DNA of 64,000 nt from Bacteroidales bacterium (GTDB lineage: Bacteria; Bacteroidota; Bacteroidia; Bacteroidales; Muribaculaceae). Position 1 is the stretch's first letter; every line of letters begins with the position of its first letter. Where the stretch lies: the NCBI GenBank assembly GCA_910575615.1, contig CAJTEX010000013.1:1-64000 (forward strand). Reading direction: 5' to 3'. Below, piece by piece: positions 1 through 64,000 of the stretch. The notes beneath the pieces were generated by a model. That model saw only the letters and a program-made list of their open reading frames with translations, ran no database searches and was not told where the DNA came from. A program made the position numbers and the translations under genes.

Positions 1-837
1 GGGGCAATAAGTCTGAGTAAACATACATGCGTGATGCTCGGTGCTGTCCAGTCACCGAACTTCAGGACTCTTGAATCCGAGAAACAAATGTCAATGCTTG
101 ACTGGTATGTGGCACTTGTCAGGTCAAAGGCGACAGAGCTGCTCTCACTGACGGATATTCTGGTTGCCGATGCCTTTTTCTCCAAATATGAGTTTGTAAA
201 TGAAGTGATTGGCATGGGATTTCGATTTGTCGGGAGATTACGTGCCAACTCATATCTGAGGTATCTGGCCATACCGGATTCCTCCGCCCCGCGAAGACGC
301 GGCAGAAAGAAAAAATATGGAGAGAAAGTGGATTTCTCCAACCTTGACATGTCCGTGTTCACTTCATTCATATATGAGGATTCCAAAGGAAACAAAACCC
401 GATGTCACACGGCGGTCGTACATTCGAGGGCATTGAAACGCGACATCCGTATCGTGGTCTGTCCGGTTGAAAACGCAGAGCCTCTTCTTTACTTCTCTAC
501 CGACACCGACATGAGGTCTGAAAAGATTATCGGTTTCTACCGCACCCGCTTTCAGATTGAGTTCGGTATACGCGATGCCAAGCAGTTTACCGGACTTCAG
601 TCACAGCAGACCCGCGACAGGGAGCGGCTTGACTTTGCGTTCAATCTTTCCTTCACAGCCCTCAATGTCTGCAAAGAGGTCATAAGGAAGGATTATCCAG
701 ATCTTTCGGTAGCGCAGTTCAAACGGCTTATGTTTGAATCTTATCTCGCCTCAACAATTATTTCGACTTGCGGAAAATCTCCGCATCTCAAAATAATTCA
801 GAAAATAAATCATCGGTTGGCTCAGTTAGCGGCTTAG
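1..837 (+). CDS. IS4-family transposase, 5' end outside window
   Basis: DDE transposase of an insertion sequence. The frame is open from base 1, so the true start lies upstream of the window; the GTG/ATG near 31 is only the first internal start. The C-terminal half carries the IS4 signature Y-(2)-R-(3)-E-(6)-K, read here as YRTRFQIEFGIRDAK, and an upstream DAFFSK stretch that fits the second catalytic Asp. Downstream, a decayed ATPase remnant begins within a few bases of the stop codon, so the right end of the element must lie close to it. No terminal inverted repeat can be paired because the left end is missing. The region is AT-richer than the core genes further on. The family call is firm; whether the element is intact cannot be judged. 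Confidence 0.85.
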   Translation, partial: GAISLSKHTCVMLGAVQSPNFRTLESEKQMSMLDWYVALVRSKATELLSLTDILVADAFFSKYEFVNEVIGMGFRFVGRLRANSYLRYLAIPDSSAPRRRGRKKKYGEKVDFSNLDMSVFTSFIYEDSKGNKTRCHTAVVHSRALKRDIRIVVCPVENAEPLLYFSTDTDMRSEKIIGFYRTRFQIEFGIRDAKQFTGLQSQQTRDRERLDFAFNLSFTALNVCKEVIRKDYPDLSVAQFKRLMFESYLASTIISTCGKSPHLKIIQKINHRLAQLAA

Positions 838-840
838 CCA

Positions 841-1083
841 AGACTGAACAACCTCAAATTTTACCGAATCATTGAGATATAGACATCGTCCTTAAAAAAA
901 TCAATGTCTTTATCGGAGAACAAGGTGTCGGAAAAAGCACCATTGCCAAGCTCCTGACTTGTTTCGACAGACCCCGAAATTCATATTGTGGATGACGATG
1001 TTTTGAAAGTATCCAGGTTAGAGGGAAATACGGAGAATCTTAATGGAGCCTTTCTTAATAAATATATGCTTAGCTTTCGTTAA
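841..1083 (+). pseudogene. Remnant of AAA-type ATP-binding protein
   Basis: Not an open reading frame, but a recognisable protein in pieces. From 841 the frame gives RLNNLKFYRIIEI and stops. From 876 another frame gives DIDIVLKKINVFIGEQ followed by a Walker A motif (GVGKSTIAKLL) and stops near 990. From 982 a third frame gives HIVDDDVLKVSRLEGN and continues to a stop at 1081-1083. This is the N-terminal layout of the small AAA ATPases common in Bacteroidales, with at least two frameshifts. It abuts the transposase, so insertion followed by decay is the simplest reading. The fragment has no plausible start codon or C-terminal half. Confidence 0.6.
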
Positions 1084-1201
1084 GTGAGGTATCTATGACT
1101 CATCGGATACAGCTGCCTGATGGAACAGATGTCTACAAAGAATAATCCGTTTCTATAAACGCCTTTGACATAAAAATAGGAAATAAAATAGTTAAAAAGA
1201 T

Positions 1202-3232
1202 ATGAGACCTATTTACATACTTTTATTTCTATTATACACAATTCCTGTTTTTGCGACTCCTGTTACCCCGGATGTCGCACTAAAGAGATTGCGAGGTAAG
1301 AATATGTCCCGAGTCATAGGGTTTCTCCAGACACCACAATTTCAAATTTCTAAAATTATGACTGACAGTTGCGGCAACAACACTGTGTATCTGTTTGATT
1401 CTAAAGGCGGTTTTGTTGTCACACCTGCAGATGATGCATTTCCTGCATTGCTGGGATATGGCGACGGCCAATTAAATGATTCTGCCGACAATCTCCCAGT
1501 CGGATTTAACGAGTGGCTGCAATATATGAGCCGATGGATTGCAGAAGCTACCGTTGATGAGAACGAATTTACTGTCGGTTATTCTGTAGGAGAGGCAATC
1601 GCCCCACTCTGTATGACCTCATGGGGACAGGGCGAACCATTCAATCTTGAGTGTCCGGAATATAACGGAGAGAGATGTCTTTCGGGATGCGTGGCTACAG
1701 CAATGGCTCAGGTGATGAAATATCACAACTGGCCACCACAAGGTAAAGGTGAACTGACATACCGTGCCGAAAAAATAGGAACAGATATCTATACTGATTT
1801 CTCTCAATATGTGCTTGACTGGGAAAATATGCTCTGTGACTACTCTGCATCATCCGCAACCGAACAGCAGAAACAAGCCGTGGCCCATCTGATGCGTGGT
1901 TTAGGGGGAAGTGCATGTATGAATTATTTCCCGACGGCTTCCGGTGCAGATATCAACGATGCCACTCAAGCACTGCTGAAATATTGGGATTACAGCGAAG
2001 ATATCAGATATGTTCGCCGTAGCTGGTTCACGCTTCGAGACTGGTCTCAGTTGCTCTACGATGCTTTGAAGAATTACGGCCCGATATTGTATGGCGGCTT
2101 TTCGGTTTCATCTGCCCATGCATTCGTATGCGACGGCTATGACGGCGAAGGGTTGTTCCACTTCAATTGGGGATGGGACGGAAAGGCTGACGGGTATTTT
2201 GCCATTGACTTCCTTAATCCTGTTGTAGAGGAAGAACCATGGAAAACGGGCTACAACGGCAGTCAGAGTGCTTTGTTGAACATTCATCCACGTTCGCCGG
2301 AAAATCCCGGAATACGCTCCTATACAGTGTGGCTTGACTCATACTATATCGACCCTGCGACACAATTCAGGGATGAAATGCCACATATCCTTCATCCTGG
2401 CGATAATTTCAAGATGAGAGGTGAATGTGTCAACTACGGCCCGTTTGCAATTCCAGCTGGCTCAAAATTCGCTACATTATTCACTCCCTATTATGATGGA
2501 ACAGTAGTCCCATCCAACATTGTGGAACTTAAATCTGATTTGAAAATTTACGGCAGTTTTGACAGTGAAATGAAGATTGTTCCTGAAGGATTGTCTGACG
2601 GACTCTATTCACTTGAAAACGATTTTTATGTCAGCCCTTCAGGCTGGGGACATAGTATCCTTATGCCCGTTTCAGGACAATACTGCGCTTTGGTGACAAA
2701 CAACGGCTCCGATATCCGGTTCATTGAATCCATATTTCCTCCTAAAATAGAGGTAGCAGACTTTCCGGATCAAATTGACCTGAACTCATCGAATGTATTT
2801 CATGCAACCATATGCAATTCCAGACCTCGAGAACTTGAACGTACTGTGCGCGTTGAACTTATACAGGATGGGACAGTGAAGGGATGGTCTCCAGGGGTTA
2901 ATGCTTCTTGGGAACCGGAAGGGACAATTGACTTGGAACTGAGTGTCGATAATTGGATATGGAAAGATAAGAGCAATTCCCATCCCGGCAAATATGTCTT
3001 ATGTCTGAGTATCCGCAACACCTATGGAGATATATGGATACCAATGGGACAAGGTAAAAAGGTAACAGTCTCAGACTCTGCCGGTATAGACGCAGTCAAA
3101 GTAGATGACATCGCAGAGGATGCGATGTATGACCTGTACGGAAGGAGAGTATCGGGAGATACCAATGCTCTGTCTTCGGGGCTATATGTCAGACTGCATA
3201 ACGGTGTTGTTTCAAAAATTGTCATCCATTAA
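1202..3232 (+). CDS. Secreted C10 (streptopain-type) cysteine peptidase
   Basis: Cysteine endopeptidase of family C10 (SpeB/PrtT/Bfp type), predicted to be exported. Residues 1-18 form a signal peptide (short n-region, hydrophobic IYILLFLLYTIPVFA). A propeptide-like segment covers about 20-125. The catalytic domain follows, with Cys163 in SGCVATAMAQ and His306 in SSAHAFVCDGYDG, then the usual FNWGWDG motif. Residues about 370-640 look like beta-rich accessory domains. The end (DLYGRRV...GLYVRL...SKIVIH) resembles the C-terminal tail found on many secreted Bacteroidales proteins, possibly a type IX sorting-like module. At 676 aa it is longer than SpeB, as usual in Bacteroidales. No inhibitor gene lies beside it. 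It sits alone between the IS remnant and feoB in AT-rich DNA, suggesting acquisition. Confidence 0.88.
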   Translation: MRPIYILLFLLYTIPVFATPVTPDVALKRLRGKNMSRVIGFLQTPQFQISKIMTDSCGNNTVYLFDSKGGFVVTPADDAFPALLGYGDGQLNDSADNLPVGFNEWLQYMSRWIAEATVDENEFTVGYSVGEAIAPLCMTSWGQGEPFNLECPEYNGERCLSGCVATAMAQVMKYHNWPPQGKGELTYRAEKIGTDIYTDFSQYVLDWENMLCDYSASSATEQQKQAVAHLMRGLGGSACMNYFPTASGADINDATQALLKYWDYSEDIRYVRRSWFTLRDWSQLLYDALKNYGPILYGGFSVSSAHAFVCDGYDGEGLFHFNWGWDGKADGYFAIDFLNPVVEEEPWKTGYNGSQSALLNIHPRSPENPGIRSYTVWLDSYYIDPATQFRDEMPHILHPGDNFKMRGECVNYGPFAIPAGSKFATLFTPYYDGTVVPSNIVELKSDLKIYGSFDSEMKIVPEGLSDGLYSLENDFYVSPSGWGHSILMPVSGQYCALVTNNGSDIRFIESIFPPKIEVADFPDQIDLNSSNVFHATICNSRPRELERTVRVELIQDGTVKGWSPGVNASWEPEGTIDLELSVDNWIWKDKSNSHPGKYVLCLSIRNTYGDIWIPMGQGKKVTVSDSAGIDAVKVDDIAEDAMYDLYGRRVSGDTNALSSGLYVRLHNGVVSKIVIH

Positions 3233-3646
3233 TTAGAGTTTTTAGTGCACCCAGTAAACAACAAAACCTTCAGTTGCTAAATATCCAAATTTTTGGAGTC
3301 TCCGAGGGCTAATCTGCGTTATGGAACGGATTTGCTATATAAACCTTGAACTCGGGGCTTATCCATATCGCAAACTCAAATGCAATGTCTTGGCGTATGT
3401 ACATCCATAGCGTCCGGCTTTCGCCTGAACGGATATGGCATTAGTCCGGGCAACGAATTCTTTTACGATTATCTTTTTCACCTATGAAAAAAATCGGTTG
3501 CTTAGGATGTAATCTGATAGTGGTTTTCAAATAAGATGTAATCGTGGCTTCCTGTCCCTTAACCGGACTGATTCGGAATAAGAGGGGTGGGGAAGTGTTA
3601 AATAAAGTTAGATTTAGGGGTTGATTTTGGGCTGTGAAGCTGATTT
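3233..3646. other. Non-coding, AT-rich gap
   Basis: This stretch between the C10 peptidase and the feoB promoter has frequent stops in all frames and no motif I recognise. A short minus-strand open frame near 3441-3653 lacks family features and coding character, so it is left out. No clear terminator hairpin was found for the peptidase gene. Confidence 0.5.
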
Positions 3647-3678
3647 TTTGCACTGTGAATTATTTTTTACGACCTTTG
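3647..3678 (+). promoter_or_regulatory. Candidate feoAB promoter
   Basis: TTTG at 3647-3650 (-33) and GACCTTTG at 3671-3678 (-7; Bacteroidota consensus TAnnTTTG, first base off) are separated by 20 nt, about 30 nt ahead of the feoAB start codon. The spacing is right and the -7 box is imperfect. No recognisable Fur box was seen. Confidence 0.45.
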
Positions 3679-3710
3679 CAGCGCATTTATAAGAATATTT
3701 CCGAGACAAG

Positions 3711-6110
3711 ATGAGATTATCAGATCTGAAAACCGGCGAATCCGCTGTCATTGTGAAAATCCTTGGTCACGGTGCTTTCCGGAAGAGGGTGATGGAGATG
3801 GGCTTTGTGAAAGGCCGTAAGATTACCGCGTTGCTGGCGGCTCCGCTGCGAGATCCGGTCAAATACCGGATTATGAATTATGAGGTCTCTTTGCGTCGTA
3901 CAGAGGCGTCACTCATAGAGGTGATGCCCATAAATGTGGCTTCCGGGAAAGAGGATGGCAGGCCAGACAAGGATGCGGCCGGTCATTTGGCGTTCGCGTC
4001 TGACCATACTATGGTTGATGACGGGGCGCTCGACGAGCATAGCCATGGGGAGTTTGTGGGACGCCGCCACACCATCAATGTGGCATTGATTGGCAATCCC
4101 AATTGCGGCAAGACATCGCTGTTCAACATCGCTTCAGGGGCCAAGGAGCATGTCGGCAATTATTCCGGCGTGACCGTAGACTCGAAGACCGGCACGTTCA
4201 GACATGGCGGCTACACTTTCAACATAGTTGACCTGCCGGGAACATATTCCCTGTCGGCCTATTCCCCTGAGGAGAGATACGTCAGGACATATCTCAAAGA
4301 CCACAATCCCGATGTGATAGTCAATGTGGTCGATGCCTCCAACCTTGAGCGCAACCTCTATCTCACCACCGAGCTTATTGATATGGACCACTCGATGGTA
4401 ATCGCTTTGAACATGTATGATGAGTTGAGGCGGTCAGGCGCGGTGCTCGATTTCGAGGCGTTGGGAAACATGATAGGTGTCCCCGTGGTGCCCACTGTCA
4501 GCCGTACCGGTGAAGGTGTCGACAAGCTTTTCGACACCATCATACAGGTTTATGAAGGGAAGAACCGGGTTGTGCGCCATGTGCATGTCAAGCTCAGCCA
4601 GGACCTCGAGAAAGCTCTGTCTGAAATCAAGGACGCCCTGAAACAGGACAAGACAATCAACCAGCAATTCTGCGCGCGCTATCTCGGCATAAAGCTGTTG
4701 GAGCGTGATGCCGAGATTGAAGAACTGGTCAGGGAATCAAAGAGTGCCGACGGGCTGCTTGACCTGCGCGACCGCCAGCTTGAGTACCTCGAACGTCATA
4801 ATCCGGGTGAGGATATATCGTCGCTGATTGCCGACGACAAATACGGCTTCATCTCCGGCGCGCTCGCCGAGACCATGAAGCAACCCCAGGAGCAGGCGGT
4901 CTCGACGACCCATATCCTCGACGCGTTTGTCACAAGCCGGTTGTTCGGGTTCCCGCTTTTCCTGTGTGTGATGGCCTTCATCTTCTGGTTCACATTCTTC
5001 GTGGGCGCTTATCCTGCCGACTGGATTCAGGAGGGTGTCGACTGGCTGGCAGCGCTGGTGAAGGAAAAGATGGCTCCCGGCCCGTTGAAAGACCTCCTGG
5101 CCAACGGCGTGATTGGCGGCGTGGGCGGAGTGATTGTCTTTCTGCCCAACATTATGATTCTCTTCTTCTTCATATCGTTTATGGAGGATTCGGGATACAT
5201 GGCCAGGGCGGCTTTCATCATGGACAAGCTGATGCACAAGATCGGCCTGCACGGCAAGTCGTTCATTCCTCTCGTGATGGGCTTCGGCTGCAATGTGCCT
5301 GCCGTCATGGCCTGCCGCGCCATCGAGAGCCGTTCGTCAAAGATAATCACGGTGCTGATAACTCCGTTTATGTCATGCTCGGCGCGCCTGCCGGTGTATG
5401 TGCTTCTCATAGGGACATTTTTCAGCGTCCATGCCGCGCTTGTGTTTCTCGGAATGTATATCCTCGGGGTGGTGGTGGCGATGGCTACGGCCCGTATGCT
5501 CCGCAGGCTGTTCTTCAAAGTAGACGAGACCCCATTCGTGATGGAACTGCCTCCCTACCGTGTGCCGACAATGAAAACCTCCCTGCGCCATATGTGGTGG
5601 AAAGGGAAGCAATATCTCCAGAAGATGGGTGGTATCATCCTTGTGGCCTCAGTCATCGTCTGGGCCTTGGACTATTTCCCTCTTGGAAACGCTGATGACC
5701 CCGGCCAGGATTCGTATCTTGAAAGTGTCGGCAAAACCGTGCAGCCTGTCATGGAGCCGCTGGGTTGCTCCTGGCAGGGGACAGTGGCAATGGTGGCCGG
5801 AGTGCCGGCAAAAGAGATTGTGGTCTCGACCCTCGGGGTGCTTTACACAGGCTCTGACGAGGCCACGGATCAGGCTCTGTCGGCGCGCCTGACAGCGCCT
5901 AATCCGTCGACCGGGCTGCCTGATTTCACCCCGGCTGCGGCGCTGGCGTTCATGGTTTTCACGTTGCTTTACTGCCCCTGCCTGGCCACGGTGGTGGCCA
6001 TTGTCAAGGAGACAGGCCATTGGGGCTATGGTGCTTTCACGGTTCTGTACAACACAGCCGTGGCATGGCTGCTGGCATTTGCCGCCTATCGCGTCGCGCT
6101 GTTGTTCTGA
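3711..6110 (+). CDS. feoB: FeoA-FeoB fusion ferrous iron transporter
   Basis: GTP-dependent Fe(II) importer of the inner membrane. Residues 1-73 are a FeoA (SH3-like) domain, a fusion typical of Bacteroidota. A roughly 45-residue linker precedes the G domain, which has G1 GNPNCGKTS at about 129-137, G3 DLPGTYSLS and G4 NMYD. A helical GDI-like region follows, then the polytopic membrane part from about 410 with the Gate motifs, including CNVPAVMACRAI and the CSARLPVY stretch. At 799 aa it has the normal length for the fused form. It stands alone, followed by a strong hairpin at 6138-6186. The DUF2149/FeoC-type small partner is absent. Identification is firm. Confidence 0.97.
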   Translation: MRLSDLKTGESAVIVKILGHGAFRKRVMEMGFVKGRKITALLAAPLRDPVKYRIMNYEVSLRRTEASLIEVMPINVASGKEDGRPDKDAAGHLAFASDHTMVDDGALDEHSHGEFVGRRHTINVALIGNPNCGKTSLFNIASGAKEHVGNYSGVTVDSKTGTFRHGGYTFNIVDLPGTYSLSAYSPEERYVRTYLKDHNPDVIVNVVDASNLERNLYLTTELIDMDHSMVIALNMYDELRRSGAVLDFEALGNMIGVPVVPTVSRTGEGVDKLFDTIIQVYEGKNRVVRHVHVKLSQDLEKALSEIKDALKQDKTINQQFCARYLGIKLLERDAEIEELVRESKSADGLLDLRDRQLEYLERHNPGEDISSLIADDKYGFISGALAETMKQPQEQAVSTTHILDAFVTSRLFGFPLFLCVMAFIFWFTFFVGAYPADWIQEGVDWLAALVKEKMAPGPLKDLLANGVIGGVGGVIVFLPNIMILFFFISFMEDSGYMARAAFIMDKLMHKIGLHGKSFIPLVMGFGCNVPAVMACRAIESRSSKIITVLITPFMSCSARLPVYVLLIGTFFSVHAALVFLGMYILGVVVAMATARMLRRLFFKVDETPFVMELPPYRVPTMKTSLRHMWWKGKQYLQKMGGIILVASVIVWALDYFPLGNADDPGQDSYLESVGKTVQPVMEPLGCSWQGTVAMVAGVPAKEIVVSTLGVLYTGSDEATDQALSARLTAPNPSTGLPDFTPAAALAFMVFTLLYCPCLATVVAIVKETGHWGYGAFTVLYNTAVAWLLAFAAYRVALLF

Positions 6111-6137
6111 CAAGCTGCCATTTACGATACAGACAGT

Positions 6138-6186
6138 TCTCCCTGTCGGTTGTCACAGCCTCAGCTGTGTCATTCCGGCAGGGAGA
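6138..6186 (+). terminator. Hairpin terminator after feoB
   Basis: The arms 6138-6149 (TCTCCCTGTCGG) and 6175-6186 (CCGGCAGGGAGA) pair over 12 bp with one G-U. A nested CACAGC/GCTGTG stem lies inside the loop. T-rich sequence follows (tcttttgttgatgattttt). It starts 28 nt after the feoB stop and separates feoB from the oxalate genes. Confidence 0.65.
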
Positions 6187-6241
6187 GATGTCTTTTGTTG
6201 ATGATTTTTCTGAACCAAATGGTCGGGGGTGATGTTATAAA

Positions 6242-6312
6242 ACCAGATTCAAGACAATCAGAAGGCTGCCTGCCCGGCATACGACTGAAAGTAAACAACA
6301 CCAGATTCAAGA
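6242..6312 (+). repeat. 13-bp direct repeat upstream of frc
   Basis: ACCAGATTCAAGA occurs perfectly at 6242-6254 and again at 6300-6312, 58 bp apart start to start; the second copy ends 13 bp before the frc start codon. No TAnnTTTG box was found in this leader, so the repeat may mark a regulator site or a duplicated leader element. Function is unknown. Confidence 0.5.
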
Positions 6313-6325
6313 ACCCCTGAAAACT

Positions 6326-7615
6326 ATGAATACAGCTCCTCTTCAAGGCATAAAAGTGATAGATTTCACCAGTGTGCAGTCCGGTCCCTCATGTACCCAG
6401 CTTCTCGCATGGCTTGGGGCCGATGTAATCAAAATCGAACGTCCAGGCACAGGCGACGCGACACGCGACGAGTTGCAGTTTGACCCGGATTGTCCCAGCT
6501 ACTATTTTCTGCAGCTTAACTCCGACAAGAAGTCGCTCGCCCTTGACGCGGCCACTCCCGACGGCAAGGCGATTCTGACCAAGCTCCTCGAGACAGCCGA
6601 TGTCTTCATCGAGAACCTGCATCCCGGAGCTATGGACAAGCTCGGGTTCAGTTGGGAGAATGTCCACAAAATCAATCCCCGCTGTGTCTATGCCACCATA
6701 AAGGGTTTCCCCCTTTCCTCACGTTACAAAGATCTCAAGGCATACGAGCCTGTGGCACAGGTGACCGCAGGCGCCGCCTCCACCACCGGCTGGTGGGAGG
6801 GACCAGACAATATCCCCACCCAGTCTGGCGCGGCCCTCGGCGACTCCAACACCGGTATGCATTGCGCGATTGGCATCCTGGCAGCATTGCTGCAACGCCA
6901 GCACACAGGTGAAGGCTGCTTCGTCTACCAGTCGATGCACAATGCTTGCCTCAACCTCTGCCGAATCAAGACCCGCGACCAGCTGACTCTCGACCGCATT
7001 GGCTACCTGACCCAGTTCCCGCAGTACCCCGACCAGAAGTTCGGCGACTTTGTCCCGCGAAGCGGCAACCAGGAGGGGTCTGGCGTGCTGGGATGGACTT
7101 ACAAGTGCAAAGGCTGGGAGACCGACCCCAACGCTTATGCCTACATCATCCTGCAGCGTGGAGCCAAGGATTTCGAGCTGGCCTGCAAGGCTCTCGGGTT
7201 TGAAGACTGGCTGACCAACCCTGATTTCAACACCGCCGATGCCCGCGACCGTCACAAACAGGAGATTTACAAGCGTGTAGGTGAGTGGGCGATTGACAAG
7301 ACCAAATATGAGGTCACCGAAATCCTGTCGAAGGCCGGTGTGCCTGTGGCTCCTGTCCTCAACACAAAGGAGATAATGACCGATGAAACCCTCTATGACG
7401 GCAACACCCTTGTCAAAATCAACCAAGGCGGCAAGATCGGTGAGTTTGTCACTGTGGGAGTCCCATTCACATTGTCAAACTTCCAACCCACCTATGGGCC
7501 TTGCCCGACACTTGGCGGCAACACCACCGAGGTGTTGAAGGCCTACGGCTACTCCGACGATGAAATCGCGGCATTCGCCAAAAACGGCACAACCGCGCCT
7601 TTGGCCAAGTCGTGA
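6326..7615 (+). CDS. frc: Formyl-CoA:oxalate CoA-transferase
   Basis: Class III CoA-transferase that moves CoA from formyl-CoA to oxalate, giving oxalyl-CoA and formate; cytoplasmic first step of the oxalate cycle. At 429 aa it matches the usual length of about 428. The catalytic Asp is D173 in the family motif GDSNTGMH. Other hallmarks are IKIERPGTGD at the N-terminus, GGAAxTTG-type sequence (AGAASTTGWWEGP) and LGWTYKCKGWETD. The mobile glycine loop, GGGGQ in the Oxalobacter enzyme as I recall it, reads EGSGV here. The Trp after TRG in that enzyme is also not kept (TRDEL). The gene order frc-oxc-AEC carrier matches E. coli yfdW-yfdU-yfdV, which supports oxalate as substrate. Confidence 0.92.
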   Translation: MNTAPLQGIKVIDFTSVQSGPSCTQLLAWLGADVIKIERPGTGDATRDELQFDPDCPSYYFLQLNSDKKSLALDAATPDGKAILTKLLETADVFIENLHPGAMDKLGFSWENVHKINPRCVYATIKGFPLSSRYKDLKAYEPVAQVTAGAASTTGWWEGPDNIPTQSGAALGDSNTGMHCAIGILAALLQRQHTGEGCFVYQSMHNACLNLCRIKTRDQLTLDRIGYLTQFPQYPDQKFGDFVPRSGNQEGSGVLGWTYKCKGWETDPNAYAYIILQRGAKDFELACKALGFEDWLTNPDFNTADARDRHKQEIYKRVGEWAIDKTKYEVTEILSKAGVPVAPVLNTKEIMTDETLYDGNTLVKINQGGKIGEFVTVGVPFTLSNFQPTYGPCPTLGGNTTEVLKAYGYSDDEIAAFAKNGTTAPLAKS

Positions 7616-7630
7616 CATCCGACGAAGACT

Positions 7631-7646
7631 TGCGACATATGTCGCA
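7631..7646. promoter_or_regulatory. 16-bp perfect palindrome between frc and oxc
   Basis: TGCGACATATGTCGCA is fully self-complementary and begins 16 nt after the frc stop codon. No T-run follows, so it looks more like a dimeric-regulator operator or an RNA processing hairpin than an intrinsic terminator. Its role is unknown. Confidence 0.45.
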
Positions 7647-7655
7647 GTGACATAG

Positions 7656-7772
7656 AGTTGTTAAGTTTTTAGGTTTAGGTTGTTTCGTTTTCGGCACCTG
7701 CACCACGGCCGGCCCCCCTGTCGACCGTCGTCAGTGGCTGGTCACGGGCAGGCGCTTGAAAACTTAACAACT
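7656..7772. repeat. 14-bp inverted repeat flanking the frc-oxc spacer
   Basis: AGTTGTTAAGTTTT at 7656-7669 is repeated in inverse orientation at 7759-7772, enclosing about 89 nt. The two arms could pair in the transcript as the base of a larger fold, or each could be a binding site. The enclosed segment is GC-rich and non-coding. The 3' arm ends 40 nt before the oxc start codon. Confidence 0.5.
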
Positions 7773-7812
7773 TAGTTTTTACACAACATCCAGAATTTCA
7801 AAACCTATCTAT

Positions 7813-9576
7813 ATGTCAGACACAAACTCAACAATGTCAGCCTCCACAGCCAAAGGTTGTGGCTGCAATAAGACAGCTCCCAAATTTCCCGACCAGGTCA
7901 CCGGCATGTATGTGCTTGCCCGCGCCCTTCAGAAAGTCGGCATCGACACAATGTACGGACTCGTAGGCATACCGGTCACAGAGGTCGCATATATCGCCCA
8001 GGGCCAGGGAATCCGCTTTGTAGGGTTCCGCCATGAACAGCAGGCAGGTATGGCCGCCCAGACCCATGGTTACCTTACCGGCAAGCCCGGAGTCTTGCTG
8101 ACGGTGTCGTCGCTCGGATTCCTTAACGGGTTGACGGCTACTGCCAACGCCACGGTCAACTGCTATCCTATGATTCAGATTTCCGGTTCTTCCGTGCGCG
8201 AACCGATCGACCTCGACCAAGGCACATACGAGGGGCTTGACCAGCTCAATATGGCCAAGCCGCTTGTAAAGGCGGCCTACCGTGTCAACAAAGCCGAGGA
8301 CATCCCTGTCGGAGTTGTCAGGGCTTACCGCGCGGCGGTCTCCGGACGGCCTGGCGGCGTGTATCTCGACATAACGACCCCGGCCCTCGGCCAGGTGCTT
8401 GACCATGATGTCGCCGAGGCGTTGTTGCAGACACCTGTTGACCCATGTCCCGATATGATTCCCTCTCCCGAATCAGTGGAGCGCGCTGTATCGCTGCTCG
8501 CTTCCGCCAAGAAGCCCGCATTTCTCTTCGGCAAGGGAGCCGCGTATGCCCGTGTCGAGGATTTGCTGAAGGAGCTGGTGGAGACCACCGGCATACCATA
8601 TTACCCGATGTCGATGGCCAAGGGGATTCTGCCCGACAACCATCAGTTGAGCGCGCTCGCATGCCGCTCCCAGATAATGGAGGAGGCCGATGTCGTGGTT
8701 CTTGTGGGGGCGCGACTCAACTGGTTGCTCAGCCGTGGCCAGGGGAAATGGAACCCTGCCGGAAAATTCATACAGCTCGACATAGACCCGCAGGAAATAG
8801 ATTGCAACCGACATATCGATGCTCCTGTCATCGGCGACCTGCGCAGTTCTCTCCAGGCGATTCTCTCCAGGCTCAAAGGGGTGTCGCTGTCGATGGATTC
8901 CTCTTGGGTGCCCGGTCTGCAGGCTCTCACCAAGGAGAAAAACTCGAAGTTTGCCGAGAGGCTTGCCGCAAAGACTGTGCCGATGACCCATTGGAGCGCG
9001 TTGAGCGCGGCCAAACCGGTGATTGAGGCCAACCCTGATGTGATTCTTGTCAATGAGGGGGCAAACACCCTTGACGACACGCGCGACACGATAGACATGG
9101 CTCTCCCGCGTCATCGCGTCGATTGCGCCACCTGGGCCATCATGGGCATGGGCATGGGATCCGCCATCGGAGCCGCGGTAGCCACCGGCAAGTCGGTGGT
9201 GGCCATAGAGGGTGACTCGGCGTTTGGTTTCTCCGGTATGGACTTCTCCACCATATGCCGTTTCAAGCTGCCTGTCACGGTCTGTGTCTTCAACAATGGA
9301 GGCATCTACAACGGCATAGGCAAACCGCTCGACAACACGTCAGACCCGGCCCCGACCACACTTGATGTCAACGCCCGGTATGACAAGCTTGGGGAGGCAT
9401 TCGGCGCAAAGACCTATTATGTCACCACCCCCGACGAGTTCGCCGAGGCGTTGAAAGAGGCCATTGCTTCAAAAGCTCCCGCCTTGATTGACGTGCAGCT
9501 GGCTGCCGACTCCGGCAAGGAGAGCGGCCACATAGGTTACCTCAATCCGGCCCCCCTGATTGACATAACCGTATAA
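7813..9576 (+). CDS. oxc: Oxalyl-CoA decarboxylase
   Basis: ThDP-dependent enzyme that decarboxylates oxalyl-CoA to formyl-CoA and CO2, regenerating the CoA donor for the transferase and consuming a proton. The 587 aa chain covers the whole family fold. The N-terminal ThDP domain has catalytic Glu75 in FRHEQQAG and the QGTYEGLDQ segment. The middle domain has LLGKGAAYA-like FGKGAAYARVED. The C-terminal ThDP/Mg domain carries EGDSAFGFSGMD ... NNGGIYNG. VNEGANTLDDTR is also diagnostic for OXC. The first 25 residues are an extra low-complexity segment with a GCGCNK cysteine pair not seen in the Oxalobacter protein. The spacer from frc is 197 bp and the carrier gene follows after 38 bp. Confidence 0.94.
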   Translation: MSDTNSTMSASTAKGCGCNKTAPKFPDQVTGMYVLARALQKVGIDTMYGLVGIPVTEVAYIAQGQGIRFVGFRHEQQAGMAAQTHGYLTGKPGVLLTVSSLGFLNGLTATANATVNCYPMIQISGSSVREPIDLDQGTYEGLDQLNMAKPLVKAAYRVNKAEDIPVGVVRAYRAAVSGRPGGVYLDITTPALGQVLDHDVAEALLQTPVDPCPDMIPSPESVERAVSLLASAKKPAFLFGKGAAYARVEDLLKELVETTGIPYYPMSMAKGILPDNHQLSALACRSQIMEEADVVVLVGARLNWLLSRGQGKWNPAGKFIQLDIDPQEIDCNRHIDAPVIGDLRSSLQAILSRLKGVSLSMDSSWVPGLQALTKEKNSKFAERLAAKTVPMTHWSALSAAKPVIEANPDVILVNEGANTLDDTRDTIDMALPRHRVDCATWAIMGMGMGSAIGAAVATGKSVVAIEGDSAFGFSGMDFSTICRFKLPVTVCVFNNGGIYNGIGKPLDNTSDPAPTTLDVNARYDKLGEAFGAKTYYVTTPDEFAEALKEAIASKAPALIDVQLAADSGKESGHIGYLNPAPLIDITV

Positions 9577-9614
9577 TTACTCCCAGACTTACAACCTTTC
9601 ACGTTTCAAGTAAT

Positions 9615-10589
9615 ATGTTACACATAATTTTATACGCGATTGTCCCTATCATCGTCGTGATGCTTGCCGGTTATATATCCGGCAAGAAGGGGATATTCAA
9701 CGGGGAGAATGCCAAGGCGTTCAACAAGGTGGTGCTCGATTACGCCTTGCCTGCCGCCCTGTTCGTGTCGATAGTCGACGCCTCCCGCGAGATGCTTGTG
9801 CAGGATATAAAACTGTCGCTGATTTCGCTGATAGTGATGATGTTCTGCTTCATGCTGGTTTACTACGTCTACAAATGGTGTTTCAAGAAAAACACCGGTG
9901 CAGACGCGGCGATCATGGCCTTGATTAGCGGCTCGTCGACAATCGGGTTCCTCGGTTTCGCGGTGCTGGAGCCTATATTCGGCACCACTCCGTATGTGGC
10001 GCTCGTCGTCGCCATCGTGGGAATCGTGGTCAACGCGGTAGGTATCCCGGTGGGCCTGTCGTTGCTCAACGCCTCCCTGGAGAAGACCAATCCCACGCCC
10101 GCCGGAAAGAAACGCCCGTCGGCATGGGCCCCGGTGCTTCACGCCCTCGCCCAGCCGGTGGCGTGGGCGCCTATCCTGGCGGTGATATGGGTGATTGTGG
10201 GTATTCCATGGCCCAAATGGGCATCCCCCTCGTTTGACCTTATCAAAGGGGCCAATGCCTCACTGGCCGTGTTTGCCGCAGGTGTGACCCTCTCCTCTGT
10301 CAAGGTTTCCATCAACTGGCAGGCTGTGCTTGGATCAATTATGAAGCTGATTGTCATGCCCGCGCTTCTGCTGGTGGTCGGCCTCATATTCAAGATGGAT
10401 CCCCTCAACCTGAAGATGCTTGTCGTGGCCGGCGCGTTGCCCCCTGCGTTCTCCGGTGTGATCATCGCCGACGAGTATGACACATATGTGGCCACAGGCA
10501 CATCGTCGCTCGCGTTGTCGGTGATACTGTTCATAGCCTTCTGCCCGCTATGGATATGGGTTACGGACATATGCATAAAGGCGTTCTGA
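9615..10589 (+). CDS. AEC-family transporter of the oxalate operon (YfdV-like)
   Basis: Polytopic inner-membrane carrier of the auxin efflux carrier family, 324 aa with about ten hydrophobic segments starting at residue 2. The AEC halves show the usual N-terminal VVMLAGYISGKKG and the C-terminal GALPPAFSGVIIADEYD. AEC members move carboxylates in bacteria, and E. coli yfdV, of the same family, lies beside frc/oxc. Position directly behind oxc therefore makes it the likely oxalate importer or oxalate/formate exchanger. This is inference from context; the protein itself shows only the family. It is unrelated to the MFS antiporter OxlT. Confidence 0.85.
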   Translation: MLHIILYAIVPIIVVMLAGYISGKKGIFNGENAKAFNKVVLDYALPAALFVSIVDASREMLVQDIKLSLISLIVMMFCFMLVYYVYKWCFKKNTGADAAIMALISGSSTIGFLGFAVLEPIFGTTPYVALVVAIVGIVVNAVGIPVGLSLLNASLEKTNPTPAGKKRPSAWAPVLHALAQPVAWAPILAVIWVIVGIPWPKWASPSFDLIKGANASLAVFAAGVTLSSVKVSINWQAVLGSIMKLIVMPALLLVVGLIFKMDPLNLKMLVVAGALPPAFSGVIIADEYDTYVATGTSSLALSVILFIAFCPLWIWVTDICIKAF

Positions 10590-10611
10590 CGTTTTTGTCT
10601 CGCCTTTGAAC

Positions 10612-10657
10612 CACATTCAGCCCGGAGTCGGCACAGGCCCTCTCCGGGCTGAATGTG
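10612..10657 (+). terminator. 16-bp hairpin closing the oxalate operon
   Basis: The arms 10612-10627 and 10642-10657 are perfect complements (CACATTCAGCCCGGAG and its reverse), with a 14-nt loop, 23 nt after the carrier stop codon. The T-tract after it is weak (atttcgc), but the stem is very stable and lies where an operon end is expected. Confidence 0.7.
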
Positions 10658-10774
10658 ATTTCGCAGACGCTACAAAAAAGATTGCGTATGCCAACTTTTT
10701 CCATAGAGGTGTGTTTATAAGGTATAAACATACTGAAACACGGTTAACGACCATTCACTAACAACTATTTAGAT

Positions 10775-11833
10775 ATGAAAAAAGCTCTATTACTGATGAC
10801 TCTCATGCTGGGTTGCATGACTGTTTTCGCCCAGAAAATCGACAAGAACGAACTCAAGCAGCTGCAGGCATTCCTGGCCCAGCCCGCTGAGAAGGATGCC
10901 ACAAACGCCCAGGCCCTGAAGATTGCCGACATGAAGGCTCCTTCCACTTGGGAAGGGGTCACCGTCGAGAACGGCCATGTCACCGCAATCGAATGGAAAG
11001 ACAAGCACCTTGCCGGCAACCTCAATCTCTCGGGATTCAAGGCCCTCACAAAGGTGGATGTATCCCGCAACAAGCTGGCTGCCCTTTCAGTTGAGAATGA
11101 CGCGGCCCTCGCCGACCTCAACGCTTCGCGCAACCAGCTCCGCAGCGCAGACCTTGACGGATGCTCGGGACTTGTGACCCTCAACATTTACAAGAACCGT
11201 CTGACCGAGCTCGACATCACGGCCACCCCGCTTATCGAGACGGTCAACATCTCCAACAATCTTCTGGTTGAACTGAATGTCTCCAACTCCTCGACCCTCA
11301 AGACCCTCAATTGCCAGGGCAACCATCTTGAGAGCCTCCAGGTGTCAGACTGCACCAACCTCAAGAACCTCTATTGCGGCTACAACAAGCTTACCGGTCT
11401 GGTTCTCTCAGGGCTTACCAACCTCCAGAACCTGAATGTCGATGACAATGAAATCCAGAAACTCGTTGTATCAAACCTCCCCTCGCTGAGTTCTTTCCTC
11501 TGCACCGACAACAACATGCAGCAGCTTTCGGTCGACAATTGCTCCCGACTGCTTGACCTCGTATGCTCATACAACAACCTCTCGGAGCTGACCGTCAGCA
11601 ATTGTCCCAACCTCCTGTTTGTCGACTGCTCTTACAATGACCTCACTGAGCTGACCCTCTCCAACCAGACTTTCCTGCAGCGTCTGCTTTGCAACAACAA
11701 CCAGCTGACAATGCTTGATGTCTCCTTCGACCAGGCTCTGACCTACGTCAACTGCCGTTACAACATGATTTCCGACCTCCGCACTATCGGTGACACAAAC
11801 CTCGGAATGATCGCATGCCAGTGGAACTATTGA
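10775..11833 (+). CDS. Secreted leucine-rich-repeat protein
   Basis: Exported LRR protein of unknown ligand, 352 aa. Residues 1-19 are a signal peptide ending VFAQ. After a roughly 50-residue cap, LRR units of about 21 residues run from about 85 to the C-terminus, with a pattern like LxxLxCxxNxLxxLxVSNCxN. Later repeats carry a Cys at the L-x-C position (LNCQGN, LYCGYN, FLCTDN, LVCSYN, VDCSYN, LLCNNN, VNCRYN, IACQWN), giving a cysteine-asparagine ladder. The chain stops directly after the last repeat with no sorting tail, anchor or C-terminal cap. It lies alone between two terminators. Adhesion or protein binding is a guess from the fold. Confidence 0.8.
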   Translation: MKKALLLMTLMLGCMTVFAQKIDKNELKQLQAFLAQPAEKDATNAQALKIADMKAPSTWEGVTVENGHVTAIEWKDKHLAGNLNLSGFKALTKVDVSRNKLAALSVENDAALADLNASRNQLRSADLDGCSGLVTLNIYKNRLTELDITATPLIETVNISNNLLVELNVSNSSTLKTLNCQGNHLESLQVSDCTNLKNLYCGYNKLTGLVLSGLTNLQNLNVDDNEIQKLVVSNLPSLSSFLCTDNNMQQLSVDNCSRLLDLVCSYNNLSELTVSNCPNLLFVDCSYNDLTELTLSNQTFLQRLLCNNNQLTMLDVSFDQALTYVNCRYNMISDLRTIGDTNLGMIACQWNY

Positions 11834-11904
11834 TTCCCGGCCAGAAGACTTCTGATATACAAGAGCTGAACAATAGGGGCTGATGACCCTTACGCCCCAA
11901 AAAC

Positions 11905-11944
11905 AAAAGAGATGCCGCCCATTCCAACGGGTGGCATCTCTTTT
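11905..11944. terminator. Bidirectional terminator between LRR gene and lepA
   Basis: The arms 11905-11920 (AAAAGAGATGCCGCCC) and 11929-11944 pair over 16 bp with one G-U. A-run and T-run flanks serve the plus-strand LRR gene and the converging minus-strand lepA. Confidence 0.85.
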
Positions 11945-11999
11945 TTCGGTCATATGCTTTTTGTCTGTCACACGGGCCGCCGTGGGGCAGAGGGGGCGT

Positions 12000-13784
12000 T
12001 CAGTCAAGTTTCAGCACGGCCAGGAACGCTTTCTGCGGCACCTGCACCGACCCGATCTGTTTCATGCGTTTCTTACCGGCTTTCTGCTTCTCAAGCAGTT
12101 TGCGCTTTCGCGAGACATCTCCTCCGTAACATTTGGCGGTCACATCCTTGCGCACAGCCTTGATGGTCTCCCTGGCGATGATTTTAGCGCCGATGGCAGC
12201 TTGGATTGCGATGTCAAACTGGTGGCGGGGAATCAGCTCCTTGAGTTTCTCACACATCCGGCGTCCGAACTGCACGGCGTTGTCGGCATGGGTGAGCGTC
12301 GACAGCGCGTCGACCGGTTCGCCGTTGAGCAGCACGTCGAGCTTTACGAGGCGGGAGTTGCGGAAGTCATGCAGGTGATAGTCGAATGAGGCGTAGCCTT
12401 TTGAGATAGACTTCAGTTTGTCGTAGAAGTCGATGACAATCTCGCCCAGGGGAATGTCGAAAATCAGTTCCACGCGGTTGCCGGATATGAATTCCTGTTT
12501 GACAAGCTCGCCGCGTTTGCCGAGGCAGAGGGTCATGATCGGGCCAATGAAGTCTGTGGTGGTGATGATTGAGGAGCGTATGTAGGGTTCCTCGATATGG
12601 TCGATGAGGGTGATTTCAGGCAGCCCGGAGGGATTATGCACCTCGCTCTCGTTGCCTTTCTTGTCAAACACCTTGTATGACACGTTGGGCACCGTGGTGA
12701 TGACTTCCATGTTGAATTCGCGGCTGAGGCGTTCCTGGATGATTTCCATATGGAGCAGTCCGAGGAATCCACACCTGAATCCGAATCCGAGTGCCATCGA
12801 CGATTCAGGCTGGAATGTCAGCGACGCGTCGTTAAGCTGCAGTTTCTCAAGTGAGCTGCGCAGGTTCTCGAAGTCTTCCGCCTCGATGGGGTAGACTCCG
12901 GCGAACACCATCGGCTTCACCTCCTCGAATCCGGCGATGGCCTCGGCCGGACGGTTGACATGGGTGATGGTGTCGCCGACTTTCACCTCCTTGGAGGTCT
13001 TGATGCCAGATATGATGTATCCCACATTGCCTGCCGACAGCTCTTTGCGGGGTGAGAGGTCCATTTTCAGGACACCGATTTCATCGGCATGGTACTCCTT
13101 GCCGGTGGCAACGAATTTCACGAAGTCATCCTTGCGGATTGTGCCGTTCTCGATCTTGAAGTAGGCGATGATTCCGCGGAACGGGTTGAACACAGAGTCG
13201 AAAATCAGGGCCTGCAACGGGGCCTCCGGGTCACCTTTCGGGGCTGGTACACGCTCCACGATGGCCCGCAGGATATCCTCCACGCCGATGCCGGTTTTTC
13301 CGCTTGCCCGTATTATCTCCTCACGTTTGCATCCGAGCAGGTCTACAATCTGGTCTTCCACCTCGTCGGGATTTGCGCTCTCAAGGTCAACTTTGTTGAT
13401 TACCGGGATGATTTCAAGGTCGGAATCGATGGCCATGTAGAGGTTGGATATGGTCTGGGCCTGTATACCCTGTGTCGCGTCGACAATTAGCAGCGCGCCC
13501 TCGCAGGCGGCTATCGAGCGCGACACCTCGTATGAGAAGTCGACATGCCCGGGGGTGTCGATGAGGTTGAGGGTGTATTCCTGGCCGTCGAGATGATAGT
13601 TCATCTGTATGGCGTGGCTTTTGATTGTGATGCCACGCTCGCGCTCGAGGTCCATGTCGTCGAGCACCTGCGCCTGCAGATCTTTTGAGTCAATGGTCTT
13701 GGTGTATTCGAGGAGGCGGTCGGCCAGGGTGCTTTTGCCGTGGTCGATATGGGCGATGATGCAGAAATTTCGGATATTCTTCAT
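12000..13784 (-). CDS. lepA: Elongation factor 4 (LepA)
   Basis: Ribosome-binding translational GTPase that back-translocates or rescues stalled ribosomes. The 594 aa length is standard. The G domain begins at once, with G1 AHIDHGKST (11-19), G3 DTPGHVDF and G4 NKVD. Domains II and III follow, then the LepA-specific C-terminal domain ([26 protein letters not shown]). The start codon overlaps the stop codon of the upstream AKR-ferredoxin gene as ATGA, so translation is probably coupled. The gene is the last of a three-gene minus-strand unit. Confidence 0.97.
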
Positions 13785-15589
13785 TTGTTCAAAAATTCAG
13801 TGATGGCGGCTAGGCACTCTTTGGGGGTGGCGAGGTCGCGGCATAGGGTCTCGACCGGACACCATCCGGTCTTGTCGCGGTTGACGACATGGTCGATTAC
13901 CTTGTCGTAAGTTGTCTTTATGTCATATCCGGAGAGGAGATTCAGGGCGAGACGGCTGATGACGGGGGTGTAAAGCTCCCTGACTCCGCCGAGAATCATC
14001 AGGGCGGCGGCTCCTTTGCCCACAATCTTGTCGGCGACGCGCGCGCCCTGGAGCATGTGCGGATGGTCGGTCAGCAACCAGTGTAGGTCGGAGACTCCGC
14101 GGCCCGTGTATGTTGTGACGCGTCCGTTGTCTACCACAAGTGTGGTGTCTCCCTTGTCGAGGAGCGCGACCAAGGCGCTCATCGCCGGAGGCACGCCGCG
14201 CCGCAGGCTTTCGGCGATGACATCCACACGGGCCATCTCGCCGGGAATGTCGATTTTTTGTGGGCAATGTCCGACACATTCCTTGCAGCCCACGCAATGG
14301 GATGCCTGGCGCAGCCTGGGCATAGCCCGGTCGTAGCCGACGAGAAACCTGCGCCGTGCTTCGGCATAGTTCTCTGCCTCGGGTGAGTCGGGAACCTGGC
14401 CCTGGTTGACACATTTGTTGTAGTGGGCGAAGATGGCCGGAATGTCGAGCCCGTAGGGGCAAGGCATGCAGTACTGGCATTCGTTGCATGGCACCGTCGG
14501 GTAGCTCGCTATGATTCCGGCTACTTTGTGGAGGAATCCGGTCTGCTCCTCGGTCAGTGGCACCAGAGGGCAGAATGAGCGGAGGTTGTCCTCCAGGTGG
14601 TCCATATATGTCATGCCTGACAGCACTGTCAGCACATTGGGATAGGTGCCGGCATATCTGAAGGCCCACGAGGCCACCGATTTCTGTGGCTCCTGCTCCT
14701 TTAGCAGCCTGACTACATGGTCGGGAAGCTTTGACAGACGTCCTCCCAGTAGAGGCTCCATTATTATCGCCGGGATGTCGCGTTTTGCCAGCTTGCCGTA
14801 AAGGTATTCGGCATTGGTGTTGCGCGGATTGATTTCCTTGGCATGCTCCCAGTCGAGGTAGTTGAGCTGAATCTGCACGAAGTCCCATTTGTATTTGTCG
14901 TGCCATTCAAGCAGCATGTCAAACAGGCGGATGTCGCCGTGATAGGAGAATCCGAGGTTGCGTATTCGGCCTGCCTCCCTCTCGGCTGCGAGGAAATCGA
15001 GCATACCGTTGTCGATGTAGCGGGCGTTGAACTCTTTGAGCGGTTCGTTGCCCATCCCTACGGCGTGGAGCAGCATGTAATCTATGTGGTCGGTCTGGAG
15101 CAACCGGAGTGAGTCGCGGTACATCTGTTCTGACTTCTCACGGGGCCAGGTCGATGGGTCGAAATTCGACAGCTTGGTGGCGACAAAATATTTGTCGCGC
15201 GGATGGCGGCTGAGGGCTATGCCGACAGCCTTCTCCGACCGACCCTTGCAGTAGGCGGGGGAGGTGTCGAAGTAGTTTACCCCATGCTTTATGGCTGTGT
15301 CGACAAGGCGGTTTACCTCCTCCTGGTCGATGAGGTCTTCCCCGGGGTTGTCAAAGTCGGGTTTGGTGGGCCAACGCATGCAGCCGTAGCCCAGCAACGA
15401 GACCTTGTCGCCGGTCGAGGGATTGACCCGGAGGGTCATCCTGTCGGTCGGAATCGGGGTCTGGGGCAGCTGGCTTTCGTCGGTGTCTCCATCTTTCTTG
15501 CCCGAACAGGCTGTCAGCAGGGGGGAGGTGGCGAGGGCCGCCAGGGCGGACTTGCGGAAGAAATCGCGGCGTGATATGTCGAATTTCAT
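13781..15589 (-). CDS. Tat-exported aldo/keto reductase-ferredoxin lipoprotein
   Basis: Predicted periplasmic redox enzyme of 602 aa. The N-terminus has a twin-arginine motif (SRRDFFRK, R7-R8) followed by a lipobox LTAC at 25-28, so it looks like a Tat-exported lipoprotein. Residues about 50-370 form an aldo/keto reductase barrel with the tetrad D108, Y113, K139 and H175. The C-terminal part carries two ferredoxin-type cysteine clusters ([13 protein letters not shown] and [13 protein letters not shown]). The upstream neighbour, 12 bp away, encodes a membrane polyferredoxin, which suggests electrons pass between them. The substrate is unknown. NADPH supply in the periplasm is unlikely, so the Fe-S part may replace it. 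Confidence 0.85.
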
Positions 15590-15601
15590 GATGGTTTCAA
15601 A

Positions 15602-17092
15602 TCAGACGGTTCGGTGGATTTCGTGCCCCTCGACATAAATGGCCGAGAAAGGACGTGCCGGGCACAGGTTCTCGCAGGCTCCGCATCCTATGCATCGGGA
15701 CTCGTCGACGGCGGGAATCTTGCGGGAGTCGGGATTGGACGGGGCAGACGCCACCATCGTAATGGCTCCGACAAGACAGTGGCGGGCGCAGTTGCCGCAG
15801 TCCACATCGTCGGCGAGGACCACACAGTTTTTCGCCACCCAGACGGCGTGGCCAATCTGGGTCGAGCTTTTCTCCTCCCAGCTGATGGGCTTTATCGCCC
15901 CGGAGGGGCAGACATCAGAGCAGGCGTTGCATTCAGGGCGGCAATAGCCCCGGTCAAATTCCATATGAGGCTGCATGAAGCTGTCAAGGTCGGTCGACGG
16001 GCGCAGAACGCCGTTGGGGCATTCTGACACACACAGCTGGCAGGCGGTGCAGTGCTGTGAGAAGTTCTTTATGCTCGCCGCCCCGGCAGGCACCAGACGG
16101 GTGGCGCGTCTTGGCGGTTTCTTGTCAAGGATTTCAGCCAGTCCGCCGTCGACAGTCTTCTGTGCCTTGACGGCGGCGGCACCTCCGGCAGCCATGGCCC
16201 CGGCTATGAGGAAAGACCTGCGCCCTGAGTCGGCGGGAGTATCAGGCTTGGCGGCTTTTGAGGCCACAGCCTTGCGTGTTGTGTAGCTGATGGCCCCCTT
16301 GGAGCAGTCATCCACGCAGTCCATGCAGGCCACACACCGGCTCAGGTCGATTGTATGGTTTTTCGCGTCGATGCAGGAACTTTTGCAGCGGCGGGCGCAG
16401 CTGCCGCAGTTGATGCATTTCGAGGTGTCGATGACGGGGCGGAGGAGGCTTTGGCGAGACAGTAGCCCAAGTATGGTGCCGACCGGACAGATGGTGTTGC
16501 AGTAAATGCGGCCCCCTCGCCATGCGAGAACAGCGATTGTGACAAAGGTCACTGTCGCCACAATCAGCAAAGGCAGCGAGCCGATCCACACCTCGCGGCT
16601 GTAGACGGCGTAGCTGTCGTAACGTTCGGCCACCACGGCAAGCAGGTTGTTGACCCAGATGGCCAGGGGCTGCCCGAGGTTCTGCACCATACGCCCGTAG
16701 GCGCTGTATGGCGCGACAAGCGAGGCAATTGCGGTGAATCCGGCCGCCAGCAATATGACAAACACCGCCAGCGTCGCGTAGCGCAGCAGGGTGTGTGGCT
16801 TGCTGTGTCTGAAACGTTTTTTCTTTCCTTTGCGTCGCGAGGAGAGATATGAGACGATGTCCTGGAAGACCCCGAGCGGGCATATCACCGAGCAGTAGAC
16901 GCGGCCCATCAGGAGGGTCAACGCCACCAGGCCTATGACCACGATGGTGTTCAGGGCAAGCACCGCCGGTATAAACTGGATTTTCGCCATCCATCCCAGC
17001 CAGTGATGCAGAGTCCCGGTGAAGTCGAGAAACATCGCCGTGATGAGCAGCCAGAATATGATGGCGAGAGTTATGCGGATTTTACGCGGCAT
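15602..17092 (-). CDS. Membrane polyferredoxin, NapH-NapG-like fusion
   Basis: 496 aa integral membrane iron-sulfur protein. Residues 1-220 hold about four or five membrane segments and two CxxxCP motifs (YCSVICPLG, YCNTICPVG), as in NapH/NosR/CcoG proteins. Residues 226-263 form a 2x4Fe-4S ferredoxin. Residues 290-312 contain an internal twin-arginine-like segment (GRRSFLIAGAMAAGG), as would open a NapG/MauM ferredoxin. The rest has further cysteine clusters (CTACQLCVSECP, CRPECNACSDVCP, CGNCARHCL, CIGCGACENLCP). It thus looks like a NapH fused to a NapG. It probably takes quinol electrons and passes them to the neighbouring Tat-AKR lipoprotein. This role is inference. Confidence 0.82.
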   Translation of the reverse strand: MPRKIRITLAIIFWLLITAMFLDFTGTLHHWLGWMAKIQFIPAVLALNTIVVIGLVALTLLMGRVYCSVICPLGVFQDIVSYLSSRRKGKKKRFRHSKPHTLLRYATLAVFVILLAAGFTAIASLVAPYSAYGRMVQNLGQPLAIWVNNLLAVVAERYDSYAVYSREVWIGSLPLLIVATVTFVTIAVLAWRGGRIYCNTICPVGTILGLLSRQSLLRPVIDTSKCINCGSCARRCKSSCIDAKNHTIDLSRCVACMDCVDDCSKGAISYTTRKAVASKAAKPDTPADSGRRSFLIAGAMAAGGAAAVKAQKTVDGGLAEILDKKPPRRATRLVPAGAASIKNFSQHCTACQLCVSECPNGVLRPSTDLDSFMQPHMEFDRGYCRPECNACSDVCPSGAIKPISWEEKSSTQIGHAVWVAKNCVVLADDVDCGNCARHCLVGAITMVASAPSNPDSRKIPAVDESRCIGCGACENLCPARPFSAIYVEGHEIHRTV

Positions 17093-17129
17093 GAGATTCT
17101 GATATGATTGGTTGCGGATAAAACTTATA

Positions 17130-17156
17130 CAAAATTACGAATAATCCTCTGTTCAA
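17130..17156 (-). promoter_or_regulatory. Candidate promoter of the polyferredoxin-AKR-lepA unit
   Basis: On the minus strand a perfect TAATTTTG (-7) lies at 17137-17130, about 38 nt before the start codon. The nearest upstream TTG (17156-17154) leaves a 16-nt spacer, shorter than usual, so the -33 element is uncertain. Confidence 0.5.
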
Positions 17157-17226
17157 GCGGGGGAAAGAACCGCGGTTTAACATTTTTTGAGAATCATACA
17201 GGGCCGAATCCGCCGCCAGCGCAAGG

Positions 17227-17670
17227 TCAGAGGTTGGAATTGTAATAGGCCGGGTCGCCCGACACCTCTTGTCCGATGAAGGGTGGGAGGGAAATCGGAG
17301 TGGATGGGGATGGCAGCTCGACTTCCGCCACAGTCATCTCCACAGGGCGTATGAAGCGGTCGACCTCCCACACGAGGTCTCCGAAAGGCACGATATGGCG
17401 TTCTTTCTCAACCACATTGCCTTCGCAGGCCTTGGCAAGCATCTCCATCGCGTCTGCCTCAGGGATTTCATATTCCCATTCGTCGCGCGATATGCCCTCG
17501 AGAGTGGCGCCTTTGACTGCGAGGAACCCTCGTCCGTCGCGAACCCTGACGCGTACTGTGCCCTCTTTGCGCCTGGAGATGTAACCTTGTATGATGTGGT
17601 GGACGGCGGTGGCCATGGCGCGGTATGAGTCATCCGTGACCAGAAACTTGCGTTCGATCTCTTTAGCCAT
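17227..17670 (-). CDS. CYTH-domain protein (triphosphate tunnel enzyme)
   Basis: 147 aa member of the CYTH/triphosphate tunnel metalloenzyme family. The diagnostic ExExK motif is at the extreme N-terminus (EIERKFLV). Further charged tunnel strands follow (YISRRKEGTVRVRVRD, FLAVKG, EWEYEIPEADA, VEKERHIV, WEVDRF, VAEVEL). Bacterial members hydrolyse inorganic triphosphate or related substrates; which one applies here cannot be told. The gene is transcribed away from the DUF5686 gene from a shared palindromic promoter. Confidence 0.88.
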   Translation of the reverse strand: MAKEIERKFLVTDDSYRAMATAVHHIIQGYISRRKEGTVRVRVRDGRGFLAVKGATLEGISRDEWEYEIPEADAMEMLAKACEGNVVEKERHIVPFGDLVWEVDRFIRPVEMTVAEVELPSPSTPISLPPFIGQEVSGDPAYYNSNL

Positions 17671-17705
17671 TTCGGTGGATTTTCTTTGCGGTTTCTCCTG
17701 CCGCC

Positions 17706-17767
17706 TTGTCAGGCAGGGGATTTATGAGTAACTTTGCAAAGTTAAAACTAAAGATTGGAAAAAGCAA
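17706..17767. promoter_or_regulatory. Symmetric divergent promoter on a 16-bp palindrome
   Basis: TAACTTTGCAAAGTTA (17729-17744) is a perfect palindrome that places a consensus -7 box TAACTTTG on each strand, back to back. Plus strand: TTG at 17706-17708, 20-nt spacer. Minus strand: TTG at 17767-17765, also a 20-nt spacer. It would drive the CYTH gene leftward and the DUF5686 gene rightward. Two polymerases could not occupy it at once. Confidence 0.7.
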
Positions 17768-20334
17768 GATTGGACATATCGTGGTTGCGCCGCCTGATGG
17801 CGGTGGTGATGCTCCTGGCCATATGGCTTCCGGCCTCGGCCGCCTCCAGGATTCTGGTCGAGGTGGTCGATTCGCTCTCGGGAGAACCTGTGCCGTTCAC
17901 TGCCATATATGTCACAGGGTCAAACCAGGGGGCTATGGCGGGTGAAGATGGCCGCGTGTGGCTGAATATGACCCGGCAGCGGGCCGAACTGGTGTTCTCG
18001 GCGATGGGATACGCCAAGAAGAGAGTGCCGGTAGACCAGTCGGTCACGGCCCTTCGGGTCTCGTTGTCGCCTGACGGGCATCTCCTTGACGAGGTCACGG
18101 TGAAGCGAGGCAAGGAACGTTATTCCAAGCGCGGCAATCCGGCTGTCGACTTTGCCAGGCGCATACGTCAGGCTGATTCCCTGAGCGATCCGCGGCGCCG
18201 TCAATATTACAGCTTCACCCGATATGAACGTATCACATTGGGACTCAATCGAGTCGATATGGGGGGTGATGATTCTGCCGCCGGGGATTCTGGGAAGTCA
18301 AAGGGGCGTTTCGGTTTTGTCCGCGAGCATGTCGACACATCGGCGGTCACAGGCGAGCCTGTGCTTCCGTTGTCGGTCAAGGAGAAGGTCTCGCAGGTTG
18401 TGTTCAGGCGTGAGCCGCGTTCGGAGAAGACTTATGTCCTCGGCGTGAAATCGGCAGGGGTTGACGAGCTTGTGGATGACCGTAGCATGCAGACCCTGAT
18501 GGAGGACATATTCCGTGAGGTTGACTTGTATGACGAGGATGTGGTGATTCTTCAGAACCGGTTTGTCTCTCCGCTGTCGCGCATCGCCCCAGATTTCTAC
18601 AAGTTCTATCTTACAGACACGATAACAGACGCAGATGGTCAGAGGCTGGTAGAGCTTGGTTTCACCCCGAGGAATTCAGCCTCATTCGGATTCACCGGAC
18701 GGCTGTATGTGGCCGAAGGGGATTCTGCAATGTTTGTGCGCCGGGTCAGGATGAATGTGCCATCGTCGATAAACCTCAACTTTGTCGAGCATCTGCAGAT
18801 TCTCCAGGAATTCGAGCGGGCTCCGGATGGCGCGAGGCTCAAGACTCTCGATGATTTCAATGTGGAACTCTCGATAATCAAGGGGACGCAGGGAATCTAT
18901 GTCCACCGCACGACGGCGTTGAAGGACCATGACTTCGGGTTGCCCGAGCGCGCAGACCTCTTTGACCGCATAGGTGACACCTTCAGCGACCCGGCGGTCT
19001 ATGCCCGCGACGATGATTTCTGGGAAAAAGAGCGCACGGTAGGTGCCTCGGCCAACGAGAGCCGCGTGGAGCAACTGATGGCGCGGTTGCGCGGGGTGAA
19101 GCTGTATCATTACGGAGAGAAGATTCTGAAGATATTTTTCACAGGATATGTGACCACCGGACGCGATTCCAAGTTTGACATAGGGCCTGTGAACACATTT
19201 CTGAGCGGAAACTCGGTGGAGGGAGCGAGGCTGAGGTTTGGCGGCACCACCACGGCGGCACTGTCGCCTCACTGGTTTGCCAAGGGGTATGTCGCCTATG
19301 GCACCCGTGACCACAAATGGAAGTACGGAGCCGAACTTGAATACTCTTTCAACCGCAAGCGCGACCATCAGCGGGAGTTCCCGGTGCATTCGATTATGGT
19401 GTCGGAGAAGTATGATGTCGACCAGGTGGGGCAGCATTATCTTTTCACCAATCCCGACAATGTCTTCCTTTCGCTCAAGCGTATGGAGAACCTGCTGATG
19501 ACCTACCGCCGCCAGACCCGCCTTGACTATACCCTCGAGCTGGCCAACAACTTCTCGGTAAAGGCTTCGGCCAACCTGGAGCGGCAGGAGGCCACCCGAT
19601 GGGTGCCGTTTGTCAACAGCCACGGGGTGGCAGTCCCGCATTATGACGAGACTTATTTCTCTGTGGAGCTGCGTTATGCGCCCGGGGAGAGGTTTTTCCA
19701 GACAAGGACCCAGCGCATACCTGTCAATCTCGACGCTCCTGTCTTCCTCCTTACCCACACTTATGCTCCGAAGGGGCTGTTCAACGCCCCGTTCACGGTC
19801 AACAAGACGGAGGCGAGTTTCTCAAAACGTTTCTGGCTGTCGGCATTCGGTTTTGTGGATTTCATGGTCAAAGGAGGGCATGTGTGGAGCAAGTCGCCCT
19901 ACCTGAGCCTGCTTATACCCAATGCCAACCTGTCATACACCATCCAGCCTGAGAGTTTCGCGCTGATGAATCCCTTGGAATTCATCAACGACAGCTATGT
20001 GTCGTGGGACTTGACCTACTGGGCCAACGGCGCGATACTGAATTACATACCACTGGTGAAGAAACTGAAGTTGCGTGAGGCGTTTGCCTTCAGGGGATGG
20101 CTCGGGTCGCTCAGCGACAAGAACAATCCGTTGAAGAGTCCCGACCTCTATCTGTTTCCGGTCTATGCCCCTTACGAGCCGATGAAGGGCAAGCCTTATA
20201 TGGAGGTCTCGGCCGGCATCGACAATCTTTTCAAATGTCTGCGGGTTGACTATGTATGGCGCCTTACCTACCGCCAGGGACAGACTGCCTCCTCGCGTTC
20301 AGGATTGCGTATCGCCCTGCATGTCACATTCTGA
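17755..20334 (+). CDS. DUF5686 outer-membrane protein with carboxypeptidase-like domain
   Basis: 859 aa predicted outer-membrane protein. A signal peptide (VVMLLAIWLPASAA) leads into a carboxypeptidase-regulatory-like beta-sandwich (VEVVDSLSGEPVPFTAIYV), the usual N-terminal plug of Bacteroidota surface proteins. A long DUF5686 region follows, with aromatic-rich beta strands and a terminal Phe (ALHVTF), consistent with a barrel. The start is uncertain: TTG 17755 opens the frame, TTG 17785 gives a better n-region (MRRLMAVV), and ATG 17797 is also possible. The first lies only about 20 nt from the -7 box. Function of the family is unknown; it is not a SusC-type transporter. Confidence 0.85.
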   Translation: MEKARLDISWLRRLMAVVMLLAIWLPASAASRILVEVVDSLSGEPVPFTAIYVTGSNQGAMAGEDGRVWLNMTRQRAELVFSAMGYAKKRVPVDQSVTALRVSLSPDGHLLDEVTVKRGKERYSKRGNPAVDFARRIRQADSLSDPRRRQYYSFTRYERITLGLNRVDMGGDDSAAGDSGKSKGRFGFVREHVDTSAVTGEPVLPLSVKEKVSQVVFRREPRSEKTYVLGVKSAGVDELVDDRSMQTLMEDIFREVDLYDEDVVILQNRFVSPLSRIAPDFYKFYLTDTITDADGQRLVELGFTPRNSASFGFTGRLYVAEGDSAMFVRRVRMNVPSSINLNFVEHLQILQEFERAPDGARLKTLDDFNVELSIIKGTQGIYVHRTTALKDHDFGLPERADLFDRIGDTFSDPAVYARDDDFWEKERTVGASANESRVEQLMARLRGVKLYHYGEKILKIFFTGYVTTGRDSKFDIGPVNTFLSGNSVEGARLRFGGTTTAALSPHWFAKGYVAYGTRDHKWKYGAELEYSFNRKRDHQREFPVHSIMVSEKYDVDQVGQHYLFTNPDNVFLSLKRMENLLMTYRRQTRLDYTLELANNFSVKASANLERQEATRWVPFVNSHGVAVPHYDETYFSVELRYAPGERFFQTRTQRIPVNLDAPVFLLTHTYAPKGLFNAPFTVNKTEASFSKRFWLSAFGFVDFMVKGGHVWSKSPYLSLLIPNANLSYTIQPESFALMNPLEFINDSYVSWDLTYWANGAILNYIPLVKKLKLREAFAFRGWLGSLSDKNNPLKSPDLYLFPVYAPYEPMKGKPYMEVSAGIDNLFKCLRVDYVWRLTYRQGQTASSRSGLRIALHVTF

Positions 20335-20405
20335 TGCCCTCGCGCTCTATGTTGGCTGGTGGGGGATTCCTATAAGTCTGGTGGTTATAGAAGGTGTGTG
20401 ACAAA

Positions 20406-20457
20406 AACGACGCGTCCCCGCTATTGCTTTTCAATGCAGTGGCGGGGACGTGTTGTT
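20406..20457. terminator. Terminator between DUF5686 gene and M23 peptidase gene
   Basis: The arms 20406-20421 and 20442-20457 pair over 16 bp with G-U wobbles around a GTCCCCGC/GCGGGGAC core. The hairpin lies between two converging genes and may act in both directions. Confidence 0.65.
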
Positions 20458-20500
20458 TAGTAGGTATGCTATTGCGGCCTGTTTGCGTCTCGGTCTGGCT

Positions 20501-21484
20501 TTAGCGCAGACGCAGTTTGGTGCCGGGTGTCAGTTTGGATTTTGTCGACAATCCGTTGAGCTTGCAAAGCTGGCGCACTGTCACGCCGTTGCGAGAAGCG
20601 ATGCGGCTGAGCGAGTCGCCGCGCTTTACAGTGTAGGTCTTGGCTTTGGCCGATGATGATTTCGATTTTGAAGATGCAGAGGCCTTGGGAGGATTGGCCG
20701 CGAGATACTGCTTGGCGTATTCCTGGTTTGCGCCCGGGTCAAAGTTGCGGGGCTGGGTGTAGGTCTGCTTATCAAAAGTGAACTCGTCGGTGTGGACTGT
20801 CTGGTTGGCAAAGTCGAAGATTGCTGCCGGGTTGATCGGGTAGCCCATATAGCGGGTCTCGAAGTGGAGGTGGCTTCCGAAGCTGCGTCCGGTGTTGCCG
20901 CCAAGGGCTATCGGCTCGCCAGCCTTGACATACTGGTCGGGCTTGACGAGGAATTTGGAGAGATGTCCGTAGACGGTCTCCAGCCCGTTGGGATGGCGCA
21001 CAATCACATAATAACCGTATCCTTTTCTTTCAAAGTTGGTGAGCCTGACGCGCCCGTCAAATGCGGCGCGGACAGTGTCGCCGGTCTGGAGCTTGAGGTC
21101 AATGCCTTTGTGTACGCGTTTGAACCTGGGACGGTAGCCATAGGGAGAGGTGACGTATCCGGGAGTGGGCATGGCGAAGTTGCTCACGTCTATCACTTTG
21201 GTGTCAGGGACTTCCATCCCGGCATAAGCGTTGACGCGTTTTGACTCCCATCCTTCGGTATAGATGTCAAGCTCGGGTTCTTCCTCCTCCTTGAAGAGGT
21301 TGTCGACGAAAGCTTTGGTCTCCTCGACAGAAATCTGGTTGCCGATATTCTCCTGTTTGGCTATAAGACCCTGATGCTCGGCGTTGTGGGCTTTGGGAAG
21401 TTTGAACGACTGGGCGTTGCCTGACAACGCTATCAGGGCCGTGGCGGCCAGTATTACAAATTTGTTTATTTTACAAAAAAGCAT
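20501..21484 (-). CDS. M23 peptidase with LysM domain
   Basis: 327 aa cell-wall hydrolase or divisome-activator type protein. The signal peptide covers about residues 1-25 (ends SGNAQ). The M23 (lysostaphin-type) domain spans about 105-225, with zinc ligands H125 and D129 (HKGIDL) and H207 in the HLHFE motif, with H205 as catalytic partner. All active residues are kept, so it should be an active endopeptidase rather than an EnvC/NlpD-like degenerate form. A Ser/Lys-rich linker (about 265-283) leads to a single C-terminal LysM (YTVKRGDSLSRIA ... LTPGTKLRLR) that would bind glycan strands. It is probably periplasmic. Confidence 0.92.
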   Translation of the reverse strand: MLFCKINKFVILAATALIALSGNAQSFKLPKAHNAEHQGLIAKQENIGNQISVEETKAFVDNLFKEEEEPELDIYTEGWESKRVNAYAGMEVPDTKVIDVSNFAMPTPGYVTSPYGYRPRFKRVHKGIDLKLQTGDTVRAAFDGRVRLTNFERKGYGYYVIVRHPNGLETVYGHLSKFLVKPDQYVKAGEPIALGGNTGRSFGSHLHFETRYMGYPINPAAIFDFANQTVHTDEFTFDKQTYTQPRNFDPGANQEYAKQYLAANPPKASASSKSKSSSAKAKTYTVKRGDSLSRIASRNGVTVRQLCKLNGLSTKSKLTPGTKLRLR

Positions 21485-21511
21485 TTCCTGTTGACTGTGT
21501 TGAGAGAGGTT

Positions 21512-21979
21512 TTAAGCGTTTAAATCATCGGCGCAATAGATTGAGGAGAGGATTGAGGGAGTGTAGTCGAAGACTTCGCCTGCATTGAAGAAGCGGGCAA
21601 TCTCGATTGCGGCGTTTTCGGGGGAGTCAGACGCGTGGATTATGTTTTCCTGGCCGCTCATAGCGAAATCTCCGCGGATTGTCCCGGGCAGTGCTTTGCG
21701 GGCGTTGGTGGCTCCGGTCATTCCTCTCACCACTTCTACTGCGTCGACACCTTTTATAGCCATCACAATAACCGGCGAGGCCATCATCGAACGGAGCAGG
21801 GAGGGGAAGAAGGGCCGTTCAACCAGATGGGCGTAATGCTCGCGGAGAATCTTCTCAGAAAGCTCCATCATCTTCATTCCGGCTATGATCAAGCCTTTTT
21901 TCTCGAAACGGGAAATCACTTCTCCTGAGATTGCTCTCTGTATTCCCGAGGGTTTGATGATGACAAGTGTGGTCTGCAT
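21512..21979 (-). CDS. ndk: Nucleoside diphosphate kinase
   Basis: Transfers the terminal phosphate of ATP to nucleoside diphosphates. The start is set at ATG 21979 (MQTTLVIIKPSG), giving 155 aa and matching the family N-terminus; an in-frame upstream ATG at 22015 would add 12 unrelated residues. Seen are the TLVIIKPSG strand, RPFF, the Kpn-loop region GATNARKALPGTIRGDF and the active-site His in NIIHASDS. A TAACTTTG box on the minus strand (22052-22045) lies about 65 nt upstream. Confidence 0.96.
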   Translation of the reverse strand: MQTTLVIIKPSGIQRAISGEVISRFEKKGLIIAGMKMMELSEKILREHYAHLVERPFFPSLLRSMMASPVIVMAIKGVDAVEVVRGMTGATNARKALPGTIRGDFAMSGQENIIHASDSPENAAIEIARFFNAGEVFDYTPSILSSIYCADDLNA

Positions 21980-22302
21980 TGGTCGGTATGTTAGGTGTCG
22001 GTTTGGAAACAACAAACCCGCGACGCGGGTTATCTTTGTCTTTCCAAAGTTACTAAAAATAACGCTGTCTGAGAAAAAAATACGTATTAAAATAGTTTAA
22101 TCGCCTGTCTCTCAGTCTTGATTTGGCTCTAACCGCTTAAAAATTAATTGGTTGGGAAAATATGTTTTTCAGCAGGTTTTTAAACAACCAGGGTTGGGTT
22201 GCCGTTTCGTGAAAACGAGCCCTCGGAGTTTTGCACACTATGACGGCCAATGTGCAATGGGTTGAAGCCTATGGTTTTGCGTGGCAGGAATCGTTGAAGC
22301 GG
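21980..22302. other. Intergenic: ndk leader and recG 3' region
   Basis: This holds the ndk -7 box TAACTTTG (minus, 22052-22045; no good -33) and a small AACCCGCG/CGCGGGTT stem (22015-22031) that would lie in the ndk leader. The rest, towards recG, is AT-rich and holds no gene. I see no clear terminator for recG. Confidence 0.5.
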
Positions 22303-24393
22303 TCACGAGATGCGGCTCATGTCTGATTTGCGGGCGAAGAGCCTTGAAAGCTCAGGCAGCAGCATGCCGTGGCCCGGAGCGGAGAGGGAGGGGTCGGCCT
22401 CAAGGAGCGAGTCGACAGAGTCGCGGGCAATCTGAACTATCTGGCCGTCTGTTGCGAGGTTGGCCACATGCAGCTCCATAGGCATGCCGCTTTGCATCGT
22501 TCCCTCCAGGTCGCCGGGGCCGCGGGTCTTCAGGTCGGCCTCGGCAATCAGGAATCCATCGGTCGTGGAGGTCATAAGTTCGAGGCGCTTGCGAGTGTCT
22601 CCGGCGATCTTGCGCTTCGACATCAGCACGCAGAAGCTTTGGTCGGCTCCACGGCCGACGCGTCCGCGGAGCTGGTGGAGTTGCGAAAGCCCGAATCGCT
22701 CGGCGTTCTCTATCACCATCACGGAGGCGTTGGGGACATTCACGCCTACCTCTATCACTGTGGTGGCCACCATTATCTGGGCTTTGTTTTCGACGAACAG
22801 CTTCATCTGGTGGTCTTTTTCCTTCGGCTTCATCTTGCCGTGGACGTAGACCACATTGTATGAGGGGAATGTTTCCCGGATTAGGTCATATCCCTCTTCA
22901 AGGCACTTGAGGTCGAGTTTCTCGTTTTCTAGGATGAGGGGGTAGACGATGTAGACCTGGCGCCCCTGGGCGAGTTGCCGCCCGATCGAGCGGTATACCT
23001 GCTGGCGCTGGTCGTCGAAACGGAGCAGTGTAGTCACCGGCTTGCGTCCCGGGGGAAGTTCATCTATTACCGACACGTCCAGGTCGCCGTAGAGGGTCAT
23101 GGCCAGGGTGCGTGGTATCGGGGTGGCCGTCATCACAAGCACATGCGGGGCAATGACATTCTTGCTCCACAACCTGGCTCTTTGCACGACTCCGAACCGG
23201 TGTTGCTCGTCGATCACGGCGAGGCCGAGGTCGCGGAAACGGACATTGTCTTCGATGACGGCATGGGTGCCGACAAGTATGTGGAGCGAGCCGTCGGCCA
23301 GTCCGGCCGCGATTTCCTCTCGTTCCTTTTTCCGGGTGGAGCCTGTGAGCAGGCGGACATTCACACCTAACTGTGCTGCCATGCCGCGTATCGACTCGTA
23401 GTGCTGGGTGGCGAGAATCTCGGTGGGGGCCATGAGGCATGCCTGTGTGGCGTTGTCGAGAGCCATCAGCATTGCCATCAGCGCCACTATTGTCTTTCCG
23501 GAGCCTACGTCGCCCTGCACCAGGCGGTTCATCTGTCGGCCGGATCCGACATCCGTGCGTATCTCCTTCAGCACGCGTTTCTGCGCGCCGGTGAGCGGGA
23601 AAGGCAGAATCTGGGAATAGAAGTTGTTGAAGAACATCCCGATGCGGGGAAACGGACGTCCTTGCACGGTAGCTGAACGCTTGCAGGCGTAGCGGCGTAT
23701 GTTGAGCTGCAGGTAGAACAGCTCCTCGAATTTCAGGCGCAGACGTGCGCGGTTTAGCTCGTCGTGGTTGCGCGGGTTGTGTATCGTGCGCAATGCGGTG
23801 TCAGCGTCGATTAGCCTGCGTTCGGCCAGGATTTCAGCCGGCAACGTCTCGTCAAAGCGTTTCACCACGGCTATGGCGTTGCTTATCCATTGGAAAAGCA
23901 GGCGCGAGGTCACGCCCCGGTTGCGCAGCTTCTCGGTGAGCGGATATACCCCCCGCAGCCCTTGCGAGGCTGTGGCTGATTCAGGCTGGTCAACTTCGGG
24001 ATGGGTCATGCTCCAACGGCCGTTGAATTCGCGCGGCTTGCCGAAGAGGATGTATTCAGAGCCTGTGTGGTATGCCTCCTGCAAGGCTTTTATGCGCTGG
24101 AACCATACGACTTCCATTGTGGCAGTGCCGTCTGTGAACAGTCCCGACAACCGGCGTTTGGCCCCCTCGCCGTGGGTGGTGAAGCTTACAAACCGTCCTC
24201 TGACCTGTATGTATGGCATCTCACCGCCAAACGACCTTATCGAGTAAATCCTTGAGCGATCGACATAATGGGTAGGGAAATGGTGAACCAGATCGTATAG
24301 CGACTTTATGCCAAGTTCCTCGTCGAGGAGCTTGGCTTTTACAGGGCCTATTCCTTTAAGGTATTTTATGTCGAATTCTCGTGGGGATGCCAT
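22303..24393 (-). CDS. recG: ATP-dependent DNA helicase RecG
   Basis: Superfamily 2 helicase that remodels stalled forks and branched DNA. The 696 aa span the N-terminal wedge/OB domain (LKGIGPVKAKLLDEELGI at the start), Walker A GDVGSGKT, the DExx motif as DEQHRFG, TATPIPRT (motif III), and the C-terminal motifs with ATTVIEVGVNVPNA and QLRGRVGR, followed by the TRG-like region (FLIAEADLKTRGPGDLEGTMQSG). It lies 37 bp downstream of ispD on the same strand, so the two are probably cotranscribed. Confidence 0.97.
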   Translation of the reverse strand: MASPREFDIKYLKGIGPVKAKLLDEELGIKSLYDLVHHFPTHYVDRSRIYSIRSFGGEMPYIQVRGRFVSFTTHGEGAKRRLSGLFTDGTATMEVVWFQRIKALQEAYHTGSEYILFGKPREFNGRWSMTHPEVDQPESATASQGLRGVYPLTEKLRNRGVTSRLLFQWISNAIAVVKRFDETLPAEILAERRLIDADTALRTIHNPRNHDELNRARLRLKFEELFYLQLNIRRYACKRSATVQGRPFPRIGMFFNNFYSQILPFPLTGAQKRVLKEIRTDVGSGRQMNRLVQGDVGSGKTIVALMAMLMALDNATQACLMAPTEILATQHYESIRGMAAQLGVNVRLLTGSTRKKEREEIAAGLADGSLHILVGTHAVIEDNVRFRDLGLAVIDEQHRFGVVQRARLWSKNVIAPHVLVMTATPIPRTLAMTLYGDLDVSVIDELPPGRKPVTTLLRFDDQRQQVYRSIGRQLAQGRQVYIVYPLILENEKLDLKCLEEGYDLIRETFPSYNVVYVHGKMKPKEKDHQMKLFVENKAQIMVATTVIEVGVNVPNASVMVIENAERFGLSQLHQLRGRVGRGADQSFCVLMSKRKIAGDTRKRLELMTSTTDGFLIAEADLKTRGPGDLEGTMQSGMPMELHVANLATDGQIVQIARDSVDSLLEADPSLSAPGHGMLLPELSRLFARKSDMSRIS

Positions 24394-24430
24394 ATGCGGG
24401 CTGTTTCCAAGAGCCTTTACTGGAGTGGAG

Positions 24431-25129
24431 TTATCTGCCTGATGAGAGGATGGCTTCGGCGATGGCTATGTCGCGGGGGTTGGTTATCTTTATGTTGTCG
24501 GGATTGCCTTCGACGAGGAAGACATTCTCGTATCCGGCCTCGGCCATTACAGACGCGTCGTCAGTGAATGACTCCTGGTAGGGTTGTGAGTAAGCTTCGC
24601 GCAGGCGCCAGAGAATAAATCCCTGGGGGGTCTGCACGGCCCGGAACTCGCCGCGGTCGACGGGGGATGAGCCTACCCCGTCAGAGTCGAGCCTGCGCAA
24701 TGAGTCGCTGACGGGAATGGCTGGGATTGCCCCGTCAGTGTTGATGGCGGCCGCGCACACGCGTTTCACGGTAGGGGTGTCGACAAGAGGCCGCGCGCCG
24801 TCATGGATGAGGACTATCGAGTTGGCGCGCGCGTCGGCCGGGATGGCGGCCAGCCCGTTCTTCACCGACTCCCAGCGGGTGGCTCCTCCATGGACCACGG
24901 CCGGCGAAGTGAATCCAAACCTCTCGCAGAGATCGGCCCAGCGTTTCTCCTCAGACGGTGACACCACGATTATGGGGGTGGCTCCAGGGACGGCTGCCTG
25001 CAATCTTTCTATCGCGTGCATTACCACCGGCTTGCCATCCAGGAGGCAGAACTGTTTGGGGACATCTGAACCGAACCGGCTTCCGCTCCCCGCTGCTACT
25101 ATTATTATATATGTGTCGAATAAAGCCAT
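24431..25129 (-). CDS. ispD: 2-C-methyl-D-erythritol 4-phosphate cytidylyltransferase
   Basis: Third step of the MEP isoprenoid pathway: MEP plus CTP to CDP-ME. The 232 aa protein has the nucleotidyltransferase signature AAGSGSRFGSDVPKQF (about 12-27), then VHGGATRWESVKNGL, LIHDGARPLVD and TPQGFILWRLREAY. A TAACTTTG -7 box lies on the minus strand at 25160-25153, about 25 nt before the start. ispE of the same pathway is 14 kb away. Confidence 0.95.
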   Translation of the reverse strand: MALFDTYIIIVAAGSGSRFGSDVPKQFCLLDGKPVVMHAIERLQAAVPGATPIIVVSPSEEKRWADLCERFGFTSPAVVHGGATRWESVKNGLAAIPADARANSIVLIHDGARPLVDTPTVKRVCAAAINTDGAIPAIPVSDSLRRLDSDGVGSSPVDRGEFRAVQTPQGFILWRLREAYSQPYQESFTDDASVMAEAGYENVFLVEGNPDNIKITNPRDIAIAEAILSSGR

Positions 25130-25216
25130 TTGTTATATCCAGCAATTCAAGGCAAAGTTACTAAAAAACGTTGACCTCGCGAAAAACATACGGGAGATAG
25201 TGCCTGTGGAGACAAA

Positions 25217-25248
25217 AGAAACGGTCATCCGATTGGATGACCGTTTCT
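25217..25248 (-). terminator. tRNA terminator
   Basis: The perfect 14-bp stem AGAAACGGTCATCC/GGATGACCGTTTCT (loop gatt), read on the minus strand, starts 3 nt after the tRNA CCA end and is followed by TTTTG. Confidence 0.85.
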
Positions 25249-25250
25249 GA

Positions 25251-25327
25251 TGGTAGCGGGACCGAGAATTGAACTCGGGACCTCCGGGTTATGAATCCGA
25301 CGCTCTAACCAACTGAGCTATCCCGCC
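25251..25327 (-). tRNA. tRNA-Met (anticodon CAU)
   Basis: The 77-nt cloverleaf reads on the minus strand. The acceptor is GGCGGGA/TCCCGCT with a G-U first pair. The D arm is GCTCAGTTGGTTAGAGC. The anticodon stem-loop holds CAT in GATTCATAACC. The T arm is CCGAGTTCAATTCTCGG. The 3' CCA is encoded. The D-arm and the absence of the initiator-type unpaired first base pair argue for elongator Met. An Ile2 tRNA with lysidine-modified CAU cannot be excluded by eye. Confidence 0.93.
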
Positions 25328-25670
25328 ATATTTGTCTTTTCTTTCGGAGGCCAGTGGGGCAATTCCGAAATGTTGCTTGCGCCTCTTGCGTCTTTGCGAG
25401 TGCAAAGTTAGGCATTCTTTCCGAACCAGCAAAATTTTTCGCAACTTTTTTCTTCAGGTTTTTAAAATAAAGGTGTGCTTTTTGAGGTTGAACGATGGTG
25501 TTTTGTTGCTGGAGGGGACGCTTTGCCTGTTGAAATTGGAAAAAATGCCGAAAAAATTGGTTGTTAAAAAAAATGTTGTAACTTTGTGTTTTAAAACATA
25601 AAAGGTATAATCCGAGTTTGATTCGATGCGGCCGGGCGTGGAGAGCGCAGGCCGGAAAAGTCAGATAGAT
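25328..25670. other. Divergent intergenic region, tRNA-Met / Crp regulator
   Basis: AT-rich spacer with no gene. It holds the promoter of the regulator (25557-25586) and presumably that of the tRNA on the other strand, for which no clear TAnnTTTG box was found near 25335-25400. The open frames across it lack coding features. Confidence 0.5.
25557..25586 (+). promoter_or_regulatory. Promoter of Crp/Fnr regulator
   Basis: TTG at 25557-25559 and a consensus TAACTTTG at 25579-25586 with a 19-nt spacer. The leader to the chosen ATG (25671) is about 80 nt. Confidence 0.65.
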
Positions 25671-26369
25671 ATGATAAAGAAAGCGCTTGAAAAGGTAATG
25701 AGCGAGGATATGTCGGAAATCTGGACGGTTCTCAATAATGAGGAGAAACGTCGGATTATCGATTCGTTCGTCATCCACAACTTCAAGAAGAACCAGATGA
25801 TTTATGCCGAAGGGGAGGAGCCTGAATATCTATGGTGTCTGCTCCAAGGCAAGGTCAAGAAATTCAAGGACGGAGTCGGAGGCCGGGTGCAGATACTGCG
25901 TCTTATAAGGTCGGTGCAGTACTTCGGTTACCGGGCGTATTTCGCCAACGAGCGTTACAATTCGTCGGCCGCGGCTTTCGAGCCTTCGACAGTCGGGACA
26001 TTGCCGATGACCTTGGTCAAGGACATGATAAACAACAACCGCAAGCTCGCCTGGTTTTTCATTCACGAGCTGTCGCGCAACCTTGGCGGGTCTGACACTA
26101 AGATTGTCAATCTTACACAGAAGCATATCCGTGGCCGTCTGGCCGAGGCCCTGATTGTGCTGAGCGACCATTATGGGTTTGAGGATGACAATATGACCCT
26201 CAAGATTTATATGGCGCGCGAAGACTTGGCCAATCTCTCCAACATGACCACTTCAAATGCCATCCGCACCCTTTCTGGCTTTGTGGCCGAGAAGCTCATA
26301 ACAGTCGACGGGCGTCGTATCCGCATACTCGATGAGCCGCAACTGCGCAAGATATCCAAGTACGGCTGA
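25671..26369 (+). CDS. Crp/Fnr-family transcriptional regulator
   Basis: 232 aa from ATG 25671; an in-frame ATG at 25626 would add 15 residues with no family match. The N-terminal cyclic-nucleotide-binding-type beta roll (about 40-130) includes IYAEGEEPEYLWCLLQGKVKKF, but the cNMP phosphate cassette is not obvious. The long dimer helix precedes a C-terminal HTH_Crp winged helix (REDLANLSNMTTSNAIRTLSG). No cysteine cluster like that of FNR is present at the N-terminus. Targets are unknown. The gene is monocistronic, ending at a strong terminator. Confidence 0.85.
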   Translation: MIKKALEKVMSEDMSEIWTVLNNEEKRRIIDSFVIHNFKKNQMIYAEGEEPEYLWCLLQGKVKKFKDGVGGRVQILRLIRSVQYFGYRAYFANERYNSSAAAFEPSTVGTLPMTLVKDMINNNRKLAWFFIHELSRNLGGSDTKIVNLTQKHIRGRLAEALIVLSDHYGFEDDNMTLKIYMAREDLANLSNMTTSNAIRTLSGFVAEKLITVDGRRIRILDEPQLRKISKYG

Positions 26370-26402
26370 CGCGCCGATGGTCGGAGAGGTCCGGCCGCAG
26401 GC

Positions 26403-26455
26403 AAAAACCACCCGGTGGCTGGTTGTCACAGACAATCAATCACCGGGTGGTTTTT
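26403..26455. terminator. Bidirectional terminator, Crp regulator / ridA
   Basis: The perfect 15-bp arms AAAAACCACCCGGTG (26403-26417) and their complement (26441-26455) enclose a loop with a nested TTGTC/GACAA stem. A- and T-runs flank both sides, serving converging genes. Confidence 0.9.
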
Positions 26456-26473
26456 ATCGTATGCGGTGGGGGA

Positions 26474-26860
26474 TTATTTCGCGGCGAGCACTTCGATTTC
26501 GACCAGGACCTGCTTGGGAAGCTCGCGGACGGCGACTGCCGAACGGGCGGGATAGGGCGCGCTGAAAGCTTCGGCGTAAACGGCGTTCATGGCGGCGAAG
26601 TCGGCCATGTCGGCGAGATAGACAGTGGTCTTGATGACATTGTCCATTGTCAGTCCGGCGGCTTCGAGGATTGCCTTCACGTTGCTGAGCGACTGGCGTG
26701 TCTGCTCTGTGATTCCTTCGGGGATTTCGCCGGTCTCGGGGTTGAGGGGAATCTGGCCGGATGCGAACAGGAAGGGGCCGCAGTCTATTGCCTGGCTGTA
26801 AGGCCCGATGGCTCCGGGAGCCTTGTCAGTTGCGATTGGAGTTTTCATTTCGGTTGTCAT
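26474..26860 (-). CDS. ridA: RidA-family enamine/imine deaminase
   Basis: 128 aa YjgF/YER057c/UK114 family protein that hydrolyses reactive enamines formed by PLP enzymes. The conserved substrate-site features are [36 protein letters not shown] and the Arg in YPARSAVAV, near the C-terminus. Its first 23-35 nt overlap the 3' end of the YihY gene; starts at 26860 or 26848 are both possible. The overlap suggests translational coupling. Confidence 0.94.
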
Positions 26861-28223
26861 TAATGGTTAAAGATGATACAAGTATTTTGTCGGCTTTTTC
26901 GAGTGCCGTTTCCTTTATGGAGTCGATGGTGGCGTTGATGTCGCCGTAACGAGTGTCGAAGCCGGGTATGAATCCCTTGGAGCCTGTGTCGCCCACGCGG
27001 CGTATCACCTCGCCGAGGGTGAGGTCGGCGGGGTTGACCGATGGCACGAAGCGGCAGACATCGTCGCCTGGCTTTTCCACCACATTAAGCAGCAGTTTGG
27101 CGGCGACCAAGCGGTTGACAGCCGCTGTGACCAGTGATATGGGCAGGCCGTATTGCTCGGAGAGCTGGTGGGTGGTCAGCGGTTTCTCCTCCTTCACAAA
27201 GCGGTTGACGGTGATTGTCATGACGCAAAGCATTATTCGCCAGCGGTAGTCGTCTGAGATTTTTTCTATCTCGTTGGAGAAGCTGAACTCAAATATGTTT
27301 TGCGAGGAGTAGCAGTAAACGGCGCCCGACAGGGTTATCAGCCACACAAGCTGCAGCCATATCAGCAGCAATGGAAGGAATGAGAATGAACCGTAGATAG
27401 CGTTGTATTTTGTGACGTATATCTGTCCGTTTACGAAGAGCCATTGCAGGATGATGAACGCCGTCCCGGCCAGCATCCCGGCAATGAACGCGTTTTTGAA
27501 TTTCACCCTTGTGTTTGGAATCAGCATATAGCTTCCGGCAAAAAACAGCCATACCAGCACCAGCGATGAGCAGTCGAGCAATGTCGACACCACCGGCGAC
27601 AAGAAATTTATCGGGAGGGTGTCTTGGATTGTTGTGGACATGAAGACTGTGATGCCGCTGGCGCATATCATCAACACGGGCAGAATCAGGAAGATGGCTG
27701 TGTAGTCGGTTATTTTTCGCCATATGGTGCGCCCTTGAGGGATTCCCCATATCTTGTTGAACGCGTCCTCCACATTTGATATCAGGGAAATCAAGGTCCA
27801 AAGCAGGAATATGATACCGATGCCGACAAAAATCCCTTCGGAAGACTGGGCAAGATAGGAGTCGACAAATTTCAGGGCTGTGGCGAGGGCTTTTGACTGC
27901 GCCGGGAAGGAGCTGAAAAGCTGGCTCTCGACAAGGTTCTGAAATCCGAATCCTCGGCAGATGGCAAACAGCAGGGCCAATGCCGGGACTATGGCGAGGA
28001 GGGTCTGGTAGGTGAGGGAGGCGGCGCGGTTTTGCAGGTCGGCGTTGAGAAATGACCTTACCGAAAGGTTGGCGGTCTTCATCAGGTTGACCTTCCAGTT
28101 GCGTCGGGTGTCGCTCCACACCCCGGAGGTGGAGTAGTTGTACCAGCCCATGCCCTTGGCGGTGAGCCTTGCAATCCATCCCGAGCCTTTTTTGCTCTTT
28201 TTTCCTTCTTGTGGAGTCTCCAT
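26826..28223 (-). CDS. YihY/BrkB-family membrane protein with C-terminal winged helix
   Basis: 465 aa. Residues 40-320 are the YihY (formerly RNase BN) membrane domain with about six segments (for example 70-92, 131-150, 175-197, 218-236, 244-263, 280-303). Residues 330-400 carry a soluble winged-helix-like unit ([29 protein letters not shown]), seen in Bacteroidota members. The role of the family is unresolved; older RNase claims were withdrawn. It overlaps ridA. A promoter with TAAATTTG lies just upstream. Confidence 0.85.
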
Positions 28224-28248
28224 CAGATGAGGTTTTGTTCCGACATGG

Positions 28249-28280
28249 CAAATTTAATAAAAAAAACGGTTATTTGTCAA
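28249..28280 (-). promoter_or_regulatory. Promoter of YihY gene
   Basis: On the minus strand, TTG at 28280-28278 and a consensus TAAATTTG at 28256-28249 have a 21-nt spacer. The -33 element lies inside the 3' end of the upstream EamA gene. Confidence 0.6.
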
Positions 28281-29217
28281 CAGGGGTGGCGAGTTTCTTT
28301 CGTTTGCCCCGGTTGGTGAGGAGCATCCCGGCGACAATGGCGGCCATCGCTATGACCTGAATCAGATGTAGATGCGCCAGGCCTATGCATACAGACCCGA
28401 TTGCCGCGAAGACCGGGACGAGATACTGGTAAATCGAAACCAGCTCGCTGCCAATCAGCTTTATGGCCGGATTGACCATCAGGTATGACAGGAATGTGGG
28501 ACATGTGACCACGAACACAATCATCAGCCACGGGCCCCAGTGATGGCCTGTGTGGAACAATGGAGCCTGGGGCAAGTCGCCGATCAGAAGCAGGCATGGG
28601 ATGAACGCTGCCAGGAATATCCAGCGAAGCAGGGATATCGGCCGGTATTTGTGGGTGGGGCCTTCAAGCACCACAAGGTAAATCGCGTAACACAGCGAAC
28701 TGGCCAGGGCGAGAAGATTGCCGAGAAGCACGTCAGACGATTTTCCTCCTGAGTGTCTTGCCAGAATAACGGCTACTGCGCCGGCGAATGAGAGCAGTAG
28801 CCCTATGAGTTCCATGGCCGAAGGACGCCCATGGCGGAATATGACATTTATCAGTATCACGAACACCGGGGGAAGTGTCATTATTATGGCCACATCGATG
28901 GGGTTGGCGTATCTTAGGGATAAGTTGAACAGGTATATGAAGGCAAACAATCCGATGCCTCCTCCCAACAATATCTTCGGAAAATCCTTGCGGGCTATCC
29001 GGTCGGGATGCGCAAACAGTGATGCTGCCCAGAAGAGCAGGCATCCGCCTCCCAGTCTGAATATGGTGATGTCGTCTGATGTGAGCCATTCGGGATTCAG
29101 GAACTTGACCACCGGGATATTGATGCCGAAAAACAGGGTGGCGACAAGTATGAGCAGGTTTCCGCGCAGCGCGCGAGAGGCTCCTTTCTGATTTCCGGTT
29201 ATATTTGTCTGAGGCAT
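28270..29217 (-). CDS. EamA/DMT-family transporter
   Basis: 315 aa inner-membrane exporter-type protein with ten hydrophobic segments in two EamA repeats (about 20-155 and 165-305). Landmarks are LLILVATLFFGINIPVVKF, the FRLGGG start of TM2 and the second-repeat PTFLSYLMVNPAIKLIGSELVSIYQYLVPVFAAI. The substrate is not predictable. A second family member lies at 30047-31015 on the other strand; the two differ clearly in sequence and are not a recent duplication. Confidence 0.9.
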   Translation of the reverse strand: MPQTNITGNQKGASRALRGNLLILVATLFFGINIPVVKFLNPEWLTSDDITIFRLGGGCLLFWAASLFAHPDRIARKDFPKILLGGGIGLFAFIYLFNLSLRYANPIDVAIIMTLPPVFVILINVIFRHGRPSAMELIGLLLSFAGAVAVILARHSGGKSSDVLLGNLLALASSLCYAIYLVVLEGPTHKYRPISLLRWIFLAAFIPCLLLIGDLPQAPLFHTGHHWGPWLMIVFVVTCPTFLSYLMVNPAIKLIGSELVSIYQYLVPVFAAIGSVCIGLAHLHLIQVIAMAAIVAGMLLTNRGKRKKLATPVDK

Positions 29218-29322
29218 AGGCTGATGTTAAGTGTTCAGGATATTAACATTCAGGGAGACGTAAATGTTGCCTCATCTTGGGGCTGCCTTGGGTTGTGTCC
29301 TGTCGGTGTGCTTGTAAAACAG

Positions 29323-29362
29323 CGGGGCCGCATTTCCCCGTGGATGGAGGGATGCGGCCCCG
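29323..29362 (-). terminator. Terminator of DUF3127 gene
   Basis: CGGGGCCGCAT (29323-29333) pairs with ATGCGGCCCCG (29352-29362). Read on the minus strand it follows the DUF3127 stop by about 25 nt and is trailed by CTGTTTTAC. Confidence 0.7.
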
Positions 29363-29387
29363 TGATATTGTTTATGTGTGAGATGAA

Positions 29388-29837
29388 TCAGAAGGGGAGG
29401 TCGTCGTTGGCGGCTTCAGCGGGAGCAGGAGGAGTGGGAGTGGGGAAACCGCCTGGGGCAGCCTGGGGTGCTCCATAAGCGGGAGCCTGGGGTGCTGCGC
29501 CAAATCCGGCTGCGGGCTGCGGGAATGAGGGTGCTGCGGGGTATGCCTGGCCGGGGGCGGGGGCGCCTTCAGTCGCGGGCTCGGCTTTCCAGCCGCGGAT
29601 GCTTGTGTACCAGCGGCCATTGTATTCGCGGCTCTCGATGTCGAAGCTCAGGCGGATTGTGTCGCCGGGGTTTAGTACGAACTGGTCTGCTTTCTCTCCG
29701 AAAAAGTCAAAGTGGATTTTCTTGGGAAAGCTTTCGATGGTCTCAAGCACATATTCGCGTTTTTTCCAGGGATTTCCCATTTTTGAGGTGCCTGACATCT
29801 CGGGCAGGGCAACTATGATTTTGCCTGTAACTTCCAT
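29388..29837 (-). CDS. DUF3127 protein with SSB-like acidic tail
   Basis: 149 aa. Residues 1-85 are a compact beta-rich DUF3127 domain (VTGKIIVALPEMSG, GNPWKKREYVLET, FDFFGEKADQF, GDTIRLSFDIESREYNGRWYTSIRGW), which looks like an OB fold. Residues 86-140 are a Pro/Ala/Gly linker. The last residues are ANDDLPF, close to the DDDIPF tip by which SSB recruits repair and replication proteins. Together this is the architecture of a single-stranded DNA binding protein, although no nucleic-acid function is proved for the family. The canonical ssb gene is not in this window. Confidence 0.85.
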   Translation of the reverse strand: MEVTGKIIVALPEMSGTSKMGNPWKKREYVLETIESFPKKIHFDFFGEKADQFVLNPGDTIRLSFDIESREYNGRWYTSIRGWKAEPATEGAPAPGQAYPAAPSFPQPAAGFGAAPQAPAYGAPQAAPGGFPTPTPPAPAEAANDDLPF

Positions 29838-30046
29838 GATGGACGGTTTTTATATTGTTATTTTTCAGTTGATTCACAAAAAAGAGGCCGGAGGAGAGAC
29901 TGCTTACTCTTCCGACTTATTTCCCTACAAAATTAGTGAAACATTGGCTTGTCAGCAAATTTTAGGTTGAATATTTCATTGTGGAACGGAAACTTTTTTT
30001 TAAATTCGCAGCGTCAATATGTCAGCCTAATCTAAGCATTATCAAT

Positions 30047-31015
30047 ATGGCAACGGCCTCACCATGGAAAGTCACCTCTCGTAAAAGTCTGCTCTTGTGT
30101 CATTTAGGCGCTCTTGTGGCGGTCGGAATGTGGGGCGGCTCATTTGTGTCTACCAAAGTGCTTGTCAACAACGGCCTCGGTCCGGTGGAGATTTACATCT
30201 ACCGTTTCCTGTTGGCTTACCTGCTTGTCTTGATCGGGAGCCACTCCAAGCTGCTGGCCAATTCATGGCGTGACGAGTTTTTGTTCTTTATCTGTGGTCT
30301 ATGCGGATCGTCAATCTATTTTATCGCGGAGAACAATGCCGTCACCTACACCCGCGTGTCTGACGTGTCTATGATCACGACCCTTTCCCCATTGTTGACC
30401 ACCTTGCTCATCGGGGCGTTGTATAAGAACGAGAGGCCGGGAAAATGGACCTACATAGGTTCGACCATCGCTTTCCTCGGGGTGGGGTTCATCATATTCA
30501 AGGATGGATTCTCGTCGAGCGTCCCTGCCGCTGACGGGCCTGACGCGTTGTCGGCCACTATCGGCGACCTGCTTGCCCTCGGAGCCGCGTTCTCGTGGGC
30601 TATTTACAGCCTGGTGTTGCGTAAGCTCAATGTCACCTACACCGCGCAGTTCATCACGCGCAAGACTTTCTTCTATGGATTGCTGACGGCTTTGCCTTTC
30701 TGGTTCATCTCAAAGGAGCCGGTCTCGCCGGTTGACTTGTTGCTGAAGCCAGAAGTGCTGACCAACCTGCTGTTCCTCGGAGTGCTGTGTTCGATGGTGG
30801 CTTACATCCTGTGGGCCTGGGTGATGGGTAATCTTGGTGCCATAAAGACCAATGACTATCTTTATGTGCAGCCAATCGTGACAATGGTGATTGCCGCGAT
30901 TCTGTTTGGCAAGAATGATCCAATCACGTTGATTGGATGTGTCGGCTGCTTCCTCATCATCGGAGGCTTGTGGCTCGGCGACTATATGACCCGGAAGGAA
31001 GCGTTGCGTAAGTGA
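30047..31015 (+). CDS. EamA/DMT-family transporter
   Basis: 322 aa from ATG 30047 (MATASPWKVTSRKS); the frame is open from a GTG at 29981 but the extra residues are not membrane-like. Ten hydrophobic segments lie in two EamA repeats. Typical sites are GGSFVSTKVLVNNGLGPVEI, YTRVSDVSMITTLSPLLTTLLIG and WAWVMGNLGAIKTNDYLYVQPIV. This is a metabolite or drug exporter of unknown substrate. It converges with the ABC-F gene, with only 22 bp between the stops. Confidence 0.88.
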   Translation: MATASPWKVTSRKSLLLCHLGALVAVGMWGGSFVSTKVLVNNGLGPVEIYIYRFLLAYLLVLIGSHSKLLANSWRDEFLFFICGLCGSSIYFIAENNAVTYTRVSDVSMITTLSPLLTTLLIGALYKNERPGKWTYIGSTIAFLGVGFIIFKDGFSSSVPAADGPDALSATIGDLLALGAAFSWAIYSLVLRKLNVTYTAQFITRKTFFYGLLTALPFWFISKEPVSPVDLLLKPEVLTNLLFLGVLCSMVAYILWAWVMGNLGAIKTNDYLYVQPIVTMVIAAILFGKNDPITLIGCVGCFLIIGGLWLGDYMTRKEALRK

Positions 31016-31037
31016 AGGCGACTTCTCTTCGCGGCCA

Positions 31038-32831
31038 TCAGGCTTTCTCTGAAAGCTCAAGCCATCTCATTTCTTTCTCGTCGAGGAGTTCGGTCAGCTG
31101 GGTGTATCGGCGTGACTGCTCGTCGATGTCGGCTATCGGCTGTCCGGAATTGAACAGTTGCTCCAGTGCCTGTTTCTCTTTTGTCAAGGAGTCGATTTCC
31201 TCCGTCAGGCTTTCAAACTCCTTGCGTTCCTTGAATGTCAGTTTCTGTGCCCTTTCCAGTCCGCCCCGGCTAAGCTTGACCGCAGGTTCGCCAGCGTCAG
31301 AGGCTCCACGGGTTGTCGCTGTCTGCGAGGTTGTTTTCTTCTCCAGCGCGAGTCTCTCCTCACGGTCGCGGTTCTCGCGCCATGAGCGGTACTCGGTGTA
31401 ATTGCCCGGGAAATCCTTCACCTTGCCGTCACCCTCGAAGACAAACAGATGGTCGGCTATGGAGTCGAGGAAAAAACGGTCGTGGGATATCACGATGACA
31501 CATCCTTTGAATCCGGCGAGATAATCCTCAAGTATTCCCAGCGTCATTATGTCGAGGTCGTTGGTGGGCTCGTCGAGAATCAGGAAATTGGGGGAACGCA
31601 TCAACACGGCGGCCAGGTGTAGGCGGCTGCGTTCCCCTCCGCTCAGCTTAGAGATGTATTTCTGCTGGTCTGCGGGAGTGAAGAGGAAATGTTGCAGGAA
31701 CTGCATGGGGGAGTAGTGGACGTTGTCGTTGACCACGATGTCCTCGGCCAGTTCGGTTATGGCGTCTATGACCCGCTTGTTCTCGTCAAAGGCAATCCCG
31801 TCCTGGCTGTAGTAGCCGAAGCGCACAGTCTCGCCGATGTCGAAATGGCCGCTGTCGGGCTGCACGAGTCCCTGGAGCATCTTGATGAATGTGGACTTTC
31901 CCGCTCCGTTACGGCCTATGATTCCCACTTTTTCGTATCGGGAAAACACATAGTTTAAGTTGTCGAGGACCTTCTTGTCTCCGAAACTCTTCGACACCCC
32001 GCAGGCCTCGAAGATTTTTGACCCTATGTATGATGACGAGACGCGCAGGTCGACGTTGCGTTCACGCAAATCGGTCTGAGAGCGTCTCTTGAGGTCGTGG
32101 AACGCGTCGATGCGGTATTGTGCTTTCCCGGCGCGGGCCTGTGGCTGGCGGTTCATCCACTCCTGCTCCTTGCGCAGGGTGTTCTTCACTTTGGCAAGCT
32201 CTGAGGCCATCCCCTCCACACGCTCCCGGCGGCGGCGCAGGTAATTGGCGTAGTCTCCTTCATGGATATAGACTTGCGCCCGGTCGATTTCTATTATCTT
32301 GTCGCAGATGCGGTCAAGGAAATATCTGTCATGGGTGACCATCAGCAATGTTACCTTCGAACGCGAAAGGAAATTCTCGAGCCATTCGATGGTCGGGATG
32401 TCGAGGTGGTTGGTCGGCTCGTCGAGAATCAGCAGGTCAGGCTGGTCGGCAATCACGCGCGCGATGGCAAGGCGTTTGCGCTGTCCTCCCGAAAGTGTTT
32501 CTATGAGGGCGTCTGACTCATACACCTCCATCTGTGTGAGCAACCGTTTCAGACGGTCGTCACCTCCTGTGAAGTCTCCCACGGTCATACCCTCCGGGAG
32601 GTCTGGTGTCTGCTCCAGAAAGCCGATTTTCAAGTCCTTGCGAGGCGTGATTTTCCCTGAGTCGACACTCTCTGAGCCTGCGATGCAGCGCAGTAGCGTG
32701 GTCTTCCCAGTGCCGTTTTTGGCAATCAGTGCGATTTTGTCACCCTGGTTTATCCCGAATGTGACATCGGAGAATATCATCCGGTCGCCGTGGCTTTTTG
32801 TGAGGTTCTCTATCTGGAGGTAGCTTATCAT
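31038..32831 (-). CDS. ABC-F family ATPase (Uup-like)
   Basis: 597 aa soluble twin ABC protein acting on ribosomes or, for Uup, on branched DNA and ribosomes. Cassette 1 has Walker A GKNGTGKTT, signature LSGGQRKRLAIAR and Walker B LLILDEPTNHLD. Cassette 2 has GRNGAGKST, LSGGERSRLHLAA and FLILDEPTNDLD. The charged linker between them (about 185-265) corresponds to the P-site tRNA interaction motif. A C-terminal coiled coil of about 65 residues (LTEEIDSLTKEKQALEQL ... LDEKEMRW) is the Uup-type extension. There are no membrane segments. Confidence 0.92.
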   Translation of the reverse strand: MISYLQIENLTKSHGDRMIFSDVTFGINQGDKIALIAKNGTGKTTLLRCIAGSESVDSGKITPRKDLKIGFLEQTPDLPEGMTVGDFTGGDDRLKRLLTQMEVYESDALIETLSGGQRKRLAIARVIADQPDLLILDEPTNHLDIPTIEWLENFLSRSKVTLLMVTHDRYFLDRICDKIIEIDRAQVYIHEGDYANYLRRRRERVEGMASELAKVKNTLRKEQEWMNRQPQARAGKAQYRIDAFHDLKRRSQTDLRERNVDLRVSSSYIGSKIFEACGVSKSFGDKKVLDNLNYVFSRYEKVGIIGRNGAGKSTFIKMLQGLVQPDSGHFDIGETVRFGYYSQDGIAFDENKRVIDAITELAEDIVVNDNVHYSPMQFLQHFLFTPADQQKYISKLSGGERSRLHLAAVLMRSPNFLILDEPTNDLDIMTLGILEDYLAGFKGCVIVISHDRFFLDSIADHLFVFEGDGKVKDFPGNYTEYRSWRENRDREERLALEKKTTSQTATTRGASDAGEPAVKLSRGGLERAQKLTFKERKEFESLTEEIDSLTKEKQALEQLFNSGQPIADIDEQSRRYTQLTELLDEKEMRWLELSEKA

Positions 32832-32862
32832 CTGCGGTGGGGAATGTCTGTTAACGGTGATG

Positions 32863-32909
32863 CAAAATTACACAAAGTTTGGTGAAGATGGAAACTTTGA
32901 GTAATTTTG
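32863..32909. promoter_or_regulatory. Divergent promoters: ABC-F and SufT-lpxH
   Basis: Plus strand: TTTG at 32878-32881 and TAATTTTG at 32902-32909, spacer 20 nt, ahead of the SufT-like gene. Minus strand: TAATTTTG at 32870-32863 ahead of the ABC-F gene, with no clear -33. The two -7 boxes face away from each other. Confidence 0.65.
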
Positions 32910-32931
32910 TGATAAATCTAAAAGATAGACA

Positions 32932-33252
32932 ATGGACTCAGAAACACGCCTAAGGCTTGAGGAAAAGGTGGTCGAGATGTTAAAGACGGTCTTCGACCCT
33001 GAAATCCCGGTGGATATTTACAATCTTGGCCTGATATACAAGATCGACCTTGACGATGACGCGAATCTCGTGATAGACATGACGATGACCGCTCCATCAT
33101 GTCCGATGGCTGATTTCATCGTGGAGGACGCGAGGTTGAAGCTCGAGTCCATAGATGGACTCAAGTCGGTGGCGATAAATGTCGTTTTTGAGCCCGAATG
33201 GACCAAAGACATGATGAGCGAGGAGGCCAAACTTGAACTCGGTATGCTCTGA
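32932..33252 (+). CDS. SufT/MIP18-like (DUF59) iron-sulfur assembly protein
   Basis: 106 aa single-domain DUF59 protein. The family motif DPEIPVDIYNLGLIY (about 23-37) and TAPSCPMAD, with the conserved Cys, are present. Members help mature Fe-S proteins. The stop codon overlaps the lpxH start (TGATG), so the two are translated together, although their roles are not obviously linked. Confidence 0.9.
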   Translation: MDSETRLRLEEKVVEMLKTVFDPEIPVDIYNLGLIYKIDLDDDANLVIDMTMTAPSCPMADFIVEDARLKLESIDGLKSVAINVVFEPEWTKDMMSEEAKLELGML

Positions 33253-34004
33253 TGGGGCGTGTCTACTTCATATCCGACCTGCATCTGGGCGCCACTTATT
33301 TTCCCGATCCGAAGAGGTGGGAGAGACGGGTGGTGTCGTTTCTTGACTCAATAGCCGGTGACGCCGACGAGCTCTATATGCTTGGCGACATACTCGACTA
33401 CTGGTATGAGTATCGTAACGTTGTCCCCCGTGGATTCGTCAGGTTTTTCGGAGCGTTGGCTCGACTTGCCGACAGGGGGGTAAGGATACATTGGTTCATA
33501 GGAAACCACGACATATGGCTTTTCGATTACCTGCGTGACGAGATCGGTCTGGAGGTTGTCGACGGCTATGTGGTGAAAGAAATCATAGGCAAACGTTTCT
33601 TCCTTACCCATGGTGACGGAGTCGGCAGGCTAAAACCCACATTCAGGTTTCTCCGGGGTATGTTCCGCAACAAAATCTGTCAGAAGCTTTATGCGGCGAT
33701 ACATCCCCGGTGGACGATAGCGTTCGCCCACAAATGGTCTGACTCCTCGCGGGGATATTCACCCGACAATGTGCCTTCTTTCGAGGGAGAGGAAAACGAG
33801 CCTTTGGTGAGGTTCAGCAAGGAGTATCTGCGCGAGGTCGACTCCACGATAGATTATTTCGTGTATGGCCACCGCCATATCCTGCTCGACCTGCCGATTT
33901 GCGGCGGTGAGAGTCGGGTTATAGTGCTTGGTGACTGGATATATCACTTCTCCTATGGAGTGTTCGACGGGGAGAAATTTGAGCTGAAAGTATTCGATGA
34001 ATAA
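33252..34004 (+). CDS. lpxH: UDP-2,3-diacylglucosamine diphosphatase
   Basis: Fourth step of lipid A synthesis: hydrolysis of UDP-diacylglucosamine to lipid X and UMP at the membrane surface. The 250 aa calcineurin-like fold shows the metal motifs SDLHLG (D9, H11), GDILDYWYEY, GNHD, THGDG and VYGHRH. The spacing between GNHD and HGD and the basic segment after it fit LpxH rather than a generic phosphoesterase. The start overlaps the SufT-like stop by one base. Confidence 0.9.
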   Translation: MGRVYFISDLHLGATYFPDPKRWERRVVSFLDSIAGDADELYMLGDILDYWYEYRNVVPRGFVRFFGALARLADRGVRIHWFIGNHDIWLFDYLRDEIGLEVVDGYVVKEIIGKRFFLTHGDGVGRLKPTFRFLRGMFRNKICQKLYAAIHPRWTIAFAHKWSDSSRGYSPDNVPSFEGEENEPLVRFSKEYLREVDSTIDYFVYGHRHILLDLPICGGESRVIVLGDWIYHFSYGVFDGEKFELKVFDE

Positions 34005-34312
34005 CCCCTTTTTGCTGATATTTTGCCGGGATATGCCGAATGAATGTCGGATTAACGTTTTTTAATATTTTCCTTGGCTAGATATGAAAATAAAGGTATT
34101 GAGTTGATGGTTAGTGATTTGTATGGGTGAGGGCTTATGGCGGCAAACGGATAGGCTCTAAAAGTATGTCGCATAACATATGTATTTTTTTTGCAGCCGT
34201 GTAAAAAAGCCCGACCTTTGTGTCACAAACCTAAAACAATCTTTTTTACCTTAGAAATTGTACCTATTGGAAACCAATAAAAGGGCGCTCGTGATGAGCG
34301 CCTTTTTATGTT
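34005..34312. other. AT-rich tail-to-tail spacer
   Basis: No gene. The spacer separates converging lpxH and a glycosyltransferase gene and ends with a bidirectional terminator (34279-34307). Several A/T runs are present but no promoter-like pair with proper spacing, so a small RNA is not supported. Confidence 0.5.
34279..34307. terminator. Bidirectional terminator
   Basis: AAAAGGGCGCTC and GAGCGCCTTTTT (34279-34290, 34296-34307) pair around a 5-nt loop with one mismatch. The T-run lies on the plus side and an A-run on the other. Confidence 0.8.
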
Positions 34313-35164
34313 TTATAGTTGCCCCTGTTCAGCCTGCCGCGCCATTGTGGCCATCTCTTTCAGCAGGCGTTGGTTGAAATATCTGCGCGACTTGTCATGA
34401 AACCATCCCCACTTGTTGAAATAGCGGATGATGTTGACGGCATGTATGCGGAGCATTCTCAGGCTGTGGTAGCTTGAAGCATGGTGGGCATGTGTGACAG
34501 TCACATCAGGCCAAAAGATTGTGGGTGAAAGGGCGTGGATTCTCCGGGTGATGTCGATGTCCTCGGGGTACATGAAGAAACGTTCGTCAAACAGTCCGGC
34601 TTTACTCAGCACATCAACCCTGAAAAACATGAAACTGCCTTGATGGTACGGGATATTGAGCGTCGCGCCTGCCGGACGGTCGGCGAGCAGGTAGCGGCGG
34701 TTGCGCGGCCCGGAGAGGAATCCAGGGAGGAAGCGTCGGCCGATAAGGTCGAGCGGCGTAGGTAGCAGGCGGCTCGAAAACTGCTCGCTTCCGTCGGGAG
34801 ATATGATGCGCGGCTGTAGGAGGCCGATGTCGGGGTGGCGGTCCATATATTCCACGATACTTGGCAGGATACCTCGGTCGAAGTACACGTCTGAATTGAT
34901 GACGAGATGATACGAGGTTCTTTCTTCAATCGAGCGCCGCAGCGCTATGTTATGGGCTGCTCCATATCCTGGATTCTCATGACTATCGATATACTCCACA
35001 ATGTCGCCTGCGGGATGTGAGGTGATGAAAGACCGCAGCGAATCGTCCGGAGAGTTGTCAATCACATATACGCGGCAGACGCCGTCTCGGCGGAGTGATT
35101 CAAGACATTTGCCCAGCTCGTCATGCGGAGTTCTGTATGTGACAATAGAGGCGGTCAGTTTCAT
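34313..35164 (-). CDS. Glycosyltransferase family 2, rhamnosyltransferase-like
   Basis: 283 aa cytoplasmic GT-A transferase. It has the WbbL-type opening ASIVTYRTPHDEL, then VIDNSPDD, NPGYGAAHNIALR (typical of this subgroup), NSDVYFD as the DXD-like motif, and FMYPEDIDITRRIH near the acceptor site. There is no membrane segment. It follows a second GT2 gene by 33 bp, so both probably decorate the same surface glycan. No flippase, polymerase or sugar-nucleotide gene is nearby. Confidence 0.88.
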   Translation of the reverse strand: MKLTASIVTYRTPHDELGKCLESLRRDGVCRVYVIDNSPDDSLRSFITSHPAGDIVEYIDSHENPGYGAAHNIALRRSIEERTSYHLVINSDVYFDRGILPSIVEYMDRHPDIGLLQPRIISPDGSEQFSSRLLPTPLDLIGRRFLPGFLSGPRNRRYLLADRPAGATLNIPYHQGSFMFFRVDVLSKAGLFDERFFMYPEDIDITRRIHALSPTIFWPDVTVTHAHHASSYHSLRMLRIHAVNIIRYFNKWGWFHDKSRRYFNQRLLKEMATMARQAEQGQL

Positions 35165-35197
35165 TTGCGAGGGTATGGTTTCGGGGCTGATGGTTTG

Positions 35198-36202
35198 TTA
35201 TCGGTATAGTCTGGATAGGAGTTTAAGAAAAGCCACGCCGCCGAAAGAGGCGAGTGCGCCAAGCTTGTTCTTTATCCTGACCTTTGGGTCTCGTATGGCA
35301 TCCATACGTCCCTGGCGAATTACATTAAGGCAACGCTGACGAGTTTCGGCTGAGCCTGTGTTCAGGCGCGACATAAGCAAGAATAGATTGAAATGGGCGC
35401 TGAAACGCCGGTCTTTGGCGGCTTGTGCAAGATCTGGGTGATATGTCGACATATGTTCCACCATCCTGTCTGTGACATCAAGCACATCCACCCGGCCAGG
35501 ACTCCATTGGTGCATGAAGCTCTCCTGGGCCTGACGGTAGAAATATATGGTCGCCGGAAGGTATGCTATGCGTGTGGCTCTTTCATAAAACCTGTAAAAC
35601 GCGTCAAGGTCTTCATATCTTATGCCTTCCCTGAACCTGATATCGTTGCCGAGAAGCTCACGTTCCATCAGCATCCCCCACGGCGAGTTGAGGATGAGGC
35701 TTTGATAGAGAGCCTCTCTCATGGCTGTGACATAATCCATGACAAGAGGCGGTTTTGGGGTGACAGTCTTGGACCTGAAATCCAGGCCCCGTTCAAAACC
35801 GCCCACACAGACCTGGGCGTCTGTCGTCTCAAGGATGTTGACAAGCGACTCCAATGCTTCGGGGTGGAGGCAATCATCAGCGTCGACAAATCCGATATAC
35901 TTTCCGCGCGAAAGGTTGATGCCTGTGTTGCGGGCTTTCGATACTCCGCCATGGCCAGGCTTCACCAGCTTGAAACGATGGTCTGACTTGCATACGGATT
36001 CCGTTATGGCCAACGAGCTGTCTGTCGAGCCGTCATCCACCACTGTAATCTCGAAATCCCCGAAAGTCTGCTCTTGTATGGAGGCGAGGCATTCGGCCAG
36101 GTACTTGCCGGCGTTGAAAACCGGTATGACAAGGCTGACCAGGGGACATCCGTCAGATGCGGCGTGGCTCGTTCCGTGTATGCAAGTGGAGTTGGATCCC
36201 AT
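35198..36202 (-). CDS. Glycosyltransferase family 2
   Basis: 334 aa GT-A transferase. The catalytic half has VSLVIPVFNAGKYLAECLASI, VVDDGSTDSS, KARNTGINLSRGKYIGFVDADD (DXD = DADD) and an ED-type motif RYEDLDAFYRFYERA. The C-terminal roughly 100 residues are helical and basic. The first 20 residues are a variable leader. It is probably the first gene of a two-gene unit with the downstream GT2. Confidence 0.88.
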   Translation of the reverse strand: MGSNSTCIHGTSHAASDGCPLVSLVIPVFNAGKYLAECLASIQEQTFGDFEITVVDDGSTDSSLAITESVCKSDHRFKLVKPGHGGVSKARNTGINLSRGKYIGFVDADDCLHPEALESLVNILETTDAQVCVGGFERGLDFRSKTVTPKPPLVMDYVTAMREALYQSLILNSPWGMLMERELLGNDIRFREGIRYEDLDAFYRFYERATRIAYLPATIYFYRQAQESFMHQWSPGRVDVLDVTDRMVEHMSTYHPDLAQAAKDRRFSAHFNLFLLMSRLNTGSAETRQRCLNVIRQGRMDAIRDPKVRIKNKLGALASFGGVAFLKLLSRLYR

Positions 36203-36245
36203 ATCAAAAAAACGTCTTGGGAAGCCTTTTTATTATCGTATTGGT

Positions 36246-36276
36246 TTTGAAAATCAGAGGGGATGCTGTAAATTTG
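36246..36276 (+). promoter_or_regulatory. Promoter of SDR gene
   Basis: TTTG at 36246-36249 and TAAATTTG at 36269-36276, spacer 19 nt. The start codon lies about 20 nt beyond the -7 box. Confidence 0.6.
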
Positions 36277-36293
36277 CGGTAAACTTATAATTG

Positions 36294-37058
36294 ATGATGA
36301 AAACAATATTCATAACCGGAGGGTCGACAGGTATCGGTGCGGCCTCAGTCAGAAAATTCATAGAGGAGGGCTGGAATGTCGGGTTTATGGATGTCAACAC
36401 CGATGAAGCCATGAAATTGGTGGAATCGGTGGGCAATCCTGACCGCCTCCTTTTTGTCGAGGGGAATACATGCAGCCGTGAGGAGATATCCCGGGCTGTA
36501 AACCAGACCGTGGATAAGTTCGGCCGTCTCGACAGCGTGTTTGCCAATGCCGGAATCCACAGGGCCAACACCCTGCTTGACATTTCCGACGAGGAACTCG
36601 ACCTGATGGTGCAGACAAACATTTACGGCACCGTCAACACTTTGCGTGAGGCTGTCCCCAATATAATCAAGGCGGGCGGAGGCTCGGTTGTCATCAACGC
36701 CTCCGACCAATGGTTTGTCGGCAAGCCCCATAGCTTTGCATACGGAATGACAAAAGGGGCGTTGGGGCAGATTACCCGCAGCCTGTCGATTGACCTCGGC
36801 GGGTATGGTATAAGGGTCAACGCCATATGCGCCGGGACAATCCACACCCCTCTGGTAGACAACCTTTTTGCCAAATTCTCAAAAATCGAGGATAAAAGCG
36901 TCGAGGATTATTGGCGGGAGGAGAATGCCTTGTATGCCAGAGGACGGGTCGGCACCCCGGAAGAGGTGGCCGAGCTGGTGTTCTTCCTGGCTTCTGACAA
37001 ATCCTCGTTCTGCACCGGCGGCCATTATCTTGTCGACGGTGGCCTGGTGGCCAGATGA
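36294..37058 (+). CDS. Short-chain dehydrogenase/reductase
   Basis: 254 aa classical SDR. The ATG at 36294 is chosen; a TTG one codon earlier and an ATG one codon later are also in frame. It has the cofactor motif TGGSTGIG (glycine-rich), an acidic residue after strand 2 (MDVNTDE) suggesting NAD(H), NAG at FANAGIH, and catalytic YGMTK (YxxxK). The usual catalytic Ser is replaced by NASD. The last part FCTGGHYLVDGGLVA is standard. The substrate is unknown. The gene is monocistronic. Confidence 0.9.
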   Translation: MMKTIFITGGSTGIGAASVRKFIEEGWNVGFMDVNTDEAMKLVESVGNPDRLLFVEGNTCSREEISRAVNQTVDKFGRLDSVFANAGIHRANTLLDISDEELDLMVQTNIYGTVNTLREAVPNIIKAGGGSVVINASDQWFVGKPHSFAYGMTKGALGQITRSLSIDLGGYGIRVNAICAGTIHTPLVDNLFAKFSKIEDKSVEDYWREENALYARGRVGTPEEVAELVFFLASDKSSFCTGGHYLVDGGLVAR

Positions 37059-37074
37059 GGTTCGTGACACAGCA

Positions 37075-37115
37075 CAGGTGCGCCCCGGAAAACTTCACAT
37101 TCCGGGGCGCACCTG
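37075..37115. terminator. Perfect 16-bp terminator hairpin, SDR / dnaJ
   Basis: CAGGTGCGCCCCGGAA (37075-37090) and its exact complement (37100-37115) with a 9-nt loop lie between converging genes. GTTTTG follows on the plus side. Confidence 0.8.
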
Positions 37116-37146
37116 CGTTTTGTGTCAGACCGTTCGCGGCGTGGAG

Positions 37147-38334
37147 TTATTCAAATATGTGTTTCAGCTTGGAGAAAAGACGGTGGGTGGTCGACGGGTC
37201 GGGCTTGATATCCGGTTCGTCGCGCAGAGACTCAAAGGCGGCTTTCTCCTTGTCAGAGAGCTTCTCTGGGATGTAGACCATCACATTCACAAGTTCGTCG
37301 CCTGCAGCTCCTCCCTGGGGATTGGGCAGCCCCTTGCCGCGCAGGCGAAGCACCTTGCCGGGCTGGGTGCCTGCGGGGATGTTCAGACGGGCACGGCCGG
37401 TGATTGTGGCAACCTCCACCGAGCCGCCGAGGGTCGCGGTGACGATGTCGAGCATCAGGTTGTATATCACATCATTGCCGTCACGTATCAGTTCGGGATG
37501 CTTTATCTCTTCGATGACCACGAGCAGGTCGCCGTTTATGCCGCCTCGTCGGGGCGCGTTGCCTTTCCCTTTAACCGTGAGGGTCATACCCTCCGACACT
37601 CCGGCTGGGATGTCAAACGACACAAGTTCCTCCTTGCGCTGGATTCCCTCCCCGTTGCAATAGGAGCAGGTCTCGGAAATCACTTTCCCTTCACCCTCAC
37701 ACTGGGGGCATATGCTGACCGCTTCCTGGGCTCCGAAAAGGCCGTGGACGATCTGGCTGACTGTGCCGGTGCCGTGACAGGTGGGGCAGGTGTTGAACGC
37801 TGTCCCGTCCTTTGCACCTGTGCCGTTGCAATGTTCACATTTCACATAGGTTGGAATCCTCAGTGTCTTGGAGACACCCTTTGAGATTTCTTCCAGTGTG
37901 AGCTTCACCTTGATACGCAGATCCGAGCCACGACGCTGAGGTTTCTGACGACGTGAGCTGCGGCCGCCGGTAGCGCCGCCGAAACCGCCTCCGCCAAACT
38001 CGAAGTGGCCGCCGAAGATGTCGCCAAACTGGGCGAATATGTCTTCCATCGACATGCCTCCGCCATAATAGCCGCCTCCGCCGAAACCGCCTCCGCCGAA
38101 GCCTTGCGGGCCCATCGAGTGGCCGAACTGGTCATATTTCTGGCGCTTGTCGTCGTTGGAAAGCACTTCATATGCCTCTGCCGCCTCCTTGAACTTCTCC
38201 TCGGCGGCTTTGTCGCCCGGGTTCTTGTCAGGGTGGTATTTGATGGCCAGCTTGCGGTAAGCTTTCTTTATCTCGTCTGCTGTGGCGGTCTTGGAAACAC
38301 CAAGCACTTCGTAATAGTCTCTCTTGTTTTCCAT
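37147..38334 (-). CDS. dnaJ: Chaperone DnaJ
   Basis: Hsp40 co-chaperone of DnaK. The start is set at ATG 38334 ([12 protein letters not shown]), giving 395 aa; the open frame extends 9 codons upstream into the space after grpE. It has a J domain with HPD (YHPDKNPGD), a Gly/Phe-rich region (about 75-125), four CxxCxGxG zinc repeats ([32 protein letters not shown]), and a C-terminal substrate domain. The gene is 13 bp downstream of grpE. Confidence 0.97.
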
Positions 38335-38347
38335 ATCATCCCCGGGC

Positions 38348-38974
38348 TTACTGGGCCACAACCACTTTGGCGTGGCGCAGCACCTTGTCGTTTAGTGTGT
38401 ATCCTTTCTGAACGGTGTCTTTGACTTTGCCCGCAGTGGTGTCAGCGTCGGCTGGCACCATTGCCACAGCCTCATGGAGGTCGGGGTCAAAGTCAGCCCC
38501 GGTGGACTCCATCGCTTTCACTCCGTTGTCCCCGAGGTATTTAACCAGCTTGTTGTAGATAAGGGCCATGCCCTCCTTTACAGCTTCCGCGTCAGAAGAG
38601 TCTTTTATGGCATCAAGGCCGCGCTCAAAATCGTCAACGATTGGCAGAATACCCTGAAGGGCTTTCTCCGACGCGTTTTTGATGAGCTCCGAACGTTCAC
38701 GCAATGTCCGTTTGCGGAAATTGTCGAATTCCGCCATCAGGAACATATATTCTTTCTTCTCCTTGGCAACCTCTTCCTCCTTTGTCTGCAGCAGGGCGCG
38801 CAGCGACTCCAGCTCGGAAGTCTCTTCTGCTACTTCTGCCATACCATCCTCTTCGGGGTCGACATCCACAGCTTCAACATCTGGATTTTCGAGATGCAGC
38901 TCCTCGGCGGGAGTCTCCTGGGTGGGTGTGTCGTTATGCTGGTTGTCTGTGAAGTCTTTTGAATTACGTTTCAT
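38348..38974 (-). CDS. grpE: Nucleotide exchange factor GrpE
   Basis: 208 aa. An acidic, low-complexity N-terminus (about 1-60) is followed by the long coiled coil ([19 protein letters not shown]) and the family signature [18 protein letters not shown], then the C-terminal beta domain ([21 protein letters not shown]). It releases ADP from DnaK. It forms the heat-shock unit grpE-dnaJ. No clear heat-shock promoter or CIRCE element was recognised upstream. Confidence 0.96.
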
Positions 38975-39049
38975 ATATAATATATAGGTATTGTCGTTTC
39001 TTGTGATTACAGCAAAAACTTTGCCAAAATGCGATGACCGTGGCTGCCG

Positions 39050-39877
39050 TCAGGTCAATTCTCTAAGAAGATAACAACAATCATCACCGAAGGGTTTAAC
39101 CTCAGGGAGTTGGGGCTTGCCTTGGAAAAGACCGAACACGGCCGAACCGCTTCCTGACATGGAGGCATATAGCGCGCCAGCATCAATCAACTGATGCTTG
39201 ATTTCCGCGATACGGGGATGGCGGGCAAACACAGACTCCTCGAAATCATTTACCAGCTGTCCTTGCCATTGTGTGACTGGGAGACGCAGGATGTCGACCA
39301 GGGGCCTGGCGGGTGCTTTGGGTGTCAATCCGGCGTATGCCTCGCGGGTTGGAACCGAGACATCAGGTTTCACAATCACAATCCACAGTCCTGACGGGAG
39401 GTTAAGTTCTATCGGTTGGAGTTCAGTGCCGGTGCCGGTGCATAACATCGGCTGGTCATATATGAAAAACGGGCAGTCGGCTCCGATTTCGGCAGCCATT
39501 GTGGCCAGCTCCTCGTCTGACGCGCCGACTCCAAACATCTCGTTGAGGGCTCTAAGCGTGTATGCGGCATTTGCCGAGCCTCCTCCGAGCCCGGCCCCGT
39601 CGGGGGTCTGCTTGTCGAGATACATCGCCACTGGGGGAATGTCATGGTGTCGTCTCATCCTGACAAGCGCCTTGTAGACCAGGTTTTTCTCCATAGGGCA
39701 GTCCACACCTTTCCCGGAGCAATGCAATGAGTCTTTGCCTTCGGGGGCCACGACAATCTCAAGAATGTCGTGGGAGGGAACCGGCATCATCACGGTCTCT
39801 ATATTATGGTAGCCGTCGGGCCTTTTTGACAAGACATTAAGCCCGAGGTTTATCTTTGCATCGGGAAATTTAAGCAT
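39050..39877 (-). CDS. ispE: 4-diphosphocytidyl-2-C-methyl-D-erythritol kinase
   Basis: MEP-pathway GHMP kinase phosphorylating CDP-ME. ATG 39877 (MLKFPDAKINLGLNV) gives the usual 275 aa. A longer frame from 39982 is rejected because the promoter box TACCTTTG (minus, 39958-39951) lies inside it. The ATP loop PDGAGLGGGSANAA, the substrate residues DAKINLGL at the N-terminus and SGSGSAVFGLF at the end are all present. Confidence 0.95.
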   Translation of the reverse strand: MLKFPDAKINLGLNVLSKRPDGYHNIETVMMPVPSHDILEIVVAPEGKDSLHCSGKGVDCPMEKNLVYKALVRMRRHHDIPPVAMYLDKQTPDGAGLGGGSANAAYTLRALNEMFGVGASDEELATMAAEIGADCPFFIYDQPMLCTGTGTELQPIELNLPSGLWIVIVKPDVSVPTREAYAGLTPKAPARPLVDILRLPVTQWQGQLVNDFEESVFARHPRIAEIKHQLIDAGALYASMSGSGSAVFGLFQGKPQLPEVKPFGDDCCYLLRELT

Positions 39878-39950
39878 TGTTTTGGTTGTTAATAAGTTGT
39901 GTCGGCTGATGAGGGCGTTTGGCCGGTATTTCAGCCGCCTTTCCACAGTG

Positions 39951-39983
39951 CAAAGGTAGAAAGAATCAAGGGTAATATCCAAT
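39951..39983 (-). promoter_or_regulatory. Promoter of ispE
   Basis: On the minus strand TTG at 39983-39981 and TACCTTTG at 39958-39951 have a 22-nt spacer, about 75 nt before the ATG. Confidence 0.5.
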
Positions 39984-40103
39984 TTTTTTTGTTATTTTGC
40001 AACCTGCCCTCAGGTTTTGCCGTCTAACACAATGAAAGCCCCTCACAACAGGGGCTGGCGGCCGAAGGCTGTCAACAATAAATCATGTAAATTATCGTCC
40101 ATT

Positions 40104-41096
40104 ATGAAAAAAATATCCGCTCTCATCCTCGCTGCCGCTCTGGCCTGCTCGTCAGCTGTGGCACAAAAGCAGAAGACAGTTGCTGCCGACACTGTCGGTA
40201 ATTCCGCGATTGTCGTGGAGGCTGTCGACTCAGTGGTATCCGTTGCCACGGCCGAATCTGAATATCTTGTCGACGGGCAACCGCTTCAGACCCCGGTGGT
40301 CAGTGTCAAGAATGGCAAATGGTCGCTCGATTATGATGGTTCAGATTACATAATCTCAGACCTTGTCGAAGATTCGCGGTTCACCGACAGATTCCGCGAC
40401 CTGGAAGACTTCGACGCAGACACGATGATTCTTAAAGACAATATGGGCATGGCCACGGCGATAGTGGCTATCATATTCGGAGTGCCCTGTCTGACCATCA
40501 TTGTCGGGCTGATTGTCATCCTCGCTTTTGCGTTGAAACGTAATCGCGGTCGAAATGAGTTGATAAACAATGCCATTGACCGGAATTACCAGTTGCCCGA
40601 CGCTTTTTATCTCGGACAGAAGAACCAGGCGACACCCTCGGGCCCGGTGAGAGACTCACGTAAATTCTATTCCGCCACCACTCTTATAGCCACCGGACTG
40701 TCGCTCGTGATATTCGCCATATACGCCGATGCCTCATTCTTTGTGCTTGCCGGAGGAATCCCCTTGCTTATCGGTGTCGGACAGCTCATAGGTTATTTCT
40801 GCGTCCCTACCTCACCGCGCAATGACCAGCATCCCCCTTATGGTGGCAACCAGCCCTACTACGGTCATTGTCAAAGTCAGCGTCCCTGGCAACCCGCGCC
40901 GGGGAAATATCATGGTGCGCCTCAGCAGCAACCCTGCAACCCTTCTGCCGGACAGCCTGCGGCCACGCCTCCATACTCCCAGATGCCTGACGCTCCTTCT
41001 CCTGCCTCTCAGCCGGTGTCTCCCCAAGAGCCTCAGTATCCTGAATATCCGGCTCCTCAGGATGGCCGTCAGACCCCTCCGCCCTACAATCCCTGA
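40104..41096 (+). CDS. Membrane protein, DUF6249-like, with proline-rich tail
   Basis: 330 aa from ATG 40104 (MKKISALILAAALACSSAVAQ, a signal peptide); an earlier in-frame start at 40017 adds 29 unlikely residues and covers an AGCCCCT/AGGGGCT hairpin (40037-40056). After a soluble segment (about 25-110) come membrane spans at about 112-140 and two more at about 195-235. The last 75 residues are a Pro/Gln/Tyr-rich tail. The layout recalls DUF6249 proteins of Bacteroidota that precede ECF sigma factors. Function is unknown; a sensing or scaffolding role at the membrane is inference. Confidence 0.7.
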   Translation: MKKISALILAAALACSSAVAQKQKTVAADTVGNSAIVVEAVDSVVSVATAESEYLVDGQPLQTPVVSVKNGKWSLDYDGSDYIISDLVEDSRFTDRFRDLEDFDADTMILKDNMGMATAIVAIIFGVPCLTIIVGLIVILAFALKRNRGRNELINNAIDRNYQLPDAFYLGQKNQATPSGPVRDSRKFYSATTLIATGLSLVIFAIYADASFFVLAGGIPLLIGVGQLIGYFCVPTSPRNDQHPPYGGNQPYYGHCQSQRPWQPAPGKYHGAPQQQPCNPSAGQPAATPPYSQMPDAPSPASQPVSPQEPQYPEYPAPQDGRQTPPPYNP

Positions 41097-41161
41097 CCAG
41101 GGCCATATCCAAACAGACTGATACACTAAATAATTTCAAACATAAGTTTCCGTAACGCCCG

Positions 41162-41704
41162 ATGGCAAACCGCCGCCTTGAAGAAATCAAGCTCCTGGCC
41201 CTCTGTATGGCTTCCGACAACCGCGATGCGTTCTCGCGGCTTGTCGAAATCCATCAGCAGGGCCTGAGGCGGTTCCTCCTTAACCTGACCAATGGCAATG
41301 AGGCTCTGACCGACGACCTCGCCCAGGAGACATTCCTGAAAGCGTGGCTCGCCGTCCGTTCCTTCCACGGGCTTTCGGGATTCAAGACCTGGCTTTACCG
41401 CATCGCCATCAACGAATTTTCCACCTATCGCCGTCAGGCTGCCCGATATGACTTCGCCGGAATGGACGCCGGAGACCTGGTCATAGAGGACGCTTCCGCA
41501 TCGGTCAGGGTGACCGACACCCGGATGGACGTGGCTTCTGTGATGAGGCATCTCCCCGAGAAGGAAAGACTTGTCACCCTGCTGTTTTACCTGGAAGAGC
41601 TTCCCGTCAAGGAGATAGTAAAAATCACAGGAATGCCTGAAGGCACTGTGAAGTCTCATCTCAGCCGGGCCAGAGGACACCTGTCTAAACTCTTGACCCG
41701 ATGA
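41162..41704 (+). CDS. ECF RNA polymerase sigma factor
   Basis: 180 aa sigma-70 family factor with only regions 2 and 4. Region 2 (about 15-85) has FSRLVEIHQQGLRRF, DDLAQETFLKAWLAV and GFKTWLYRIAINEF. Region 4 (about 118-178) has LPEKERLVTLLFYLEELPVKEI and the HTH GMPEGTVKSHLSRARG. It lies 65 bp behind the DUF6249-like gene and 31 bp ahead of a small two-span membrane protein, a common arrangement in which the downstream protein restrains the sigma factor. Confidence 0.93.
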   Translation: MANRRLEEIKLLALCMASDNRDAFSRLVEIHQQGLRRFLLNLTNGNEALTDDLAQETFLKAWLAVRSFHGLSGFKTWLYRIAINEFSTYRRQAARYDFAGMDAGDLVIEDASASVRVTDTRMDVASVMRHLPEKERLVTLLFYLEELPVKEIVKITGMPEGTVKSHLSRARGHLSKLLTR

Positions 41705-41735
41705 GACTGTTTGAAAACCAGAAAACCGAGTAACA

Positions 41736-42089
41736 ATGAAACCTACCGATAACACTCCCCGATGCCGACAGGCCATAGATGCCGAAATCTCTGCTCTTCT
41801 CGACAAGGAGCTGGCCAAGGCCAACACCAATCCGTGGTTTATCCCCCGCGTGATGAACCGCCTTCCCGAGCAATCCCGCTGGGGACGGGTGTCTGTGTGG
41901 CAATGGGTTTGTTACATCCTTGGAGTCGCCGCCCTGATTGCCGCCGCTGTAATATCGGGCAAATGGCTCATACATACCGAACTGTCATTGCTGACCCTGA
42001 CCACTGTGGCTTTCACAAGCCTTATGGCTGTCACCTGCGCCGCCGTGATGATGGTGCCGTCGCTTGTCCGTATCCTCCGCGAACCCTGA
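41736..42089 (+). CDS. Small membrane protein, possible anti-sigma factor
   Basis: 117 aa with no family I recognise. Residues 1-50 are soluble and helical (DAEISALLDKELAKA ... VMNRLPEQ). Two membrane spans follow at about 55-75 and 82-107, and a short basic tail ends the chain. Position directly behind the ECF sigma gene, together with a cytosolic helical N-terminus plus membrane anchor, fits an anti-sigma role, although no zinc HxxxCxxC motif is present. The role is inference. Confidence 0.6.
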   Translation: MKPTDNTPRCRQAIDAEISALLDKELAKANTNPWFIPRVMNRLPEQSRWGRVSVWQWVCYILGVAALIAAAVISGKWLIHTELSLLTLTTVAFTSLMAVTCAAVMMVPSLVRILREP

Positions 42090-42122
42090 AATAAGGGATA
42101 TGGCTAAAATCAGATGATTGTA

Positions 42123-42154
42123 TTTGGCTATAAGTGGGGGAATTTGTAATTTTG
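42123..42154 (+). promoter_or_regulatory. Promoter of the hydrolase-MurF-Ddl unit
   Basis: TTTG at 42123-42126 and a consensus TAATTTTG at 42147-42154 have an exact 20-nt spacer, 35-50 nt before the alpha/beta hydrolase start. Confidence 0.75.
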
Positions 42155-42189
42155 CGTTCGATAAGCGCGATTTATGGCGCGCTTAACCA

Positions 42190-42972
42190 ATGCAAGAAAA
42201 TATAATGGAAAAGGATATTGAGCTGGATGGCCTTTCGGTCAGGATGGAAGTGACCGGAGAGGGCCGTCCGCTGATTCTGATGCATGGCTGGGGCTGCGAC
42301 CATACGACTGTCAGGTCGATTGCCGCCACCGCCGCGCAGACCCATACGGTATATAACATCGATTTCCCCGGCTTCGGCAGTTCGCAGGAACCCTCGGAAG
42401 TGTGGGGAGTCGAGCGTTACACCCGTATGGTCGAGGAACTTGCCCGAAAGGAAAACCTTGAAAGCCCGGTGCTTGTGGGCCATTCCTTCGGCGGCCGAGT
42501 GGCCATCCTCTACGCGTCGCGCAACAAGGCCGACAAGGTGGTGCTGGTCGACGCAGCCGGCATAAAGCCCAAACGGTCTTTAAAATATTACCTGAAAGTA
42601 TATTCATTCAAGGCCGGGAAGCGGTTCTGGGAACTGCTGCTGGGCAAGGAGAAAGCCGGCGCGAGGATAGACGCGATGAGAGCCAGACAAGGGTCGAGCG
42701 ACTACGCCGGAGCCTCCCCGATGATGCGCAGCATACTCTCCAAAGTGGTGAATGAAGACCTTACCGACCGGCTCCCGTTGATTTCTGCGCCCACATTGCT
42801 CATCTGGGGGGAGACCGACACGGCCACCCCGCTTGCCGACGCCAAAAAGATGGCCAAACTGATTCCCGACGCCGGGCTTGTCAGCTTCCCGGGCTGCGGC
42901 CATTACAGCTTCCTTGACAACCCGGTGCAGTTCCGGGCCGTCCTCTCCTCATTCCTCAAAAGCAAATCCTGA
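42190..42972 (+). CDS. Alpha/beta hydrolase
   Basis: 260 aa; ATG 42190 or the in-frame ATG 42205. The alpha/beta fold has oxyanion HGWGCDH, nucleophile elbow GHSFGG (Ser in VLVGHSFGG), an acid in LLIWGETDTATP and catalytic His in GCGHYSF. The lid region is about 120-190. The esterase, peptidase or thioesterase substrate cannot be told. It is the first gene of a unit with a membrane MurF-like ligase 30 bp downstream and a Ddl-like ligase, so an ester or amide of a cell-wall precursor is a reasonable guess. Confidence 0.85.
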   Translation: MQENIMEKDIELDGLSVRMEVTGEGRPLILMHGWGCDHTTVRSIAATAAQTHTVYNIDFPGFGSSQEPSEVWGVERYTRMVEELARKENLESPVLVGHSFGGRVAILYASRNKADKVVLVDAAGIKPKRSLKYYLKVYSFKAGKRFWELLLGKEKAGARIDAMRARQGSSDYAGASPMMRSILSKVVNEDLTDRLPLISAPTLLIWGETDTATPLADAKKMAKLIPDAGLVSFPGCGHYSFLDNPVQFRAVLSSFLKSKS

Positions 42973-43002
42973 CCGCAACGGCCAGACTTCCCCAAAAAAT
43001 AG

Positions 43003-44592
43003 ATGTCAACTGTAACCCTGATACTTCTCATCGTCATTCTCGTGGCCGCGGCTGCCGATATGTTTTTTGTCTATTCACGCGACCTGATGATGTTGCAACA
43101 GAATTCATACCGCAACGAGCGCTATCTGCGTTGGTTCAACCAGTCAAAGGAGAGTACCTCCATGGTCAGATTATTCTGCATGGTCGCATTCTTCGTTATG
43201 GCGTTAGGACGTGTGCCGGCAATACTGACCTACCCGGTGGTGTTGCTGATACTTGTATGGCAGGCAGTGTCGCTGGCGACACGCAAGTACAAAAAGCCTC
43301 TTGTCAGGACTCCCCGCGTCAACCGCATATTTGTCGTGATGACGCTTATTTCGGCTGTGGTGGTTCTCTTCATGTGGCTTTTTGCCGGGATGAGAGGAGC
43401 GGCAGCAATCATGATAGCCCTTCTGTGGATATCACCGCTGGTTCTTCTCGGAGCGAATATCCTGCTCAGGCCGGTTGAGAAAAACATCAACCGGAAATAT
43501 TACGACGACGCGGCCTCGATTCTCGCCTCAATGCCCCAGCTCAAAGTGATAGGAATCACCGGCAGTTACGGCAAGACCTCCACGAAACATTACCTCCACC
43601 GGATACTTTCAGAGCATTTCTCAACCACAATGACCCCGGGGAGCTTCAACACGACCCTCGGTGTGGTACGAACAGTCCGCGAGCATCTCAAACCTTACGA
43701 TGAGGTGTTCATCGTCGAGATGGGAGCAAAGCAGCCGGGCGACATAAAGGAGATAGCCGACCTCGTGCATCCCCGGGCGGCGATAATCACAGCTGTAGGC
43801 GAGCAGCATCTCGAGACATTCAAGACAGTGGAGAATGTGCAGAAGACAAAGTTTGAGCTTGTCGACGCGTTGCCTGCCGACGGATTCGCCGTGCTCAACA
43901 ACGACTTCCCCTATGTGGCCAGCCGCAAGGTGGGCAATGTGGAGGCTGTCCGTTATGCGGTATCCAACCCAGAAGGTGCTGATTACCGGGCAGAGGAGAT
44001 ACGTTACACATCCCGAGGGACCACATTCAAGATTACAGGTGGCGACCTCGCCGCTCCGCTTGAACTTCATACCGCGCTTGTAGGGGAATGTAATGTCTCA
44101 AATCTCCTCGGTGCGGTGATTGTGGCTTTGCGCCTCGGAGTGCCCGCCGACAAAATCAGATATGCCGTTTCTCAGATCGAGCAGGTGGAGCATCGTCTGA
44201 GCGTAAAACGTGTTCCGGGCGGTCTCACCATCATCGACGATGCTTTCAACTCCAATCCCTCTGGGTCTAAAATGGCAGTCGAGGTGCTTGGGATGATGAA
44301 GGATGAGGGCAAACGTATTGTCATCACTCCCGGTATGATTGAGCTTGGCGACCGTCAGGTGGAGGCCAACCGCGAGTTTGGCCGACATATCGCCGCCAAC
44401 GCCGATGTGGCCATCATCGTGGGCCATTACAACCGTGACGCAATCCTCGGCGGTATCGCCGACGGCGGAATGGCTTCAGAGAATGTGATTGCCGTTGACA
44501 GCTTCGCGCAAGCCCAGCAGGAACTCCACAAGATAGCGCGCGCGGGCGACATCGTCCTCTATGAGAATGATCTTCCCGACACATTCAAATAG
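43003..44592 (+). CDS. Membrane-anchored MurF-like Mur ligase
   Basis: 529 aa. The first 155 residues form about four or five membrane spans (3-23, 54-70, 72-92, 109-128, 133-153), absent from normal MurF. Residues 180-529 are a Mur ligase: P-loop GITGSYGKTSTK (184-195), EMGAKQPGDIKEIADLV, TAVGEQHLETF, the central ATPase, and C-terminal DDAFNSNPSGSKMAVEVL and TPGMIELGDRQ. The normal N-terminal UDP-MurNAc-binding domain is missing, replaced by the membrane part. It therefore probably acts on a membrane-bound acceptor such as a lipid-linked precursor. The Ddl-like gene downstream likely supplies its dipeptide. Exact substrate is unknown. Confidence 0.82.
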   Translation: MSTVTLILLIVILVAAAADMFFVYSRDLMMLQQNSYRNERYLRWFNQSKESTSMVRLFCMVAFFVMALGRVPAILTYPVVLLILVWQAVSLATRKYKKPLVRTPRVNRIFVVMTLISAVVVLFMWLFAGMRGAAAIMIALLWISPLVLLGANILLRPVEKNINRKYYDDAASILASMPQLKVIGITGSYGKTSTKHYLHRILSEHFSTTMTPGSFNTTLGVVRTVREHLKPYDEVFIVEMGAKQPGDIKEIADLVHPRAAIITAVGEQHLETFKTVENVQKTKFELVDALPADGFAVLNNDFPYVASRKVGNVEAVRYAVSNPEGADYRAEEIRYTSRGTTFKITGGDLAAPLELHTALVGECNVSNLLGAVIVALRLGVPADKIRYAVSQIEQVEHRLSVKRVPGGLTIIDDAFNSNPSGSKMAVEVLGMMKDEGKRIVITPGMIELGDRQVEANREFGRHIAANADVAIIVGHYNRDAILGGIADGGMASENVIAVDSFAQAQQELHKIARAGDIVLYENDLPDTFK

Positions 44593-44665
44593 CCCCTATC
44601 TCCTCTCTCCTCAGAATCAGGCTGTCGCCATATAATAAGCATTTAACTACCCCACAGATAAGATT

Positions 44666-45865
44666 ATGAAAACCAACATAGGTGTTTTCTTCGGCGGACG
44701 CTCCACCGAACATGAGATTTCGGTGATTTCCGCCAACCAGGCCATCAACGCCATCGACAAATCGAAATATGATGTCACCCCGGTATATGTCTCCAAGGAG
44801 GGACTATGGTTTACCGGCGACGCCCTTCTGAACCTGCGCAACTACCGTGACATGAAGGCTATTGAGAAGATGGCCGAAGAGGTGTACATGCGTCCCGTCC
44901 ACGGCGACTGCAATCTCTATTACCAGAAGCCCAAAGGGATGTTTGGCAAGAAAGAGATAGCCGCGAAGCTCGATGTGGTGATTCCGGTCTTCCATGGCGC
45001 GAATGGTGAGGATGGCACATTCCAGGGGATACTCCAGGCGATTGACATCCCTTTCGCGGGATGTGACACACTCTCGTCGGCCAATGGTATGGACAAAATC
45101 ACGATGAAAATGATTCTCCGGGAGAACGACATTCCGGTGGTGGATTATGTGTGGTTCACAGACCGGCAGTGGTTTGCAGACCGCGACAACCTGGTCAGCC
45201 GTATCGAGGAGAAAATCGGTTATCCGGTGATTGTGAAGCCTGCCAACCTTGGTTCTTCAATCGGAATCGGGTGTGCCCATAACCGTGAGGAGCTGTTTGA
45301 GAAAGTGGACGATGCCGGACGTTACGCCTCGCGAATCATCGTGGAGCATATGGTCGAGCAGCTCCAGGAAATCAATTGCTCGATTCTCGGAGACTGCGAC
45401 GACTATCAGGCGTCTGTACTCGAAGAACCAATCAAGACCAAGGAAATCCTGTCATACACAGACAAGTACATGGGCGGCTCTAAGGGCACGGAAGGAATGC
45501 AGGCATCACAGAAGAAGATACCAGCGGATTTGCCCGAGGATATGACCAAGGAAATCCAGCGTCTGGCCGGAGAAACATTCCGTGTGCTGTCGTGCCATGG
45601 TGTGTCGCGTGTCGATGTGATTATCGACCGCGCCACCGGCAAGATATATGTGAATGAAATCAACACCATCCCCGGTTCGCTCTCGTTTTATCTCTGGGAG
45701 GCCACAGGAATATCATTCCCCGCGCTGATGGATCGCCTGGTGGCGCTTGCTGTGAAACGCAAGACCCGGGAGGGACAGAAGACCACATCATTTTCCCAAA
45801 ACATATTCGCCCTTGGCGGAGGCACCAAAGGTGGAGTCAAGGGAGCAAAAGGGGTGAAAGCCTGA
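44666..45865 (+). CDS. Divergent D-Ala-D-Ala ligase-like ATP-grasp enzyme
   Basis: 399 aa Ddl/Van-family ligase. It has the N-terminal GVFFGGRSTEHEISVISA, the ATP-grasp core (GYPVIVKPANLGSSIGIG), catalytic-loop region SYTDKYMGGSKGTEG, and metal site VDVIIDRATGKIYVNEINTIPG. After NEINTIPG it reads SLSFYLWEATG, unlike the GFTxxS sequence of standard Ddl and VanA, placing it in a divergent subgroup. The tail (about 375-399) is a short Gly/Lys-rich extension. Pairing with the membrane MurF-like ligase suggests a dedicated dipeptide or depsipeptide donor. D-Ala-D-Ala itself remains possible. Confidence 0.85.
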   Translation: MKTNIGVFFGGRSTEHEISVISANQAINAIDKSKYDVTPVYVSKEGLWFTGDALLNLRNYRDMKAIEKMAEEVYMRPVHGDCNLYYQKPKGMFGKKEIAAKLDVVIPVFHGANGEDGTFQGILQAIDIPFAGCDTLSSANGMDKITMKMILRENDIPVVDYVWFTDRQWFADRDNLVSRIEEKIGYPVIVKPANLGSSIGIGCAHNREELFEKVDDAGRYASRIIVEHMVEQLQEINCSILGDCDDYQASVLEEPIKTKEILSYTDKYMGGSKGTEGMQASQKKIPADLPEDMTKEIQRLAGETFRVLSCHGVSRVDVIIDRATGKIYVNEINTIPGSLSFYLWEATGISFPALMDRLVALAVKRKTREGQKTTSFSQNIFALGGGTKGGVKGAKGVKA

Positions 45866-45931
45866 GAGGATAACGCTCCCCTCGGGGGGGCGTTTCTACC
45901 GCAGCCCGTCCCTTTATGACATATCCAGTAT

Positions 45932-46300
45932 ATGGAGATAATCAAAGCGAAAAAGACACTTGTCCGCTCCCTGTTTGACGGGGGGCGGATTTGTCAATTG
46001 CGTCTGGTTGATCTGACCGGCCCCGTCCTGTCTGTCAGTCCGTTCGAGACCGAGACAGCTGCCACGGTGTTCATTGATGCCAGGGTGGTGCTGATTGACC
46101 GAGAGGCGTTAGCCAGTGTCTGTTGTGGAGATGAGCCGCAGCCTGGTTCTGATGCCGGATTGCTTGAGATGCTTATGACCGAGCTGCGCGGTGATATTAT
46201 TGGCGCGGCGACAGGGGAAGCCGTGTCTCCCCGTCTTTCGGCCATATTGGCTAAGCCAGGCGAGACCCCGTCTGCTTCAGTCCTTCCGGTGGCTTTCTGA
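45932..46300 (+). CDS. Hypothetical protein
   Basis: 122 aa with ATG 45932 and no recognised domain, signal peptide or membrane span. It contains repeated Leu/Val strands (ICQLRLVDLTGPVLSV, ATVFIDARVVLID) and an Ala-rich end. It lies after the Ddl-like gene and converges on the DUF4296 gene with only 1 bp between the stops. It may be a real small gene or a chance frame in GC-rich DNA. Confidence 0.4.
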   Translation: MEIIKAKKTLVRSLFDGGRICQLRLVDLTGPVLSVSPFETETAATVFIDARVVLIDREALASVCCGDEPQPGSDAGLLEMLMTELRGDIIGAATGEAVSPRLSAILAKPGETPSASVLPVAF

Positions 46301-46301
46301 T

Positions 46302-47399
46302 TTATTTTTTGCGGTTATTTCCCGCGCGCAGCATCTCGTCGCGCTTGCGTAGACCCTCTTGTGCGGCAGACCCTCCACCGGTCTGTTTCGGAGCGGTATG
46401 TGCCGGGGTGTTGCTTCTCGGCTGCATTTGCTTGTGGCTGTTGGCTTTCCCGGTGGTTTGCGGTGCGCTGCCGCTGTTTGCCCGGTGCTTGCCATATGTG
46501 CCAATTGTCGATGGACGGCCCCGTTGGGAGAGTGGTGACTGCGGAATGGAGTCGGCGACCGGAGGCTGTGATGCTATGCTGTCAGTGTCCGATGCGGCCA
46601 CAGTATCAGCTTTTTCCTTGCGCGGAGCCTGTTTCTGCCCGTAATTGAAGGGCCGTTGCGAGAAATATTTCTTGGAAAGATGATTGCGCATCCTCACAAG
46701 TGATATGCTGTCGAGTCTCACGGTCTCTTTTTCATCCGGACGGGCGATTATGTATCCCGCAATCCTGACAGGGGAGAGGGTGGTGTCTACCCTGAGCGAC
46801 ACCTCTCCGATGCCTTTGTTTTTCCCGGCGGCGATGTTGTAATATGATGTGCCGTCGGCATATTCTATCACCATACGTGCTGTCACAGGCTTTGCCGCTG
46901 TCGCCATGTTGAAGCGGAGGGTGAACACATCATGGTTGTGCCAGTTGGAGTCGACCGGTATTGAGAATGTCACAAGCCGCGATGCCGAGCGGCGCGAGAA
47001 CTCAAACCTGCTGCTCATGGGCCAGATGTCAACCGAGTCTCCGGCGACGGCGATTTTCTGGTTTGAGGCGGAGAGGAGGTTGCCCTGGCGTTCGTTGAGG
47101 ATGCTGATGGTCTTCTCATAGACCTTCATATAGTCTTCTATATGGTGGCCATACCATCTGAATGAAGAATCGACCTGTTGGGCCGTGACTCCGTGGGCAG
47201 CGTAGATGCTCTGCTTTAAGAGCATTTTTGAGGAATCGCTGTCAAACTCATTGTGGTTAAGGTCTACTACGGCTTCCCCTATATGAATGTCTGCCATCAA
47301 TGATGCCATATCATCGGTGTCAAGCACCATATCGTTCTTCTTGCCGCATCCGGCAAGCATCAGTGACAGAATCGCAGTAAGATGGAAAAGCCGTTTCAT
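46302..47399 (-). CDS. DUF4296 lipoprotein
   Basis: 365 aa from ATG 47399 (MKRLFHLTAILSLMLAGCGKK); the frame is open far upstream but that part lies inside lspA in another frame. The lipobox LAGC makes it a lipoprotein. Residues about 28-120 match the DUF4296 pattern (MASLMADIHIGEAVVDLN, YAAHGVTAQQVDSSFRWYGHHIEDYMKVYE). A beta-rich middle follows, then a Pro/Gln/Ser-rich C-terminal 90 residues. Function is unknown. It lies 5 bp from lspA, whose product would process its signal peptide. Confidence 0.82.
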   Translation of the reverse strand: MKRLFHLTAILSLMLAGCGKKNDMVLDTDDMASLMADIHIGEAVVDLNHNEFDSDSSKMLLKQSIYAAHGVTAQQVDSSFRWYGHHIEDYMKVYEKTISILNERQGNLLSASNQKIAVAGDSVDIWPMSSRFEFSRRSASRLVTFSIPVDSNWHNHDVFTLRFNMATAAKPVTARMVIEYADGTSYYNIAAGKNKGIGEVSLRVDTTLSPVRIAGYIIARPDEKETVRLDSISLVRMRNHLSKKYFSQRPFNYGQKQAPRKEKADTVAASDTDSIASQPPVADSIPQSPLSQRGRPSTIGTYGKHRANSGSAPQTTGKANSHKQMQPRSNTPAHTAPKQTGGGSAAQEGLRKRDEMLRAGNNRKK

Positions 47400-47404
47400 A
47401 GACC

Positions 47405-48142
47405 TCAATCTTTCGTTGGTTTGATGTTGTCTCCGTTTCCGGCGGATGTATCGTCGTTTGAGGCTTTGCCTGTCATCTTGAGCTCGCGCAGGAACGGCAC
47501 CTCTGAAATCTGGGCTGAGTAGAAGATAATCAGCCAGATGAGTCCGACAGATATGGCCGCGTCGGCAAAGTTGAACACCGGCGAGAAGAAGAGGAAATAC
47601 TCTCCGCCTACCAGCGGCATCCATTCGGGCCATGTCCAGCTTACAAGCGGGAAATAAAGCATGTCAACCACTTTCCCGTGGAGGAAAGTGCCATATCCCC
47701 CGTCAGCGGGGAAAAGCGTGGCCACACCAGGAGGCATAGGGTTGTCGAAGACAAGGCCGTAGAAGGCGCAGTCTATGATGTTTCCGGCCGCTCCCGCTAT
47801 GATAAGCGAGAGGCAGACTGTGTAACCTGTCTTCGCCTGGGGTTTGTTGCGGATTTTACAGAGGTAATAAATGAGGAATCCGACGGTGACGATGCGCAGC
47901 AGGGTCAGCAGCAGTTTGCTGCCGATTTCCCATCCGAACGCCATGCCGTTGTTCTGGATGAACGCAATCTGGAACCACGGGAAAATCTCGTGGCTCTCAC
48001 CGAGGTAAAAATGGGTCTTCACCCATATCTTGAGAATCTGGTCGATGAGCAGCACCGCCAGGATGATTGACAACGCCATCAGGCCACGGCCCTTTGACGG
48101 GCCGCGGCTGATGGTGGTTTCGATAGTGTTGAGTTCTGACAA
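47405..48142 (-). CDS. lspA: Lipoprotein signal peptidase (signal peptidase II)
   Basis: Cleaves prolipoprotein signal peptides in the inner membrane. Four membrane spans are seen. The aspartyl dyad is D124 (GNIIDCAFYG) and D194 (FNFADAAIS). Other conserved sites are DQILKIWVK and NNGMAFG. At 245 aa it is longer than the usual 165. The excess is an insertion between the catalytic Asp residues (about 130-185, with GYGTFLHGKVVDMLYFP and WPEWMPLVGGEY) plus N- and C-terminal tails, as typical for Bacteroidota. It is in one unit with the DUF4296 lipoprotein. Confidence 0.95.
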   Translation of the reverse strand: MSELNTIETTISRGPSKGRGLMALSIILAVLLIDQILKIWVKTHFYLGESHEIFPWFQIAFIQNNGMAFGWEIGSKLLLTLLRIVTVGFLIYYLCKIRNKPQAKTGYTVCLSLIIAGAAGNIIDCAFYGLVFDNPMPPGVATLFPADGGYGTFLHGKVVDMLYFPLVSWTWPEWMPLVGGEYFLFFSPVFNFADAAISVGLIWLIIFYSAQISEVPFLRELKMTGKASNDDTSAGNGDNIKPTKD

Positions 48143-48217
48143 GTCGAATTGTGTTTGTCGGTGGATTTCTTGGCGGGGAGCCGGCGCGCAGCCTCGCGGT
48201 CCCCGGGGTCGACACCG

Positions 48218-48586
48218 TTACTTCTTGGAGTCGACAGACAGTGTGGCGTGAGGCACTGCGCGGAGACGTTCCTTGGGAATCAGTTTGCCGGTCTTGCGGT
48301 CGATTCCGTAGGTCTTGTTCTCGATTCTCACCAAAGCGTTCTGCAGATGGGCTATGAACTGTGCCTGTCTCTGGGCGAGCCTGCCGGCCTCCTCCTTGCC
48401 AAGAGTCGACGCGCCCTCCTCCAGCACCTTGAAGGTGGGGGAGGTGTCGGCGGTGTCGTTTCCGTCGGAGTTCATGACATCGGCGCGGAGAAGTTCATAT
48501 TCCTTGCGGGCTTTTTCGAGCTTCTCCAGAATAAGGACTTTGAATTCCTCAAGTTCCTCGTCGGTGTAACGGGTTTTATCAGACAT
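48218..48586 (-). CDS. TraR/DksA-family protein without zinc cysteines
   Basis: 122 aa. The N-terminal coiled coil (about 8-80) and the C-terminal globule align with DksA, including YGIDRKTGKLIPKERL and AVPHATLSVDS in place of the zinc-finger YGIC...C. All four zinc Cys residues are replaced (no Cys in the protein). The coiled-coil tip has NDTADTSP, with acidic residues as needed in the RNA polymerase secondary channel. It probably binds RNA polymerase. It lies 75 bp upstream of lspA and 145 bp from ileS on the same strand. Confidence 0.88.
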   Translation of the reverse strand: MSDKTRYTDEELEEFKVLILEKLEKARKEYELLRADVMNSDGNDTADTSPTFKVLEEGASTLGKEEAGRLAQRQAQFIAHLQNALVRIENKTYGIDRKTGKLIPKERLRAVPHATLSVDSKK

Positions 48587-48683
48587 TGCTTATCGTGTAT
48601 TATGAAATAGTTGAACGTTTTTACAAATCGGCGAGGCCGATTACCAGTCTAAACAGACAACATTTGTGAAATGTTCAAAAAGG

Positions 48684-48719
48684 CCGGAGGGTATCCCCGG
48701 TTGCGGGAATACCCTTCGG
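48684..48719 (-). terminator. Terminator of ileS
   Basis: CCGGAGGGTAT (48684-48694) pairs with ATACCCTTCGG (48709-48719) with one mismatch. On the minus strand CCTTTTTG follows, 13 nt after the ileS stop. Confidence 0.75.
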
Positions 48720-48731
48720 AATACAGGATTG

Positions 48732-51700
48732 TCAGGCTTTTTCGATTTTGACTTTCACCTCTGTGCCGTCGATGTCTAGCAGCTCGTCTTCGGCGGGAGC
48801 GTCCACCACTGCGGCCTTTACCTCGGATGCGAGCACCTGCGAGGCGATGTAGTCTTTGAAATCGGCTATGGCGCCCTCGGTGAGGGCGTTGGGCTCGATT
48901 GTGACTATGATGCGGTCGGTGATGTCATAATCGCGGCTCTTGCGGATGTTCTGGATGCGGTTGATGAGGTCGCGGGCCACACCTTCCTTGCGGAGCGCGT
49001 CGGTGATTTCCACCTCCAGGGCCACGGTGACGCTTCCCTCGTTGGCAACAAGCCATCCGGGAATATCCTCGGAGTGGATGTCGACATCGGTCAGTTCCAC
49101 CTTGATTTCCTCACCTTCGAGCGACAGGGAGATTGCGCCCTCACGCTCCAGCATTGCGATTTCCTGCTGGGTCATGGCGCCGATGAGCGCGGCCACAGCC
49201 TTCATCTTCTTCCCGAATTTCGGGCCGAGTTTCTTGAAGTCGGGCTTGATTGACTTGACAAGCACGCCCTCCTGATCGTCAACGAGCTTCAGCTCTTTGA
49301 CATTGACCTCGGAGAGAATCAGCGGGGCCATTGCTTCAAGCTGTCGGCGGCGCTCTTCGGAATTGACAGGAATCATCAGGGTCTGGAGGGGCTGGCGCAC
49401 CTTTATGTTGACCTTGCGGCGGAGCGACAACACGAGCGATGTCACCACCTGGGCGAGGTGCATGCGCTCCTCAAGGGAGTGGTCGATGACCGTCTCGTCG
49501 GCCACGGGGAAGTCTGCCAGGTGTACCGACACTGCCTCTTTGCCTTCTGCCGCGAGGGCCGGGGCCGTGAGGTCGCGGTAAAGACGGTCGGCGAAGAATG
49601 GCGCGTAGGGAGCCAGCAGGCGGGCGACCGTGGCGAGGCATGTATGGAGGGTCTGGTATGCCGACAGTTTGTCGGTGTCGAGACCTCCGCCCCAGAAACG
49701 TTTGCGGTTGAGGCGTACATACCAGTTTGACAGGTTGTCGTTTACGAAGTCGTTGATTAATCTTGCGGCGCGGGTGGGTTCGTAGTCGTCAAGAGCCTCG
49801 GTGACATCCTTGACCAGGGTGTTGAGCAGCGAGAGAATCCAGCGGTCGATTTCCGGACGCTCGGCCAGCGGGACCTGTGCCTCCGCGCCTGTGAAGCCGT
49901 CGACATTGGCATACAGGGTCAGGAACGAATAGGTGTTGTAGAGGGTGGAGAAAAGCTTGCGCGACACCTCTTTGATTCCCTCCTCGTTGAATTTCAGGTT
50001 GTCCCATGGCGCGGAGTTGGAAATCATGTACCAACGCACGGCATCGCTTCCGTAGGTCTCGATGGTCTTGAACGGGTCTACGGCGTTGCCGAGACGTTTA
50101 GACATCTTGTTGCCATCCTTGTCAAGCACGAGGCCGTTGGAAATCACCGCCTTGTAAGATTTGGTGTCGAACACCATCCCGGCGATGGCGTGGAGGGTGA
50201 AGAACCATCCACGTGTCTGGTCTACTCCCTCGGCGATGAAGTCGGCGGGGTAGCAGGCTCCTGACTCCAGGGCTTCCTTGTTCTCGAAAGGATAGTGTAC
50301 CTGGGCGTAGGGCATCGAGCCGGAGTCGAACCACACGTCAATGAGGTCGGTCTCGCGGCGCATGGGCTTGCCGGAGGGAGACACAAGCACGATGTCGTCG
50401 ACATACGGGCGGTGGAGGTCGATGCGGTCATAGTTCTCCTTTGAGTAGTCGCCGGGCACGAAGCCTTTGGCCTTGTAAGGATTCTCGTTCATCACGCCGG
50501 TTTCCACGGCCTTCTCGATTTCGGCATAGAGTGTCGCGATTGAGTCGATGCAGATTTCCTCCTTGCCGTCGGCTGTGCGCCATATCGGCAGCGGTGTGCC
50601 CCAGTAACGGGAGCGGGAAAGGTTCCAGTCCTGCAGGTTTTCGAGCCATTTGCCGAAACGTCCAGAGCCGGTCGCAGCGGGTTTCCACTGGATTTCCTTG
50701 TTGAGTTCCATCAGGCGTTCGCGGCAAGCTGTGGTCTTGATGAACCAGCTGTCGAGGGGGTAGTAAAGGACAGGCTTGTCGGTGCGCCAGCAGTGGGGAT
50801 AGTTGTGGACATGTTTCTCAATCTTGAAGACCTTGTCGTTCTGTTTGAGCCACATGCAGATTTCTATGTCGAGGGTCTCGTCATTCTCCCCCTTGGAGGG
50901 GTCGTAGGCGTTCTTGACGAATTTTCCCTGCCAGGGGGTGTATGCCTCCACATCCACGCTCTCCTCGACGAATTTTGGGTCAAGGTCTTCGAGTATGAAG
51001 AAACGGCCCCTCAGGTCGACCATCGGACGGATGTTGCCGTCGCGGTCTACGAGGGTCAGCGGGGGCACGCCGGCCTGGCGTGACACCCTGAGGTCGTCGG
51101 CTCCGAATGTGCCGGCGATATGCACGATACCCGTTCCATCCTCGGTGGTCACATAGTCGCCCGGGATTACCCTGAAAGCCCCTTCGCCGGGATTCATCCA
51201 GGGTATGAGCTGCTCGTAATGGAGTCCGACGAGGTCTTTGCCTTTCACGGTGGAGACCACTTCAAACGGGATGAGTTTCGCGCCTTTCTCGTATTCGTCG
51301 AGCTTGAGGTCGGCGGCCTTGGGGTTGAACATGGCGTTCATAAGCGCCACGGCCACGACCACTGTCTCCTTCTCCCCGCTGTAAGGGTTGTAGGTGCGGA
51401 CGATGTTGTATTCTATCTCAGGCCCGACAGCGAGTGCCGTGTTTGAGGGGAGGGTCCAGGGGGTGGTGGTCCAGGCCAGGAAATAGGGCTTTCCCCATCC
51501 GAGCATGGCCTCAGAGGGATCGGTGCAGAGGAATTGGGCCACACATGTGGTGTCCTTCACGTCGCGGTAGCATCCCGGCTGGTTCAGCTCGTGGGAGCTG
51601 AGCCCGGTGCCCGCTGCCGGGGAGTATGGCTGTATGGTGTAGCCCTTGTAAAGATACCCCTTGTCGTAAAGCTGTCGGAGCAGCCACCAGCATGACTCGA

Positions 51701-52166
51701 TGTAGCTGTTGTGATAGGTCACATAGGGATTGTCGAGATCCACCCAGTATCCCATCGAGTTGGTCAGGGCCGACCATTCCTTGGTGTATTTCATCACCTC
51801 CTGGCGGCAGGCGGCGTTGTACTCGTCGACCGAGATTTTCTTGCCGATGTCCTCCTTGGTGATGCCGAGCGACTTTTCAACGCCCAGCTCGACAGGCAGT
51901 CCGTGGGTGTCCCAGCCGGCCTTGCGGTCAACGCGGAATCCCTTCATCGTCTTGTAACGGCAGAAAATGTCCTTGATTGTGCGGGCCATCACATGGTGGA
52001 TGCCGGGCATGCCATTGGCCGAGGGAGGACCCTCGAAGAACACGAAAGGTGTGGCTCCTTCGCGCAGCTCAAGGCTGCGGCGGAACAGGTCGTCGGCGTT
52101 CCACTGGGCAAGCACCTCCTTGTTGATACTCGAAAGGTTGAAATGGTCGTATTCGGTAAACTTCAT
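48732..52166 (-). CDS. ileS: Isoleucyl-tRNA synthetase
   Basis: Class I aminoacyl-tRNA synthetase, 1144 aa, of the long type common in Bacteroidota. Residues 45-58 hold the HIGH motif region PSANGMPGIHH. A large CP1 editing domain occupies about 180-420. KMSKR (DGNKMSKRLGN) lies near 690, followed by the anticodon-binding domain and a C-terminal extension (about 920-1144). The CxxC zinc hook of the short type is absent. It is preceded by a well-formed promoter and followed by a terminator. Confidence 0.97.
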   Translation of the reverse strand: MKFTEYDHFNLSSINKEVLAQWNADDLFRRSLELREGATPFVFFEGPPSANGMPGIHHVMARTIKDIFCRYKTMKGFRVDRKAGWDTHGLPVELGVEKSLGITKEDIGKKISVDEYNAACRQEVMKYTKEWSALTNSMGYWVDLDNPYVTYHNSYIESCWWLLRQLYDKGYLYKGYTIQPYSPAAGTGLSSHELNQPGCYRDVKDTTCVAQFLCTDPSEAMLGWGKPYFLAWTTTPWTLPSNTALAVGPEIEYNIVRTYNPYSGEKETVVVAVALMNAMFNPKAADLKLDEYEKGAKLIPFEVVSTVKGKDLVGLHYEQLIPWMNPGEGAFRVIPGDYVTTEDGTGIVHIAGTFGADDLRVSRQAGVPPLTLVDRDGNIRPMVDLRGRFFILEDLDPKFVEESVDVEAYTPWQGKFVKNAYDPSKGENDETLDIEICMWLKQNDKVFKIEKHVHNYPHCWRTDKPVLYYPLDSWFIKTTACRERLMELNKEIQWKPAATGSGRFGKWLENLQDWNLSRSRYWGTPLPIWRTADGKEEICIDSIATLYAEIEKAVETGVMNENPYKAKGFVPGDYSKENYDRIDLHRPYVDDIVLVSPSGKPMRRETDLIDVWFDSGSMPYAQVHYPFENKEALESGACYPADFIAEGVDQTRGWFFTLHAIAGMVFDTKSYKAVISNGLVLDKDGNKMSKRLGNAVDPFKTIETYGSDAVRWYMISNSAPWDNLKFNEEGIKEVSRKLFSTLYNTYSFLTLYANVDGFTGAEAQVPLAERPEIDRWILSLLNTLVKDVTEALDDYEPTRAARLINDFVNDNLSNWYVRLNRKRFWGGGLDTDKLSAYQTLHTCLATVARLLAPYAPFFADRLYRDLTAPALAAEGKEAVSVHLADFPVADETVIDHSLEERMHLAQVVTSLVLSLRRKVNIKVRQPLQTLMIPVNSEERRRQLEAMAPLILSEVNVKELKLVDDQEGVLVKSIKPDFKKLGPKFGKKMKAVAALIGAMTQQEIAMLEREGAISLSLEGEEIKVELTDVDIHSEDIPGWLVANEGSVTVALEVEITDALRKEGVARDLINRIQNIRKSRDYDITDRIIVTIEPNALTEGAIADFKDYIASQVLASEVKAAVVDAPAEDELLDIDGTEVKVKIEKA

Positions 52167-52236
52167 CTTTACGATTGGTCTTGAATGGGGCGTGTTGTCA
52201 GGAGCCAGAAGGCTCCTTGTTTATGAAAATCACCCG

Positions 52237-52268
52237 CAAAGTTAGGATTTTTCATTCAGATATACAAA
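52237..52268 (-). promoter_or_regulatory. Promoter of ileS
   Basis: On the minus strand TTTG at 52268-52265 and TAACTTTG at 52244-52237 have an exact 20-nt spacer. The leader is about 65 nt and contains an AGGAGCC/GGCTCCT hairpin (52200-52217). Confidence 0.8.
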
Positions 52269-52275
52269 TAAAATA

Positions 52276-52308
52276 GAGGAGGATACCCTAACTCACGGTA
52301 TCCTCCTC
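52276..52308 (-). terminator. Terminator of dnaB
   Basis: The perfect 12-bp stem GAGGAGGATACC/GGTATCCTCCTC (52276-52287, 52297-52308), read on the minus strand, is followed by TATTTTATTTG. The same T-rich tail contains the -33 element of the ileS promoter. Confidence 0.75.
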
Positions 52309-52407
52309 CTTCCTTACTTAGAGTGTGTGTCAATAAAGGTGAAAGGATGTGCAAAAATACGGTTATTCCCCGGCTTGGCGCGTAAGAAATGTATTAAAAA
52401 TTGCAAA

Positions 52408-53979
52408 TCAGAACGGCACCGGGGCGTCTGACGATGTCAGGTCGGCGCTTCCTCCCGAGAATGGGGATGGGCCACCACCGTTGATGGGGTCGTCGTCAGA
52501 ACCGTCCTGGTTCATGCGTGACGATACCACGGCCTGTGTGGTGTGGAAGTCCTCGTCCCAGTTCTGGAACCTGGCGTAGTGGCTCACGAAACGCATCTTG
52601 ACATCGTCTACTTTACCCGAACGGTGCTTGGCCACGATGAACAGCGCGAGCCCACGGATGTCGTTGCCCTCCGCGTCCTCGCCGCTGTGGAGATAGTATT
52701 CCGGACGGTGGATGAAACATACGATGTCGGCGTCCTGCTCGATGGCTCCCGACTCACGGAGGTCGCTCAGCTGGGGTCGCTTGGAATTGCTGTCGGTGCC
52801 TCGGCTTTCCACCGATCGGTTGAGCTGCGACAGGGCGATGATAGGTATGTTCAGCTCCTTGGCGAGTTGCTTGAGGTTTCGTGAAATCATCGAGACCTCC
52901 TGCTCGCGGGAGCCGAATTTCATTCCTGAGGCGTTCATCAGCTGCAGGTAGTCGATGATGAGAATCTTGACCCCATGCTCGCGCACGAGTCGGCGGGCCT
53001 TGGTGCGCAGCTCGAAAATCGACAGTGAGGGGGTGTCGTCGATAAACAGCGGCGCGTTGTAGAGCGGTTTCACCCCGGCCATGAGCTTGTCCCAGTCGTT
53101 GGGCAGCAGCCGTCCGCTCTTGATTTTCTCACCTTCAACCTCGCAAGCGTTTGAAATGAGACGGTTGACGAGCTGCAGGTTGCTCATTTCAAGGGAGAAT
53201 ATGGCGGTGGGGATATTGAGGTTGACAGCCATGTTCTTGGCCATGGAGAGGACGAAGGCCGTCTTTCCCATCGCCGGACGTGCCGCGATGATGATGAGGT
53301 CGGAGTTCTGCCATCCGGAGGTGAGTTTGTCAAGTTCGCGGAATCCGGTCTCAAGCCCCGACAGTCCCGACTCACGGTTCGCGGCGGCCTCGATTTGTTC
53401 CAGGGCCTGCTTTATGACCGGGTCTATCTGGGTGACATCCTTCTTCACGTTGCGCTGCGAGATCTCAAAGAGCCGTCCCTCCGCTTCCTGGAGGAGGTCG
53501 TCGACATCGTTTGCCTCGTCAAACGCCTTCTCCTCGATTTGGGCCGAGAAGTTGATAAGCTCTCGGGCGAGGTATTTCTGGGCGACGATGCGGGCGTGGA
53601 ACTCCACATGGGCTCCAGAGGCCACGCGCGCCGTCAGCTCGGATATGGCCGCGGGGCCTCCGACGGTCTTCAGCTCCCCGTTGGCCCTCAGGCGCTGGGT
53701 GACGGTCAGCATGTCGATAGACTGCTGGGATGCGCCGAGCTGCTGTATGGCTTCGTAGATTTTCTGGTGGCCCGGGTCGTAGAAACATTCCGGCTTGAGG
53801 ATGTCGCAGACGGTGGTGTAGGCGTCTTTCTCAAGCATCAGCGCGCCGAGGACGGCTTGTTCCACCTCAAGGTCACGCGGGGCTATGCGCCCCTCCTTCT
53901 CAAGGAGCTGCTGCTGTATGCGTTTGGCGTCGGAATAGCTGTTGCGGCGGGTATATTTGGCTTGTTGTTGTTCTGGCAT
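52408..53979 (-). CDS. dnaB: Replicative DNA helicase DnaB
   Basis: Hexameric fork helicase, 523 aa. It has an N-terminal primase-interacting domain (about 35-140, APRDLEVEQAVLGALMLEKDA), linker, and RecA-like domain with Walker A ARPAMGKTAF, Walker B ILIIDYLQLM, and the DnaB motif SQLNRSVESR. The C-terminus ends with a Gly/Ser/Asp-rich tail. No intein is present. It lies 28 bp downstream of the zinc metallopeptidase gene on the same strand. Confidence 0.97.
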   Translation of the reverse strand: MPEQQQAKYTRRNSYSDAKRIQQQLLEKEGRIAPRDLEVEQAVLGALMLEKDAYTTVCDILKPECFYDPGHQKIYEAIQQLGASQQSIDMLTVTQRLRANGELKTVGGPAAISELTARVASGAHVEFHARIVAQKYLARELINFSAQIEEKAFDEANDVDDLLQEAEGRLFEISQRNVKKDVTQIDPVIKQALEQIEAAANRESGLSGLETGFRELDKLTSGWQNSDLIIIAARPAMGKTAFVLSMAKNMAVNLNIPTAIFSLEMSNLQLVNRLISNACEVEGEKIKSGRLLPNDWDKLMAGVKPLYNAPLFIDDTPSLSIFELRTKARRLVREHGVKILIIDYLQLMNASGMKFGSREQEVSMISRNLKQLAKELNIPIIALSQLNRSVESRGTDSNSKRPQLSDLRESGAIEQDADIVCFIHRPEYYLHSGEDAEGNDIRGLALFIVAKHRSGKVDDVKMRFVSHYARFQNWDEDFHTTQAVVSSRMNQDGSDDDPINGGGPSPFSGGSADLTSSDAPVPF

Positions 53980-54007
53980 AATGATTGGTCTTTGACTGGA
54001 ATGGGTT

Positions 54008-54877
54008 TCAGAGGCTTTCGTAGGGGATGGAGAATGTGTCGCCTTGCAGCGGGTCGCCGGTCTGTAGCCCTTTGCTCAGCCACGCCACGCGCTGTGACGA
54101 GCGTCCGTGGTTGAATGAGTCGGGAATCTCGCGCCCGGTGGCTTTCTTCTGGAGATAGTCATCCCCGATTTTGGATGCGGCCTCGATTGCGTTCTCGACA
54201 TCCCCCGGCTCGAGTGAGCCAAACATCTTGTTGTCAAGATTGGCCCATACCCCGGCGTAATAGTCGGCCTGCAGCTCAAGGCGCACGCTCATGCGGTTGG
54301 ACTCCTTTTCCGACATGCGGCTCATAGCCTCATGAGCGTCGTCAAGGGTTCCAAGCAGGTGCTGCACATGGTGTCCCACCTCGTGTGCTATGACGTAGGC
54401 GTATGCGAAATCCCCGCTCGCGCCTATCGACGACTGCATCTGTTTGAAAAAGTCAAGGTCGATGTATACGGTCTCGTCGGCCGAGCAGTAGAACGGCCCG
54501 ACCTGGGAGGTGGCGTTGCCGCATCCCGATTGCACAGCTCCTGTGAACATCACAAGTTTGGGACACCGGTATTCACCCCAGCCCTGGCGGCGGAACTCCG
54601 AGGTCCAGACATCCTCTGTACCGGCCAGCACTTTGGCTGTCAGGTCGGCGAGCCTTTCATCCTCTGCGTCGGGCTGGTAGGCGGCCTGGGTGGTCTGGCT
54701 GCCGGCCCCCTGGCTGATGACATTGCCAATCACATCGCCTATGTCGCCACCGCTCAGGAGGGTGATGATTCCGGCGATGATTACCCCCACGATTCCTCCG
54801 CCGATACCAACGGCGCGTCCGGATAATCCCCTGCGGTCTGAAATGTTGTCGCTCTTGCGTCGTCCGTCAAGTCTCAT
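54008..54877 (-). CDS. Neutral zinc metallopeptidase (YpfJ-type)
   Basis: 289 aa. A short basic cytosolic tail, one membrane anchor (about 24-42, GIGGGIVGVIIAGIITLL), a Gly/Gln linker, then the peptidase domain with HEVGHH (VIAHEVGHHVQHLLG). CGNATSQVGPFYC and YIDLDFF are conserved upstream. Further conserved motifs are RLELQADYYAGVWA and the C-terminal GDTFSIPY. It is anchored in the inner membrane with the peptidase outside. Substrate is unknown. It is probably cotranscribed with dnaB. Confidence 0.9.
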   Translation of the reverse strand: MRLDGRRKSDNISDRRGLSGRAVGIGGGIVGVIIAGIITLLSGGDIGDVIGNVISQGAGSQTTQAAYQPDAEDERLADLTAKVLAGTEDVWTSEFRRQGWGEYRCPKLVMFTGAVQSGCGNATSQVGPFYCSADETVYIDLDFFKQMQSSIGASGDFAYAYVIAHEVGHHVQHLLGTLDDAHEAMSRMSEKESNRMSVRLELQADYYAGVWANLDNKMFGSLEPGDVENAIEAASKIGDDYLQKKATGREIPDSFNHGRSSQRVAWLSKGLQTGDPLQGDTFSIPYESL

Positions 54878-55010
54878 AGCTGCTGTGGATGTCGTATTAC
54901 AGATTATTAGCAGACAAAGTTACATAAATTCAGACAAAAATCCGTAACTTCGTCCTCTAAATATATAAACGGTTTTTCAACACGAAATTTCTTACAACAA
55001 GATAAAAAAT

Positions 55011-57095
55011 ATGCGCAACGGCTTTTTCAGAGTGGCGGCATGCGTCCCCCCCGTCAGGGTGGCGGATATGAGGGCCAACACCGACGCTATGATAGACATG
55101 CTCCGTCAGCTTGACCACAAAGGGGTTGAGCTCGCGGTGTTTCCCGAGTTGTGTGTGACAGGTTACACCTGTGGCGACCTTTTCCATGACGATATGCTGC
55201 TGGAGGCTGCCGGCGACGCCGTAAGGGAGATTGCAGAGGCCACCAAAGGGATGCGGGTCAACGCCGTGATAGGTGCGCCGATGATGTATGACAACCGGTT
55301 GTACAACTGCGCGATTGTGGTAGGGCAGGGGATGACCAAGCTGACCGTCCCGAAAACCTACCTGCCCAACTACAACGAGTTTTATGAACGGAGGCTGTGG
55401 TCATCCGCCCCACGGGTGCCTGAGTCAGACGAGTCACAGATGCCGGTCTCGGCCAACAAGCTGTTTCAGGTGAATGGCGTGAAGGTGGGGATTGAAATCT
55501 GTGAGGACTTGTGGGTCCCGGTGCCACCGTCATGCCATGCCGCCCTTGCCGGCGCCAAGGTGATTGTCAATCTTTCGGCGTCGCCCGACATCATAGGCAA
55601 GTATGGCTACCTGCGTGACCTGGTGGCCCAGCAGTCGGCGCGGTGTGTGTGTGGCTATGTCTACGCCTCGGCCGGGTTCGGAGAGTCGTCGACCGACCTT
55701 GTCTTCGACGGCAAGGGGATAATAGCCGAGAATGGCAAAATCCTGGCCTCCACTCCCCGTTGGCAGGACTCGCCGCAGATGGTCGTCCGCGACATAGACA
55801 TCGATATGATAACCCGCGACCGACTCCATATCGGGACATTCGCCGAGTGTGGAGACCGTGAGAACGCGGGGCTGGCATATCCCGTAGTGCAGCAAATCAA
55901 CCTCAATCTGAGTGAGCTCCTTGATCCTGAGAGCAATGAGTCACTGCGGGAGAAGCTTGACAAGATAATGGGTAATGACACCGACTCCTCAGAGGAGGAT
56001 GATGCTCCGGGCCTGTTGCGCACAATTGATCCCCATCCGTTCGTGCCATGGGACGACAACGAAATCGACCGTCGTTGCGACGAGATTGTCAACATCCAGG
56101 TGGCCGGGCTGGCGCAGCGTCTGCGTGCCACAGGCTGCAAATGCCTGGTGGTAGGGATTTCAGGCGGACTCGACTCCACGCTTGCCTTGCTTGTCGCGAC
56201 CCGTGCTTTTGACCGTCTGAAGCTCGACCGAAAAGGAATAATAGGCATAACAATGCCTGGATTCGGCACCACGGGCCGCACCCACTCCAACGCGCTGACC
56301 TTGATGGACGCTCTCGGGGTGACTTTCCGTGAGATTCCTATCGGGCCGTCAGTGGAGCTGCATTTCCGTGACATCGGCCATGACCCGGAAGTGAGGGATG
56401 TCACATACGAGAACTGCCAGGCCCGCGAGCGCACGCAGATACTTATGGATGTGGCCAACCAGGAGGGCGGGATGGTGCTTGGCACCGGCGACCTCTCTGA
56501 GCTTGCCCTGGGATGGGCCACCTACAATGGCGACCAGATGTCGATGTACGGTGTCAATGCCTCTGTGCCAAAGACGCTCGTGAAATATCTTGTCAGGTGG
56601 TTTGCCCTCAGGTCGGAGAATCCCGATATGGCGGAGGCGCTTGTCGACATCATCGACACACCGGTGTCGCCCGAGTTGCTGCCGCCTGACGAATCCGGCG
56701 AAATCGCCCAGAAGACCGAAGACCTTGTGGGTCCATATGAGCTTCACGATTTCTTCCTGTTTCATATGCTGCGTTACGGATTTTCGCCCGCGAGGATTTT
56801 CTACCTTGCCTGCCAGGCATTCTGGGTTCAGCACCGCCGTAAGGTTTACCAAGGGAAAGGCGGAATGGAAGTGGGCCGTTACGAGCCGCGAGAGATATTG
56901 AAGTGGATGAGAACATTTTACCGCCGTTTCTTCAGCCAGCAGTTCAAGCGCTCATGCATGCCCGACGGCCCGAAGGTCGGCTCGGTCTGCCTGTCGCCCC
57001 GTGGCGACTGGCGTATGCCATCTGATGCCTCTGCCGCTGTATGGCTCGCCGCGGTCGACCGTCTGGCCGCCTCCATGTCGGCCGATGAGGAATGA
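55011..57095 (+). CDS. nadE: Glutamine-dependent NAD+ synthetase
   Basis: Last step of NAD synthesis: amidation of nicotinate adenine dinucleotide with glutamine. The 694 aa form joins an N-terminal nitrilase-type glutaminase (E46, K115, C164 in FPELCVTGY, PKTYLPNY, EICEDLW) to a C-terminal synthetase with the PP-loop GISGGLDSTLAL (about 378-390), GTGDLSELALGWATYNGD and the RRFFSQQFKRSCMPDGPKV end. The gene is single, with a 50-bp palindromic terminator behind it. Confidence 0.96.
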   Translation: MRNGFFRVAACVPPVRVADMRANTDAMIDMLRQLDHKGVELAVFPELCVTGYTCGDLFHDDMLLEAAGDAVREIAEATKGMRVNAVIGAPMMYDNRLYNCAIVVGQGMTKLTVPKTYLPNYNEFYERRLWSSAPRVPESDESQMPVSANKLFQVNGVKVGIEICEDLWVPVPPSCHAALAGAKVIVNLSASPDIIGKYGYLRDLVAQQSARCVCGYVYASAGFGESSTDLVFDGKGIIAENGKILASTPRWQDSPQMVVRDIDIDMITRDRLHIGTFAECGDRENAGLAYPVVQQINLNLSELLDPESNESLREKLDKIMGNDTDSSEEDDAPGLLRTIDPHPFVPWDDNEIDRRCDEIVNIQVAGLAQRLRATGCKCLVVGISGGLDSTLALLVATRAFDRLKLDRKGIIGITMPGFGTTGRTHSNALTLMDALGVTFREIPIGPSVELHFRDIGHDPEVRDVTYENCQARERTQILMDVANQEGGMVLGTGDLSELALGWATYNGDQMSMYGVNASVPKTLVKYLVRWFALRSENPDMAEALVDIIDTPVSPELLPPDESGEIAQKTEDLVGPYELHDFFLFHMLRYGFSPARIFYLACQAFWVQHRRKVYQGKGGMEVGRYEPREILKWMRTFYRRFFSQQFKRSCMPDGPKVGSVCLSPRGDWRMPSDASAAVWLAAVDRLAASMSADEE

Positions 57096-57115
57096 GCTGC
57101 CGGCAAATACAAGCT

Positions 57116-57165
57116 ACCGACAAAAAAACGGAGCTTCCGGCCGGAAGCTCCGTTTTTTTGTCGGT
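57116..57165. terminator. 50-bp perfect palindrome, bidirectional terminator
   Basis: Bases 57116-57140 are the exact reverse complement of 57141-57165. The arm contains ACCGAC, seven A, then CGGAGCTTCCGG. It lies between nadE (ends 57095) and the M13 peptidase gene (ends 57181). The CGGAGCTTCCGG core with A7/T7 flanks forms an intrinsic terminator on both strands. Confidence 0.9.
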
Positions 57166-57180
57166 TATCTCATGGAATCA

Positions 57181-59220
57181 TCACCAGATGACAATCTGCT
57201 CCTCGGGTGAGAGGTAGAGCTTGTCGCCGGGCTTGATGCCGAAGGCTTTCAGGAAGGGGGTGATGTTGCGGAGGGTCACATTGACGCGGTTTTCAGCGAG
57301 AGAGTGAACGTCGCCGATGGTCAGGTTGCGCTTTTCAGCGTCGCGGCAGTTGGATGCCCAGATGTTGGCGTAGTTGAGGTAGAATGCCTGCTCGGGGGTG
57401 AATCCGTCGATGAGGGCTTCCTCAGAGTTGATGTCCACTCCCTTGGCTTTCTGGGCGTCGAGGAATGCGGTGTGGCTCACGCGCAGACCGCCCTGGTCGC
57501 CGATGTTCTCGCCCAGGGTGTATGATCCGTTGGCCATCAGGCCGGGGAGAATCTCAATTTTGTCGAACTGGTCGGCCAGGCCCTTTGTGAGGGTGGCGAA
57601 AGCCTGGGCGTCCTCGGAAGTCCACCAGTTGGTCATATTGCCTTTAGCGTCGAAATTGCTGCCCTGGTCGTCAAAGCCGTGGCTCATCTCATGGCCGATA
57701 ACCACACCGATACCGCCGTAGTTCTCGGCATCAGATGCTTCGGGGTTGAAGAAAGGAGCCTGGAGGATGGCTGCGGGGAACACGATTTCATTCGCCATGG
57801 GGTTGTAGTAGGCGTTGACGGTCTGGGGTGTCATGCCCCATTCGGTCTTGTCGACAGGCTTGCCCCATTTCTCATACTCCTTCTTCTGGTGCCACATCGA
57901 AGCGTTGTGGATGTTCTGGTAGTAAGAGAGGGCCGGGTCGATTTCAAGCTCGGAATAATCTTTCCACTTGTCGGGATAACCGATTTTCACGGTGAAGCCG
58001 AGCAGTTTCTCGATGGCTTTGAGCTTGGTCTCGTCGCTCATCCAGGGGAGGTTGATGATGTGCTTGCCGAGGGCCTTGCGGAGGTTGCCCACAAGCTCGA
58101 GCATCTTCTCTTTGGAGCTTTCGGGGAAGAATTCCTCCACATAGAGCTGTCCGATGGCCTCGCCCATGTAGCCGTCGGCTGTGCTGAGGGCGCGTTTCCA
58201 GCGGGGACGCATCTGTTTTACTCCGCTCATTACCTTGCTGAACTCAAATGAGGTCTCGGTGAATTTGTCGCTGAGGTAGGGGGCAGCCTGAGCTACATAT
58301 TTCCAGAGGTAATAGTCTTTCTTCTCACGGTCGGAAAGCGAGGCCATCAGGTTGTCGGCCTGCTTGACAGTGTTGATTTCAGTGACGATCACCTGCTCGG
58401 GGGTGGCGATGCCCATTGTCTCGATGAAGAAGCGGTCCCAGTTGATGTGGGGATACATCTCCTTGAGCTGCTCGATTGAGCGGGGGTTGTACATGGCGGG
58501 TATGTTGCGGCTCTCCTCGCGGGTCCATGTCGAGTCGGCAAGCGCGGTCTCGATTTTCAACACATTCTTCATGATGCGGTCTGCGTCTTTCTTGGAGTAG
58601 CCGGCATTGCGCATCTGGCTGACAATGAGTTTTTTGTATGCTTCGCGGATTTTGGTGTTCTCCTTGTCGTTGAGCAGGTAGTAGTCGCGGTCGCCCAGTC
58701 CGAGGCTTCCCCCGGAGACATACATGGCGTAGACGTTAGAGTCGGCGAGGTCTTCCATGGGGCCGGCTCCGAAGAAGGGGGAGGAGTAATTGCCGTGCAT
58801 CCAGAGGAAGAGGTCTTCCATGCCCTCTGCCGGGGTGTTCTCGATTTTCTTCAGGTCAGCAAGGATGGGGGTGGCGCCTTCATTGTTGCGGCGCACCGAG
58901 TCCATGCCCTGTGAGTAGAGGGTCCAGACCTTGAACGCGTTGGTGCCCTTTTCAGGATTGGAGGCTCCGAGGTTCATCACGATATCCTTGACATTCTCCT
59001 CGGCCTTGTCATTCAGGACGTTGAACATGCCATAGCGGGCATATTCGTCAGTCAGCGGATGAGCCTTCATCCATCCGTTGTTGACATAGCGGTAGAAGTC
59101 TTCGCCCGGGGTGTAGGTCGAATCGATGAGCGTCTTGTCGACGCTGCCGAGATGCTCGGCTCCTGCAGCCATTGCTCCTGTCAGGAACAGGGCGGCGAGG
59201 GACAGTTTCATCATGTTCAT
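57181..59220 (-). CDS. M13-family metallopeptidase (PepO/neprilysin type)
   Basis: 679 aa zinc endopeptidase, exported: signal peptide about 1-21 (MKLSLAALFLTGAMAAGA). The catalytic motif HEMSH in VIGHEMSHGFDDQG lies near residue 510. The third ligand Glu is in the GENIGDQGG motif. The NAYYNP motif and the C-terminal LxPGxKxxLW-like end (GDKLYLSPEEQIVIW) are conserved; the usual final CxxW is replaced. It likely degrades oligopeptides in the periplasm. It is in the same orientation as ychF, whose stop is 45 bp upstream. Confidence 0.93.
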   Translation of the reverse strand: MNMMKLSLAALFLTGAMAAGAEHLGSVDKTLIDSTYTPGEDFYRYVNNGWMKAHPLTDEYARYGMFNVLNDKAEENVKDIVMNLGASNPEKGTNAFKVWTLYSQGMDSVRRNNEGATPILADLKKIENTPAEGMEDLFLWMHGNYSSPFFGAGPMEDLADSNVYAMYVSGGSLGLGDRDYYLLNDKENTKIREAYKKLIVSQMRNAGYSKKDADRIMKNVLKIETALADSTWTREESRNIPAMYNPRSIEQLKEMYPHINWDRFFIETMGIATPEQVIVTEINTVKQADNLMASLSDREKKDYYLWKYVAQAAPYLSDKFTETSFEFSKVMSGVKQMRPRWKRALSTADGYMGEAIGQLYVEEFFPESSKEKMLELVGNLRKALGKHIINLPWMSDETKLKAIEKLLGFTVKIGYPDKWKDYSELEIDPALSYYQNIHNASMWHQKKEYEKWGKPVDKTEWGMTPQTVNAYYNPMANEIVFPAAILQAPFFNPEASDAENYGGIGVVIGHEMSHGFDDQGSNFDAKGNMTNWWTSEDAQAFATLTKGLADQFDKIEILPGLMANGSYTLGENIGDQGGLRVSHTAFLDAQKAKGVDINSEEALIDGFTPEQAFYLNYANIWASNCRDAEKRNLTIGDVHSLAENRVNVTLRNITPFLKAFGIKPGDKLYLSPEEQIVIW

Positions 59221-59264
59221 ACTATAACTATATTGTTTAGGGATTGATATGTCTCGGTTGGTTG

Positions 59265-60368
59265 TCAGTTGTTGAAGAGGAAGTGCATTATGTCGCCGTC
59301 TTTGACCACATATTCTTTCCCCTCGACACCCATCTTGCCTGCGTCGCGCACCGCGCTTTCCCCTCCGAGGGCGACGAAGTCTTCATATTTTATGACCTGG
59401 GCGCGGATGAAGCCTTTCTCGAAGTCGGAATGTATGACTCCGGCGCATTTGGGCGCTTTCCAGCCGTCGACGAAGGTCCATGCGCGCACCTCGTCGGCTC
59501 CGGCGGTGAAGAATGTCTTGAGGTTGAGAAGGGCGTAAGCCGCGCGTATCAGTCGTGACACGCCCGACTCCTCCAGACCTATCTCCTGCAGGAATTCCTG
59601 GCGTTCCTCGAATGTGTCAAGCTCGGCTATCTCGCTCTCGGTCTGGGCGGCCACCACCATGAGGCCTGCTCCCTCCTCCTTGATTGCCTCGCGGACGGCG
59701 TCGACATACTTGTTGCCGTTGACAGCCGAAGCGTCATCCACGTTGCAGACATACAACACTGGCTTGTCGGTCAGCAGGAAGAGCTCTCTGGCGAATTTGA
59801 TTTCATCAGGGGTGTCAAGCGTCACGCTGCGGGCGGGTTTGCCCTGGTCAAGGGCTTCCTTGAACTTGCACAACACCTCATATTGCATCTTGGCGGTCTT
59901 GTCTCCCCCGGTCTGGGCCTGTTTCTGAGTCTTGGCGATGCGGCTTTCCACCGTCTCGAGGTCCTTGAGCTGTAGTTCGTAGTCGATGATGCCTTTGTCG
60001 CGGACAGGGTCTACTGTGCCGTCCACATGGGTGATGTTCTCATCGTCGAAGCATCTAAGCACATGGAGTATGGCGTCGGTCTCGCGGATGTTGGCGAGGA
60101 ACTTGTTGCCCAGTCCCTCCCCTTTGCTCGCTCCTTTCACCAGGCCGGCGATGTCGACAATCTCGACCGTGGCCGGGACGATGCTGCGGGGATTGCACAT
60201 CTCGACAAGCTTGTTGAGCCTGTCGTCCGGCACCGTGATCACTCCCACATTGGGCTCGATGGTGCAGAAAGGGAAGTTGGCCGATTGGGCCTTTGCGTTG
60301 GAGAGGCAGTTGAAAAGGGTCGACTTACCCACGTTGGGAAGCCCTACGATTCCACATTGTAGTGACAT
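59265..60368 (-). CDS. ychF: Redox-regulated ATPase YchF
   Basis: 367 aa Obg-family P-loop protein that prefers ATP and binds ribosomes. It has G1 GLPNVGKST (8-16), G2/G3 VDIAGLVKGAS, an altered G4 (NVDD), a coiled-coil insertion (about 130-200) and the C-terminal TGS domain with GWKAPKCAGVIHSDFEKGFI. A TAACTTTG box on the minus strand (60457-60450) lies about 80 nt upstream. Confidence 0.96.
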   Translation of the reverse strand: MSLQCGIVGLPNVGKSTLFNCLSNAKAQSANFPFCTIEPNVGVITVPDDRLNKLVEMCNPRSIVPATVEIVDIAGLVKGASKGEGLGNKFLANIRETDAILHVLRCFDDENITHVDGTVDPVRDKGIIDYELQLKDLETVESRIAKTQKQAQTGGDKTAKMQYEVLCKFKEALDQGKPARSVTLDTPDEIKFARELFLLTDKPVLYVCNVDDASAVNGNKYVDAVREAIKEEGAGLMVVAAQTESEIAELDTFEERQEFLQEIGLEESGVSRLIRAAYALLNLKTFFTAGADEVRAWTFVDGWKAPKCAGVIHSDFEKGFIRAQVIKYEDFVALGGESAVRDAGKMGVEGKEYVVKDGDIMHFLFNN

Positions 60369-60640
60369 GTCTGACTGTTTTATTCTTGTCGGCCATCCTC
60401 CATGGTGATGGCCTGTCTCGTTTTATCAGGTTAAAAATACTTCAAGAGGCAAAGTTACTAATTTTTTTTAAATAGGAACCATCCCGGAGCCTCAAACAGA
60501 TGGCTCTCTGGTGGGAAATTTGCCGTGTGCAGGCGGTTTTTGCGGCGTATATGGGCCATCAGGTGATTTTTTAGGGTGTGCGGTAAACAATTTCGTGGTA
60601 GAGCTGCGTTTTAAGATTATATAACATTTATCCAAGTCCT

Positions 60641-61258
60641 ATGAACAAATCTATACTTCCAGTTCTGGCCGCAGGGGCTCTCTTCATGCTGGTGTCATGT
60701 GACTCCAGGCAGAAACTCTCTGAGGATTTGCAGGGTGTGTGGGCCGGAACTCCCGAACAGTTGACCAATTCAGGCGCCGCCCGCGCCACTATGGTAAGGA
60801 TGATGGAATTCACATCCACAGGAAACGCCGGAGAGGGGAATGTCACCCTTACCGCTTATATCACGGTAGAGAACACTATGCCGGCCAACGACTCCATTGT
60901 GACCCCTCTGACCATCTCCGCGTCTGGCACGGCCACCATAACCGGCCTGTATCAGGCAAAGGATGACGACGACATGCTGCTCAACCTCGACGCGTCATCG
61001 TTGACGGTGAATGTCGACCCGAAAGGGGTGGAGCTGAGTTATGACGTGCTTTCAGGGCAAAGCGGTTCGCATCTGGCCTCGTTGCGTCCGGCAGCCGCGA
61101 TGCTCGCCTCACAGCAGATCGACCACGCCGCCCGCAACGTATTCTTCAACCTGACTGAAATCGAAGACATTAAAATAAACAACAATATGCTCAAATGTGA
61201 GATGGCCCACAAAGACCTCACTTTCAGGCGGCAGCCTGCAGGAGTGGCGGTCGAATGA
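60641..61258 (+). CDS. Small lipoprotein of unknown function
   Basis: 205 aa. The signal peptide with lipobox LVSC (residues about 17-20) predicts a lipoprotein. The mature part is beta-rich with Thr/Ser runs (NVTLTAYITVENT, LTISASGTATITGLY) and resembles Bacteroidales lipocalin-like or DUF-type lipoproteins, but I cannot assign a family. The C-terminus (LKCEMAHKDLTFRR) is basic. No operon partner is evident. Confidence 0.7.
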   Translation: MNKSILPVLAAGALFMLVSCDSRQKLSEDLQGVWAGTPEQLTNSGAARATMVRMMEFTSTGNAGEGNVTLTAYITVENTMPANDSIVTPLTISASGTATITGLYQAKDDDDMLLNLDASSLTVNVDPKGVELSYDVLSGQSGSHLASLRPAAAMLASQQIDHAARNVFFNLTEIEDIKINNNMLKCEMAHKDLTFRRQPAGVAVE

Positions 61259-61285
61259 GCCGTGTCGAAATTTGGCACCCTCGGA

Positions 61286-61318
61286 TTGAGGCTGTTTGGT
61301 AAAAATTTTGTAACTTTG
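61286..61318 (+). promoter_or_regulatory. Promoter of fumarase gene
   Basis: TTG at 61286-61288 and a consensus TAACTTTG at 61311-61318 have a 22-nt spacer. A long hairpin begins at the end of the -7 box. Confidence 0.65.
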
Positions 61319-61353
61319 CGGTACTCTCCTGGCTGCGTCCAGGGGAGTGCCGC
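61318..61353 (+). promoter_or_regulatory. 15-bp stem-loop at the fumarase mRNA 5' end
   Basis: Bases 61318-61332 pair with 61339-61353 over 15 bp (two G-U), loop CTGCGT. Depending on the exact transcription start, most of it would form the 5' end of the mRNA, about 75 nt before the start codon. It could stabilise the transcript; no riboswitch family is recognised. Confidence 0.5.
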
Positions 61354-61426
61354 AAACGTGTGCCGGCATATTTCTGACACCGTTTAGACAAGCCAACATT
61401 TTATTCGACATAAACGCATTCAACCC

Positions 61427-63076
61427 ATGGCAACCAAACCGTTCCATTACCAGGAGATGTTCCCCCTCGGCCCTGACACGACCGAGTATTATCATCTCAC
61501 CTCCGACTATGTTAAAGTTGAAAACTGGGGAGGCCACGAGTTCCTCGTGGTGGATCCCGAGGCGTTGACCGTGCTGAGCCGCCAGGCCACCCATGACAAC
61601 GCGTTCATGCTCCGTCGCGAACACAACGAGATGGTGGCGAAAATCCTCCACGACCCCGAGGCCTCGGACAACGACAAGTTCGTGGCGCTGACAATGCTCC
61701 GCAACGCCGAGATCGCTGCCAAGGGTGAGCTGCCTTTCTGCCAGGACACCGGCACGGCAATCTGCCACGGCGAGAAGGGGCAGCGTGTGTTCACCGGCTG
61801 TGACGACGAGGAGAAAATCTCGCGCGGCGTGTATGACACTTACACCCAGTGTAACCTCCGCTATTCCCAGAACGCCCCCCTCAACATGTATGACGAGGTC
61901 AACACCGGTTGCAACCTCCCCGCCCAGATAGACATCCACGCCTCCGAGGGAGACGAGTACAAGTTTGTCTTTGTGGCCAAGGGTGGTGGCTCGGCCAACA
62001 AGACCTACCTCTACCAGGAGACAAAGGCCATCATCAACCCCAAGACCCTCGTCCCCTTCCTCGTGGAGAAGATGAAGTCGCTCGGAACAGCCGCATGCCC
62101 TCCCTACCATATCGCCTTCGTCATCGGCGGCACCTCTGCCGAGAAGAATCTCGAGACCGTCAAGAAAGCTTCCATCAAATATTACGACAACCTGCCCACT
62201 ACGGGCAATGAATATGGCCGCGCGTTCCGCGACATCGAGCTTGAGAAGGAGCTTCTCGAGGCTTCGCGCAACATCGGCCTGGGCGCACAGTTCGGCGGCA
62301 AGTATTTCGCCCACGACATCCGTGTGATCCGTCTGCCCCGCCATGGCGCATCTTGCCCGATCGGTATGGGTGTCAGCTGCTCGGCCGACCGCAACGTCAA
62401 GGCAAAAATCAACCGAGAGGGACTCTGGATTGAAAAGCTCGACAGCAATCCCGGCGAACTCATTCCCGAGGAGATGCGTAATCCCGAGGAGAGCAACGCC
62501 GTGAACATCGACCTCAACCGCCCGATGGCAGAGGTGCTGGCCGAACTTGACAAGTTCCCCGTGGCCACTCGCCTCAACCTCAATGGCACAATCATTGTGG
62601 GCCGCGACATCGCCCACGCGAAAATCAAGGAGCGCCTGGATGCCGGTGAGCCCATGCCCCAGTATCTCAAGGATCATCCCATCTACTACGCCGGCCCCGC
62701 CAAGACCCCCGCAGGGATGGCGTCAGGCTCGTTCGGCCCGACAACCGCAGGCCGTATGGACTCTTATGTCGACCAGTTCCAGAAAGCTGGCGGTTCGATG
62801 ATCATGATTGCCAAAGGCAACCGTTCGCAGCAGGTTACTGATGCCTGCAAGAACAACGGAGGCTTCTATCTCGGCTCGATTGGCGGCCCCGCTGCAATCC
62901 TGGCCAAGGACTCCATCAAGAAGGTCGAGCTCCTGGAGTATCCCGAACTCGGCATGGAGGCCATCTGGAAAATCGAGGTGGAGAACTTCCCCGCATTCAT
63001 ACTTGTTGACAACAAGGGGAACGACTTCTTCAAGAAGATACAGGAGAAGTGCGCCGCCTGCCCCCTGTCTAAATAA
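61427..63076 (+). CDS. Class I fumarate hydratase
   Basis: 549 aa iron-sulfur fumarase (FumA/FumB type) that interconverts fumarate and malate. It has an N-terminal alpha domain with CQDTGTA and the cluster Cys residues ([25 protein letters not shown]), and a C-terminal beta domain with [24 protein letters not shown] and [12 protein letters not shown]. The end CAACPLSK is a Cys-containing tail. It fits the reductive branch to succinate used by gut Bacteroidales. It is followed by a terminator and gpmI. Confidence 0.95.
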
Positions 63077-63095
63077 CACAAACTGAACACAAGCG

Positions 63096-63127
63096 ATTTG
63101 CGCCGGGAACCACTTCCCGGCGCAAAT
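63096..63127 (+). terminator. Terminator between fumarase gene and gpmI
   Basis: ATTTGCGCCGGGAA and TTCCCGGCGCAAAT (63096-63109, 63114-63127) form a perfect 14-bp stem with a 4-nt loop, 20 nt after the fumarase stop. Confidence 0.75.
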
Positions 63128-63156
63128 TTCAAATCCGAAATATTAACATCCAAATA

Positions 63157-64000
63157 ATGTCACACAAAGCATTACTCATGATTCTTGATGGCTGGGGTAT
63201 CGGCAACCATACCCACAGCGACGCCATCTATTCAACCCCCACTCCCTACTGGGACTATCTCGTGAAGACATATCCCCACTCCGAGCTGCAGGCTTCCGGC
63301 GAGAATGTCGGACTGCCCGACGGACAGATGGGCAACTCCGAGGTGGGCCACCTCAACATCGGAGCCGGACGCGTGCTCTATCAGGATCTCGTGAAAATCA
63401 ACAAGGCTATCAAAAGCGGGTCGATTCTCGAGAATCCCGAAATCAAGAACGCGTTCTCATACGCCAAGGATAACGGCAAGGCCATGCACTTCATGGGGCT
63501 GACATCCACAGGTGGTGTGCATTCCTCATTCGAGCATATCCTCGCCCTCTGCGACATAGCAAAGGAATATGGCCTTGAAAAGGTCTACATCCACTGTTTC
63601 ATGGATGGCCGAGACACTGACCCCCGTTCCGGCAAGGGCTTTATCGAGCAGCTTTCAGAGCATTGCGCCAAGACAGGCGCGACAATCGCCTCGATTGTGG
63701 GCCGTTACTACGCGATGGACCGCGACAACCGCTGGGATCGTGTGAAGGTGGCATATGACCTTCTTATCGACGGCACCGGAAAGCAGGCCACCGACATGGT
63801 GAAGGCCATGCAGGAAAGCTATGATGAGGGTGTCACCGATGAGTTCATCAAGCCCATCAACAACTCTACCGTCGACGGCACAATCAAGGAGGGTGACGCG
63901 GTCATTTTCTTCAACTACCGCAACGACCGCGCAAAGGAAATCACCATCGCCCTCACCCAGCATGACATGCCTGAGCAGGGCATGAAGACCATCCCCGGCC
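63157..64000 (+). CDS. gpmI: 2,3-bisphosphoglycerate-independent phosphoglycerate mutase, partial
   Basis: N-terminal 281 residues of a roughly 505 aa glycolytic enzyme; the frame runs off the window. ATG 63157 opens [16 protein letters not shown] with metal ligand D11. The phospho-acceptor is Ser61 in [14 protein letters not shown]. Further conserved sites are [40 protein letters not shown] and FFNYRNDRA. The phosphatase half is interrupted by the phosphotransferase domain in the normal way. Confidence 0.95.

Follow-up and report, generated by a model that had tools for sequence, protein, structure and literature searches.

Oxalate is the main acid in kidney stones. In its breakdown, formyl-CoA transferase (Frc) passes CoA from formyl-CoA to oxalate to give oxalyl-CoA and formate, and oxalyl-CoA decarboxylase (Oxc) converts oxalyl-CoA to formyl-CoA and CO2, with one proton consumed per turn. 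The frc/oxc pair was reported in 19 of 30 S24-7 (Muribaculaceae) genomes (Ormerod et al. 2016, PMC4936053); according to the available text of that study, a permease adjoins oxc in all 19 and was not found where the pair was absent. This oxalate-pair result was subsequently cited by PMC10258309 and PMC12045624. Bacteroidetes Frc and Oxc proteins have been detected in the mouse gut metaproteome, more in faeces than in caecum (2017, PMC5348496), and oxc of several Muribaculaceae has been detected in human metagenomes (PMC8062136). In Escherichia coli, the corresponding genes belong to yfdXWUVE; no substrate is reported to be assigned to the carrier YfdV, and tests in E. coli did not reveal oxalate/formate antiport (PMC3720670).

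The DNA analysed here (the window) is a 64,000-nucleotide stretch of a draft Muribaculaceae genome that consists of 89 contigs and is 99.75% complete. The following features were located in it.

6326..7615, plus strand: frc, formyl-CoA:oxalate CoA-transferase (class III), 429 amino acids, TIGR03253
7055..7096, plus strand: Frc loop PRSGNQEGSGVLGW, residues 244-257, a variant of the canonical PRGGNAGGGGQPGW
7651..7781, plus strand: frc-oxc spacer block of 131 bases, with 14-bp inverted-repeat ends at 7656-7669 and 7759-7772
7813..9576, plus strand: oxc, oxalyl-CoA decarboxylase, thiamine diphosphate dependent, 587 amino acids, TIGR03254, with alignments to 2q27, 7ayg and 2c31
9615..10589, plus strand: AEC-family carrier gene, PF03547, YfdV-like, 324 amino acids, putative oxalate uptake or oxalate/formate exchange
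10612..10657, plus strand: 3' hairpin with 16-bp perfect arms, a 14-base loop and no T tract

The open-frame check of the window confirmed that frc, oxc and the AEC gene are intact, lie in the predicted order and run in one direction. The upstream neighbour of frc is a fused FeoA-FeoB gene and the downstream neighbour of the AEC gene encodes a leucine-rich-repeat (LRR) protein, beyond which lies a gene that we take to be lepA. The cluster finding is correct but, since the pair with its adjacent permease was reported for the family in 2016 (PMC4936053), already known, and this locus, with the same two enzymes and the permease next to oxc, does not differ from the published set in kind. The carrier family, the Frc loop and the priming enzyme are not mentioned in the available text of that paper.

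Both enzymes scored above the curated cut-offs, with 572.9 bits for Frc on TIGR03253 (cut-off 504.2) and 775.7 bits for Oxc on TIGR03254 (cut-off 739.4). Frc was 52% identical to E. coli YfdW and 63% to the Cetobacterium protein, and Oxc was 54% and 57% identical to its counterparts in E. coli and Cetobacterium, respectively. The two residues named in the original prediction, Frc D173 and Oxc E75, matched the catalytic Asp and Glu, respectively, in alignments to enzymes of known structure; Frc D173 and Q18 correspond to D169 and Q17 of Oxalobacter formigenes. Inspection of the alignments by eye showed that the positions of O. formigenes Frc Q17, R38, Y59, Y139, E140 and D169, which we take to be catalytic or active-site residues, were all kept, as were the equivalents of O. 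formigenes Oxc E56, Y120, E121, Y483 and S553, presumably catalytic as well. A conserved CxC motif in the N-terminal tail of Oxc was considered and dismissed, since the tail varies and in many rows contains no Cys.

In the phylogenetic trees, the enzymes grouped with formyl-CoA transferases and oxalyl-CoA decarboxylases, and neither fell among non-oxalate members of its family, so that the original prediction withstood this check. The Frc tree contained 93 rows, comprising 75 family rows (of 80, with five short ones dropped), 13 canonical formyl-CoA:oxalate CoA-transferases (FCOCT), two Cetobacterium rows and three YfdE rows. The 75 family rows formed one clade (100/100) on a long stem branch, with Cetobacterium as sister (100/100) and YfdW, represented by E. 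coli and Klebsiella, next (99/72); the YfdE rows lay across the longest branch, with the window Frc on the FCOCT side, in a tree for which the program warned of long branches. The tree of Oxc, built from 91 rows by a quick method and rooted at the midpoint, kept the 81 family rows together (100), and Cetobacterium joined E. coli and Klebsiella at 82. The two trees therefore place Cetobacterium somewhat differently, sister to the family for Frc and with the enterobacterial rows for Oxc.

The likeness to E. coli yfdWUV that had been predicted holds for gene order, since frc-oxc-yfdV of E. coli K-12 is arranged identically, but this likeness and the description of the cluster as complete both leave out of account that yfdE is missing. 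The window also differs from yfdXWUVE in its Frc loop, and the genes scanned around the cluster include neither yfdX nor evgAS. For all three proteins, the nearest relatives in the plasmid collection were those of the Cetobacterium somerae frc-oxc-AEC cluster, which has the same order, is plasmid-borne and carries a cupin gene upstream; a Klebsiella plasmid showed this order too. O. formigenes runs the same two-enzyme cycle with the checked catalytic residues in common, whereas its carrier is OxlT, and its Frc loop and W48 position also differ.

The carrier scored 162.8 bits on PF03547 (cut-off 25.7), and its 306.5 bits on the YfdV equivalog NF007384 were below the cut-off of 404. In a ranking against the plasmid collection, covering the best 40 of 43 records, identity was 53.7% to the Cetobacterium carrier, 49.1% to E. 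coli YfdV and 48.0% to the Klebsiella carrier; one E. coli plasmid carrier followed at 45.5%, matched in four pieces, and the next-nearest AEC proteins reached at most 31.7%. An AEC gene directly follows oxc in Cetobacterium, Klebsiella and E. coli K-12, and none was annotated right after the frc/oxc pair in the Acetobacter, Azospirillum and Paracoccus records examined. The best OxlT-type match in the source genome gave 24.2 bits against a TIGR04259 cut-off of 335, beside a weak control in which none of 14 genomes passed that cut-off. Thus the expectation of a YfdV rather than an OxlT carrier stood insofar as the nearest proteins are of YfdV type and no OxlT match exceeded its cut-off, although the carrier itself does not reach the YfdV cut-off.

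Gene neighbourhoods were compared in 80 related loci, the best of 281 relatives from an Oxc scan of a named-genome collection. Duncaniella muris, Muribaculum caecicola and Heminiphilus faecis are among the named members, which points to Muribaculaceae as the family of the window. The order frc-oxc-AEC was present in 76 of the 80, with frc upstream of oxc in 79 (some partial at the contig start) and the AEC gene downstream of oxc in 77. The four exceptions lie at contig ends beside oxc, one at the start (L031) and three at the end (L015, L046 and L068), and thus no locus was devoid of a trio gene where the contig extends that far, which argues against a chance arrangement. Flanks of FeoAB and the LRR gene were common only to L002, L069 and L072. 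It is hardly credible that the genes are decayed, contaminating or mis-assembled and hence functionless; the draft state of the assembly in 89 contigs would fit such a view, which is contradicted by conservation, namely by three open frames, the recurrence of the trio in the retrieved loci and trio protein identities of 91-99% in two of the same-flank relatives and 71-96% in the third. Some relatives' records bear the names Desulfovibrio, Staphylococcus, Clostridium or Paenibacillus and were taken for mislabelled bins.

Among the family genomes at least 95% complete, the source genome included, 80 of 118 contained a class III CoA-transferase. In all 80, Oxc was matched with an E value no higher than 6.7e-128; the best Oxc E value among the 20 listed of the 38 negative genomes was 5.9e-64, which is the level of related enzymes. 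Some match to the Oxc model was obtained in 241 of 297 family genomes and also in 14 of 14 control genomes, because the model picks up other thiamine-diphosphate enzymes; the curated cut-off was passed in 84 of the 297, with many others scoring just below. At E 1e-100, the sole limit used, Frc had no match in 246 phylum genomes outside the family, and 2 of the 20 non-family genomes listed were from the same order.

The cluster is therefore read, with good though not full confidence and from sequence, as a probable Muribaculaceae set for oxalate uptake and degradation made up of the carrier, Frc, Oxc and formate export. The AEC carrier would bring in oxalate, a role likewise proposed for the permease in 2016 (PMC4936053). 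Frc, judged by its sequence, would transfer the CoA of formyl-CoA onto oxalate, forming oxalyl-CoA and releasing formate, and Oxc would decarboxylate oxalyl-CoA to formyl-CoA and CO2, so that oxalate and a proton would yield formate and CO2 overall. Formate would leave via the AEC carrier or the one FNT channel of the genome, and the cell may gain energy or a pH benefit. The non-canonical Frc loop, the E at the W48/Q48 position and the missing priming CoA-transferase count against this oxalate reading, as do the low proportion of family genomes above the Oxc cut-off, the carrier score below the YfdV cut-off, and the lack of both an assigned YfdV substrate and detected antiport in E. coli (PMC3720670).

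The active sites of FCOCT and ACOCT enzymes are described as having distinctive loops, glycine-rich and oxalate-binding in FCOCT versus GNxH in ACOCT (PMC3720670). The window Frc has EGSGVLG in place of the canonical glycine-rich GGGGQPG. The alignment showed EG(S/G)GVLG in all 75 full-length family rows, (G/S)GGGQPG in 13 of 13 FCOCT rows (10 records, Pseudomonadota and Actinomycetota), GNRH in 3 of 3 YfdE rows and EGGQVLG in both Cetobacterium rows, the last being the nearest match to the family loop within the compared set. A six-frame check of the 80 loci found the variant in all 77 readable ones and the canonical loop in none, the contigs of L031, L036 and L052 being cut before the loop. 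The variant may be more widely spread, because the comparison set did not contain Frc of Lactobacillus, Bifidobacterium or other Firmicutes. In addition, 24 Frc positions set the 75 family rows apart from the 13 canonical rows. Among these is residue 49, where the family has E in place of Q; Cetobacterium keeps the Q, and O. formigenes W48 and E. coli Q48 occupy that position.

These differences would also fit an Frc that has shifted to another acyl-CoA donor or acid, with the pathway handling oxalate differently or acting on another small acid. The replacement of the canonical loop in every readable locus, the 24 separating positions and the long stem branch point in that direction. We nevertheless regard such a shift as improbable, as Frc is above the TIGR03253 cut-off with its other checked active-site residues kept, and frc adjoins oxc in every one of the 80 loci except one that is cut at the contig start. 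The literature searched, in which subscription journals mostly lie outside coverage, contained no paper on the Frc loop of this family. The variant offers a cheap and direct test of whether annotation by curated models predicts real substrates, and the enzyme at stake is the only class III CoA-transferase seen in the family genomes.

YfdE has been proposed to start the cycle from acetyl-CoA, giving oxalyl-CoA when formyl-CoA is scarce (PMC3720670). A YfdE-type acetyl-CoA:oxalate CoA-transferase was not found in the source genome, whose one PF02515 class III locus is Frc itself. Each of the 80 positive family genomes likewise had one class III locus, indicating that they have no primer of the YfdE type; in 22 of them the protein was matched as two pieces of one locus. 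Frc as a query finds YfdE at E 7.7e-43 among solved structures and at 1e-46 in E. coli, so a YfdE would not have gone unnoticed. In one positive genome the two pieces lay in frames of 339 and 151 residues, and the gene may be broken; in another, a third match was below the cut-off and contained a stop codon.

Without YfdE, the cycle in this family has to be set going by other means, either by a promiscuous Frc, as has been suggested for O. formigenes (PMC3720670), or by an unrelated enzyme. Frc may thus have to prime the cycle itself. A tentative extension, which we hold to be possible rather than likely, is that Muribaculaceae, perhaps together with Cetobacterium, have a third functional type of oxalate CoA-transferase, with the changed loop and E49, that would be both cycling and self-priming; an ordinary acyl-CoA (succinyl-CoA or acetyl-CoA) would then start the formyl-CoA:oxalate cycle on the same Frc. 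If true, these gut bacteria would degrade oxalate without the YfdE priming enzyme. Within the cluster, it is the Frc loop and the lack of a primer that merit work at the bench.

Formate-tetrahydrofolate ligase (Fhs) was not found in the source genome, in a search whose control was positive in 4 of 14 genomes, a Bacteroides included; formate is therefore probably exported, which is the simplest reading. The one FNT-family channel gene of the genome is on another contig. Functions listed as specific to the family include oxc, frc, K07088 and a formate transporter, whereas formate-tetrahydrofolate ligase is listed for other Bacteroidales families (PMC6381624).

The cluster might instead act mainly as an acid-tolerance module as in E. 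coli, in which small amounts of oxalate serve to consume protons, formate or another acid leaves through the carrier, and little oxalate is removed on balance. The oxalate-induced acid tolerance of E. coli depends on YfdW and YfdU, with an apparently secondary role for YfdV (PMC3720670), and glutamate decarboxylase and the Bacteroidetes Frc and Oxc increase together in the faeces of mice (PMC5348496). The scanned neighbours of the window cluster, however, are FeoAB and the LRR protein, with no evgAS, yfdX or yfdE among them, and the trait is reported to be commoner in the plant- and host-glycan guilds (10/12 and 4/5) than in the alpha-glucan guild (5/13) (PMC4936053). A mainly acid-tolerance role is accordingly thought unlikely, although it can coexist with the preferred role in oxalate degradation.

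The original prediction also described an operon closed by a terminator. The genes are co-directional and the 3' hairpin is present, but it has no T tract, the bases after it being ATTTCGCAG with no T run, and its 14-base loop falls outside the 3-8 base loop limit of the terminator scan, which therefore does not bear on it. Furthermore, the frc-oxc spacer block forms a strong RNA hairpin (fold z -5.1), which leaves co-transcription of frc, oxc and the AEC gene only plausible; "conserved co-directional cluster" is hence used here instead of "operon".

The spacer block was 89-98% identical in the three syntenic relatives, and Rfam gave no match in the frc-oxc spacer and one sub-threshold miRNA match elsewhere. 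A consensus fold of only four sequences gave no covariation support, with none of 42 pairs changed on both sides. The possibility of a mobile repeat was rejected, as the block had one match in its own genome, where its first 23 bases, with up to three mismatches allowed, likewise occurred at a single place. Long matches in the genus (14 genomes) were confined to the own genome and three others; these three copies equal those of L069, L002 and L072 in length and identity and were taken as the same or very near genomes. At E 0.01, 17 of 297 family genomes matched, and the matches beyond those four genomes were short (19-43 bases) and T-rich or G+C-rich.

Strong folding was common at these positions in the family. 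With spacers cut to 160 bases and 40 shuffles each, z was below -3 in 48 of the 64 frc-oxc spacers of at least 70 bases (80 measured) and in 47 of the 57 oxc-AEC spacers of that length (78 measured), as well as in 45 of 75 stretches of 120 bases after the AEC gene; the comparison stretches gave 2 of 73 upstream of frc and 1 of 81 inside oxc. The oxc-AEC gap of the window, at 38 bases, was left out of folding. A hairpin specific to the cluster was considered and rejected, since z in the window fell below -3 at 8 of the 16 gaps between co-directional genes, 5 of the 6 between convergent genes and 1 of the 8 between divergent ones, with genes picked mechanically and three of the eight co-directional gaps flanking cluster genes. 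Hairpins of different sequence were also present downstream of the AEC gene in L002, L069 and L072, and such hairpins are read as ordinary transcript-end or processing structures.

The comparison of protein identities with the window, together with tree positions, identified a mosaic cluster at L072, a related oxalate locus sharing the FeoAB and LRR flanks of the window.

L072 676-11632: mosaic oxalate cluster

The L072 AEC carrier was 96% identical to that of the window at the protein level, and FeoAB, LRR and LepA were 85-97% identical, whereas the identity was only 84% for Frc and only 71% for Oxc. Because of this mosaic pattern, and because L072 Frc and Oxc each sit in tree groups different from those of the window, the sequences suggest that frc and oxc have been exchanged among family members.

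The frc-oxc-AEC cluster was also found on two Cetobacterium somerae plasmids (Fusobacteriota; L085 and L095), which originated from catfish intestine and zebrafish samples. As the Frc loop on these plasmids resembles the Muribaculaceae form, their carriage of the cluster hints at transfer between gut phyla. In the Frc tree, the proteins of L035, L041, L050, L061 and L077 were placed within the Muribaculaceae clade; these records bear the names of Desulfovibrio, Staphylococcus, Paenibacillus or Clostridium and are probably mislabelled bins.

Two further features lie between and within the enzyme genes.

Window 7651-7781: frc-oxc spacer block, 131 bases, with 14-bp inverted-repeat ends
Window 7813-7890 (+): CxC-bearing N-terminal tail of Oxc, ~28 residues (motif GCGCNK)

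The spacer block, a single copy in its genome, has a strong predicted fold (z -5.1), and is nearly identical in L002, L069 and L072, where its flanking sequence has diverged. The Rfam search of the block gave no match, and no covariation supporting the fold was found among the window and these three relatives. CxC tails are present in some Oxc relatives, and many have none.

Elsewhere in the window, one protein (1202-3232) carries two domains, a C10 cysteine peptidase (PF01640) and a Spi-type inhibitor propeptide (PF13734). An aldo/keto reductase with a 4Fe-4S match (13781-15589) carries a C-terminally fused DUF1893 domain, and its gene adjoins that of a multi-cluster ferredoxin protein (15602-17092).
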